From positions 1 to 39,609 of the forward strand of contig JAFTVW010000021.1 of NCBI GenBank assembly GCA_017465605.1: DNA of 39,609 nucleotides, given 5' to 3'. Source of the DNA: Alistipes sp. (GTDB lineage: Bacteria; Bacteroidota; Bacteroidia; Bacteroidales; Rikenellaceae). Position 1 is the stretch's first letter. Each line of letters begins with the position of its first letter. This document shows positions 1 to 39,609 of the stretch, one piece after another. Below the pieces are notes generated by a model. It was not told the DNA's origin. It did no database searches and worked only from the letters and a program-made list of their open reading frames with translations. The translations under genes were made by a program, and so were the position numbers.

Positions 1-132
1 AGCCTCATCATTTTAGAAGTTGTATAACAAGAGCTATTTTTAGGCCCTCGAAACCCGAAAAACCGCAGTTTACTTGGCGTAAATGAGGATTTTGAGGGTA
101 AGAGAAACGTCAAAAGAGCCTTGTTAGACAGC
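1..132. mobile_element. Right-hand part of a MITE-like dispersed repeat
   Basis: Bases 1-114 are identical to 39496-39609 at the other end of the window. The element ends at 120-132 with CTTGTTAGACAGC, the exact reverse complement of GCTGTCTAACAAG at 39473-39485. Overlapping the two window ends gives one element of 155 bp with perfect 13-bp terminal inverted repeats and no room for a transposase. A subterminal copy of the end motif, TGTATAACAAG, lies at 21-31. A further short inverted pair (CCCTC 45-49, GAGGG 94-98) is internal. This looks like a non-autonomous element mobilised by an IS with a GGGGCTGTCTAACAAG-type end; the parent IS is not in the window. Confidence 0.7.
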
Positions 133-157
133 TTCTATTTTGTTTTACGGCTCTTTT
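112..157 (-). terminator. Possible terminator of the LOG-family gene
   Basis: AAAAGAGCC (112-120) pairs perfectly with GGCTCTTTT (149-157) around a 28-base loop just beyond the LOG-family stop codon. The left arm lies inside the MITE-like element and the element's terminal repeat occupies the loop, so the hairpin may have been created by the insertion. The long loop makes terminator function uncertain. Confidence 0.4.
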
Positions 158-169
158 CTAATAGAATCA

Positions 170-1285
170 CTACCACTCGGATTCTAACGCTTCGATAGCT
201 TCGTCAACACTATCGGTCAGCGTAAGAATAAGATTTTTGTAACGGCCCGCCGTATGCAATGATTCCAGCAGAGGGTAAACAGGCATCTGACGACTCCAAT
301 AATCCTTGCCCAAAAACACCATCGGCGAAGCAAAGCCAAAAGTTTTATAGTGATTTTGAGCAGCATCTTGGAATATCTCCTGCATAGTTCCTGCACTTCC
401 GGGCGAATATACCACACCGCCCTTTGCAATAGCCAACAAACCATCTTCGCGGATACTATTGTCGAAATACTTTGCAATGTGGCTGGCAAACGGCGTGGCA
501 GGCTCGTGGCCATAAAACCACGTTGGAATACCTATACTGCGATACTTCTCGCATCGGGGATAACGAGCCATAACCTCAAAAGCCAACGCCAGCCAACCCT
601 TATCCTCGAATCGTGGCGCAGCTTTCAGAATCGTGACCGCCTGTAACAACTCCTCCTCATCTCGACCAGCAAACCAAGCTCCCAAATGGGTAGCCTCCAT
701 AGCTCCGGGACCTCCACCACTTACCATCAAACGGCCTCGCTCGGTAAGACGTTTGCTAAGGCGTGCCACATCTGTATAGACCGCATCGGCACGCAACAGC
801 GAATGGCCACCCATAACGGCCACCACATCGCGCTCGTCATACTCCGAGAGCATATCGTGCAGAGCATCGCTTATCGAGTGGTCGTGGAGTGAGCGGGAGA
901 GAGTTTCGCCTATATCACTCGCACTCTTGCCTTTGGCTAGATAATGGGCATATACCTTGCTGTCGAAACAATCTTTGATGCTATCCTCGTGAGCAGGGTC
1001 ATAGCCTGCATACAACTGCTCGGCCGAGTAGAGCTTTGGCACAAACATATTGTATGGGCGAGGAAGCAAAGGAAAGATATAGCAATTAGCATCTATCCTC
1101 GGGCGCATCTTCTCAGGGATTTTACACCCGAAAAATATGCAATCCGTATATGTCACTTCGGTAGCCTCATTGGCTACAACCTCAAAATCCACGCTCTGAA
1201 AAGCATAATGACGCAGGATTGCACCCTTAGCAAGTAACGGACCAAGAGCCTCCACCGACTCTATTTCAACGTAGTTTCGATTCAT
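170..1285 (-). CDS. LOG-family (lysine decarboxylase-like fold) protein
   Basis: A 371-residue protein whose C-terminal two thirds carry the LOG signatures: a Rossmann-like start VMGGHSLLR (about 157-165), GGGPGAMEA (190-198) and PGSAGTMQEIFQ (295-306), corresponding to the family PGGxGTxxE loop. LOG proteins are cytosolic nucleotide-binding phosphoribohydrolases (cytokinin-nucleotide or purine-nucleotide 5'-monophosphate cleavage); the old label lysine decarboxylase is a misnomer. It is longer than the usual ~190-residue LOG, with an N-terminal extension of about 150 residues that I do not recognise, and the GG of PGGxGT is GS here. It lies downstream of GH20 on the same strand, separated by a good terminator, so it is probably transcribed independently. 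Substrate is not predictable. There is no signal peptide. Confidence 0.85.
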   Translation of the reverse strand: MNRNYVEIESVEALGPLLAKGAILRHYAFQSVDFEVVANEATEVTYTDCIFFGCKIPEKMRPRIDANCYIFPLLPRPYNMFVPKLYSAEQLYAGYDPAHEDSIKDCFDSKVYAHYLAKGKSASDIGETLSRSLHDHSISDALHDMLSEYDERDVVAVMGGHSLLRADAVYTDVARLSKRLTERGRLMVSGGGPGAMEATHLGAWFAGRDEEELLQAVTILKAAPRFEDKGWLALAFEVMARYPRCEKYRSIGIPTWFYGHEPATPFASHIAKYFDNSIREDGLLAIAKGGVVYSPGSAGTMQEIFQDAAQNHYKTFGFASPMVFLGKDYWSRQMPVYPLLESLHTAGRYKNLILTLTDSVDEAIEALESEW

Positions 1286-1294
1286 AACAAATAC

Positions 1295-1335
1295 AAAAAA
1301 GCGAGGCTGACCCGATTATTTCGAGCAAGCCCCGC
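1295..1335 (-). terminator. Rho-independent terminator of the GH20 gene
   Basis: On the minus strand an 8-bp stem (GCGGGGCT with AGCCTCGC, one G-U pair; plus-strand arms 1328-1335 and 1301-1308) is followed by six T residues (1300-1295). It sits just past the GH20 stop codon at 1359. Confidence 0.7.
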
Positions 1336-1358
1336 AGAATACAATCTCAATTTCCGCA

Positions 1359-3536
1359 TTACAATTTAGGATAAACCTTCGGAGCCTGCACAATCACATT
1401 CTCGGCACCATTGCCATCTTCGGTGCAAACTATGCGGACTGCCTTGATAGGCTTCTCTGGCTCATCGATAATAGCTGCGCCGAGGTGCAATTCTCCCACC
1501 TTACGGAAGGTCTCGCCATCATCGCTCACCTCTACATAACCTGCATTGAACAACAATCTTGGCAGGTGTGAATATCCTGTACCTATATACATACGGCGGC
1601 ACTCCACTGGCTCATCGAAGGTGTAGAGCAACCAATCGCCACTCTTACCAGCGCGCGATGTGCGACCAGTCTTCCTATAACCTTCGGCATTTGAATAGGG
1701 GTTGCTGCTTGACTCCTCAATTGAAGATGTAATCTTCACCTTAGGCTCAATCATCTTATAATAGGCATCAACAGCCACATCGGCACTGCGTGCTCCGCCC
1801 AACTCGGTGTGGAACACATACATCTGTGGCTTGTCGGTCTTGATTGGAGCGACATAAGGATATACGCCATCGTCGCCCTCTACGCTATAATAAATATGCG
1901 AATTATCATCTGTCGATACAGAGAGCTTACCCTCCTCATATTTCAGTACAGGAGGCATCATACGGAAATCTATACCCATAGCAATCATACGGCTATAATG
2001 AGCATTCACCAATCGCAAATAAAACTCCTGCCACTCGGCACCCTTTCCACACCACGCAAGTTCACTGAGCGAGCAGATACGAGGATAAGTCTGATACTGC
2101 AAATAATCGCTCTCGTCGTCTAAATGAGAGATATAAAGCTCACTGAAAAACGAAGCCTGAATACCTGCCACGTTCTTAATCTCGTCATCGGTGAAGCCCT
2201 GCTCGGCAAGGTCAAACTTCAAAATCTTGCTGGCATCGAAGATAGCAGCCCAATTATGACCCGGCTCACGAGCCGACTGACGCATATCGAAATAGAAATA
2301 TGTACCTGGCATTACAATTGTCTGATACCCTGCCTTTGTGGCCTTACGACACGCCTCAACACTCTCCCAGCCATACACAACGGCCTTCTTTGTGAGTGTT
2401 CCAGCGTTGATAGCCTCGTTCCACACGCAAGGCACTTTACCCAACGATACGATATACTCCGACAAACGATTCATAAAATACTCCTGCAACTGCGCACCGC
2501 TGGTCATACCTTTCTGCTTCGAGAGAGCCTGACAGTCGGGACACTTTTTCCACTGCGAAGTCACAACCTCATCACCGCCAATATGCACATACTGCGATGG
2601 GAACAACTCGGCCAACTCCTTGAAAACGATCTCCAAGAATTTATAGTTATCCTCCTTTGATACGCAAAGCGCGCTACGGGTGTCGTATCCAAACGATGAC
2701 TCCATATCGGGAGTGAAGTTACACAACACCTCCGGACGCACACGAGCTAAATTGTGGCTATGACCGGGCAAGTCGATTTCGGGGATAATCTCGATATTGC
2801 GCACTGCCGCAAACTCGATAATATCCTTCATCTGCTCCTGAGTATAGAAACCGCCATATCTCTCACCCCACTTTCCATAACGCGCAGCAACGGGAGAGCC
2901 CTGACCGCGAAAACCTCCCACCTCGGTAAGTTCGGGGAACGCCTTAATCTCGATACGCCAACCTTCATCGTCAGAGAGATGAAGATGCAGTTTGTTGATT
3001 TTGTGGTGAGCAAGATTTTCGATGTAGTGCTTTACGCCATCAACATCGACCCAAGTGCGTGTTACATCGAGCATAAAGCCACGATACTCAAACTTCGGCT
3101 CATCGGCCACACGGCAAGCACCCAACATTACGGGCAACTCCATCTGCTTGGAATAGACCTTCGCGGGCAAAAGCTGCAAGAGAGTCTCCACGCCATAAAA
3201 TACGCCTGCATTTGAGCCTCCCTCGATGATGATTCCGCCATCGCCAACCTCCAACGTATAGGCCTCCGATGCAAGATTTTTATTCACACGAAGCACAATA
3301 TTACCCTTCGCCGCTTCGTTAGACTCCTGAACTTCGAGCGGAAGATACTCCGCAAGATACTTTGCCGAGGAACGGAGTTCTACTGAGTGTGTAATCTTAG
3401 TTGTTGTTAGTATGGTAAATACTCCGTTCCTTTTTTCAAACTCCACAGGACGCGGAATAATACCATTATCGGCATAGGCACTACCTACAACCAGAATCAA
3501 GGCCACAACGGCCACAAAAAATTTAGCTATTCTCAT
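1359..3536 (-). CDS. Exported beta-N-acetylhexosaminidase, GH20
   Basis: A 725-residue glycoside hydrolase that removes terminal GlcNAc/GalNAc from glycans. The open frame extends upstream to 3743, but the ATG at 3536 is chosen because it begins a clean signal peptide (MRIAKFFVAVVALILVVGSAYA) and the longer frame would run through the divergent promoter and into mazG. Domain order: signal peptide, GH20b domain (about 22-140), GH20 TIM barrel (about 145-480) with the catalytic pair in HIGGDE (D322, E323), and a C-terminal region ending in an F5/8-type-like carbohydrate-binding sandwich (about 590-725). Substrate-assisted catalysis by the Asp-Glu pair is established for the family. Likely targets are mucin or N-glycan amino sugars. 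Transcribed from its own promoter at 3569-3576. Confidence 0.93.
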   Translation of the reverse strand: MRIAKFFVAVVALILVVGSAYADNGIIPRPVEFEKRNGVFTILTTTKITHSVELRSSAKYLAEYLPLEVQESNEAAKGNIVLRVNKNLASEAYTLEVGDGGIIIEGGSNAGVFYGVETLLQLLPAKVYSKQMELPVMLGACRVADEPKFEYRGFMLDVTRTWVDVDGVKHYIENLAHHKINKLHLHLSDDEGWRIEIKAFPELTEVGGFRGQGSPVAARYGKWGERYGGFYTQEQMKDIIEFAAVRNIEIIPEIDLPGHSHNLARVRPEVLCNFTPDMESSFGYDTRSALCVSKEDNYKFLEIVFKELAELFPSQYVHIGGDEVVTSQWKKCPDCQALSKQKGMTSGAQLQEYFMNRLSEYIVSLGKVPCVWNEAINAGTLTKKAVVYGWESVEACRKATKAGYQTIVMPGTYFYFDMRQSAREPGHNWAAIFDASKILKFDLAEQGFTDDEIKNVAGIQASFFSELYISHLDDESDYLQYQTYPRICSLSELAWCGKGAEWQEFYLRLVNAHYSRMIAMGIDFRMMPPVLKYEEGKLSVSTDDNSHIYYSVEGDDGVYPYVAPIKTDKPQMYVFHTELGGARSADVAVDAYYKMIEPKVKITSSIEESSSNPYSNAEGYRKTGRTSRAGKSGDWLLYTFDEPVECRRMYIGTGYSHLPRLLFNAGYVEVSDDGETFRKVGELHLGAAIIDEPEKPIKAVRIVCTEDGNGAENVIVQAPKVYPKL

Positions 3537-3568
3537 TTTGTAACAATTTAATGCAAAATTATACTCGA

Positions 3569-3605
3569 CAAAGTTATCTATTTTCAGATGAAAATCATAA
3601 CTTTG
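3569..3605. promoter_or_regulatory. Back-to-back divergent promoters inside a 37-bp inverted repeat
   Basis: TAACTTTG is present on the plus strand at 3598-3605 (towards mazG) and on the minus strand at 3576-3569 (towards GH20), each matching the Bacteroidetes -7 box TAnnTTTG. The outer arms CAAAGTTAT (3569-3577) and ATAACTTTG (3597-3605) are perfectly complementary. An inner pair TTTTCA (3581-3586) / TGAAAA (3589-3594) surrounds the centre. The boxes are so close that the expected -33 region of each promoter falls on the -7 box of the other, so polymerase binding should be mutually exclusive. Confidence 0.65.
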
Positions 3606-3624
3606 TGGAAAGTTTATTGAAAAT

Positions 3625-4407
3625 ATGATGACCAAACAGCAAAAACTCAGAGCTACGGAACGTATTTTGGAGGTGATGGATACCCTGCGCGAAAAGTGCC
3701 CGTGGGATCGCCAGCAGACCTTTGAATCGTTGCGTAACAACACAATAGAAGAGACTTACGAATTGGCTGATGCCATTGCCGACAATAATATGGAGGGCAT
3801 CAAGGAGGAGTTGGGCGACTTATTACTACACGTTGTATTCTACTCAAAATTGGGCGAGGAACAGGGTGCTTTCAACTTTGCTGATGTGGCCGATGCCGAG
3901 TGCGACAAGCTCATCTATCGCCACCCACACGTTTATAGCGATATTCACGCCGATACGCCCGACGAAGTGATGAAGAATTGGGAGGAGTTGAAGCTCCGCA
4001 AAAAGAAGCGTCAAGGCGGTATTTTGGGCGGCGTACCACGCTCACTACCCGCTATGGTCAAGGCTTACCGCATCGGCGAGAAGGCTGCAAGTGCAGGTTT
4101 CGACTGGGAGCAGAAAGAGGACATATGGCCCAAAGTCAAAGAGGAGATTGCTGAGATTGAGGTTGAGATGGCTCGTGGTGACAAAGAGCGCACCACCGAA
4201 GAGATTGGCGACCTGTTCTTTGCGTTGATTAATATGTGTCGTCTGTATGGCATCGACCCCGAACTTGCTTTGGAGAAGTGCAACAAGAAGTTCATCTCAC
4301 GCTTCCAGCATATGGAGGCCGAGGCAGGCGAAAAGCTCTTTTCGGAGATGTCGGCCGAGGAGCTTGACCAGCTTTGGCGTTCCGCTAAAAAAGATGAAAA
4401 ACAATAA
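3625..4407 (+). CDS. mazG: Nucleoside triphosphate pyrophosphohydrolase MazG
   Basis: A 260-residue cytosolic house-cleaning enzyme that hydrolyses (d)NTPs, including non-canonical ones, to NMP and pyrophosphate. The sequence shows the signature CPWDRQQT (25-32) and two MazG units: IEETYELAD (41-49) with EELGDLL (61-67), and a second with KEEIAEIEVE (172-181) and EEIGDLFFAL (192-201). These acidic motifs bind Mg2+. The length matches E. coli-type two-domain MazG. Two ATGs occur in tandem at 3625 and 3628; either could start. The start lies 19 bases after a TAACTTTG box, so the leader is very short. It is followed by the aspartyl protease on the same strand with an unusual G-tract between them. 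Confidence 0.95.
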   Translation: MMTKQQKLRATERILEVMDTLREKCPWDRQQTFESLRNNTIEETYELADAIADNNMEGIKEELGDLLLHVVFYSKLGEEQGAFNFADVADAECDKLIYRHPHVYSDIHADTPDEVMKNWEELKLRKKKRQGGILGGVPRSLPAMVKAYRIGEKAASAGFDWEQKEDIWPKVKEEIAEIEVEMARGDKERTTEEIGDLFFALINMCRLYGIDPELALEKCNKKFISRFQHMEAEAGEKLFSEMSAEELDQLWRSAKKDEKQ

Positions 4408-4437
4408 TCCGACTAACAAAACAACAAACATAACACT

Positions 4438-4467
4438 ATGAAAAACAAGAATTTAGGGGGGGGGTAA
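4438..4467 (+). other. Nine-codon mini-ORF ending on a G9 homopolymer
   Basis: ATG at 4438 opens MKNKNLGGG followed by TAA (4465-4467); the three glycines are a run of nine G (4456-4464). The next gene starts at ATG 4490 in another frame. Removing one G would place the 4438 ATG in frame with that gene with no intervening stop. The arrangement resembles a slipped-strand contingency tract but may be only a decayed start or a leader peptide. Confidence 0.4.
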
Positions 4468-4489
4468 ATTTTCCGACCACATTTGCATT

Positions 4490-5752
4490 ATGAAGTCTTT
4501 GTCAAAAAACATCACAATCATTGTAACTGTCACTGTAATTGCAACACTTTGCGCCTGCGCTAATGCGAAGGCCAAAGATACAGACAAAAACAACGTGGCA
4601 ATATCTGCGCAGAGCAATGAAACTATGCCAACTCGCACCCTACCCAAAGGAGCTGTTGCATTCGACTACACAAATCACCTGTATTTTAATGTAGTATTGC
4701 GAGACTCTATTCCTGCGAGAATGGTTTTTGATACGGGCAACACAAGCATTCTGCTCGACGAGGCTTTCCACAAAAAGCACTTTGCTCATTTGGGCAATCT
4801 GCGAAAGGCTATGGCCGCAGGTGCCGGCAATGCTATGCAGGCTGTAAACCTCGATATGAGCGGGTGGAAATATAGTGTTGGCGAACACAACAAGACCGAG
4901 CAGGAAGCCGTAGTGATGGATTTGCGAAAAATTCTCGGCGATGGGGTTGACGGAATGTTTGGAATGGCATTTATGCGGGGTCGCAAGGTGGAGTTCAACT
5001 ACACAGATGAATATATGCGTATCCTGCCACAAGAGGAGCAACCCTCAGCCGAATACACCTGCATCAAATGCAAATGGCTGGACGCAAGCCAAACCAGAAT
5101 GTTGATTCCTACAAAGGTGAAAATCACCGACGAGGTGTCGTTTGACGGTAACTTTTTGGTGGATATGGGAGCAGGTACAGGAATGCTCCTCAATAGCAAT
5201 TTGGCCACCAAACTAAATTTGAAAAGCGTTCTTCCCAATACGAAGAAGATTATATATGATGTCGCTGGTGTTGGAGGCTCGGCAACCAATTACATCTTCC
5301 GAGCAAAAAGCGTTGCAATCGCGGGTAGCGAGATTAACGACATAAGAACATCGTATTCGGCCAACACACAAGGCGCTTTGGCCGATAGCCGCTATGACGG
5401 ACTTATTGGCAATGGACTATTGGAGCGATTTGATGTGATTTTTGATTTTGTAAAGTGTGAGATTTGGCTTCGCCCAAATAAGAATATTAATAAAGTTACA
5501 ATTCACCATTCGGGCATTGTTTTGACTCCGAAAAATGATTGCTGGATTGTAAACGGATTAATCGAGGGTGGCAACGCCGAAAAGGCGGGATTGAAGCGAG
5601 GCGATGTGGTTACATCTATCAACGGACTTTCGCGCGATAAGGTTGACCTTAAAACATTGATAAAGATGAGCGAATCGGCCGAGGCGTGGAAAATTACCGT
5701 TAAGAGAGACAATACCACATCGGAAATTACGTTCGACAAAGAAAAATTATAA
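4490..5752 (+). CDS. Lipoprotein aspartyl protease with C-terminal PDZ domain
   Basis: A 420-residue protein. The N-terminus is a lipoprotein signal (hydrophobic stretch 9-20 then LCAC), so it is probably lipid-anchored in the periplasm or outer membrane. A retropepsin-like region follows: ARMVFDTGNTS places the catalytic DTG at 81-83. A second, degenerate motif DMGAG at 225-229 lies in a repeat of the same strand-loop context (FLVDMGAGTGMLLN). A PDZ domain occupies about 335-415 (EGGNAEKAGLKRGDVVTSING). This single-chain, two-lobe aspartyl protease plus PDZ is common in Bacteroidetes; substrates are unknown. The second site has Met instead of Thr, so activity may depend on the first lobe. 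It is 24 bp upstream of the gamma-carbonic-anhydrase-like gene, probably one transcript. Its start region is preceded by the G9 tract. Confidence 0.85.
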   Translation: MKSLSKNITIIVTVTVIATLCACANAKAKDTDKNNVAISAQSNETMPTRTLPKGAVAFDYTNHLYFNVVLRDSIPARMVFDTGNTSILLDEAFHKKHFAHLGNLRKAMAAGAGNAMQAVNLDMSGWKYSVGEHNKTEQEAVVMDLRKILGDGVDGMFGMAFMRGRKVEFNYTDEYMRILPQEEQPSAEYTCIKCKWLDASQTRMLIPTKVKITDEVSFDGNFLVDMGAGTGMLLNSNLATKLNLKSVLPNTKKIIYDVAGVGGSATNYIFRAKSVAIAGSEINDIRTSYSANTQGALADSRYDGLIGNGLLERFDVIFDFVKCEIWLRPNKNINKVTIHHSGIVLTPKNDCWIVNGLIEGGNAEKAGLKRGDVVTSINGLSRDKVDLKTLIKMSESAEAWKITVKRDNTTSEITFDKEKL

Positions 5753-5776
5753 TGAAAATTTTGAATTACAAAAAAT

Positions 5777-6310
5777 ATGGCACTAATTAGAAAAGTTAGA
5801 GGACACGTTCCTGAGATTGGCGAAAATACATTTTTGGCCGAAACAGCAGTAATTATTGGCGATGTTACTATCGGTAAGGATTGCTCGATTTGGTATGGAG
5901 CAGTGTTGCGTGGCGACGTGAACACCATCACCATCGGCGACCGCACAAATATCCAAGATGGAGCCGTAATCCACACCCTATACGACAAATCACCCAAGCC
6001 TTCGCAGACCCACATCGGTAACGATGTATCGGTTGGCCACAACGCCACGATTCACGGAGCCACAATCGGTGATAGCGTACTGATTGGTATGGGTGCAACG
6101 GTTTTGGATAACGCGGTAGTTCCCGAAGGTTGTATCATTGCCGCTAATGCATTAGTTTTGTCGGGTGCGCAATTGGAGCCCAACTCGGTATATGCGGGTG
6201 TCCCTGCAAAGAAGGTTAAGGAGATTACCCCCGAACAGCGTGAGCATATCGTAAAGCGCACAGCACGCGACTACCAGCTCTACGCTTCGTGGTACAAAGA
6301 GGAGGAGTAA
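5777..6310 (+). CDS. Gamma-carbonic-anhydrase-like hexapeptide-repeat protein
   Basis: A 177-residue left-handed beta-helix protein. Hexapeptide repeats run from about residue 23 to 145. Three histidines lie at the positions expected for the zinc ligands of gamma-class carbonic anhydrases: H66 (DGAVIHT), H88 and H93 (SVGHNATIHG). The family forms trimers with metal sites between subunits; some members (YrdA, PaaY, CaiE types) have weak or other activities, so carbonic anhydrase function is not certain. There is no signal peptide, so it is cytosolic. It follows the PDZ protease by 24 bp and is likely co-transcribed. Confidence 0.88.
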   Translation: MALIRKVRGHVPEIGENTFLAETAVIIGDVTIGKDCSIWYGAVLRGDVNTITIGDRTNIQDGAVIHTLYDKSPKPSQTHIGNDVSVGHNATIHGATIGDSVLIGMGATVLDNAVVPEGCIIAANALVLSGAQLEPNSVYAGVPAKKVKEITPEQREHIVKRTARDYQLYASWYKEEE

Positions 6311-6313
6311 CAG

Positions 6314-6344
6314 ACGATTGGCAATCGTAGGCTGATAGGCTGAA
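6314..6344. repeat. 15-bp palindrome followed by tandem 8-mer
   Basis: ACGATTG (6314-6320) and CAATCGT (6322-6328) form a perfect inverted repeat around one base, directly after the stop of the hexapeptide-repeat gene. It is followed by two copies of TAGGCTGA (6328-6343). No T-run follows, so it is a poor terminator. The role is unknown. Confidence 0.4.
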
Positions 6345-6435
6345 ACCGTTTATTAGCCGACTATGACCAGCCCTCAAACCTCAAACTCGATTCGCCATTA
6401 CTGTCCGACAATTGCAACCAATTAATTTGGCGAAT

Positions 6436-7926
6436 ATGAAGTTACTCAACTACAAACGTTCAACTTCGATGTTGAACCTACTTATTGCAATCGTAATCAC
6501 CATTACGGTTAATTTTTCGTATCTCTTGTCGATGATGGTCGAGCAGCGCGAAGCTGGCGAACAACGCACTCTGCAAGAGCAGGAATCGCAACGCAAACCA
6601 GAAATCGATGGTGTTTTGCGCATATCTCGTGATGGATATGGATATGTACTCATATCTGACTCAGTAGCAATTCAGCGATTTTTGGCCGAGATTGAAAAAA
6701 TCGAGCAAGAGTCAAGCAGGCAGCAAAACAAACAAAAAGAACCGATTCACAAGACTCCAAGCCCCACGAATCACGCCAACGGGCCACGTCCTCACATCGA
6801 GAATCAAGCACAGAGCAAGTCTGCATCGAACTTTGAGATGGATAGTATCTTTGTGAATTCTCGCAGAATCTATCTCTACAAGCTCAAAGATGGCGACACG
6901 ATTCGTTGCACGATACACCCACCCAGGGGCAATTCCAATCCCAGCGTTGATGAGATTATTCTGCAAAATGGAGTAGAGGCTACGCCCATCTCCTACGACC
7001 GTCCGAGCCGCGAACACGAAGCATTGATTCAGTTGCTCTATTATATGATTCTGTCGTTCCTGCTACTTAGCATTATGACTCTCCACTTAAAGGGGTACAA
7101 CTCATCAACTCGCCAATACATTCAGCGATGTGCCATAGCCTTAGCCGTAACCTTCGGTTGCTACTTCTGCGCACCTTATGTGAACTGGTACACGGGTAAA
7201 ATGGTGATGATATTTCAAGGTCAGCAGATGATGGATTGGATGGTAATTTTGAAGTGTACGGTCGTGCTGGCCGTAGCCATTCTATATGGTCGTATCTATG
7301 ACCTGCTATCGGAGCAGCAGAAGATTTTGCTCGAAAACGAACACCTCAGAACAGAGAATTTGCAGACCCGCTACAATATGTTGATGGGGCAGATTAACCC
7401 CCACTTTTTCTTCAACTCACTCAACTCGCTTTCGATGTTGGTTCGAGAGCAGAACGAGCAGAAGGCATTGGAATATATTGACCAACTTTCATACACATTC
7501 CGTTACATTATTCAGAACGGACAAAACCAAAAATCGACTCTCGAAGAGGAGATTGAGTTTGCGCGTGCATACTCCGAAATATTCAAAGTACGCTATGCCG
7601 ACAAACTATTCTTCGACATTGAGATTGACCCACAATACAACCAATGGACTCTGCCTTCACTAACACTTCAACCACTTATTGGTAATGCAGTGAAGCACAA
7701 TACAATAACTCGCAAGCAGCCGTTCCACGTCAGTATTCATACCGAAGGCAGTACACTTGTAGTACATAACCGCAAAACACCCAAAATCGAGAACGAGCCT
7801 TCGACTGGAATCGGCCTGAAAAATCTCCGAAGCCGTTGGACACTTATCACTGGCCAAGACATTGAGATTATCAATACCGAAACCGACTTTACAGTACGCC
7901 TGCCCCTACAAAAACCCGAAGCATAA
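6436..7926 (+). CDS. LytS/YehU-type membrane sensor histidine kinase
   Basis: A 496-residue sensor kinase. ATG 6436 is preferred over an in-frame TTG at 6412. One N-terminal transmembrane helix (about 11-33) is followed by an extracytoplasmic segment of about 160 residues. Three more helices lie near 198-218, 231-250 and 268-290, and a short coiled coil (about 292-310) leads into the His_kinase domain. The phosphoacceptor is H323 in INPHFFFNSLN; the ATPase shows PLIGNAVKHN (413-422, N box) and GIGLKNLRSRW (458-468, G box). It should phosphorylate the LytTR regulator encoded 15 bp downstream. The periplasmic part is Gln/Arg/Pro-rich and has no recognised ligand domain, so the signal is unknown. 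Confidence 0.92.
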   Translation: MKLLNYKRSTSMLNLLIAIVITITVNFSYLLSMMVEQREAGEQRTLQEQESQRKPEIDGVLRISRDGYGYVLISDSVAIQRFLAEIEKIEQESSRQQNKQKEPIHKTPSPTNHANGPRPHIENQAQSKSASNFEMDSIFVNSRRIYLYKLKDGDTIRCTIHPPRGNSNPSVDEIILQNGVEATPISYDRPSREHEALIQLLYYMILSFLLLSIMTLHLKGYNSSTRQYIQRCAIALAVTFGCYFCAPYVNWYTGKMVMIFQGQQMMDWMVILKCTVVLAVAILYGRIYDLLSEQQKILLENEHLRTENLQTRYNMLMGQINPHFFFNSLNSLSMLVREQNEQKALEYIDQLSYTFRYIIQNGQNQKSTLEEEIEFARAYSEIFKVRYADKLFFDIEIDPQYNQWTLPSLTLQPLIGNAVKHNTITRKQPFHVSIHTEGSTLVVHNRKTPKIENEPSTGIGLKNLRSRWTLITGQDIEIINTETDFTVRLPLQKPEA

Positions 7927-7941
7927 AACCAACAATTGATT

Positions 7942-8718
7942 ATGAACATACTTATAGTAGAGGACGAAACAGCTGCTGCTGTAAACCTCAAAGCAATACT
8001 TCGCAATATATTACCAGCGCACAATATTCTTGGCGTTTTGGAGACCATAGAGGAGACCGTAGAGTATTTTCAAGACAAAAATAGCACTCGCCCCGACCTT
8101 GTATTTATGGATATACATTTGGCTGATGGCGAATCGTTTAGGATATTTGACTCGGTTGAGATTGACTCACCCATAATTTTCACAACGGCATATGATGAGT
8201 ATGCGTTGCGAGCTTTCAAGGTCAATAGCATTGACTATATCCTAAAACCAATCAAGACCGATGAGTTGCAACGTGCATTGGACAAATTCACCCGTCTGAG
8301 TAGTACCGAGAAGAACAACTATCAAGATCGCATAGAGACGATGATAGAGAACTCGCGCCAAGAGCATCAGCGGGTATTTTTGGTACACTTCAAGGATAAA
8401 ATCATTCCGCTCAACATCGACGATGTGGCCTACTTCTACACCTCAAACGAGAAGGTTACAGCTCTCACGTTCAAAGGAGAGCGATATGTGGTTGACCGCA
8501 CGTTGGAAACCCTGCAAGGAAGCCTCCCCGAAGATGAATTCTTCCGTGCTAATCGCCAATTTATTGTCGCAAGAAAAGCTGTGAAAGACATTGCTGTATG
8601 GTTTGGTAGCCGCCTATCGCTCAACCTTACGGTGGAGATACCTGAAAAGATTATCATCAGCAAGGCGCGTGTCCCCGAATTCAAGCAGTGGCTTCTGTCG
8701 GTTCACCCCGCAAATTAG
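7942..8718 (+). CDS. LytTR-family response regulator
   Basis: A 258-residue regulator. ATG 7942 is chosen over a TTG six bases upstream because it gives the canonical receiver start MNILIVEDE. The receiver domain (1-120) has the acidic pocket ED at 7-8, the phospho-acceptor D57 (FMDIHLADGE) and the Lys of ILKPI. The LytTR DNA-binding domain (about 150-250) includes DVAYFYTSNEK and FFRANRQFIV. LytTR regulators bind paired short direct repeats at promoters. It is the cognate partner of the LytS-like kinase upstream. Plausible targets are the two downstream genes encoding the Gln/Gly-rich periplasmic protein and the outer-membrane barrel; this is inference from position. Confidence 0.93.
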   Translation: MNILIVEDETAAAVNLKAILRNILPAHNILGVLETIEETVEYFQDKNSTRPDLVFMDIHLADGESFRIFDSVEIDSPIIFTTAYDEYALRAFKVNSIDYILKPIKTDELQRALDKFTRLSSTEKNNYQDRIETMIENSRQEHQRVFLVHFKDKIIPLNIDDVAYFYTSNEKVTALTFKGERYVVDRTLETLQGSLPEDEFFRANRQFIVARKAVKDIAVWFGSRLSLNLTVEIPEKIIISKARVPEFKQWLLSVHPAN

Positions 8719-8747
8719 GCGATTCACCCCCACTTTTTACACAATTT

Positions 8748-8775
8748 ACCGACGCTTAGGTGTCGGTATTTTTAT
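8748..8775 (+). terminator. Terminator after the two-component operon
   Basis: ACCGAC (8748-8753) pairs with GTCGGT (8762-8767), followed by a T-rich run. It separates the LytTR regulator from the next gene. Confidence 0.6.
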
Positions 8776-8782
8776 TTTACAT

Positions 8783-8790
8783 TAAATTTG
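8783..8790 (+). promoter_or_regulatory. -7 box TAAATTTG for the Gln/Gly-rich protein
   Basis: TAAATTTG matches TAnnTTTG and lies 35 bases before the ATG at 8826 and just after the terminator of the preceding operon. No clear -33 TTTG is seen at the expected distance. Confidence 0.5.
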
Positions 8791-8825
8791 CAATAGAGAA
8801 AGTAGTTTTAATTAATATAAAAGTG

Positions 8826-9377
8826 ATGAAAAAGTTTCAAATATTTACAATTGTTGCGGCTCTAATTTTCGGTGTTGATGCCTATGCTCAACAACAAGGC
8901 GGAGCTAACGGTCAAGCACCTCAGCAACGTAGCCAAGCAGGAAATGGCGGTATGCGTGGCCAGCGAGGAGGTATGCGCCAACAGATGAAGCCAGAAGATT
9001 TGGCAAAGCAACAGACAGACATTATCGCCGATTGGATTGATATGAACGATGCTCAAAAGCAGGAGGTGTATAATATGTACCTTGCAACTGCAAAAGAGCA
9101 GCAGACAATGTACGAGGAGCAGATGAAGCTTATGCAGGCCATTCGCCAAAAGCAACAAGCCTTGCAGGCAAAGCAGGAGGAGCAACTCAAAGCCATTGTC
9201 GGCGATAAGAAGTATGAGAAATACCAGAAGCAAAAGCAAGCTCAGATGGAGCGTATGCAGCAGCGTATGCAGCAGATGCGTCAAGCTCAACAACAAGGCG
9301 GCAGCTTTGGTGAGCAGGGCGGTGGCCAGCGTAGCGGAGGCGACGATGGCGGCTTCGGTGGAAATTCAGAGTTCTAA
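8826..9377 (+). CDS. Gln/Gly-rich Spy/CpxP-like (DUF4890-like) periplasmic protein
   Basis: A 183-residue protein. ATG 8826 is chosen because it starts a typical signal peptide ending AYAQ (residues 1-19). Three parts are visible: a low-complexity Gln/Gly/Arg segment (20-55), a charged helical core of about 95 residues starting MKPEDLAKQQTDIIADW, and a Gly-rich tail (about 162-183). The core has the spacing of the Spy/CpxP and DUF4890 families (Met/Gln-rich long helices, DAQKQEVYNMY, KKYEKYQKQKQ), which act as periplasmic chaperones or stress sensors in studied cases. Assignment is by pattern only. It lies between a two-component system and a Gly-rich outer-membrane barrel, suggesting an envelope-related unit. 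Confidence 0.6.
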   Translation: MKKFQIFTIVAALIFGVDAYAQQQGGANGQAPQQRSQAGNGGMRGQRGGMRQQMKPEDLAKQQTDIIADWIDMNDAQKQEVYNMYLATAKEQQTMYEEQMKLMQAIRQKQQALQAKQEEQLKAIVGDKKYEKYQKQKQAQMERMQQRMQQMRQAQQQGGSFGEQGGGQRSGGDDGGFGGNSEF

Positions 9378-9446
9378 ACCTTAACCGAGTTAGAATTCTT
9401 ACAGTATCCATTAAAGGGCAGTAATGGAATTAGGTTGTTTTTCGGA

Positions 9447-9478
9447 GGGGTGTCAGCGTCAGTTGACACCCCGTTTTT
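9447..9478 (+). terminator. Strong rho-independent terminator
   Basis: GGGGTGTCA (9447-9455) and TGACACCCC (9464-9472) make a perfect 9-bp stem with an 8-base loop, followed by G and five T. It ends the Gln/Gly-rich protein transcript. Confidence 0.85.
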
Positions 9479-9496
9479 GTCATTTCACCCCATTTT

Positions 9497-9528
9497 TTAT
9501 TGTCTTAGACAATAATTGTATATCTTTG
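9497..9528 (+). promoter_or_regulatory. Promoter with 19-bp palindromic operator for the OMP gene
   Basis: TTG at 9500-9502 and TATCTTTG at 9521-9528 form a Bacteroidetes promoter with an 18-bp spacer. A perfect 9-1-9 palindrome, TTATTGTCTTAGACAATAA (9497-9515), covers the -33 element, a placement typical of repressor or activator sites. The start codon at 9635 leaves a leader of about 100 bases. Confidence 0.65.
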
Positions 9529-9634
9529 CGCGATTTTATTTGGAACGTAGGGTTTGGCCTCGTGTTTACTTGCGAAATATGGTCAAATCAAAGTGACAGA
9601 AAATAATTAACAACTAACATAATCAACAGAAAGA

Positions 9635-12529
9635 ATGAAAAAGTTATTAAGTACCTTTCTTTTCATTTGCATCACAACAGCCTCGTTTGCACAGAGCGGC
9701 AAGGCTACTGCTACCATCATCGATGCCAAAACCAAAGAGGGCATCGCAGGTGCAGTGGTAGAGCTAACTTCGGTGGCTAACCCCGAAAAAGTTAAGCAAT
9801 ACGTCTCTGGATTTGCTGGTAAAACCGCAATTGCCACAACCAAATATGGCGAGTACGACGTTGTTGTATCGTTCCTCGGATATGAGGATACAAAGATTCG
9901 CGTCAAGATTGATGCAGCCAACAAAAATTTGGGAAACATTGAGATTTCGGAGTCGGCTACCAAGATTGACGCCGTAGTCAAGGAGGTGCAGGCTATTCGT
10001 GCTTCACAGAAGGGTGACACGGTAAGCTACAATGCCGCAGCATACAAAGTGACAAGCGATGCTGACGTAGAGGGCCTTTTGAAGAAGATGCCCGGCATTA
10101 CAGTATCAAACGGCACAGTAGAGGCTCAGGGTGAGACAATTCAGAAGGTGTTTGTCGATGGAAAAGAGTTCTTTGGCGAGGACGTTACAACTGCCATCAA
10201 TTCACTTCCAGCACAAGCCGTAAAGAGTGTTCAGGTTTACAACAAGCTCAGCGACAATGCTGAGTTCTCGGGTCGTGACGATGGCGAGAGCTACAAAGCA
10301 CTCAACATCACCACCCACGAAAATATGCGTCAGGGAGTGTTCGGTAAGCTCTATGCCGCATACGGATACCAGCCCGAAACCGATGAGATTACCAGCGAAC
10401 ACAAATACACCGCTGGTGGTAATGTAAACTATTTCAACGGTGCACATCGTCTGTCGTTGATTGGTATGGCAAATAACATCAATCAGCAAAACTTCTCATT
10501 CGAGGATATCCTCGGCGTTGCCGGTGGCGGGGGCGGCGGGGGCGGCGGCGGAATGGGTCGCGGAATGGGCCAGTATATGGTACGCCCACAGAGTGGAGTT
10601 GCCCGCGTGGGAGCTATCGGCGTGAACTACTCGGCTACTTGGGGTGAGAACGATAAGTTGAAGTTGCAGGCGTTCTATATGTACAACCGCTCACGCACAA
10701 AGAACCTCTCACAACTAACACGTTGGTATGAGGCTCCACTTGAAGATCTAGGAACATTGGAGCAGTCGGGCTACTCTGACAATTCAAACTACAACCACCG
10801 TTTCAACGCTCGCGTAGATTGGCGCATATCGGAGAATCAGTCGCTTATGTCGCGTACAAATTTCAGTATGCAGTCATACGACCCATTCAGTTCGACAGAG
10901 GGTTTACAGCAAGGAGCCGACCTCTATAACATTATCCGTAGTGGAAGTGCTGGCGACAATCACGGTTTTAACTTCTTTGAGTTCTTGCAGTATCGCCTTA
11001 AACTGAGCGAGAATGGCCGTATGATGACTATCGATGGTCGCGTAAGTTACCGCGAAAACGAGAACGATTCTCGTAGCCACTCAAACCAGCAGACTATCAA
11101 GAACGCTGATGGCACATACTCTCCACTGCTCCGCTATTTGAGCAATGATTCAAACTCTGACAATTTGGGATTGAATGCAGCGGTAAACTATGCAGAGCCT
11201 ATCTCGAAGAGTTCACAAATCACTCTGCGCTATGATTTGGGTTACACTGGTCAGCAGAGCAAGCGTAACACGTTCAACTTCGGTAACGACGAGAGTTATA
11301 CAAACGGCACACTCGACCCTGCCCTCTCGAATCGCTACACAAGTGATTACACAACTCACCGCGTAGGCCCGGGTTATAGCTTTACAAAGGAGCGCAACAC
11401 TTTGGTATTGAACCTTAGCTATCAATACTCTACACTCAACGGTCAGGTAGAGGCTGCACAAACTCAGCCTATCAAGCGTTCTTACAACGACTTCACCTAC
11501 TTCTTGATGGGTAATTTCAATATCAACCAGCAGAACTCTATCCGCCTGTTTGTGATGTCGTACACCAATAATCCCAGCATTCAGCAGTTGAACGGTATTC
11601 TTGACATCTCAGACTCGCAGTATGTATCGAGCGGTAATGAGCACTTGGACCCCGGCTATTCACACAATATCAACTTCCACTACAACCACACCAACTTGGA
11701 GAAGGGTCGTACGTTTATGTGGATGTTCTCATTGCGTGGTGCGCAGAACTACATCTCTCAGAGTCTCTACACAGGTAACAACATTCCTCAGGCCGTAGTT
11801 GATGAGATTGGCTCGAAGCCAATTCAATACTCTACATACGCCAATGTTGATGGTTACAAGAGCCTCCGCACCCACATCAGCTATGGTATTCCAATCAACC
11901 CCATCAAGTGCAACTTCAACATTATGGGAGGTGTAAACTACTCAGACACACCATCGCTTGTGAATGGCGAAAAGAATATGGCAAGCAATATGGGCTACGA
12001 TGCTCGCGTGGTATTGGGCAGCAACATCTCGGAAAATATCGACTTCACTATCTCGTGGAATGGTGCTTACCACGTCGCTGAAAACTCGTTGGCAACTCGC
12101 GGAGGAAAGAACGAGTATTTCAACCACTCGGCTCAGGCATCGCTCAAAACCATCTTCTGGAAAGGCTTTACATTTACGGCAAGTGCAAACTATATGCAGA
12201 ACATTGGTTACACCAACGACTATAACGACACCTACACCATCTGCAACGCTGGTATCGGTAAAAAGTTATTCAAGAATAAGTTGGGCGAGATTATGTTGGG
12301 CGTAAACGATATATTCAACCAGAATACTTCGTTTGCTCGTGCAACAGGTTCGGGTTACACCCAAAACTCTTGGAATAGCGTAATTGGCCGTTATTACACC
12401 GTGCAATTCACCTACAACCTCCGTGTATTCGGCAAGAAGGGCTCTCGCAATTTGGCCGATTACGGTATTATGGAGGGCGGTAATGCAGGTGGTCGCCGAA
12501 TGGGTCCTCCAATGGGTGGCCCTCGCTAA
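9635..12529 (+). CDS. Large outer-membrane beta-barrel protein (TonB-dependent-receptor-like)
   Basis: A 964-residue protein with a signal peptide (1-20, SFAQ). It has a CarboxypepD_reg-like domain (about 22-105) and a plug-like region (about 140-228: VEGLLKKMPGITVSNG, VFVDGKEFFGED). A beta-barrel of about 700 residues of the OMP_b-brl_3 type follows. A run of ten glycines (297-306) and the Gly/Met/Arg-rich flank MGRGMGQ interrupt the end of the plug; a second Gly/Pro/Arg-rich segment forms the C-terminus. No SusD partner is present, so it is not a classical SusC. Ligand unknown. It has its own promoter with a palindrome and its own terminator. Position suggests control by the LytS/LytTR pair upstream. 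Confidence 0.88.
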   Translation: MKKLLSTFLFICITTASFAQSGKATATIIDAKTKEGIAGAVVELTSVANPEKVKQYVSGFAGKTAIATTKYGEYDVVVSFLGYEDTKIRVKIDAANKNLGNIEISESATKIDAVVKEVQAIRASQKGDTVSYNAAAYKVTSDADVEGLLKKMPGITVSNGTVEAQGETIQKVFVDGKEFFGEDVTTAINSLPAQAVKSVQVYNKLSDNAEFSGRDDGESYKALNITTHENMRQGVFGKLYAAYGYQPETDEITSEHKYTAGGNVNYFNGAHRLSLIGMANNINQQNFSFEDILGVAGGGGGGGGGGMGRGMGQYMVRPQSGVARVGAIGVNYSATWGENDKLKLQAFYMYNRSRTKNLSQLTRWYEAPLEDLGTLEQSGYSDNSNYNHRFNARVDWRISENQSLMSRTNFSMQSYDPFSSTEGLQQGADLYNIIRSGSAGDNHGFNFFEFLQYRLKLSENGRMMTIDGRVSYRENENDSRSHSNQQTIKNADGTYSPLLRYLSNDSNSDNLGLNAAVNYAEPISKSSQITLRYDLGYTGQQSKRNTFNFGNDESYTNGTLDPALSNRYTSDYTTHRVGPGYSFTKERNTLVLNLSYQYSTLNGQVEAAQTQPIKRSYNDFTYFLMGNFNINQQNSIRLFVMSYTNNPSIQQLNGILDISDSQYVSSGNEHLDPGYSHNINFHYNHTNLEKGRTFMWMFSLRGAQNYISQSLYTGNNIPQAVVDEIGSKPIQYSTYANVDGYKSLRTHISYGIPINPIKCNFNIMGGVNYSDTPSLVNGEKNMASNMGYDARVVLGSNISENIDFTISWNGAYHVAENSLATRGGKNEYFNHSAQASLKTIFWKGFTFTASANYMQNIGYTNDYNDTYTICNAGIGKKLFKNKLGEIMLGVNDIFNQNTSFARATGSGYTQNSWNSVIGRYYTVQFTYNLRVFGKKGSRNLADYGIMEGGNAGGRRMGPPMGGPR

Positions 12530-12578
12530 TGGGTGTTGCTAAATTAATAGCAAACGTACTATTCGACAATAAATCACA

Positions 12579-12623
12579 AAATAGCCATCGGTCTTGAAAT
12601 ATAGGCTGATGGCTATTTGTTTT
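12579..12623 (+). terminator. Terminator of the 964-residue OMP gene
   Basis: AAATAGCCATC (12579-12589) pairs perfectly with GATGGCTATTT (12608-12618), followed by GTTTTT. It lies about 50 bases after the stop. Confidence 0.8.
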
Positions 12624-12709
12624 TAACATTTTACATATATTTTTTACGCTAATATCCGAATATCTTACTTATCCGATACCAATTGCCACTTTCAATTCTC
12701 GAAAAATTC

Positions 12710-12740
12710 TTTGCAATACGCTACTTTTTTGTTACTTTTA
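12710..12740 (+). promoter_or_regulatory. Promoter of the first GH78 gene
   Basis: TTTG (12710-12713), a 19-bp spacer and TACTTTTA (12733-12740) fit the Bacteroidetes pattern, with A in place of the final G of the -7 box. The ATG is at 12765. Confidence 0.55.
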
Positions 12741-12764
12741 CACATCAACTCTAAAACGTGATTT

Positions 12765-15053
12765 ATGACAAAGTACATATTGCGAGGATTTATACTGCTG
12801 ATTGCTATCTCATTGCAGCTAAATACATCGGCTCAGAATAGAGCAACAGGGCTAATGACCGACCTTGTCAACGATGCAGGAGCGTTATATCAAAATGGAT
12901 ATCGTATTGATAAAACAATGGCAGAGCTGAACGACAACAGTTTTGCTGATTACCAATTTGCCGCTATACGTTCATCACGCCCCACATTTTCGTGGATTGT
13001 GCCACAGGGTGAAGGGCAGCACAATGTTGTTCAGCGTACTTATCAAATCGCAATTGACGACAACCCTGTCGATGCTGCTAATCACGCAGGTAAGATATGG
13101 AATAGCGGCCGCCAAAAAAGATCTCAATCAATAGCAGTGGCCTACGGTGGAGCAGACCTTCAACCCAACAAAACATACTATTGGAGTGTAAAGGTTGCAA
13201 CAAACCGCTCACAAGGCGAGTGGTCGGAAACAGAGAGTTTTCGCACCGCATCGAATCTGAAACCCTACTCCGTATCCTTCCGCCCTCAGATTCGCAAGAA
13301 GGAGTTGCCAACAGTAATTCGTAAAACCTACCCACAGACCACATTTATCGACTTTGGTCGCGCCTCGTTCTGCTCGCTGGAACTCACATTAGAGAGTCCA
13401 CGCGACAACGACACCATATATGTAGCAATTGGCGAGGATTGCAAAGATGGTCGAGTAAATAGCCAGCCACACGGAACTGTGCGCTACTATCGTTATGCCC
13501 TACCGCTACGCAAAGGTCGTCACACCTACCCTATCATTCCTGCTCACGACAAACGTAACACAGGCCCACAGGCCGTACTAATGCCCGACTACATAGGCGA
13601 GGTTGCGCCAATGCGATATTGCCAAATTGATGGATATACAGGCACTCTTTCACAACAAGATATTGTGCGTCATACAGCCATATATCCGTTTGATTACTCA
13701 GCCGCATATTTCAACAGCGACAACGCCGAGCTCAATTCAATTTGGGAGTTATGTAAATATACAATCAAGGCCACTTCGGCACTTGGAATATATATTGATG
13801 GCGACCGCGAGCGCATACCCTACGAGGCCGACGCTTTGATTAATCAGCTTTGCCACTACACCACCGACAGAGAGTATGCTATGGCCCGCCGTTCATCGGA
13901 GTATCTGCTTGACCACCCAACGTGGCCGACAGAGTGGATATTGCAAGCATTAATCATTGCGTGGAACGATTACATCTACACTGGCGACAAACGCTCCATA
14001 GAAGCCAATTACGACATTCTGAAAGCCCGCACCCTGCAATCGCTACGCCGCGAAAACGGACTTATATCAACTACCGACGACAAGGTACGAAGCGACGAGT
14101 TCCGCAAGATGATTCGTTTTTCGGGCAAGATTCGTGACATCGTGGATTGGCCTCGTCGCGGCGAGTGGCAACACGGTGAGGACGATGGTTATCAATTAAC
14201 CGACTATAACACCGTTGTCAACGCATTCCACTATCGTGCATTATCACTTTTGCAGCAGATGGCCCAGCTCACCAGTCGCAAAACCGAGGCCGAGCAGTTA
14301 AAAGCCGAATGCGAAAAGTTATACAACGACTTTAACGCAAATTTCTACGACTCCGAGGAAGGTCTATATCGTGATGGTATTGGCTCCAATCACCACTCCC
14401 TGCACGCCAACCATTTCCCGTTGGCACTCGGTTTGGTACCTGAATCTCGCACAGAGCAGATACTCAAATATATCCGTTCTCGCGGAATGGTGTGCAGTGT
14501 CTATGCCGCACAATTCCTAATGGAAGCCATTTATGAATCGGGCGACGATGATTACGGCCTACAAATGCTCACCAAACAAGATGAGCGCAGTTGGTACAAT
14601 ATGGTACGCAACAACGCCACAATCACTTACGAGGCGTGGGACAACAAATTCAAGCCCAATCAGGATTGGAATCACGCGTGGGGTGCCGCTCCTGCCAACA
14701 TTATTCCACGCTACGTTGTGGGCGTAAGGCCCACCGAAGCGGGTTTTGCGAGTATGGTCATTGCACCGCAAAACTCTTCGCTGAAACAGGTTGAGGCTGT
14801 GATGCCAACAATAAGAGGTAGCGTGGAGGTTGATATTCACAACACCTCAGAAAGCTACACCCTCTCGCTCAACATTCCGGCCAACACGACAGCCGAAGTA
14901 TCGCTACCCGCATCGGAAAAGCTCTCAGATTCGGCCCAGCTCAGTATAAATGGTCGCAAAATAAAGTTGCACCGTACTGCCAAAAACCGTATCGACTGCG
15001 GCAAATTAGGTTCAGGCTCTTGGCAAATCAAGCTCGATTACAGCTCAAAATAG
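12765..15053 (+). CDS. Exported alpha-L-rhamnosidase-like protein, GH78
   Basis: A 762-residue protein with a signal peptide (1-23, TSAQ). An N-terminal Fn3-like domain (about 65-165) and a beta-sandwich (about 170-310) precede an (alpha/alpha)6 six-hairpin domain (about 315-670) and a C-terminal beta-sandwich (about 675-762). The segment DGDRERIPYEADA (345-357) aligns with the GH78 DCPxRERxGWxxD motif that holds the general acid, but Cys-Pro and Gly-Trp are replaced. The end of the barrel, with QDWNHAWGAAP, is typical of rhamnosidases. GH78 enzymes remove terminal alpha-L-rhamnose by inversion. The altered active-site motif means substrate may differ. It is monocistronic or the first gene of the CAZyme cluster; it is separated from the next GH78 by a tRNA. 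Confidence 0.85.
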   Translation: MTKYILRGFILLIAISLQLNTSAQNRATGLMTDLVNDAGALYQNGYRIDKTMAELNDNSFADYQFAAIRSSRPTFSWIVPQGEGQHNVVQRTYQIAIDDNPVDAANHAGKIWNSGRQKRSQSIAVAYGGADLQPNKTYYWSVKVATNRSQGEWSETESFRTASNLKPYSVSFRPQIRKKELPTVIRKTYPQTTFIDFGRASFCSLELTLESPRDNDTIYVAIGEDCKDGRVNSQPHGTVRYYRYALPLRKGRHTYPIIPAHDKRNTGPQAVLMPDYIGEVAPMRYCQIDGYTGTLSQQDIVRHTAIYPFDYSAAYFNSDNAELNSIWELCKYTIKATSALGIYIDGDRERIPYEADALINQLCHYTTDREYAMARRSSEYLLDHPTWPTEWILQALIIAWNDYIYTGDKRSIEANYDILKARTLQSLRRENGLISTTDDKVRSDEFRKMIRFSGKIRDIVDWPRRGEWQHGEDDGYQLTDYNTVVNAFHYRALSLLQQMAQLTSRKTEAEQLKAECEKLYNDFNANFYDSEEGLYRDGIGSNHHSLHANHFPLALGLVPESRTEQILKYIRSRGMVCSVYAAQFLMEAIYESGDDDYGLQMLTKQDERSWYNMVRNNATITYEAWDNKFKPNQDWNHAWGAAPANIIPRYVVGVRPTEAGFASMVIAPQNSSLKQVEAVMPTIRGSVEVDIHNTSESYTLSLNIPANTTAEVSLPASEKLSDSAQLSINGRKIKLHRTAKNRIDCGKLGSGSWQIKLDYSSK

Positions 15054-15093
15054 CAGGTTTTTCGCACTTAGCAGAAAAAAAAGTGTTTTTTTC

Positions 15094-15124
15094 TTTGCAG
15101 AATAAAAATTATATTCTACTTTTG
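15094..15124 (+). promoter_or_regulatory. Promoter of the tRNA-Gln gene
   Basis: TTTG (15094-15097), a 19-bp spacer and TACTTTTG (15117-15124) give a full match to the Bacteroidetes consensus, 24 bases before the mature tRNA 5' end. Confidence 0.75.
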
Positions 15125-15148
15125 CATCGTCAAAAACGACAATGGCAT

Positions 15149-15219
15149 TGGGCTATGGTGTAATGGTAACACTACAGATTCTGGTCCTGTCATTCCAGGT
15201 TCGAATCCTGGTAGCCCAA
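15149..15219 (+). tRNA. tRNA-Gln, anticodon CTG
   Basis: A 71-nt cloverleaf. The acceptor stem is TGGGCTA (15149-15155) with TAGCCCA (15212-15218) and discriminator A15219. The anticodon loop TTCTGGT (15179-15185) has anticodon CTG at 15181-15183. The T arm is CCAGG/TTCGAAT/CCTGG. The anticodon stem ACAGA/CCTGT has one A-C mismatch next to the loop (31-39 position). The 3' CCA is not encoded (A-CAG follows). It reads CAG; a UUG-anticodon tRNA-Gln for CAA would be needed elsewhere. Confidence 0.93.
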
Positions 15220-15237
15220 CAGGAGGCCGAGGGGCCA

Positions 15238-15316
15238 AGAAATCGGAAGGCTGAAAGTTCGGAAGGCGGAAAGTTCGGAAGGCGGAAAAGTCGGAGAGCT
15301 GAGAGTTCGGAAGGTT
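15238..15316 (+). repeat. Purine-rich tandem repeat, 16-bp unit, downstream of tRNA-Gln
   Basis: Two perfect copies of GAAAGTTCGGAAGGCG (15253-15268, 15269-15284) are flanked by degenerate copies before (15238-15252) and after (15285-15300, 15301-15316), with further decayed purine-rich sequence to about 15350. The array lies between the tRNA and its terminator, so it would be transcribed as a 3' trailer. No coding potential is credible. Confidence 0.75.
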
Positions 15317-15353
15317 TGGAGGTCAAGAGGTCGTAAGGCCGAAAGGTCAAAAT

Positions 15354-15385
15354 AAGAGCGGAACATTTTAGTTCTGCTCTTTTTT
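15354..15385 (+). terminator. Terminator of the tRNA-Gln transcript
   Basis: AAGAGCGGAAC (15354-15364) pairs with GTTCTGCTCTT (15371-15381) with one mismatch around a 6-base loop, followed by a T-run to 15385. Confidence 0.8.
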
Positions 15386-15420
15386 GTTTTAGTTCTGCAC
15401 GAAATTTTATAGCCTTTATC

Positions 15421-15451
15421 ACTCTTATTTAAGAGTATTTTGTTAAATTTG
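15421..15451 (+). promoter_or_regulatory. Promoter with 16-bp palindrome for the second GH78 gene
   Basis: TAAATTTG at 15444-15451 matches the -7 box, 25 bases before the ATG at 15476. A perfect 7-2-7 inverted repeat, ACTCTTATTTAAGAGT (15421-15436), covers the -33 region, where no TTTG is visible. This looks like a regulator-binding site. Confidence 0.55.
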
Positions 15452-15475
15452 TACAAAACTAAACAATCATAATAT

Positions 15476-17734
15476 ATGAAGAGACTTTCTGTTTACTCTA
15501 TTTTTGCAACCATAGCACTGCTTGTTTTGGCCGTTGCTTGTCAAAAAGAGCCTCAGCGCGACCTTACAACGGTTGATTCTTTCACCAAAGCAAAACCCGT
15601 ATGGGCAGAAGCTCGCCATAAAGAGAAAAACCTTATTCTCTACTTCCGCGAGGTGATTAAGGCGGGGTGGAATAAAGATGCATACATACGCATTGCAGCC
15701 TCAACAGACTACCGTCTTATGGTCAACGGAGAGTTCGTTGCTCACGGACCTTGTGTTGCGGCACACGACTTCTATCGTATCGATTGCTACAATCTCAAAC
15801 CATATCTGAAATGCGGTAAGAACCTCATTGCATTGGAGGTTGCAGGTTACAACGAGCCGAGTTATTATCTACTCGACCAACCATCATTCCTGCAAGCTGA
15901 GGTGGAGCTAAATGGCGAGATTGTTGCCGCCACAGGTAGCGAGTTTACGGCATACGAGCTGAATCAGCGCAAGCGCGATGTTCCACGATTCAGTTTCCAA
16001 CGCCCCTTTATTGAGCATCATATCCTTACGCCCGACTATCAGCAGTGGGCTCTCGATGTGAATTGGCAGCCAGCCGAGGGCATACAACCCGTAAAATTGA
16101 CAGAGCAGGAGGCTAAAACCCTTATCACACGTCGTGTACCCTACCCCGATTATAGCGTTCACGAGGCTGTGCAACTCCCCGACAACAAATACGTCTTCAA
16201 ATTCAAGTGCAACAGTACAGGATTCCTCGGTATGAAGGTAAAGGTCAACGAGCCTACCGTTATGAAGATTCATTTCGACGAGTTGCTCGACGATAAAGGC
16301 CGAGTTCGCCACAACTCTCAATACGAAGGACGTATGTTCTACGAGTTACAACCCGGAGAATACACTCTCGAAAGTTTCGAGCCCTACACTATGCAATATA
16401 TGGAGACCCTCATCGAGAGTGGCGACTGCACCATCGAACGTGTCTATATGCGCGACTACTGCAACTCAGACGTATCACGTGGAAAGTTCTATTCGGACAA
16501 TGCCGATTTGAATCGTCTCTTCGAGGCTGCTCGCGAGACATACCGTCAAAATGCACTTGATATCTTTATGGATTGTCCCTCACGAGAGCGTGCTGGTTGG
16601 TTGTGCGATAGCTACTTCACATCTCGCGTAGCATTCGACCTCTCAGGCAACACCCGTTTGGAGCATAATTTCATTGAAAACTTCTTGCTTCCAGAGCGTT
16701 TCAAGGATATTGACGAGGGTATGCTTCCGATGTGCTATCCATCAGATCACTGGAATCACAACTATATCCCCAACTGGGCTATGTGGTTTGTTTTGGAGTT
16801 GGAGGAGTATCTATTCCGCAGTGGCGACAAAGCTACCGTTGATCAGGCCAAGAAGCGTGTTTACGACCTTGTAAATTACTTCAAGAAGTACCTTAACGAA
16901 GATGGACTTTTGGAGAAGTTGTCGAAATGGATTTTTGTGGAGTGGTCGGCAGCCAATAGCTATGTGCAAGATGTCAACTACCCAACAAATATGCTCTATG
17001 CTGAGATGCTTGATGTTGTCGGCCGTCTGTATGGCGACAAGGCATTGGCCGAGCAGGCTGAGCAGGTACGCCAAACCATTCGCCAGCAGGCTTTCGATGG
17101 CGAGTATTTTATCGACAACGCTGTGCGTGACAAGCGAGGCCGCTTGCAGCTCACTGGTAATCACACCGAGACTTGTCAATATTATGCCTTTATGTTCAAA
17201 ACGGCAACGCCTGAATCTCACCCCGAATTGTGGGCTCGCCTGAGAGATGAATTTGGCCCTGCACGCAAGCAGAATAAGAAGTATGCCGACGTACCCTACT
17301 CCAACGCATTCATTGGCAACTATCTGCGTTTGGAGTTGCTCTCACGCGCTGGGCTTTCGAAGCAGATTCTCGAAGAGTCGATTGCCGAATTTTTGAAGAT
17401 GGCCGATCAGACAGGTACTTTATGGGAGAACCTCACCTCTTCGGCAAGTTGTAATCACGGTTTCGCCTCACACGTTATTCGCGTACTCAACCGCGATGTA
17501 TTGGGAGTTTACTGCATATCGCCACAAGAGAAGCTTGTCACACTTCGTTTTGCCGACTGCGGTTTGAAGCAGTGCCAAGGCTCAATTCCCGTTGGCGAGG
17601 AGAGCGTTGACGTGAAGTGGACTATGGCAGATGGCAAGGCCCAAGTTGAGCTATCGATGCCAGAGGGTTACACCTACAAACTCGCTGCTTCGGATTTGGA
17701 AGTTACAGTAGTAAATGTTGGCGATGCCAAATAA
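15476..17734 (+). CDS. Lipoprotein alpha-L-rhamnosidase-like protein, GH78
   Basis: A 752-residue protein starting with a lipoprotein signal (LAVAC, Cys22), so probably anchored to the outer membrane or facing the periplasm. N-terminal beta-sandwich domains (about 40-320) are followed by a six-hairpin catalytic domain (about 335-660) with the canonical GH78 motif DCPSRERAGWLCD (366-378), and a C-terminal beta-sandwich (about 670-750). The general acid is expected in that motif. Compared with the GH78 at 12765 this copy keeps the family consensus. The next gene (GH171) begins 63 bp later with no terminator between, so they are likely co-transcribed. Confidence 0.9.
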   Translation: MKRLSVYSIFATIALLVLAVACQKEPQRDLTTVDSFTKAKPVWAEARHKEKNLILYFREVIKAGWNKDAYIRIAASTDYRLMVNGEFVAHGPCVAAHDFYRIDCYNLKPYLKCGKNLIALEVAGYNEPSYYLLDQPSFLQAEVELNGEIVAATGSEFTAYELNQRKRDVPRFSFQRPFIEHHILTPDYQQWALDVNWQPAEGIQPVKLTEQEAKTLITRRVPYPDYSVHEAVQLPDNKYVFKFKCNSTGFLGMKVKVNEPTVMKIHFDELLDDKGRVRHNSQYEGRMFYELQPGEYTLESFEPYTMQYMETLIESGDCTIERVYMRDYCNSDVSRGKFYSDNADLNRLFEAARETYRQNALDIFMDCPSRERAGWLCDSYFTSRVAFDLSGNTRLEHNFIENFLLPERFKDIDEGMLPMCYPSDHWNHNYIPNWAMWFVLELEEYLFRSGDKATVDQAKKRVYDLVNYFKKYLNEDGLLEKLSKWIFVEWSAANSYVQDVNYPTNMLYAEMLDVVGRLYGDKALAEQAEQVRQTIRQQAFDGEYFIDNAVRDKRGRLQLTGNHTETCQYYAFMFKTATPESHPELWARLRDEFGPARKQNKKYADVPYSNAFIGNYLRLELLSRAGLSKQILEESIAEFLKMADQTGTLWENLTSSASCNHGFASHVIRVLNRDVLGVYCISPQEKLVTLRFADCGLKQCQGSIPVGEESVDVKWTMADGKAQVELSMPEGYTYKLAASDLEVTVVNVGDAK

Positions 17735-17797
17735 CGAAACCGCTCACAAAAACAGACAACACGAACAATAAAAAACAATAATATTAAAACCTAAACG

Positions 17798-18967
17798 ATG
17801 AAAAGATTTTTAATCCTATCACTTTTTGCAATGATGTCGGTAATCTCATTCTCGGCTTGCGCCGACGATGGAACGTTGAAAATGGGAGCCGAGTGTACAA
17901 AAGAGTATCTTCCCAAATTGAAGGGACAGCGCGTAGCACTGCTCGCCAACCACACTGCTACGGTGGGTGAGCAACACCTTGTGGATATGTTGGTTGAGAA
18001 GAAAATCAACGTTGTTGGTATCTTCTCACCCGAGCACGGTTTTCGTGGTAATGCCGACGCTGGTGAGCACGTTAAGAGTTCGGTTGACGAAAAGACCGGC
18101 ATACCCATTTGGTCGCTATACGACGGAAAGTCGGGACGCCCTTCGGAGGAGAAGATGAAATCGTTTGATGTGTTGGTTGTCGATATGCAGGACGTGGGTC
18201 TGAGATTCTACACCTACTATATCAGTATGATAAAGATGATTAACGCTTGCGCCGACTATGGTTGCAAGGTTATAGTTTTGGATCGCCCTAATCCTAATGG
18301 AATGTATGTCGATGGCCCTATTCTCGATATGGCTAAATACAAATCAGGAGTTGGAGCATTGCCTATCCCCGTTGTTCACGGTCTTACGATGGGAGAAATT
18401 GCATTGATGGCTCAGGGCGAAGGTTGGAGTACAAAGTGTGATGTAGAGGTTATCACCTGCAAGAACTACACTCACCAGACCCGTTATGAGCTTCCAATCG
18501 CTCCTTCACCCAACCTTCCCACTCAGCACTCTATCTACCTCTATCCTTCAACTTGTCTGTTCGAGGGTACGGTTTGTTCGCTTGGTCGCGGAACTGATTT
18601 CCCGTTTGAGGGTTATGGTCACCCCGATTACAAAGGTAGCGAGTTTACATTCACACCTCGCTCTGTGCCGGGTGCAAAGAATCCTCCCCTACTTGACCAA
18701 CAGTGCTGGGGCGTGGATTTGCGTAATATTTCAGACGATGAGGTTATCAAGAAGGGCTTTGATTTGACCTATGTGATTGACGCTTATCGCAACCTCGATA
18801 TGGGCGAAAAGTTCTTCAAGCGTATGTTCTTACTCCTCACAGGAGTTGACTACATCAAGGAGATGATTATGGAGGGTAAGTCGGCTGACGAGATTCGCCA
18901 GATGTGGCAGAAAGATGTTGAAGAGTTCAAAGTTTTGCGCCGCAAATACCTCCTTTACGAAGAGTAA
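17798..18967 (+). CDS. NamZ-like exo-beta-N-acetylmuramidase (DUF1343, GH171)
   Basis: A 389-residue protein with a lipoprotein-like signal (SFSAC, Cys21). Characteristic DUF1343 motifs are FSPEHGFRG (76-84), DMQDVGLRFYTY (129-140) and LDRPNP (161-166). Characterised members (Bacillus subtilis NamZ, Tannerella forsythia homologue) release terminal MurNAc from peptidoglycan fragments, and the family is classed as GH171. The length is usual for the family. It follows a GH78 lipoprotein by 63 bp and ends at a strong terminator, suggesting a two-gene transcript that handles extracellular or periplasmic sugars. Identity is based on clear motifs; the exact substrate is inferred. Confidence 0.88.
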   Translation: MKRFLILSLFAMMSVISFSACADDGTLKMGAECTKEYLPKLKGQRVALLANHTATVGEQHLVDMLVEKKINVVGIFSPEHGFRGNADAGEHVKSSVDEKTGIPIWSLYDGKSGRPSEEKMKSFDVLVVDMQDVGLRFYTYYISMIKMINACADYGCKVIVLDRPNPNGMYVDGPILDMAKYKSGVGALPIPVVHGLTMGEIALMAQGEGWSTKCDVEVITCKNYTHQTRYELPIAPSPNLPTQHSIYLYPSTCLFEGTVCSLGRGTDFPFEGYGHPDYKGSEFTFTPRSVPGAKNPPLLDQQCWGVDLRNISDDEVIKKGFDLTYVIDAYRNLDMGEKFFKRMFLLLTGVDYIKEMIMEGKSADEIRQMWQKDVEEFKVLRRKYLLYEE

Positions 18968-19002
18968 ATAGGCCAAAAATAGGCTAACTAACAGCATCAA
19001 AG

Positions 19003-19055
19003 ATTGCAGTATTATGGGGGTCAAACGATTTAACTCCATAATGCTGCAATTTTAT
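19003..19055 (+). terminator. Terminator of the GH78-GH171 transcript
   Basis: ATTGCAGTATTATGG (19003-19017) pairs with CCATAATGCTGCAAT (19036-19050), 15 bp with one G-U pair, followed by a short T-rich tail. The loop is 18 bases. Confidence 0.75.
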
Positions 19056-19078
19056 TTCTTACTCTACTTAAATTTTGC

Positions 19079-19086
19079 TATCTTTA
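19079..19086 (+). promoter_or_regulatory. Probable -7 box of the GH95 gene
   Basis: TATCTTTA matches TAnnTTTG except for the last base and lies 31 bases before the ATG at 19118, just after a terminator. No clear -33 element. Confidence 0.35.
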
Positions 19087-19117
19087 CATTATTGAAATTG
19101 TATCTTATATTGTAGTT

Positions 19118-21577
19118 ATGCGACACACAAAAAAAAACCTCTACTTTATATCGTTTGTGCTTGCACTTACGATGACTATTCTGTGTTCTGGCAGCAACAA
19201 TCTTGCGGCTCAAAACGCGGCAAAGAGTAACTCTAAGGAAAAGGAGTACTGCATATTGGGTAGCACCACATTCCGTCCATCGGAGAAACTAACACTTTGG
19301 TACACTCAACCTGCTACCACAGCCCCCACATCAAATCAGTGGATGGAGTACTCGCTTCCGATTGGAAATGGAGAGTTTGGAGCCTCGATATTTGGCGGAG
19401 TGAAGTGCGATGAGATTCAATTCAACGAGAAGAGCCTGTGGAGCGGCACGCAATACGACAATAAAGGATTCAACGATTATGGCCACTACGAAAATTTCGG
19501 CTCTGTGTATGTTGAAAATCTATCGTCTGAATTTACCAGCGACGAGCAAAGTCCTGTGCGCAACTATTATCGCACCCTCGACCTTAGCTCTGCAACCGCT
19601 CGCGTGAGTTACACATCAGCCGATGGCGGCACAACTTTCCAACGCGAATACATAGCATCTAACCCCGACCACGTAATTGCAGCTCGCTACACAGCCACTG
19701 GCAATGGCAAACTCTCATTTCGTATAACAATGAAATCGGGCGTAGCAGGCGACAAAGGAGAGACCCAATACAAAGGTTGCGAAGCCTCGTTTTCGGGTAA
19801 ATTGCAGACCGTAAGCTACAATGCACACCTACGAGTTGTTGCAAAGGGTGGCTCGGTGGAGTGTGATGGCAGCGGCATAGTGGTCAATCAAGCAGATGAG
19901 TGCCTACTTATTTTGGGTGGAGGGACAGATTTTGATGCCTATGCCGATAATTTCACCTCGAACACCGACAAACTCCCCACAACCATACAAAAACGTGTAA
20001 ATTCAGCCGCAAAAAAGGGTTGGGATAAGCTCTACGCAACACACGTCAAGGATTATAAATCGTTTTTTGACAGAGCTTCGTTTTCGCTCAATTCTCGCAA
20101 TACGATGCCTACCGACGAGCTTATCCGCAACTATGCTCATCGCAAGACAGGCCGTGAGGCTGAGGCTCTGATGCTCGAAGAGTTATACTTTGCATTTGGA
20201 CGTTATTTGGCTATCAGCTCTTCGCGTGGCGTGGATTTACCGAGCAACTTGCAAGGTATTTGGAATAACAGCCCCAAACCTGCGTGGAACTGCGATATTC
20301 ACGCCAACATCAACGTTCAGATGAATTATTGGCCCGTAGAATCCACCAATCTGAGTGAGCTACACAACCCTCTACTCAACTACATAATCAATATGGCCAC
20401 CAATCACTCGGCGTGGAAGCGATATGCAAAGGATTCTGGGCAGGAACGAGGTTGGACCTGCTACACCGAGAACAATATCTTTGGCGATGTGGGAAGTTTT
20501 ATGCACGAATATGTGATTGCAAATGCGTGGTACTGCACCCACCTTTGGCAACACTATCGCTACACGCTCGACAAGAAGTTCTTGGAGCGCGCATTCCCCA
20601 CAATGCTCAGCGCAACGCAATATTGGTTAGATAGATTGGTACTTGACCCCAAAGATGGCACATACGTCTGCCCCAAAGAGTATTCGCCCGAACACGGCCC
20701 TGTGGAGGACGGTATGCCGCACGCCCAGCAACTTGTATGGGAGTTATTCGACAATACCCTTAAAGCCGTTGAGATACTTACCCCACGCCGTTGCGGTATT
20801 GATGCAGCTGAGTTAGAGAAGATTCGCTCCTACTTTGCAAAGATGGACAAAGGCTTGGCCATCGAGCAATACGATGGAGCTTGGGGTGAGAATTGGAATG
20901 GAGTAAAAGTGGGCGACAAACTACTTCGCGAATGGAAATACTCTCCCTATAAAGTGGGACAACGCAACCATCGCCACATCTCACACGCAATGTGTCTCTA
21001 TCCGCTAAGTCAGATAAATTCCGACTCGGAGTATTTCAATCCGATGGTCAACACTCTGCGTCATCGTGGCGATGCTTCGACAGGTTGGTCGATGGGTTGG
21101 AAGATTAACCTTTGGGCCAGAGCCTTAGATGGCAACCACGCACACGACATTTTGGAACTTGCCCTGCGCCACCACTCGGTAGCTGGCGGAGGAGTGTATT
21201 ATAATCTCTACGACGCACACCCTCCATTCCAGATTGACGGCAACTTCGGTGCTACGGCAGGTATAGCCGAGATGTTGTTGCAGAGCCATAGCGACTATCT
21301 GCACATACTTCCCGCACTGCCTGATGTATGGAGCGAAGGTCAAATCAAGGGGCTCAAAGCTATTGGCGATTTTACGGTTGGCATCAAGTGGGCCAAAGGC
21401 AAAGCCGAGCGAATTGAGATTGCAAATAATCAGGGTCGGGAGTGCATTGTCCGCTATCCTGCGCTCGACAAGGCTCGCATAAGCGTAAATGGCAAACAGG
21501 TCTCTGCTCAGGCTATAAATTCCGAGCAATGGAGAATCGCATCACGCAAAGGCGATAAGATTGTGATTGAGTTTTAA
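19118..21577 (+). CDS. Exported GH95 alpha-L-fucosidase (or alpha-galactosidase)
   Basis: An 819-residue protein with a signal peptide (about 1-31). An N-terminal beta-domain (about 56-300, with LPIGNGEFGASIFGG) is followed by a linker and an (alpha/alpha)6 barrel (about 330-730). Family active-site motifs are conserved: NINVQMNYWP (397-406) carries the Asn pair, SPEHGPVEDG (523-532) the general acid E525, and QIDGNFG (705-711) the Asp. Established GH95 activities are 1,2-alpha-L-fucosidase and, in some members, alpha-L-galactosidase. With GH20 and a sulfatase nearby, host mucin-type glycans are plausible targets, but the adjacent GH78 genes also fit plant pectin. Transcribed alone. Confidence 0.93.
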   Translation: MRHTKKNLYFISFVLALTMTILCSGSNNLAAQNAAKSNSKEKEYCILGSTTFRPSEKLTLWYTQPATTAPTSNQWMEYSLPIGNGEFGASIFGGVKCDEIQFNEKSLWSGTQYDNKGFNDYGHYENFGSVYVENLSSEFTSDEQSPVRNYYRTLDLSSATARVSYTSADGGTTFQREYIASNPDHVIAARYTATGNGKLSFRITMKSGVAGDKGETQYKGCEASFSGKLQTVSYNAHLRVVAKGGSVECDGSGIVVNQADECLLILGGGTDFDAYADNFTSNTDKLPTTIQKRVNSAAKKGWDKLYATHVKDYKSFFDRASFSLNSRNTMPTDELIRNYAHRKTGREAEALMLEELYFAFGRYLAISSSRGVDLPSNLQGIWNNSPKPAWNCDIHANINVQMNYWPVESTNLSELHNPLLNYIINMATNHSAWKRYAKDSGQERGWTCYTENNIFGDVGSFMHEYVIANAWYCTHLWQHYRYTLDKKFLERAFPTMLSATQYWLDRLVLDPKDGTYVCPKEYSPEHGPVEDGMPHAQQLVWELFDNTLKAVEILTPRRCGIDAAELEKIRSYFAKMDKGLAIEQYDGAWGENWNGVKVGDKLLREWKYSPYKVGQRNHRHISHAMCLYPLSQINSDSEYFNPMVNTLRHRGDASTGWSMGWKINLWARALDGNHAHDILELALRHHSVAGGGVYYNLYDAHPPFQIDGNFGATAGIAEMLLQSHSDYLHILPALPDVWSEGQIKGLKAIGDFTVGIKWAKGKAERIEIANNQGRECIVRYPALDKARISVNGKQVSAQAINSEQWRIASRKGDKIVIEF

Positions 21578-21684
21578 TCCACAAAACGAGCAAAGCAACA
21601 ATCTAATTAGCTAATTTCGCATAAAAATTGCTCTACGATTGCCTCAAAGCCAAAAACACATAACATTCACTCCACAATAGAATT

Positions 21685-22998
21685 ATGTTTAAGAATTGGG
21701 TTACATATTTAGATAATCTCGAAGATGAACGTCAAGAGCGAGGCGCATTGTTTCGTATACTGACGTGGCTACTTGCCCGCCCTGCGAAACTGCTACTCTA
21801 TATGCTTCGAGGATTGATGCAGCACGGCACTATGGTACGCAGTGCGGCACTCACCTACTATACGTTGGTATCAATCGTACCCGTCGTTGCATTGGTTTTT
21901 GCAATCGTGAAAGGTTTTGGCTTGGCCGATGGATTGGTGCAAAATCTCTACTCGATATTTCCGCAGATTCCCGACATTGTAGATTATGTGGTGGAGTTTG
22001 CCCAAAAGACTTTGGCTCGTACACAAGGTGGTTGGGTGGCAGCATTTAGTTTGGCGGCACTGTTTTGGTCGGTTGTAAGTGTTTTCAGCTCGATTGAAGA
22101 TGCCTTCAATAATATTTGGGAGGTCACAAGTAATCGCAGCCTAATACGCAAATATAGTGACTACATAACCGTTATAGTAATCGCACCGCTGATGTGGGTT
22201 TTAGCATCTTCGGCAAGTAATTACTTGGATAATCTGCTCAATGTGGGCGATACGTTCTGGTTGCGCGCCGTATCGAAAATAATCTCGATGATTATGGCGT
22301 GGGTAATGTTCTCGATTATCTACATCGTGTTACCCAACACCAAAGTTCGATACTCTTCGGCAATTAAATCGGGTATTATTGCGGGTACGGTATTTATCAT
22401 CTTCCAATGGTTGTACGTTTCGTTGCAGATATGGATGACTTCATATAACGCCATTTATGGTAGCTTTGCGGCATTGCCGTTATTCTTGATTTGGGTGCAG
22501 ACATCGTGGAGTATTCTACTGCTTGGTGCAGAGTTATCGTTCACATTTCAAAATGAAAAACGTTTTGACGAGGAACGAGAGGCAATGATGGTAAGCTACG
22601 ATTCTCGCCGAAAAGTGATGATTGCCATTATGGTTGTAGTGGCCCGAGCATTCCGCAATGGTAGGGGTGCTGTTGACGCCGAGCAAATACGTCAGGAGTT
22701 GAATCTACCAGCTCGCGTAGTGAGCAACGCCTTGCATACGTTGGTCTATGCTTCGATGCTTAATCAGGTGCAACGCCCCGAACAGGAGTACGATGTGGCG
22801 TATGCCCCTGCGCGTGACATCTCCACATTGCGAGTATATGACGTACTACAAGCTGCCGACAACTATGGCTATGGCCAGCAGAATCTCGATTTGGAGCAAT
22901 CGGCTGAGGTTGCCAAATGTTGCAAGGCAGTAGATATGCTCAAAGATGCAACAAACAAGTGTAGTTACAATAAAAAGATTACTGAATTTATTGACTAA
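21685..22998 (+). CDS. YihY/BrkB-family inner-membrane protein
   Basis: A 437-residue membrane protein with six predicted helices (about 50-75, 118-138, 160-178, 198-218, 228-250, 262-285). The family signature is near YGSFAALPLFLIWVQ (about 256-270). A cytosolic C-terminal tail of about 150 residues (DAEQIRQELNLPARVVSNAL) resembles a winged helix. The old name RNase BN is not supported for this family; its function is unknown, though transport or envelope roles have been proposed. It is 6 bp upstream of the DUF2520 gene and heads a tight four-gene operon. Confidence 0.9.
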   Translation: MFKNWVTYLDNLEDERQERGALFRILTWLLARPAKLLLYMLRGLMQHGTMVRSAALTYYTLVSIVPVVALVFAIVKGFGLADGLVQNLYSIFPQIPDIVDYVVEFAQKTLARTQGGWVAAFSLAALFWSVVSVFSSIEDAFNNIWEVTSNRSLIRKYSDYITVIVIAPLMWVLASSASNYLDNLLNVGDTFWLRAVSKIISMIMAWVMFSIIYIVLPNTKVRYSSAIKSGIIAGTVFIIFQWLYVSLQIWMTSYNAIYGSFAALPLFLIWVQTSWSILLLGAELSFTFQNEKRFDEEREAMMVSYDSRRKVMIAIMVVVARAFRNGRGAVDAEQIRQELNLPARVVSNALHTLVYASMLNQVQRPEQEYDVAYAPARDISTLRVYDVLQAADNYGYGQQNLDLEQSAEVAKCCKAVDMLKDATNKCSYNKKITEFID

Positions 22999-23004
22999 TT
23001 CAAA

Positions 23005-23799
23005 ATGAGTAGCAACGAGTTACAAAATATAGTGGTTGTCGGGAGTGGTAATGTGGCCGAGGCTATTGCATTGGCCTGTCACGACTGCCCCACACTCTCG
23101 CTTCGGCAGGTTGTAGCACGCAACGTAGAGCGTGCCAGCCATATCGCCTCGATGGCTGAATGTGATTGGTGCGCAAATTTAGCCAATGCAGCCGATGCCG
23201 ACCTCTACATCATAGCCGTAAGCGACCGTGCGGTCGAGGAGGTGGCCTCATCGCTTCGCTGCAAAGAGGGCTCGGTGGTTGTTCACACCGCAGGTAGCAT
23301 CTCGCGAGATGCTATACCGAACCAGCGACGTGGAGTGATGTATCCGTTTCAGACATTCACCAAAGGTCGCAGGATTGATTTCAGTCGTGTGCCGCTATTT
23401 ATTGAGGGTTGCGATGAGCAAACAACCCTGCAAATCGAGCAGGTAGCTCGCACACTTAGCCGCAACGTATGGCGAGCCACATCGGATTGCCGACGCGATA
23501 TTCACCTCACGGGCGTTTTGGCCTGCAACTTTGTGAATGCACTCTATGGTATGGCCGCCGACTATCTCACAGAGCGTCAAGGCCTACCCTTCGATGTCCT
23601 TCGCCCGCTAATTGAGGAGACTGCCAGCAAGGCAATCGATGCCACTCACCCCTCGATGGTACAGACAGGGCCAGCGGTAAGAGGCGACAAAGAGGTGAGC
23701 AATCGCCACCAACAAATGCTCCGTAACGATGAGCGCAAAGAATTGATTTATAAACTACTTACTGAATATATATGGGAAACTTCAAAGAAGACATTGTAA
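23005..23799 (+). CDS. Rossmann-fold dehydrogenase-like protein with DUF2520
   Basis: A 264-residue protein. The N-terminal NAD(P)-binding start VVVGSGNVAEAIA (about 10-22) belongs to the F420/NADP oxidoreductase-like fold. The C-terminal helical DUF2520 domain begins near residue 130 (LTGVLACNFVNALYGMA, SMVQTGPAVRGD). It resembles ketopantoate-reductase or 6-phosphogluconate-dehydrogenase-type enzymes, but no substrate is known. The end overlaps the next gene by 28 bp, indicating translational coupling with the KdsC-like phosphatase. Confidence 0.85.
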   Translation: MSSNELQNIVVVGSGNVAEAIALACHDCPTLSLRQVVARNVERASHIASMAECDWCANLANAADADLYIIAVSDRAVEEVASSLRCKEGSVVVHTAGSISRDAIPNQRRGVMYPFQTFTKGRRIDFSRVPLFIEGCDEQTTLQIEQVARTLSRNVWRATSDCRRDIHLTGVLACNFVNALYGMAADYLTERQGLPFDVLRPLIEETASKAIDATHPSMVQTGPAVRGDKEVSNRHQQMLRNDERKELIYKLLTEYIWETSKKTL

Positions 23800-24311
23800 A
23801 GGTTCGGGCCTTCATTTTCGATGTGGACGGTGTGATGACCGACGGAGGTATTATGCCAATCGGCGACGGCTCGGATTTCATTCGCAAATACAACGCAAAA
23901 GATGGCTACGCCATAGCATACGCCATAAGACGAGGATTCAAAGTGTGCGTAATTTCGGGAGGTCACGGCAATCTGCTTCGCTCACGATTGGAGCGATTGG
24001 GCGTGACGCGTATGTATTTGAATTGTATGGACAAAATCGCAGCGATGAATGAGTTTTTCACTGACTACGACATCGACCCAGCCGACACTATATACATGGG
24101 CGACGACATTCCCGATTTGGAGTGTATGCAGATGGTCGGCATACCGGTATGTCCTGCTGATGCCTGCTCGGAGGTGATTGAGGCGTCGCGCTATGTATCA
24201 GAGTTTGGTGGAGGCAAGGGTGCTGTGCGTGATATTGTCGAGCAGACTTTGCGTGCGCAAGATGAGTGGGCAAAAGACCGACAGGGAGTTTTAGGCATTG
24301 CATCAAAATAG
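23772..24311 (+). CDS. KdsC-like HAD phosphatase (Kdo-8-phosphate phosphatase family)
   Basis: A 179-residue cytosolic HAD-superfamily C0 enzyme. Motif I is DVDGVMTDG (17-25; nucleophile D17, acid D19), motif II is SGG (62-64), and motif IV is GDDIPD (110-115). Without a cap domain this size and order match 3-deoxy-D-manno-octulosonate 8-phosphate phosphatase, acting in lipopolysaccharide inner-core synthesis; related sugar-acid phosphatases cannot be excluded. It starts inside the end of the DUF2520 gene. No kdsA or kdsB is nearby. Confidence 0.85.
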   Translation: MGNFKEDIVKVRAFIFDVDGVMTDGGIMPIGDGSDFIRKYNAKDGYAIAYAIRRGFKVCVISGGHGNLLRSRLERLGVTRMYLNCMDKIAAMNEFFTDYDIDPADTIYMGDDIPDLECMQMVGIPVCPADACSEVIEASRYVSEFGGGKGAVRDIVEQTLRAQDEWAKDRQGVLGIASK

Positions 24312-24321
24312 GAGTCGAAGT

Positions 24322-24873
24322 ATGAATCAGATATTAGACAACCAGATGGCTACGCCAGCCCAGAATCCGAGTGAAGAGCTTATGGAACGCCGAGCAAAGG
24401 TGTTTGATTTTCTCGCTTCGCACCAAATAGAGTACTCGACATACGACCACCCAGAGGCCCCAACCATCGAGATTGCACGTCAATATTGGCACGCCGACGG
24501 CTCGAAACATTGCAAAAATCTATTCTTCCGCAACCACAAAGGTAATCGCCACTATTTAGTGGTTTTCGACAGCGAGCGTGAGATGGCTATTCACGATTTG
24601 GAGCAACGCCTACATCAGGGCAAACTCTCCTTTGCATCGGAGCAACGTATGGAGCGATATCTTGGCCTTAAACCGGGCTCGGTATCTCCGTTTGGATTGA
24701 TAAATGATGAGCAAAATCACGTTCATCTATTTCTTGATGCAAACCTTCGCAACTACCCATCGCTTAGTTTTCACCCCAACGACAACACCGCTACGGTAGT
24801 TATATCGCAGTCGATGTTTGCCCGATACTTGGAAGCAGTGGGCAACAGCTACGAATACATAGACCTATATTAA
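24322..24873 (+). CDS. Prolyl-tRNA editing protein, ProX/YbaK type
   Basis: A 183-residue protein. ATG 24322 is chosen over an upstream in-frame TTG because GGAG lies 8 bases before it. The YbaK/ProX fold is seen in HPEAPTIE, HCKNLFFRNHKGNRHYLVV with the conserved Lys, and GLKPGSVSPFGLIND. Family members of this type (PrdX/ProXp-ala) hydrolyse Ala mischarged on tRNA-Pro in trans; a Cys-tRNA-Pro specificity like YbaK is the alternative. It is last in the YihY-DUF2520-KdsC transcript, 10 bp after KdsC. Confidence 0.85.
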   Translation: MNQILDNQMATPAQNPSEELMERRAKVFDFLASHQIEYSTYDHPEAPTIEIARQYWHADGSKHCKNLFFRNHKGNRHYLVVFDSEREMAIHDLEQRLHQGKLSFASEQRMERYLGLKPGSVSPFGLINDEQNHVHLFLDANLRNYPSLSFHPNDNTATVVISQSMFARYLEAVGNSYEYIDLY

Positions 24874-24883
24874 CCACAAACTA

Positions 24884-24905
24884 CCCCCCCAACAAAGCAC
24901 CCCCC
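24884..24905 (+). repeat. Paired poly-C tracts before the sulfatase gene
   Basis: C7 (24884-24890) and C6 (24900-24905) occur within the 39-bp spacer between the editing protein and the sulfatase, ending 7 bases before its ATG. They sit where a ribosome would load. Homopolymers of this length are unusual here. Confidence 0.5.
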
Positions 24906-24912
24906 ACAAAAG

Positions 24913-26433
24913 ATGAAGAAGATATATTTTGCAACAGGATTAGCACTACCCCTGCTTAATGCGTGTACAGGCATAACCGACGCAGATAAGCCCAACATCA
25001 TCTACATTATGTGTGACGATTTAGGCTGGGGAGATGTGGGGTGCTACGGCCAGCAACTCATTGAAACTCCTCATCTTGACCAAATGGCTCGTGAGGGTAT
25101 GCGATTCACGCAAGCATACGCTGGGAGTCCCGTCAGCGCACCTTCGCGCGCATCGTTTATGACTGGCCAACATACGGGTCATACCGAGGTTAGAGGCAAC
25201 AAGGAGTATTGGCGAGGAGTGCCGATGGTTAAATATGGCGACAACGATGAGTTCTCGCGTGTGGGACAACACCCCTACGATGCCGACCACATCATCTTGC
25301 CCGAGATTATGAAACGCAATGGCTACACAACGGCTATGTTTGGTAAGTGGGCCGGTGGCTACGAAGGTTCACACTCCACACCCGACAAACGCGGCATAGA
25401 TGAGTTCTACGGCTATATATGCCAATTTCAGGCCCACCTCTACTATCCCAATTTCCTGAATCGTTTCAGCCGTAGCAAGGGCGATAAGAGTGTGGTGAGA
25501 GATACCTTGAAGCAGAACATTCTTCACCCCCAAAGTGGCGAGGGTTACTACAACCGTACACAATATTCAGCCGATATGATTCACCGCGAGGCAATGCGTT
25601 GGCTGGATAAACAAAGTGCCGAACAACCATTCTTCGGAATATTTACCTATACCTTGCCGCACGCCGAGTTGGTACAACCCAACGACTCGTTACTGCAACA
25701 CTACACATCGAAATTCGTTGACGACAAGGATTGGATTGCAAGAGGCTCACGCTACAACTCATCATACAGAGCACACGCCCAGTTTGCGGCTATGGTGTCA
25801 AGATTGGATATATACGTTGGTGAGATTTTAGATATATTGGAGCGCAAGGGACTTGATAGCAACACTCTTGTTATCTTCACCAGCGACAACGGCCCACATC
25901 AAGAGGGAGGAGCAGACCCGACGTTCTTCGGAGAGAATGTTCCACTGTGCGGTACAAAACGCCAAACGTACGAGGGTGGTATCCGCGTACCATTTATAGC
26001 GTGGTGGCCCGGCAAAGTGGAGGCAGGAAGTGAAAACAACCATCAATTGGCTTTCTACGATGTGATGCCCACGATTTGCGAACTTATTGGCGAGAAAAAT
26101 TACGAAAAGAAATACGCTTCGCCCAACAAGCCCGACAATTTTGACGGCCTATCATTTGCCCGCACGCTACTTGGCAAACGCGGACAAGAACAACACGACT
26201 TTTTATATTGGGAATTTGAGGAGACCGACCAAGTGGCAGTACGTCAAGGCGATTGGAAGATGATATCGAAACGAGGAGTATCACATCTCTACAATTTAGC
26301 AGAAGATTTGCACGAAGATAACGACATTGCAGCCCAGCACCCCGACATTGTACGTCGATTGGTAGAAATAGCACACTCTCAGCATATCGAGAGCGAACAT
26401 TTCAAGGTTACAATGCCCAAAATGGAAGAATAA
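24913..26433 (+). CDS. Lipoprotein S1-family sulfatase, serine type
   Basis: A 506-residue sulfatase with a lipoprotein signal (LLNAC, Cys18). The metal-site start is IIYIMCDDLGWGD (DD at 35-36). The formylglycine motif is SAPSRASFMTG, with Ser75 as the residue to be oxidised, so it depends on an anaerobic radical-SAM maturase (anSME), which is not in this window. FTSDNGPH supplies further metal ligands. Such enzymes remove sulfate from mucin, glycosaminoglycan or algal sugars; the substrate cannot be read from motifs. It sits 39 bp behind the editing-protein operon, possibly read through, and converges with the TonB-C gene. Confidence 0.92.
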   Translation: MKKIYFATGLALPLLNACTGITDADKPNIIYIMCDDLGWGDVGCYGQQLIETPHLDQMAREGMRFTQAYAGSPVSAPSRASFMTGQHTGHTEVRGNKEYWRGVPMVKYGDNDEFSRVGQHPYDADHIILPEIMKRNGYTTAMFGKWAGGYEGSHSTPDKRGIDEFYGYICQFQAHLYYPNFLNRFSRSKGDKSVVRDTLKQNILHPQSGEGYYNRTQYSADMIHREAMRWLDKQSAEQPFFGIFTYTLPHAELVQPNDSLLQHYTSKFVDDKDWIARGSRYNSSYRAHAQFAAMVSRLDIYVGEILDILERKGLDSNTLVIFTSDNGPHQEGGADPTFFGENVPLCGTKRQTYEGGIRVPFIAWWPGKVEAGSENNHQLAFYDVMPTICELIGEKNYEKKYASPNKPDNFDGLSFARTLLGKRGQEQHDFLYWEFEETDQVAVRQGDWKMISKRGVSHLYNLAEDLHEDNDIAAQHPDIVRRLVEIAHSQHIESEHFKVTMPKMEE

Positions 26434-26512
26434 GGTATCGGGCCTCGACTTGAATTACCTGCATACTTGCGATGATGCCGCGAACATAAATCAAACTAAT
26501 AGAAGATATTAT

Positions 26513-27124
26513 TTACCGAATCAAGATAACAGGCTCGGCAGGGAGTTTGCGCCCTACGGGCAGAGTTATACGCAAAACGTGGTCGGTCACTACACCCTTG
26601 CCATCACGCTTGGCAGGAGTCCACTTGGGAGCTTCGGCCATAGCCTTCTGCACACGACGCAACAACCGTTTATCGCTCGCCTCCAATACCTCACGCTCGC
26701 TCACCGTACCATCAGCATTTACTCTAAACGCAATTATCACACGGGCAACAGGATCCATCTCGCCCCATTTTACGTTTTGGCCTATGTAATTGCTATATCG
26801 CTGCTCCTTGCCATCAGGCGCAAAACAAGCAGGGGTATCATAGCGCAAGGTAATTAGCACCACGCCATTTGATGCCTCGGCTCCATACTTCTCTATTGTC
26901 TGCTCATCGGCGGGCAACATCTTCTCCGACAAAATATTGCGAGGTGAAATATCTTTTGCCTCGGCATAGCTCACGCGCTTGCCGTTGACAATATATAGCG
27001 GTACAGCACGCTCTTGCAGCACAGCATCATCTGTCTGCGCCCTGACACCTTGCGGCAGAGCCAACAACGCCACAAAACTCACTATCAACAATACTCGCAA
27101 CACGCCCATTCGCCCTTTTATCAT
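26513..27124 (-). CDS. Periplasmic TonB-C-domain protein with plug-like segment
   Basis: A 203-residue protein. The signal peptide (about 1-30, GVRAQ) appears cleavable, so unlike true TonB it is not anchored by its N-terminus. Residues 41-94 resemble the plug motif of Bacteroidetes receptors (PLYIVNGKRV ... EKYGAEASNGVVLITL). Residues about 118-190 form a TonB C-terminal domain (ARVIIAFRVNADGTVSEREVL, PKWTPAKRDGK). Its start overlaps the stop of the upstream DUF2490 gene by four bases (ATGA), so the two are translationally coupled. It may cross-link outer-membrane proteins rather than transmit energy. Function not established. Confidence 0.8.
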   Translation of the reverse strand: MIKGRMGVLRVLLIVSFVALLALPQGVRAQTDDAVLQERAVPLYIVNGKRVSYAEAKDISPRNILSEKMLPADEQTIEKYGAEASNGVVLITLRYDTPACFAPDGKEQRYSNYIGQNVKWGEMDPVARVIIAFRVNADGTVSEREVLEASDKRLLRRVQKAMAEAPKWTPAKRDGKGVVTDHVLRITLPVGRKLPAEPVILIR

Positions 27125-27921
27125 AGCTTGAATTTATAATCTATACCTATAACGTGAGCGCATACCTTTTTTAGTGTGCGAGAGGTCAAATTTCCCGACA
27201 CCGCATCATATGTAGCTCCCTGTGTACGGTTGAAATGAACCATATAATAGAAATCCATACTATTGTGAGAGTCTATCTTCATTGTAGAGCCTACGCACAA
27301 TCTCACTCGGTTGATGTAATTATCGCTCTCTACATCACACGTCAGGCGATTATCCACTGCGCCAGGAGCATTGAGCGTGGTATAAAGCTCAACATAGGCA
27401 TACGGTTTCCAACGCGACTCATTGCGATAATCGGCCTTCAATCGTGAACGAAGAGTTACAAATGGGTCGGCTGTGAGATATTTGTCGGTATCGTAGCTAC
27501 GCACCACAAAACGGACTCTCTCACGAAGTGACAAATCGAAACGGCCAACCGAGAGTTTACCTATAACAGCCAAATTAAAGCGATGTTTCACTTTCCATAA
27601 CTCATCGCCTTTACGCTCATTAACAAACACATACTCCCCCTCGAAACCCAAATGACGCCACGCCTGATAATCCAACGTGAACGATGTAAGCATCTTATCC
27701 AACTGCGAGAAACTCTCTTTGGTGCGTAGTTGCTCACTCCAAGTAAGTTTCAACTTTTGGGCAAGTGGAATCTCCAATGCCACTCGAAAACGTGCCTGCA
27801 AATCGCTATCACTACTCTCTGAAAGGGGTACACCCTGAGCCATTGTCTGCATAGGCAACACAGCCGCAAACAACACAGCACAGATGGACACTCGCTTAAT
27901 CAAATCTTTCACCCGACTCAT
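27121..27921 (-). CDS. DUF2490 outer-membrane protein, copy 1
   Basis: A 266-residue protein with a signal peptide (ending near TMAQ, about 29) followed by amphipathic beta-strands typical of a small outer-membrane barrel, ending with IDYKFKL. It is a paralogue of the gene at 28033: both share RFR, LEIPL/LELPL, LRERVR, DPFVTLRSR, ELYTTLNAP and CAHV..IDYKFKL. DUF2490 members are predicted barrels of unknown function. It has its own -7 box (minus strand TATATTTG at 27949-27942) and is coupled to the TonB-C gene downstream. Confidence 0.82.
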   Translation of the reverse strand: MSRVKDLIKRVSICAVLFAAVLPMQTMAQGVPLSESSDSDLQARFRVALEIPLAQKLKLTWSEQLRTKESFSQLDKMLTSFTLDYQAWRHLGFEGEYVFVNERKGDELWKVKHRFNLAVIGKLSVGRFDLSLRERVRFVVRSYDTDKYLTADPFVTLRSRLKADYRNESRWKPYAYVELYTTLNAPGAVDNRLTCDVESDNYINRVRLCVGSTMKIDSHNSMDFYYMVHFNRTQGATYDAVSGNLTSRTLKKVCAHVIGIDYKFKL

Positions 27922-27941
27922 TTTTTACTAATTCTATTCGA

Positions 27942-27977
27942 CAAATATACATATTTTCACGTCAACCCCCAAAAAAC
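27942..27977 (-). promoter_or_regulatory. Promoter of DUF2490 copy 1
   Basis: Minus-strand TATATTTG (27949-27942) with TTTG formed by the T-run of the preceding terminator (plus-strand CAAAA near 27970-27977) about 20 bases upstream. Terminator tail and promoter overlap, so read-through and new initiation may compete. Confidence 0.45.
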
Positions 27978-28002
27978 TACGCCACACCCGCAAGGCGTGG
28001 CG
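27971..28002 (-). terminator. Terminator of DUF2490 copy 2
   Basis: Minus-strand stem CGCCACGCC / GGTGTGGCG (plus arms 27994-28002 and 27980-27988, one G-U pair), 5-base loop, then TAG and six T (27976-27971). Confidence 0.8.
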
Positions 28003-28032
28003 CATAGGACACAACGACGTTATCCCAAATTA

Positions 28033-28839
28033 TCACAATTTGAACTTATAATCAATACAGAATACGTGGGCGCAGGTCTTGGTGAGCGACCACTCCTTTA
28101 TATCTCCCACATTTGCCTTATAACGGGCATCGTAGCCTCGATTAAAGTGTATCATATAGTAAACGTCGATACGATTCTGCATATTGATTTTATACTCAGC
28201 ACCCACCGCAAAACGGATACGGTTGATATAGTTATCGCGCTTCAACGGATACTCCTTATAGTTTGGCACAGGAGCAGGGGCATTAAGCGTTGTATAAAGC
28301 TCTGCAAAAACGTATGGCTCCCAACGTGATTGGAACACATCGTATGCCACCTTGAAACGTGAACGCAGAGTTACAAATGGGTCAGGGTGCTCATATTTGC
28401 ACACCGAGTCACTACGGAACTGCACACGCACACGCTCTCTGAGTGAAAGTTTAACTCTTCCCACGCGATACATACCCGTCACATCGAAGTTTACGCGGTG
28501 TTTGATATCCCAACCGCCATCACCGAGATTCTTCTCGTTAACAAACGAATAATCAGCACCAACACGCAAGAAATCGAATGGTTTATAGCTGACGCCAACG
28601 CTCGATACAATCTTATCCAAATCCTTGAAATTGTTATGCAAACGAACCTGCTCATTCCAAGTAAAGTCCCACTTTCCGAATCTGTCGAGAGGGAGCTCTA
28701 AACCTGCGCGAAAACGGCCCTGAACATCGTTAAGAGAGTTCTCGGCAAGTGGCAAAATCTCCTGCGACTGCACTGATTGAACTGCAAAAGGCATTGCCAA
28801 AAGTGCCAACACTGATATAATTCGCAATCTAATCTTCAT
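28033..28839 (-). CDS. DUF2490 outer-membrane protein, copy 2
   Basis: A 268-residue predicted outer-membrane barrel with a signal peptide (about 1-26, SVQSQ) and the same strand pattern and C-terminal IDYKFKL as the neighbouring copy, so the pair arose by tandem duplication. It carries a Pro-rich insertion (NAPAPVPNYKEYP) absent from copy 1. It has its own promoter (28880-28887) and terminator. It lies downstream of the VTC/DUF4956 genes, which may supply a substrate for export; this is only positional inference. Confidence 0.82.
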   Translation of the reverse strand: MKIRLRIISVLALLAMPFAVQSVQSQEILPLAENSLNDVQGRFRAGLELPLDRFGKWDFTWNEQVRLHNNFKDLDKIVSSVGVSYKPFDFLRVGADYSFVNEKNLGDGGWDIKHRVNFDVTGMYRVGRVKLSLRERVRVQFRSDSVCKYEHPDPFVTLRSRFKVAYDVFQSRWEPYVFAELYTTLNAPAPVPNYKEYPLKRDNYINRIRFAVGAEYKINMQNRIDVYYMIHFNRGYDARYKANVGDIKEWSLTKTCAHVFCIDYKFKL

Positions 28840-28879
28840 ATCGTTTCTATTTTAAGTATTTTATACCTGTTTACACCTG

Positions 28880-28887
28880 CAAAGGTA
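28880..28887 (-). promoter_or_regulatory. Promoter -7 box of DUF2490 copy 2
   Basis: Minus-strand TACCTTTG (plus CAAAGGTA) matches TAnnTTTG. A TTG lies 17 bases upstream on the same strand. The leader to the ATG is about 40 bases. Confidence 0.5.
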
Positions 28888-28933
28888 GGAGTAGATTTTG
28901 TAGCCAATGTGAAATTTTCAGTCACAGAGGTAG

Positions 28934-29665
28934 CTACTGCACAAATTGATTGGGTTTTGAAATGTGGTCAACCGTATTTTGCTCACCCGGGCCAAGTTTG
29001 TAATATACTTTTATGAATGCCACATCTCGCAGAAAATCGACGTGACCCACCTCCAAACGCTCTATCTTCAACCCTAAACGGGCCTCCAAATCGGCCATTA
29101 GCTCTTCGCGACGTTCAGGAACAATCAAATCTATCTTCTCGTAAATCACCAATTTAGCCGAGAGGTGGCGCAATAAGAGCCTACCCTCCAACAACCATAG
29201 CAGCAAGAGTATCAATCCATTTGCCGCGAACAACTCGGCATAGGATATATTCAATGCAAGGCCATTGATTACCGATGTAGCGATAATTACAAACAGATAG
29301 GTCATCTCCCTCACGGGCACTGTCTCGGTTCGATATCGCATCACGCCAAATATAGCAAACAGACCCAACGTCAGACCAATCTGCACGCTCACATTCTCCA
29401 TCAAGAAGATAAGCAAGAACATTGCCGACGAGAATAACATAAACGTAAGCACATAATCCTTGCGCTGGCTCTTCGAGTAGTAGCCGAAGCGGACTATAAG
29501 CCACGAAATCAGAAGGTTGAATGCAAAACGCATTAACAAATGTAACAAATTCTGTGAATCACACAGCGGTACACCGAGAAAGGAAATCTGCGACGTAATC
29601 TCGTAACCGAACTCTTCGGCAATCGAGGGGTCATACTCCAAAAAATCTTGTTGTATCATAAGCAT
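28934..29665 (-). CDS. DUF4956 inner-membrane protein
   Basis: A 243-residue membrane protein. About four hydrophobic helices lie between residues 40 and 160 (around LLHLLMRFAFNLLISWLIV, DYVLTFMLFSSAMFLLIFLM, IGLTLGLFAIFGV, MTYLFVIIATSVINGLAL, GLILLLLWLL). They surround the family motif RYRTETVPVREMTYL (about 110-125). A cytosolic C-terminal domain of about 80 residues follows. Two starts are possible (29665 or 29659). It begins 7 bp after the VTC-domain gene, a pairing seen in many bacteria. In eukaryotic VTC, membrane helices translocate the polyphosphate chain; DUF4956 may do that job here. This is inference. Confidence 0.88.
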   Translation of the reverse strand: MLMIQQDFLEYDPSIAEEFGYEITSQISFLGVPLCDSQNLLHLLMRFAFNLLISWLIVRFGYYSKSQRKDYVLTFMLFSSAMFLLIFLMENVSVQIGLTLGLFAIFGVMRYRTETVPVREMTYLFVIIATSVINGLALNISYAELFAANGLILLLLWLLEGRLLLRHLSAKLVIYEKIDLIVPERREELMADLEARLGLKIERLEVGHVDFLRDVAFIKVYYKLGPGEQNTVDHISKPNQFVQ

Positions 29666-29672
29666 CTGATTA

Positions 29673-30476
29673 TTATTCAGTAGTTAAACATTCATATCTG
29701 TTTATTGCCTTAGCCACCTGACGCAATTTGCGCTTGAAGCGATTGGCTTTTACCTCTGGGGTCGTTAGCACCACTCCTAAGCAATATTTGCTGACTTTGA
29801 GTCGCTTAACTCTCAAATCGAGCATTATCTGCTTCATTGGAGAGTAGCACATTCCATCTTGTTTAAGCTCGACGATAACCATACGTTCCACCCCGGGCGA
29901 GAGTATTTGCCCTGTGCGTAGATTCTCGAATCGCACATTGAAATCGATTGTAAGACGCTCCGTATGGGCGTGATTGACAAGCGTGATACGCTCAAAACGT
30001 GTGATAAGCGAAGGGAGCAAATCCTCCAACGGATAGGCCGAATGTTGAGCCATAAATTCGCTGGCCTCCGCCGAGCGTTTGAAATCGGAGAAGAACTCCC
30101 GACCGATAACCGTACGACGTTTTTTTGTACGGCCACGATTGGTTTTGTTCTTCACCTCGGCAAAGCTGAGCATTGTCTCTATGTATGTGCGAGTACGGAT
30201 TTTCTGACGGGTCAATTGCTGATTGTGATGAACCGTGTACATATTCCAATCGGGAGTATCATAATATAGCGTCTCGTATCGTGCCGCTCGCACATCATCA
30301 ATCACCTGCACCGAATACTCCCCCACTGCTCTGCGTAGCAACTCCATACAACACTCCTCACTAAGCACATACTTTGTATCGACGCGATTCATCAGTTTGA
30401 TGGCTGACATCTCGTCGAGCGTGATTGTGGGCATCGTCTGCCACACCTCCAAAGTATTGAGCTGCTCAAAGGTCAT
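29673..30476 (-). CDS. VTC-domain (polyphosphate polymerase-like) protein
   Basis: A 267-residue soluble protein of the triphosphate-tunnel metalloenzyme superfamily. Tunnel motifs are intact: NRVDTKY (30-36, K35), YETLYYDT (67-74), RQKIRTRTY (90-98), EVKNK (107-111), IDFNVRF (177-183), VELKQDG (202-208) and KVSKYC (227-232). They supply the basic lining and the metal-binding Glu needed for polymerisation of ATP gamma-phosphate in yeast Vtc4. The SPX and membrane domains of the eukaryotic protein are absent. It is followed 7 bp later by the DUF4956 membrane gene. Bacterial members are annotated as polyphosphate polymerase domain proteins but activity is mostly unproven. Confidence 0.88.
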   Translation of the reverse strand: MTFEQLNTLEVWQTMPTITLDEMSAIKLMNRVDTKYVLSEECCMELLRRAVGEYSVQVIDDVRAARYETLYYDTPDWNMYTVHHNQQLTRQKIRTRTYIETMLSFAEVKNKTNRGRTKKRRTVIGREFFSDFKRSAEASEFMAQHSAYPLEDLLPSLITRFERITLVNHAHTERLTIDFNVRFENLRTGQILSPGVERMVIVELKQDGMCYSPMKQIMLDLRVKRLKVSKYCLGVVLTTPEVKANRFKRKLRQVAKAINRYECLTTE

Positions 30477-30535
30477 TGCGGCCTAAGTTTAGCGGTTAAT
30501 CGAAAAAATAAGTATGCAAGAGAACCAGCACGAGG

Positions 30536-30958
30536 CTAATCCTCAAATACATACTCAAATATCTTTATAGTGTAGAGTTTTCCGTTGGGAAGATAGTTAT
30601 ACTGCTTATGCTTGGTCCCATCTTCGTTGTACTCGTACTTACGGATACGCTGAGGTTTATTACGGTGGTCGTAAACTACCTCGCGGATAATCATATCAGT
30701 TTTGGGGTCGTACTCACACGTTACACGCTCGATTTGACCAAACTGATTGTACTCCACCTCCTCAATTTTTCGGCCCAACGAATCATAAACCGTGAGATGG
30801 TCGAGCCAACGGCTTTTTCGATTGGAGTCGGTGTTCCACTCCTTCACTGTAAGATTTTTACGCTTAGCACGTTTGGCTAAGGTCTCGGGGCTAAGAGCCT
30901 GCGACATTACACCCTGCGCTACGAAGAGTGCAATGGTAAGTAATAAAAAACGTTTCAT
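30536..30958 (-). CDS. Secreted YD-repeat-like small protein
   Basis: A 140-residue protein. The frame is open up to 31057, but ATG 30958 starts a signal peptide (ending VMSQ, about 20) and a promoter lies inside the longer frame. The body contains repeated Y-x-x-x-G or Y-N-x-x-G units with alternating charged residues (VYDSLGRKIEEVEYNQFGQ, YNEDGTKHKQYNYLPNGK). These resemble single YD/RHS-like or MORN-like beta-hairpin repeats found in many Bacteroidetes secreted proteins. The function is unknown. It precedes the VTC gene by 59 bp on the same strand and could be co-transcribed. Confidence 0.7.
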   Translation of the reverse strand: MKRFLLLTIALFVAQGVMSQALSPETLAKRAKRKNLTVKEWNTDSNRKSRWLDHLTVYDSLGRKIEEVEYNQFGQIERVTCEYDPKTDMIIREVVYDHRNKPQRIRKYEYNEDGTKHKQYNYLPNGKLYTIKIFEYVFED

Positions 30959-31027
30959 AACGCCGAATAAGGTTAGTTGTTTTAAGGTTTCAGGGGTCGC
31001 TCGGCGCGACTCAAAACGACCCACATA

Positions 31028-31057
31028 CAAAAATAGTGTTTTTTTGTAAAAACACAA
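31028..31057 (-). promoter_or_regulatory. Promoter with 20-bp palindrome in the spacer
   Basis: On the minus strand TTG (31057-31055), a 19-bp spacer and TATTTTTG (31035-31028) form a consensus promoter for the YD-like gene. The spacer is almost entirely a perfect 8-4-8 inverted repeat: GTGTTTTT (31036-31043) / AAAAACAC (31048-31055). A protein bound there would lie between the two promoter elements. Confidence 0.65.
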
Positions 31058-31196
31058 CTATTGCAACACTTTTTTTTGATATAAACAATAGATTATACAT
31101 CTCTGCCGTCAATTTTCAATCTCCATCTCTTCACAAATTTGGTACGAAATATGCCTATTAAGCGACATAATTCAATCAACAAATCATTTTTCGACT

Positions 31197-32291
31197 ATGA
31201 AAGTAAAATATCTAATTATGACTATGACAGTTCTCCTTGGCGAGCTATGTGGCAATACGCTCTCGCTTGCACTATCGGCCTCGGCTTGTACGGGCATATC
31301 GCTCACCTCGACCGATGGCTGTTACATTCAGGCCCGCACAATCGAAAATGCACAAGAGCCCCTACCGAGCCACTGGGTTGTCATTCCTCGCGGTCACAAG
31401 ATTCAATCGTTCACCCCAACTGGCCGCAACGGCCTTGCCTTCGAGGCTAAATATGGAGTTTTGGGCCTGACCGTTGTGCGCGAAGAGTTTATCGCCGAGG
31501 GTATCAACGAAGAGGGACTTTCGGCTGGTCTATTCTTCTTCCCCGATTATGGCGGCTATCAGAGCTACGAGCCTTCGCAAAATTCCCGCACGTTGGGCGA
31601 TTTGCAGGTTGTAGCGTGGATCTTAGCATCATTCTCCTCAATAGACCAAGTAAAAGAGGCCATCGAAGGAGTTCGCATCGTGGGCCTCGACAAAACAGCT
31701 GTTGTGCATTGGCGCATAGGAGAACGCACAGGACGTCAAGTCGTGATGGAGATTGTGGGTGGTGTTGTACACTTCTACGAAAATACGGTGGGTGTAATCA
31801 CCAACTCCCCGGGCTTCAAATGGCATCTGACCAACCTTAACAACTACATCAATCTACACGCTGGCTCGGCTACGGACCAACGTCTTTCGCAACTCACCCT
31901 CCACCCGATTGGCGGTAACTCTGGATTCTTGGGACTTCCGGGCGATGCAACTCCACCCTCACGCTTCGTGCGAGCGGCATTTTTCAGAGCCACAGCCCCA
32001 GCGCAACCCACAGGCGAGGAGAGTATATTGCAAGCGTTTCACCTGCTCAACAACTTCGATGTCCCCATCGGAATCGAACACCCCATAGGTAAAGCTCCCA
32101 ATATGCCAAGTGCCACGCAATGGACCTCAGCAATTGACCTTACTCGCCGCCGAGTATATTACAAAACTGCCTACAACAACACGATTCGCTGCATCGACCT
32201 TGCGAAGATAGACTTTGCCCGTATCCGCTACCAAAGCCACCCGCTGGATAGGGAACAACGCCAACCTATAAAATATCTTTTGGTTGAATGA
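31197..32291 (+). CDS. Exported choloylglycine hydrolase (bile salt hydrolase / penicillin V acylase family)
   Basis: A 364-residue Ntn hydrolase. A signal peptide (1-30, SASA) should be cut directly before Cys31 of CTGISL, which then becomes the N-terminal nucleophile. Other family positions are R47, N104 (EGINEEG), N203 (ITNSPGF) and R256 (PPSRFVRA). The residue equivalent to Asp21 of Gram-positive bile salt hydrolases is E50. The enzyme would hydrolyse amide bonds of conjugated bile salts or related N-acyl substrates in the periplasm. Motif reading cannot separate bile salt from penicillin V preference. Oriented divergently from the YD-like gene; transcribed ahead of prfA, which has its own promoter. 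Confidence 0.9.
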   Translation: MKVKYLIMTMTVLLGELCGNTLSLALSASACTGISLTSTDGCYIQARTIENAQEPLPSHWVVIPRGHKIQSFTPTGRNGLAFEAKYGVLGLTVVREEFIAEGINEEGLSAGLFFFPDYGGYQSYEPSQNSRTLGDLQVVAWILASFSSIDQVKEAIEGVRIVGLDKTAVVHWRIGERTGRQVVMEIVGGVVHFYENTVGVITNSPGFKWHLTNLNNYINLHAGSATDQRLSQLTLHPIGGNSGFLGLPGDATPPSRFVRAAFFRATAPAQPTGEESILQAFHLLNNFDVPIGIEHPIGKAPNMPSATQWTSAIDLTRRRVYYKTAYNNTIRCIDLAKIDFARIRYQSHPLDREQRQPIKYLLVE

Positions 32292-32295
32292 TTCC

Positions 32296-32314
32296 ACTTA
32301 GAGAAGTTTTTTTT
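32296..32314 (+). terminator. Weak terminator after choloylglycine hydrolase gene
   Basis: A short hairpin ACTT/AAGT (32296-32299, 32304-32307) runs into eight T. The stem is only 4 bp, so efficiency is doubtful. Confidence 0.35.
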
Positions 32315-32347
32315 CGCGCTACTACCACTTTATATTAGAAATATCAC

Positions 32348-32355
32348 TATCTTTG
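32348..32355 (+). promoter_or_regulatory. Promoter -7 box of prfA
   Basis: TATCTTTG matches TAnnTTTG and lies 24 bases before the chosen prfA ATG; its end overlaps an in-frame GTG (32355) that would otherwise be a candidate start, which argues for the ATG at 32379. Confidence 0.6.
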
Positions 32356-32378
32356 TGGCCAACAAGAAAGATACGATT

Positions 32379-33464
32379 ATGGCAGACAATTCAATACTTT
32401 TGCGCCTCGATGGCCTAAAACTCAAATATGAAGAGACGGGACAAAAACTCACCGACCCCGAAGTGATTGCCGATGTAAAGCAGTTTGTGCAGCTCACAAA
32501 GGAGTACAAAGAGCTTGAACCCATCATCGAGACCTCGGAGCGTTACCGCACCGCATTGGCCAATTTGGCCGAGGCGAAGGACATTCTTGCCAACGACAAG
32601 GACGAGGAGATGCGCGAAATGGCCCGTATGGAGATTGCGGAGTTGGAACCTGCATTGGAGAAGATGGAGGAGGATATTAAGCTCCTGCTTATCCCCAAGG
32701 ACCCACAGGACGACAAGAACGCCATTCTCGAAATTCGTGGTGGTACGGGTGGCGACGAGGCTGCCATCTTTGCAGGCGACCTGCTCAGAATGTACACCAA
32801 GTATATCGAGTCGAAGGGTTGGCGTTACGAGATTACCTCATTCTCCGACGGCGCAGCAGGCGGCTACAAGGAGGTTGTATTGAAGGTGTCGGGCCAGAGT
32901 GTATATGGAACTTTGAAGTACGAGTCGGGCGTGCATCGTGTGCAGCGCGTGCCTCAGACCGAGACTCAGGGTCGTGTACACACCTCTGCCGCATCGGTTG
33001 CTGTGTTGCCCGAGGCCGAGGAGTTCGATGTGGAGATCTCGATGAACGATATCCGCAAGGATATTTTCTGTGCATCGGGTCCGGGCGGCCAGTCGGTGAA
33101 CACCACCTACTCGGCCATTCGCCTCACCCACATTCCCACAGGTATCGTTGTGCAGTGCCAGGATCAGAAGTCGCAGCTCAAAAACTTCGACAAGGCATTC
33201 GAGGAGTTGCGTACGCGTGTCTTCAACCTCGAATACTCGAAGTATCTCGACGAGATTGCCTCGAAGCGTAAGACGATGGTTTCGACCGGTGACCGCTCGG
33301 CCAAGATTCGCACCTACAACTATCCTCAGGGCCGCATTACCGACCACCGCATCAACTACACAATCTACAATCTCTCGGCCTTTATGGACGGCGATATTCA
33401 GGATTGCATCGACCACTTGATTGTAGCCGAGAACGCCGAGCGATTGAAGGAGAGCGAATTGTAA
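32379..33464 (+). CDS. prfA: Peptide chain release factor 1
   Basis: A 361-residue class I release factor. The ATG at 32379 is preferred over GTG 32355, which overlaps the promoter box. The catalytic GGQ is at 236-238 (CASGPGGQSVNTT). The tripeptide codon-recognition motif of RF1 type reads PQT (192-194) where E. coli has PAT. RF1 terminates at UAA and UAG. The gene looks richer in G/C at third positions than its neighbours, as expected for a highly expressed gene. It is transcribed alone and ends at a terminator shared with the convergent outer-membrane gene. Confidence 0.96.
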   Translation: MADNSILLRLDGLKLKYEETGQKLTDPEVIADVKQFVQLTKEYKELEPIIETSERYRTALANLAEAKDILANDKDEEMREMARMEIAELEPALEKMEEDIKLLLIPKDPQDDKNAILEIRGGTGGDEAAIFAGDLLRMYTKYIESKGWRYEITSFSDGAAGGYKEVVLKVSGQSVYGTLKYESGVHRVQRVPQTETQGRVHTSAASVAVLPEAEEFDVEISMNDIRKDIFCASGPGGQSVNTTYSAIRLTHIPTGIVVQCQDQKSQLKNFDKAFEELRTRVFNLEYSKYLDEIASKRKTMVSTGDRSAKIRTYNYPQGRITDHRINYTIYNLSAFMDGDIQDCIDHLIVAENAERLKESEL

Positions 33465-33497
33465 GAAGATATTGCCTAAGCGGCAGCAATTCATAAC

Positions 33498-33537
33498 AAA
33501 GGGAGTGTCAAACATTAAATTGTTGAACACTCCCTTT
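33498..33537. terminator. Bidirectional terminator between prfA and the OMP gene
   Basis: AAAGGGAGTGT (33498-33508) and ACACTCCCTTT (33527-33537) form a perfect 11-bp stem with an 18-base loop between two convergent genes. The A/T ends of the stem give short U-tracts in both directions. Confidence 0.75.
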
Positions 33538-33556
33538 ATCATTTGTCCCCTAAATA

Positions 33557-35920
33557 CTACATTCGTGACGACTCCTCTTGTGAGCCGCTCTCAACTTTTT
33601 TGGCGTTGAATTGTTTGCCGCTCTTGAAATTCCACGATGCCGCGAATCGCACTCGGAAATCATTTCCAAATTGTCGGGCCTTCATCATTCGCTCGAAGCC
33701 ATCTTGCTCAAACACCATATCCTGCATTGGAGATACAATATTTACAAACTCGCACGATAGCGTCCACGACTCCTTGATTCGTTTTTTCAATGTAGCACTC
33801 AAATTATGATTTGCCTTCAATGTGGCATTGCTCACCTTAACATCGGTCATAGCAAAATACGAAAGGTCGATAAAAAACTTCTTGGGCAATTTGAAGTTCA
33901 TCATCGTATTGCATTGCGCCACCCACTGATGCGATATAGGAGCTGCCGATGTAAGTTGCTGCTCCCACAATAGACCCGAAGCGTTGATATTCCAGTCCCA
34001 CCATTTCGTGAGGGTGAATGGGAGCGACACATTCACAATATAAGTATTGAGTTTGGGAAGGTTCTCTACCGTTAGATTCATCATTCTATTATCAATAGGG
34101 TCCGACACAATCATCTGCTGAATAGCATCACGCTGAATGCTGGCCACAAACGTAACGGAATACTTATAATTCACCACGCCCGTCAGCGAGAAGGTATTAT
34201 TGTACGAGGGGTCAAGCAGTGGATTGCCCGTCTGGTAGGTATAATCTGAAATCTGCATACGGTTAGGAGTTAGATTCCAAAATGATGGTCGCGAAATTGT
34301 GCGCGAATACTGCGCCACGAGCGAGTGCTTGCCCATCTTGTCAAGAGCATACGAGAGGTTGGCATTCGGGAAGAGTGAAAAATAATCTTGACTTACGTCT
34401 CCGCCCTTGCCTTCGGCTTTGGTATATTCGCCACGCAATCCCAACACCGTACTGAATCGGCCAAATCGCATCGATGCCACAGCATAGGCTGCCGTAATAT
34501 TTTCGGTATAGCTCACGTCGTAATCATCGACTATTGATGGCACCCACTCCTGCCCCAACTGGTAGCGATAGGTGGCATCGGAATTGATTTCATTGTAGGT
34601 ATATTTAGCACCATATTTCAAATTAAACTTGGGCGAAAGGATTCTCTCACGTGCAAGTTGTGCTGTGGCCACCTTAAACGAGCTACCCGTACGGTCATAA
34701 TAGAGCGAATCCAAAGGTATGCCCAACTCGGTTATATGGCTCTGCTTATCGACACGAGCCTCACCCTTGCGGGTAGTATAGTCGGCAATAAACTTTAAGG
34801 TCGAACCGAGCGTATCGCTCTTGAAGATATAATTAAACAATGCCGAATGAGAATCCTTGTCGTCACTACCACGATACTCACTCTCGCTCAATCGTGCATA
34901 AGATGACGTGGCATATTGGGTAGTAGATAGTGTAGTATTGCCATCGCCTTTGTTCCAATATGAGTACGAAGCTCCAAGTGTATGACGGGGATTAACCTCG
35001 GCCACAGCCGAAATAGTAGTCCAAGGCTGAGTTTGGTCGGTCACATCGTTAGATTCTGCACTCATCAGTGCATCGGGCGAGAAGTATTGTGTTCGCTCCG
35101 AAGACTCCATCTCGATACGGCTCTGATAATAACCACCCGACGCCGACAGGTCGAATCGTCCTATATGGGCATTGATTGAAGCCGAGGGCGATATATCGCT
35201 ACCCAAATCGCTATGGGAGGTATTCATCGACACATTACCCATCACACCATTATCAAGGCGACGACGCAGTGTGATTTTAATTATTCCACCCGAAGAGTTA
35301 GCGTCGTAATCGGCTCCTGTCTGAGGCACAATCTCGATTTTGGCTATATCCTCAGCCTTTATATTGCGAAGATAACTGATTAGCTCCTCGCCCGACATAC
35401 GCAGCTCACGCTCGTTGATATAGACCTTCGTGCCACTCGTTCCATTAATCGACAAGCCATCATCTTTGACCCACACACCGGGCGACTGACGCAACAATTC
35501 CACACCGTCCTTACCTATGGCGGCATCGGAGTTGGCAACATCTACAACGTAACGGTCGGCCTCGCGGCGAATCATCGTGGCCTTCACAACCACCTCGCCA
35601 ATATCGGTAGCCGCCTCCTGCAAAACCACATCGCCCACGCTGCAACTTCCCTGCTCAACTTTGATTTTCTGTTCGTAGCTCTTATAACCCACAAACTCCA
35701 CCACAAGCCGATATTCGCCATCGGCAAGGCGCAGCAAAAACTCGCCCTTATCGTCAGTAATTGCTCCTGCGTGTTGCCAATCGCCCACCATTGCCACTAC
35801 TGTCGCATAGCCCACAGGCTCACCTTTTTGATTGATTACTCGGCCACGAACTCCCTCTGCGGCCAACACTGCCGAGATGTGCACCAAGCACACCACAGCC
35901 AATAGAAATAGTTTCTTCAT
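33557..35920 (-). CDS. Outer-membrane beta-barrel protein with CarboxypepD_reg and plug-like domains
   Basis: A 787-residue TonB-dependent-receptor-like protein. It has a signal peptide (1-20, AVLAA), a CarboxypepD_reg domain (about 24-105: VRGRVINQKGEPVGYATVV) and a plug-like domain (about 110-225: ELLRQSPGVWVKDDG, VPQTGADYDANSSGGIIKI). The barrel has about 550 residues (for example YSRTISRPSFWNLTP, LDPSYNNTFSLTG). No SusD or TonB box is obvious, which is common in this OMP_b-brl_3-like family, and the ligand is unknown. It has a distant consensus promoter and an unusually long leader of about 140 bases. Confidence 0.9.
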   Translation of the reverse strand: MKKLFLLAVVCLVHISAVLAAEGVRGRVINQKGEPVGYATVVAMVGDWQHAGAITDDKGEFLLRLADGEYRLVVEFVGYKSYEQKIKVEQGSCSVGDVVLQEAATDIGEVVVKATMIRREADRYVVDVANSDAAIGKDGVELLRQSPGVWVKDDGLSINGTSGTKVYINERELRMSGEELISYLRNIKAEDIAKIEIVPQTGADYDANSSGGIIKITLRRRLDNGVMGNVSMNTSHSDLGSDISPSASINAHIGRFDLSASGGYYQSRIEMESSERTQYFSPDALMSAESNDVTDQTQPWTTISAVAEVNPRHTLGASYSYWNKGDGNTTLSTTQYATSSYARLSESEYRGSDDKDSHSALFNYIFKSDTLGSTLKFIADYTTRKGEARVDKQSHITELGIPLDSLYYDRTGSSFKVATAQLARERILSPKFNLKYGAKYTYNEINSDATYRYQLGQEWVPSIVDDYDVSYTENITAAYAVASMRFGRFSTVLGLRGEYTKAEGKGGDVSQDYFSLFPNANLSYALDKMGKHSLVAQYSRTISRPSFWNLTPNRMQISDYTYQTGNPLLDPSYNNTFSLTGVVNYKYSVTFVASIQRDAIQQMIVSDPIDNRMMNLTVENLPKLNTYIVNVSLPFTLTKWWDWNINASGLLWEQQLTSAAPISHQWVAQCNTMMNFKLPKKFFIDLSYFAMTDVKVSNATLKANHNLSATLKKRIKESWTLSCEFVNIVSPMQDMVFEQDGFERMMKARQFGNDFRVRFAASWNFKSGKQFNAKKVESGSQEESSRM

Positions 35921-35984
35921 AAGATAATTGTAATGTTGTGTGGCACGCGGCCACTGGTTTGTTGCTTGTTATATATTTATCTGT

Positions 35985-36001
35985 AAGCTCTCATTGAGCT
36001 T
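35985..36001. other. Hairpin in the OMP leader
   Basis: AAGCTC (35985-35990) and GAGCTT (35996-36001) form a 6-bp stem with a 5-base loop about 65 bases before the OMP start codon. On the plus strand it is followed by four T; on the transcribed minus strand there is no U-run. It could be a regulatory leader hairpin. Confidence 0.35.
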
Positions 36002-36068
36002 TTTATATTATCCATTATTTATAACCAAATTTATTGCTTATCATTTATCTTTTATCGTTATTCGATAA

Positions 36069-36099
36069 CAAAGATAGTAATATATCTTCAAATCACAAA
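36069..36099 (-). promoter_or_regulatory. Promoter of the 787-residue OMP gene
   Basis: On the minus strand TTTG (36099-36096), a 19-bp spacer and TATCTTTG (36076-36069) match the consensus exactly. The start codon at 35920 leaves a leader of about 140 bases. The rest of 35921-36250 is A/T-rich with nothing else recognised. Confidence 0.75.
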
Positions 36100-36251
36100 T
36101 AAAACATAAGAAATCTCTGCGCTGAGCACATACTACACAATTTATTATAATAGTCGCAAAACCTCGCCAAAAACTACCGACACTCGCAAAAAATTTCACA
36201 ATCGAATATAAATTTTACGGTCTATGAGAAAAATACACCACAACAAAGCAC

Positions 36252-36281
36252 AAAAAAAGCCGCAACCTTTTGGATTGCGGC
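36252..36281 (-). terminator. Terminator of the purine permease gene
   Basis: Minus-strand stem GCCGCAA / TTGCGGC (plus arms 36275-36281 and 36259-36265), 9-base loop, followed by seven T (36258-36252). It lies about 50 bases after the permease stop. Confidence 0.85.
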
Positions 36282-36332
36282 ACTCAAAATATCCATCAAG
36301 GATACTTTGCGGGCATTCTTATACAATATATT

Positions 36333-37625
36333 TTAGATAAAAATATATTTCAAGACAAACAATATTGCCAAGATGGCCATAGTTGGCGTGATTCGCTTAA
36401 TATTTCCACACAACAAATTCAACGCCACATATGAAATCATACCCAACAAGATACCATCAGAGATAGAGTAAGCCATCGGCATTGTGATAATGGTAATAAA
36501 CGCAGGAATCGACTCGGCATAATCCTCAAAAGGAATATTTTTAATGGGCACCATCATAAACAGACCCACAATTACCAAAACAGGTGCTGTCGCCGCCGCA
36601 GGTATCGCCAAGAAGAGAGGCGAGAAGAAGAGCGAAATTGCGAAACATACGGCAATTGCAAACGCTGTCAAACCCGAGCGGCCACCGTGAGCAACACCCG
36701 ATGCACTCTCGACATATGTCGTTGTAGTAGATGTACCCAAACAAGCACCTACCGTAGTTGCAATAGCATCGGCCATAAACGCCTGCTTAACACGAGGAAT
36801 ACGACCATCAGGCGTAAGCATATTGGCACGAGTACAAACACCTACCAATGTACCGATAGTATCGAACATATCAAAAAAGAGCAATGTAAATACAGCCACA
36901 AGCATATCGAATGTAAAGATATGGTCCCACTCAAACTTCCAAAAAATTTCTGACACAGAATGAGGCATCGATACCAAGCCATTAAAGTTGGTAATTCCCA
37001 TAGGGATTCCTATCGCAGCCGTGGCCAAAACACCAATCAACATTGCTCCACGTACATTCTTAATCACAAGCACGCCTGTTATTATCAAACCGATGATGGC
37101 CAACAACGGACTACCCTTCGTAATTTCGCCAAGTGAGACCAATGTAGCATCGTTATTGACAATAATACCTGCATTCTGCAAACCGATAAATGCAATAAAA
37201 AGTCCTATTCCTGCACCTATTGCATTTTTAAGCGAGGTCGGTATGGCATTAACAATCGCTTCGCGCAGATTTGTGATAGTAAGGAGTATAAATATCAAAC
37301 CCTCAATAAATACTGCCGTTAGTGCAAATTGCCACGAATAACCCATACCCATACATATGGTATAGACAAAAAAGGCATTTAGGCCCATTCCTGGTGCCAG
37401 GCCAAAGGGTAACTTTGCCCAAAAAGCCATTACCAATGTTCCAATAATTGCCGCCAATGCTGTAGCAGTAAAGGCTGCTCCTGCAGGCATACCCTCCAAT
37501 TGGCTAAACATTCCAGGATTCACTGCCAAAATATATGACATCATAAGGAATGTCGTTACGCCTGCAATAATTTCTGTACGAACGGTGGATTTTGTGGAAT
37601 CTAAACCAAAAAGTTGTTTCAACAT
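36333..37625 (-). CDS. AzgA-type (NCS2) purine permease
   Basis: A 430-residue inner-membrane transporter with 12-14 predicted helices. The AzgA/PbuG branch of the nucleobase:cation symporter 2 family is recognised by TEIIAGVTTFLMMSYILAVNP (split near 17-37), LAPGMGLNAFF (76-86), FFDMFDTIGTLVG (about 249-261) and GTSTTTTYVESASGVAHGG. Members import adenine, guanine and hypoxanthine with protons. The -7 box is at 37702-37709. No guanine riboswitch was recognised in the leader. Confidence 0.92.
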   Translation of the reverse strand: MLKQLFGLDSTKSTVRTEIIAGVTTFLMMSYILAVNPGMFSQLEGMPAGAAFTATALAAIIGTLVMAFWAKLPFGLAPGMGLNAFFVYTICMGMGYSWQFALTAVFIEGLIFILLTITNLREAIVNAIPTSLKNAIGAGIGLFIAFIGLQNAGIIVNNDATLVSLGEITKGSPLLAIIGLIITGVLVIKNVRGAMLIGVLATAAIGIPMGITNFNGLVSMPHSVSEIFWKFEWDHIFTFDMLVAVFTLLFFDMFDTIGTLVGVCTRANMLTPDGRIPRVKQAFMADAIATTVGACLGTSTTTTYVESASGVAHGGRSGLTAFAIAVCFAISLFFSPLFLAIPAAATAPVLVIVGLFMMVPIKNIPFEDYAESIPAFITIITMPMAYSISDGILLGMISYVALNLLCGNIKRITPTMAILAILFVLKYIFI

Positions 37626-37701
37626 AATATCATTAAATTTATCCTATAACTAATCGTTCGAAAGGTTACCTTCCCATTAAATTACACACTGCTTACTGTC
37701 G

Positions 37702-37709
37702 CAAAAATA
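37702..37709 (-). promoter_or_regulatory. Probable -7 box of the permease gene
   Basis: Minus-strand TATTTTTG matches TAnnTTTG, giving a leader of about 70 bases. It is flanked by TTACAC (37682-37687) and GTGTAA (37712-37717), an inverted pair that could be an operator. The region 37626-37989 contains nothing else recognised apart from the divergent promoter near 37900. Confidence 0.45.
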
Positions 37710-37898
37710 TAGTGTAACCAGACATTTGCATACCCACAAATACTAACTACACCCGTCTTGTCGTAACACAATTTTCTTATGGAAACATATCCTTTGCGGT
37801 TTCTGATATAACAAATATAGTTCTAATTAGCCATAAAACAAAGCCGAGGAACAGATATTCACAATAAAAATTACCGCGATGAAGAAAAATGGATAAAT

Positions 37899-37932
37899 TT
37901 TGTAGAAAGCAACAAAAAAATTATTAACTTTA
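37899..37932 (+). promoter_or_regulatory. Probable promoter of the oxidoreductase gene
   Basis: TTTG (37899-37902) and TAACTTTA (37925-37932) with a 22-bp spacer; the last base of the -7 box deviates. The ATG is at 37990. Confidence 0.4.
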
Positions 37933-37989
37933 ACATCGCAAATATTTGTTACCGCTTAAAATTAAAACAAACTATAAAACCTAAGACTT

Positions 37990-39447
37990 ATGAGTGATAA
38001 AATTTCTCGCGGTGATTTTCTGAAACGTTCAGGAATGGCGGCCGCTGGCGTAATGATGGGAGGCTTGGCATCTGCTTCGGCAGCACCATCGCCCGCACAA
38101 CAAGCACAGGATAAGAAGGCTCGATTTGCCAAATTGGGTAAGGTAAACGTGGCTTGGGTTGGTATGGCCAACCGAGGTCGCGAGGTTATGCGCCAATTTG
38201 AGGCTACGGGCTTGGCCAATATTGTAGCGATGTGTGACGTTGACCTCAAACAGAAGGGTTGTCAGGAGGCCATTGCAGCACACCCCAAAGCAAAGGTGTT
38301 TACCGATTTCCGCAAGATGTTCGACCAGATGGGCAAGGAGTTCGAGGCAGTTGTTGTGGAGACTCCCGACTTCTCGCACTTCCCCTGCGTGATGCTCGCA
38401 CTCAATCAGGGTAAGCACGTCTATGTTGAGAAGCCTATGGGCCGTACATTCCAAGAGTGCCAATTGATGATTGATGCAGCTCGTCGTAACCCTCAGCTTG
38501 TTACACAAGGTGGTAATCAAGGTCACTCAGAGGCTAACTACTTCCAGTTCAAAGCGTGGACCGAGGCTGGCATCATCAAGGACGTTACACACGTTGATGC
38601 TCATATGAACAACTCACGCCGTTGGCACGGCTACGACGTGAATATCAGCCGCTACCCACAGGAGGAGGCTATTCCTGAGGGTATGGATTGGGATTTGTGG
38701 CACACCACACAGCTCTATCACGAGTTTAATCCAAAGTACCACCCAGGCAACTGGCGTAGTTGGTACGACTTCGGTATGGGAGCATTGGGCGATTGGGGCG
38801 CACACCTCATCGACACTATCCACGAGTTCCTCAATTTGGGTCTGCCCTACGAGGTTGCACCTTTGAAGTTGGAGGGCTGGAACAACTACTTCTTCCCAAT
38901 GTCATCTACATTGCAATTCAAGTTCCCACGTCGCGGAGAGATGCCAGCAATGACCATCAACTGGTGGGACGGCATCGGCAACTACCCATCAATACCCGAC
39001 GGATATGGAGAATCGAAGATGGGAAGCGATGTGCCGACAATTGGAGGTAAGCCAGCAGCTGCCTCGGCCGTTAAGCTCAACCCAGGAACAATTATGTACT
39101 CAAAGGATTTGATTTTCAAGCGTGGCTCGCACGGTGCAACCACTCAAATCATTCCTGAGTCAAAGGCAAAGGAGATGGCAAGTAAGTTGCCAGAGGTTCC
39201 AAAGAGCCCATCAAACCACTACGAGAACTTCTTGCTCGCTTGTATGAACGAGGAGCGTTCACGTTCTCCATTCGAGGTGTTTGGTCCATTATGTCAGGTA
39301 TTCTGCTTGGGTGTTATTGCTCAACGCCTCAATCAGAAGATTGTATTCGACCGCGAAACAAAGCATATTATCGACAACCCATTTGCCGATGCTCTGCTCG
39401 TTGGTGCGCCACCTCGCAAGGGCTGGGAGGAGTTCTACAAGATGTAG
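37990..39447 (+). CDS. Exported Gfo/Idh/MocA-family oxidoreductase
   Basis: A 485-residue NAD(P)-dependent oxidoreductase-fold protein. The N-terminus resembles a Tat signal (SRGDFLKRSGMAAAGVMMGG) but the second twin arginine is Gly. The Rossmann start VAWVGMANRG (54-63) and the catalytic-type EKP (147-149, YVEKPMGRTFQECQ) are present. The substrate domain includes GALGDWGAHLIDTIHEF. Many Bacteroidetes encode Tat-exported members acting on sugars or inositols. GH109, an NAD-dependent hydrolase with a related fold, is an alternative I cannot support. It is the last gene before the repeat and has no classical terminator other than the hairpin at the element end. Confidence 0.88.
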   Translation: MSDKISRGDFLKRSGMAAAGVMMGGLASASAAPSPAQQAQDKKARFAKLGKVNVAWVGMANRGREVMRQFEATGLANIVAMCDVDLKQKGCQEAIAAHPKAKVFTDFRKMFDQMGKEFEAVVVETPDFSHFPCVMLALNQGKHVYVEKPMGRTFQECQLMIDAARRNPQLVTQGGNQGHSEANYFQFKAWTEAGIIKDVTHVDAHMNNSRRWHGYDVNISRYPQEEAIPEGMDWDLWHTTQLYHEFNPKYHPGNWRSWYDFGMGALGDWGAHLIDTIHEFLNLGLPYEVAPLKLEGWNNYFFPMSSTLQFKFPRRGEMPAMTINWWDGIGNYPSIPDGYGESKMGSDVPTIGGKPAAASAVKLNPGTIMYSKDLIFKRGSHGATTQIIPESKAKEMASKLPEVPKSPSNHYENFLLACMNEERSRSPFEVFGPLCQVFCLGVIAQRLNQKIVFDRETKHIIDNPFADALLVGAPPRKGWEEFYKM

Positions 39448-39472
39448 TTCAACATTATCTATACAGATTGGG

Positions 39473-39498
39473 GCTGTCTAACAAGTTGTGTTAGCAGC
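39473..39498 (+). terminator. Hairpin at the left end of the MITE-like element
   Basis: GCTGTCTAAC (39473-39482) pairs with GTTAGCAGC (39490-39498) with a single bulged T and a 7-base loop. It lies 25 bases after the oxidoreductase stop and could terminate that transcript, although no strong T-run follows. Confidence 0.4.
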
Positions 39499-39609
39499 CT
39501 CATCATTTTAGAAGTTGTATAACAAGAGCTATTTTTAGGCCCTCGAAACCCGAAAAACCGCAGTTTACTTGGCGTAAATGAGGATTTTGAGGGTAAGAGA
39601 AACGTCAAA
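39473..39609. mobile_element. Left-hand part of the MITE-like dispersed repeat
   Basis: It starts with GCTGTCTAACAAG (39473-39485), preceded by GGG in an IS-end-like context. The last 114 bases equal bases 1-114 of the window. The right terminal repeat is missing here and is found at 120-132. See the entry at 1-132. Confidence 0.7.

Follow-up and report, generated by a model that had tools for sequence, protein, structure and literature searches.

The minus-strand locus analyzed here encodes a VTC-domain protein with the active-site residues of the yeast polyphosphate polymerase subunit Vtc4 and, directly after it, a DUF4956 membrane protein. Both proteins belong to their families, the genes are coupled, and DUF4956 is present in every VTC genome among the Bacteroidia genomes that were searched. 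We propose, with a little less than even confidence, that the VTC protein is a polymerase-type tunnel enzyme that makes polyphosphate, and that the polymer is handed to the DUF4956 protein for delivery to the envelope.

Gene layout of the locus

The window, by which we mean the whole stretch of 39,609 nucleotides that was analyzed, is one entire contig of a 2.3-Mb genome that is 96% complete and consists of 64 contigs. The features of the locus are listed in Table 1. A sequence-only reading of this DNA had placed two ORFs, the VTC gene and the DUF4956 gene, with 7 bp between them, and both were found exactly where it described, on the minus strand. The gene order YD-VTC-DUF4956-DUF2490-DUF2490 is the Bacteroidales form of a set that is described below, and the source genome contained only two DUF2490 matches, both at this locus. 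The gene for the TonB-like protein, a doubtful member of the set, shares 4 bp with the 3' end of the second DUF2490 gene. For the YD-repeat gene, the in-frame ATG at 30958 is the likely true start. Its product fell outside the blastp cluster of the 40-locus YD family that precedes VTC, and was matched by the HMM of that family (E 7.1e-15).

Table 1 Features of the locus in the window
Feature	Position	Strand	Evidence
Exported YD/MORN-like repeat protein (DUF2963-like), 173-codon ORF	30536..31057	-	Family HMM E 7.1e-15; hydrophobic N-terminal segment; Pfam DUF2963 barely above cut-off
VTC-domain (triphosphate tunnel) protein, 267 aa	29673..30476	-	Pfam PF09359 E 1.6e-27; profile vs. Vtc4 3g3q E 6.7e-11; residue map
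DUF4956 membrane protein, 243 aa	28934..29665	-	Pfam PF16316 E 8.9e-51; topology; position directly after VTC in relatives
Bacteroidetes-type promoter-like site (TTG...TAnnTTTG) before first DUF2490 gene	28880..28907	-	Motif scan
DUF2490 protein, copy 1, predicted exported outer-membrane barrel	28033..28839	-	Pfam PF10677 E 2.3e-21; hydrophobic N-terminal segment
Terminator-like hairpin and T-run between the two DUF2490 genes	27978..28004	-	12-pair stem
Bacteroidetes-type promoter-like site before second DUF2490 gene	27942..27972	-	Motif scan
DUF2490 protein, copy 2	27121..27921	-	Pfam PF10677 E 7.5e-17
Protein with TonB C-terminal-like domain	26513..27124	-	Pfam PF03544 E 2.1e-6; hydrophobic N-terminal segment

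When searched against NCBIfam (E 0.001), neither the VTC protein nor the DUF4956 protein was matched. The nearest named relatives by VTC were mostly Rikenellaceae and Alistipes MAGs, many of them from the ruminant gut, with identities of 50–57%. A phage origin of VTC was considered and rejected, there being no match in 50,697 phage records.

Active-site residues of the VTC protein

The VTC protein matched the Pfam model with 97 bits (cut-off 23) over profile positions 1–232 of 235, and is thus a member of PF09359. VTC was its sole Pfam domain. Because this protein of 267 amino acids has no second Pfam domain, and no stretch of it passes the hydrophobicity threshold that was applied, neither an SPX domain nor a membrane domain is seen on it, as the sequence-only reading had claimed.

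A search of solved structures with the single VTC sequence found no relative. With a profile of 32 VTC sequences, eight chains were matched at E < 1e-4, all of them VTC subunits, and the best was the crystal structure of Vtc4 (E 6.7e-11); the subsequent matches had E values of 0.17 or greater and were to unrelated proteins. Residues were mapped in the full-length numbering of Vtc4, with the offset of 185 taken from chain 8i6v. In this alignment R31, K35, R94, R96, K109, and R163 of the window protein correspond to R196, K200, R264, R266, K281, and R361 of Vtc4, respectively, and R174, E203, K205, S229, and K230 to R373, E426, K428, S457, and K458.

Conservation was scored in 183 VTC sequences, 111 from loci of the class (window included) and 72 from named loci. 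The mapped columns that match Vtc4 were conserved in 179–183 of these sequences, and R94, R96, E203, and K230 in 182–183, with Lys present at K230 in 182. The columns of R31 and K205 were each basic in 182 sequences. The one difference was at D33, which corresponds to T198 of Vtc4: this column contained 165 Asp, 17 Glu, and one gap, and was thus acidic in 182 of the 183.

In the portions of the published work cited here, R264 and R266 of Vtc4 are reported to bind ATP and to be required for polyphosphate synthesis (PMC8749416), R264A/R266A/E426N is given as a catalytically impaired yeast VTC complex (PMC9911596), and K458 is described as catalytic in Vtc4, with a counterpart that is dispensable in a plant tunnel triphosphatase (PMC4641920). 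R94, R96, E203, and K230 are the counterparts of the arginines that bind ATP, the metal Glu, and the catalytic Lys in a Vtc4-type polymerase. An acidic patch, by contrast, is described as present in triphosphatases and absent from Vtc4 (PMC4641920, in the portion cited). At K205 the window protein has Lys, as does Vtc4, where AtTTM3 has Glu-171, two residues past the metal Glu. In that patch a Glu cluster forms metal site 2; we presume that its Glu-2 and Glu-4 positions are correctly placed through the ExExK motif. Because R31 and K205 are not Glu, but D33 is acidic, the VTC protein would have no more than a part of the patch and appears to have a Vtc4-like active site with one acidic-patch-like position. 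The metal Glu and the basic tunnel residues named in the sequence-only reading are conserved. Judged by its residues, the protein is well supported as a probable polymerase and less likely to be a hydrolase; its product would be polyphosphate.

Topology and relatives of the DUF4956 protein

The DUF4956 protein matched its family model with 172 bits (cut-off 30.6) over positions 1–169 of 169, and is thus a member of PF16316, the only Pfam family found on it; this match and that of the VTC protein are both far stronger than chance would give. Hydrophobicity averaged over 183 relatives had peaks at 43–61, 71–89, 91–109, 124–142, and 141–159; because the final two of these five peaks overlap, the number of helices may be four or five. 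The N-terminus is acidic, with a net charge of −6.3, the loops at 59–70 and 109–121 have charges of +3.0 and +0.8, and the remainder is near-neutral or acidic. These loop charges fit a predicted topology of five helices with the N-terminus out, the C-terminus in, and a cytosolic tail of approximately 78 residues. The segments and loop charges thus bear out the suggestion that the gene after VTC encodes a multi-helix membrane protein with a cytosolic tail.

Residues G101, R110, and R112 were conserved in 98–99% of the relatives and mark a motif, G101–R112, that is DUF4956's own; R110 and R112 follow segment 3. In yeast, the wall of the channel is reported to be lined by Lys and Arg residues of the five TM1 helices (PMC9911596, in the portion cited). 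The conserved DUF4956 arginines, at what is likely a cytosolic helix end, may be compared with that lining, a likeness that is suggestive only.

Profiles of DUF4956 gave no meaningful match in the PDB (none in one search, a best E of 0.49 in the other), and no solved channel or VTC chain was among the matches. A divergent DUF4956 protein in one genome of the class (G027) was matched by the MgtC profile with an E of 6.3e-4, below the cut-off and in overlap with its DUF4956 match, and weak matches to MgtC (PF02308) were found in three of 26 diverse DUF4956 proteins (best E 0.0023). Alignment of DUF4956 with 18 MgtC proteins by hhalign gave a probability of 42% (E 2.7e-4) over 123 columns that included the tail, compared with 0.2% for an unrelated control pair. 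For the DUF4956 protein of the window, MgtC was not matched when the threshold was relaxed to E 1. These faint likenesses hint that DUF4956 may be an MgtC-like regulator, and its architecture is consistent with translocation of a polymer through it.

Co-occurrence across Bacteroidia genomes

Each of 217 genomes of the class, the source genome included, was searched for every family. Matches were found to VTC in 105 genomes, DUF4956 in 120, DUF2490 in 173, PPK1 in 169, and CotH, counted here with the Pfam model, in 127. DUF4956 was present in all 105 VTC genomes and in 15 of the 112 without VTC; this supports the pairing of the two across genomes, which the earlier reading had named as a check. 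CotH was present in 103 of the 105 VTC genomes (the exceptions being G073 and G168) and in 24 of the 112 others (Fisher p 2e-35, kinship ignored). PPK1 was present in 76 of 105 and 93 of 112, respectively (p 0.07, kinship ignored), leaving 29 VTC genomes without a PPK1 match.

Because the genome-wide p-values ignore relatedness, the tests were repeated within the 19 families that held both states, drawn from 212 of the 217 genomes; the five without a family label were left out. CotH remained strongly associated with VTC (59 of 61 VTC genomes vs. 11 of 37; Mantel-Haenszel odds ratio 29, p 1e-8), whereas PPK1 had no association (46 of 61 vs. 32 of 37; odds ratio 1.08, p 0.78). From the genome-wide and within-family counts together we conclude that DUF4956 and CotH accompany VTC, which is no substitute for PPK1 and does not depend on it. 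The idea that VTC is a general replacement for PPK1 was rejected on the same counts. PelG was over the cut-off in none of the 217 genomes, source genome included; the one weak match (E 9.3e-4) was in a genome without VTC.

In the source genome, which is 96% complete, no match to PPK1, PPK2, or Ppx/GppA was found at E 0.001, although the same searches were positive in 7, 8, and 10 of 14 control genomes, respectively. It is unlikely that the joint absence comes entirely from missing sequence. The proposal of a route distinct from Ppk1 and Ppk2 agrees with the absence of PPK1 and PPK2 matches, and because Ppx was not detected, this genome has no known polyphosphate-degrading partner for the route.

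The source genome had only two CotH matches, which are adjacent lipoproteins on another contig. In both, Glu occupies a position where 0.90 of 58 CotH domains have Asp, and a second conserved Asp is kept. The nine ORFs scanned near this pair include methylenetetrahydrofolate reductase, release factor 3, CutC, a transglutaminase-like protein, an antiporter protein, and two TolB-like propeller proteins. The window set differs from the accessory CotH-polymerase-DUF4956 set of Pel loci in having no adjacent CotH gene and no PelG over the cut-off in its genome.

Gene neighborhoods

Neighborhoods of up to approximately 18.8 kb were taken around each VTC place, with ORFs defined by the longest-ORF rule. 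There were 115 class loci, window included, of which 111 retained the VTC ORF and four were left out, and 80 named Bacteroidales loci, of which 72 were usable and eight, having no VTC ORF, were left out. Here CotH was called with a kinase-domain profile. A broader, iterated CotH profile was dropped because it had drifted onto T9SS C-terminal tails and had taken in other secreted proteins; this reduced the class loci with a same-strand CotH within seven genes from 65 to 47 of 111.

Because contig ends and lost ORFs truncate some loci, the following counts are lower bounds. On the same strand and within seven genes of VTC, the 111 class loci contained DUF4956 (103), DUF2490 (70), a short lipoprotein (64), CotH kinase (47), and a YD-repeat protein (40); in 45 loci CotH was within four genes. 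DUF4956 was directly after VTC in 95. The fullest order was a CotH or T9SS-tailed protein, lipoprotein, YD protein, VTC, DUF4956, and DUF2490. It was complete in 16 loci, 12 with CotH and four with the T9SS protein, and was found in 35 when the lipoprotein, the YD protein, or both were made optional. The 72 named Bacteroidales loci contained DUF4956 (65), DUF2490 (61), a YD protein (49), a lipoprotein (7), and CotH (1). The linkage of DUF2490 to the pair, also expected from the sequence alone, was evident in the consecutive order VTC-DUF4956-DUF2490, which was found in 61 of the 111 class loci and 55 of the 72 named loci, and which was preceded by the YD protein in 33 of the latter. Among the recurrent neighbor clusters listed, no glycan synthase was recognized by eye.

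The genes are tightly spaced. Gaps had medians of −4 bp for VTC-DUF4956 (30 bp or less in 149 of 160), −4 for DUF4956-DUF2490 (116 of 122), and 1 for YD-VTC (73 of 80).

Exported partners and possible transcription signals

A hydrophobic N-terminal segment was found in 90 of 94 YD, 136 of 144 DUF2490, 71 of 75 lipoprotein, and 60 of 63 CotH ORFs, and in 12 of 183 VTC ORFs; among the unlabelled ORFs, spurious ones included, 992 of 2249 had one. An NTP enzyme of the cytosol, joined by a membrane partner and a series of exported proteins, is what one would expect to see if a product is made and then exported.

In the window, unlike the tight spacing of the relatives, the gap between DUF4956 and DUF2490 is 94 bp. 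The motif TTG...TAnnTTTG, which we take to be the Bacteroidetes-type promoter, was found at four sites on the minus strand between 26 and 32 kb, where shuffled sequences give an expectation of approximately 0.2 per strand. One of the four is inside the DUF4956 gene, and the motif alone therefore proves nothing. TAnnTTTG was present in the DUF4956-DUF2490 gap of only three of 122 loci. The 12-pair hairpin between the DUF2490 genes was the longest of seven found, shuffled sequences giving 4.4 ± 2.3 of any size. The DUF2490 barrels of the window may be transcribed separately. These possible promoters, the upstream exported YD-repeat gene, and the genome-wide tie to CotH are additional to what the sequence-only reading had described.

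Discussion

Under the explanation that we prefer, the VTC-DUF4956 pair would be the bacterial equivalent of the yeast VTC machinery, divided between two proteins and lacking SPX. Its tunnel enzyme, the VTC protein, would be cytosolic and Mn/Mg-dependent, and would transfer the gamma-phosphate of ATP (or another NTP) to a phosphate primer so that a polyphosphate chain grows. DUF4956 would tether the enzyme at the inner membrane, where R110 and R112 would take the chain from the tunnel exit and pass it outward, and the cytosolic tail would gate or tune the reaction. The exported partners would consume the polymer, retain it, or direct its path in the periplasm or on the cell surface. Here they are the YD-repeat protein and the DUF2490 barrels, and in many relatives they include a lipoprotein, CotH kinase, or T9SS protein. 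Every role given here to an envelope partner is presumptive.

Some observations count against this explanation. The acidic residue D33 at the position of Vtc4 T198 is a partial likeness to hydrolytic tunnel enzymes. VTC is not a general replacement for PPK1, which 76 of the 105 VTC genomes also have. No Ppx was detectable, DUF4956 matches no solved channel and has a weak likeness to MgtC, and transcription of the DUF2490 genes looks separate. In addition, deletion of a polymerase-like gene in S. intermedius is reported, in the portion of that study cited, to have stopped neither aggregation nor Pel, and there the membrane-protein and CotH deletions did have effects (PMC12345266).

The alternatives differ in what they make of DUF4956 and of the product. 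DUF4956 could, rather than being a channel, be an MgtC-like regulator whose tail senses a ligand and sets the activity of the enzyme or the phosphate/ATP balance, with polyphosphate or some short chain as the cytosolic product of VTC. We give this perhaps one chance in four; it draws on the weak MgtC matches (in G027 and in three of 26 members), on the contrast between the hhalign probability and its control, and on the description of a similar gene product as MgtC plus ACT by the authors of another study (PMC12345266, in the portion cited). It is set back by the DUF4956 protein of the window, which remained unmatched by MgtC up to E 1, and by the tie to exported DUF2490 and YD proteins, which we infer is more easily explained by export than by purely cytosolic regulation. 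That the VTC protein is an ordinary, CYTH-like tunnel triphosphatase or cyclase, with a polymerase name that is a transferred label, is the least probable of the readings, and we think it improbable. An acidic position 33 in 182 of 183 sequences speaks for it as one element of the hydrolytic acidic patch, but R31 and K205 are basic in as many sequences each, the Lys corresponding to K458, dispensable in the plant triphosphatase, is found in the same number, and all eight solved matches with E < 1e-4 are VTC subunits.

Two further readings would place the phosphate on something else. The tunnel enzyme might move one or more phosphates from NTP to an acceptor other than phosphate, whether glycan, lipid, or polypeptide; after export the product would be a phosphorylated envelope polymer rather than free polyphosphate. 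This is unlikely in our judgment. The published neighbors of such genes are, in the portions cited, Pel exopolysaccharide genes (PMC7112168; PMC12345266) or a chitin-synthase-like glycosyl transferase (PMC2879425), and the genome-wide tie of VTC to CotH kinases points the same way; against this, the residues for the ATP-to-phosphate reaction are conserved as in Vtc4, PelG was over the cut-off in none of the 217 genomes, and, as a weak argument, no glycan synthase was recognized among the neighbor clusters listed. Slightly less likely again is the idea that exported polyphosphate serves as a high-energy phosphate currency, which secreted CotH kinases or other exported partners would use, in a periplasm or at a cell surface poor in ATP, to phosphorylate envelope proteins or glycans. 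It would explain the presence of CotH in 103/105 VTC genomes vs. 24/112 others (within families, 59/61 vs. 11/37). In the window it is opposed by the lack of an adjacent CotH gene, and the two CotH proteins of this genome have Glu for the usual Asp.

If the preferred explanation of synthesis by VTC and export through DUF4956 is correct, bacteria would hold a second, eukaryote-like route for making and exporting polyphosphate, coupled to membrane and exported proteins and present in about half of the sampled class (105 of 217 genomes). It would account for possible polymer synthesis in genomes without PPK1 or PPK2, would reduce VTC translocation to a simple model with just two proteins, and would make the roles of bacterial CotH, DUF4956, and DUF2490 testable.

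Comparison with known systems

The bacterial set shares with the yeast VTC complex its tunnel family (profile E 6.7e-11), its active-site residues, and a membrane partner, which is present in 105 of 105 VTC genomes of the class. Yeast VTC has an SPX domain and a fused membrane domain, with the catalytic domain in Vtc4 and the channel formed with Vtc1 and Vtc3; the bacterial VTC protein has neither, and its set has DUF4956 as the membrane partner, exported partners, and no sign of inositol-pyrophosphate control. PPK1 and PPK2 would produce the same polymer, belong to different families, and were unmatched in the source genome. Among the titles and beginnings of abstracts listed, mostly outside subscription journals, no biochemical study of a bacterial VTC was recognized. 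With the MgtC/SapB family, DUF4956 shares several membrane helices, a cytosolic C-terminal domain, and a weak profile likeness; the window protein differs in having no profile match and in carrying its own G101–R112 motif.

In B. thetaiotaomicron, DUF4956 and DUF2490 are listed as one unit, BT3498-BT3499, in an iron-response table (PMC10434189). Its figures of −7.6 and 0.175, apparently a fold change and its p-value, do not reach significance, and the cited passage assigns the unit no function. At the C. perfringens locus NELoc-2, in the portion cited, VTC is paired with 'tubulin' twice, close to CotH and to a chitin-synthase-like glycosyl transferase (PMC2879425). It shares the nearness of VTC genes to a CotH gene and differs in its other neighbors and in the partner, annotated as tubulin/FtsZ; that this partner is DUF4956 is a guess.

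The closest comparison is with the accessory genes of Gram-positive pel loci. There, CotH, poly-phosphate polymerase, DUF4956, and DUF4832 genes adjoin the pel genes (PMC7112168), and in the portions cited a polymerase-like gene has DUF4956, or a membrane protein resembling it, as its neighbor, and CotH also belongs to the set (PMC7112168; PMC12345266). The streptococcal membrane protein, with four helices and a description as MgtC plus ACT (PMC12345266), is probably of the DUF4956 type, judging from PMC7112168. In S. intermedius, aggregation and Pel production persisted in all deletion mutants of the three triplet genes. Pel output rose in the membrane-protein mutant and fell in the CotH mutant, and each of these two had aggregation in sputum medium reduced by more than 50%; the section on mutants gives no effect for deletion of the polymerase-like gene (PMC12345266). 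The authors of the same study found similar Gram-positive triplets only in pel loci, in the portion cited. In the Bacteroidia the triplet occurs outside a Pel context, with CotH near VTC in 45 of 111 class loci and PelG over the cut-off in 0 of 217 genomes. The Bacteroidia set, which has no PelG over the cut-off, adds DUF2490, the lipoprotein, and the YD-repeat protein; unlike the pel accessory sets, Bacteroidales loci such as the window usually have no CotH close by (one of 72 named loci has it). The Bacteroidia set, which includes DUF2490, frequently includes CotH, and lacks Pel, is a new form of the module known from Gram-positive pel loci.

In six of the 111 class loci with a VTC ORF (L051, L054, L078, L082, L087 and L109), the gene order was reversed to DUF4956-VTC-CotH. 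These loci are a second, divergent VTC-DUF4956 type; two VTC proteins from them, when aligned with the window VTC, had 18–21% identity to it.

Other genes recurred near VTC (examples in the table). A member of a short lipoprotein family (median length, 137 aa) was on the VTC strand in 64 of the 111 loci; the single member scanned had no Pfam match over the cut-off. A T9SS-tailed protein was encoded on the VTC strand no more than seven genes away in 40/111. The T9SS tail was confirmed in all nine of these neighbors scanned, one of which was arylsulfotransferase-like, and sub-threshold or borderline beta-propeller repeats were found in all four scanned with NCBIfam.

Features in the window, class loci and own genome
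Feature	Location	Strand	Remark
tRNA-editing-domain protein, then sulfatase	window, 24298-26433	+	
Choloylglycine-hydrolase-family protein	window, 31197-32291	+	PF02275, E 2.2e-56
Short lipoprotein	class locus L086:7943-8389		example
T9SS-tailed protein	class locus L131:13890-15443		example
T9SS-tailed protein	class locus L080:6927-8570		example
CotH-family lipoprotein	L152:7690-9333		own genome, contig C35; first of two
CotH-family lipoprotein	L152:9534-11201		own genome, contig C35; second of two

Against the NCBIfam models of bile salt hydrolase and penicillin V amidase, the choloylglycine-hydrolase-family protein scored well under the cut-offs. Elsewhere in the same genome, the two CotH-family lipoprotein genes lie side by side, followed by two TolB-like propeller proteins; both lipoproteins have Glu at the position that is Asp in most CotH kinase domains.
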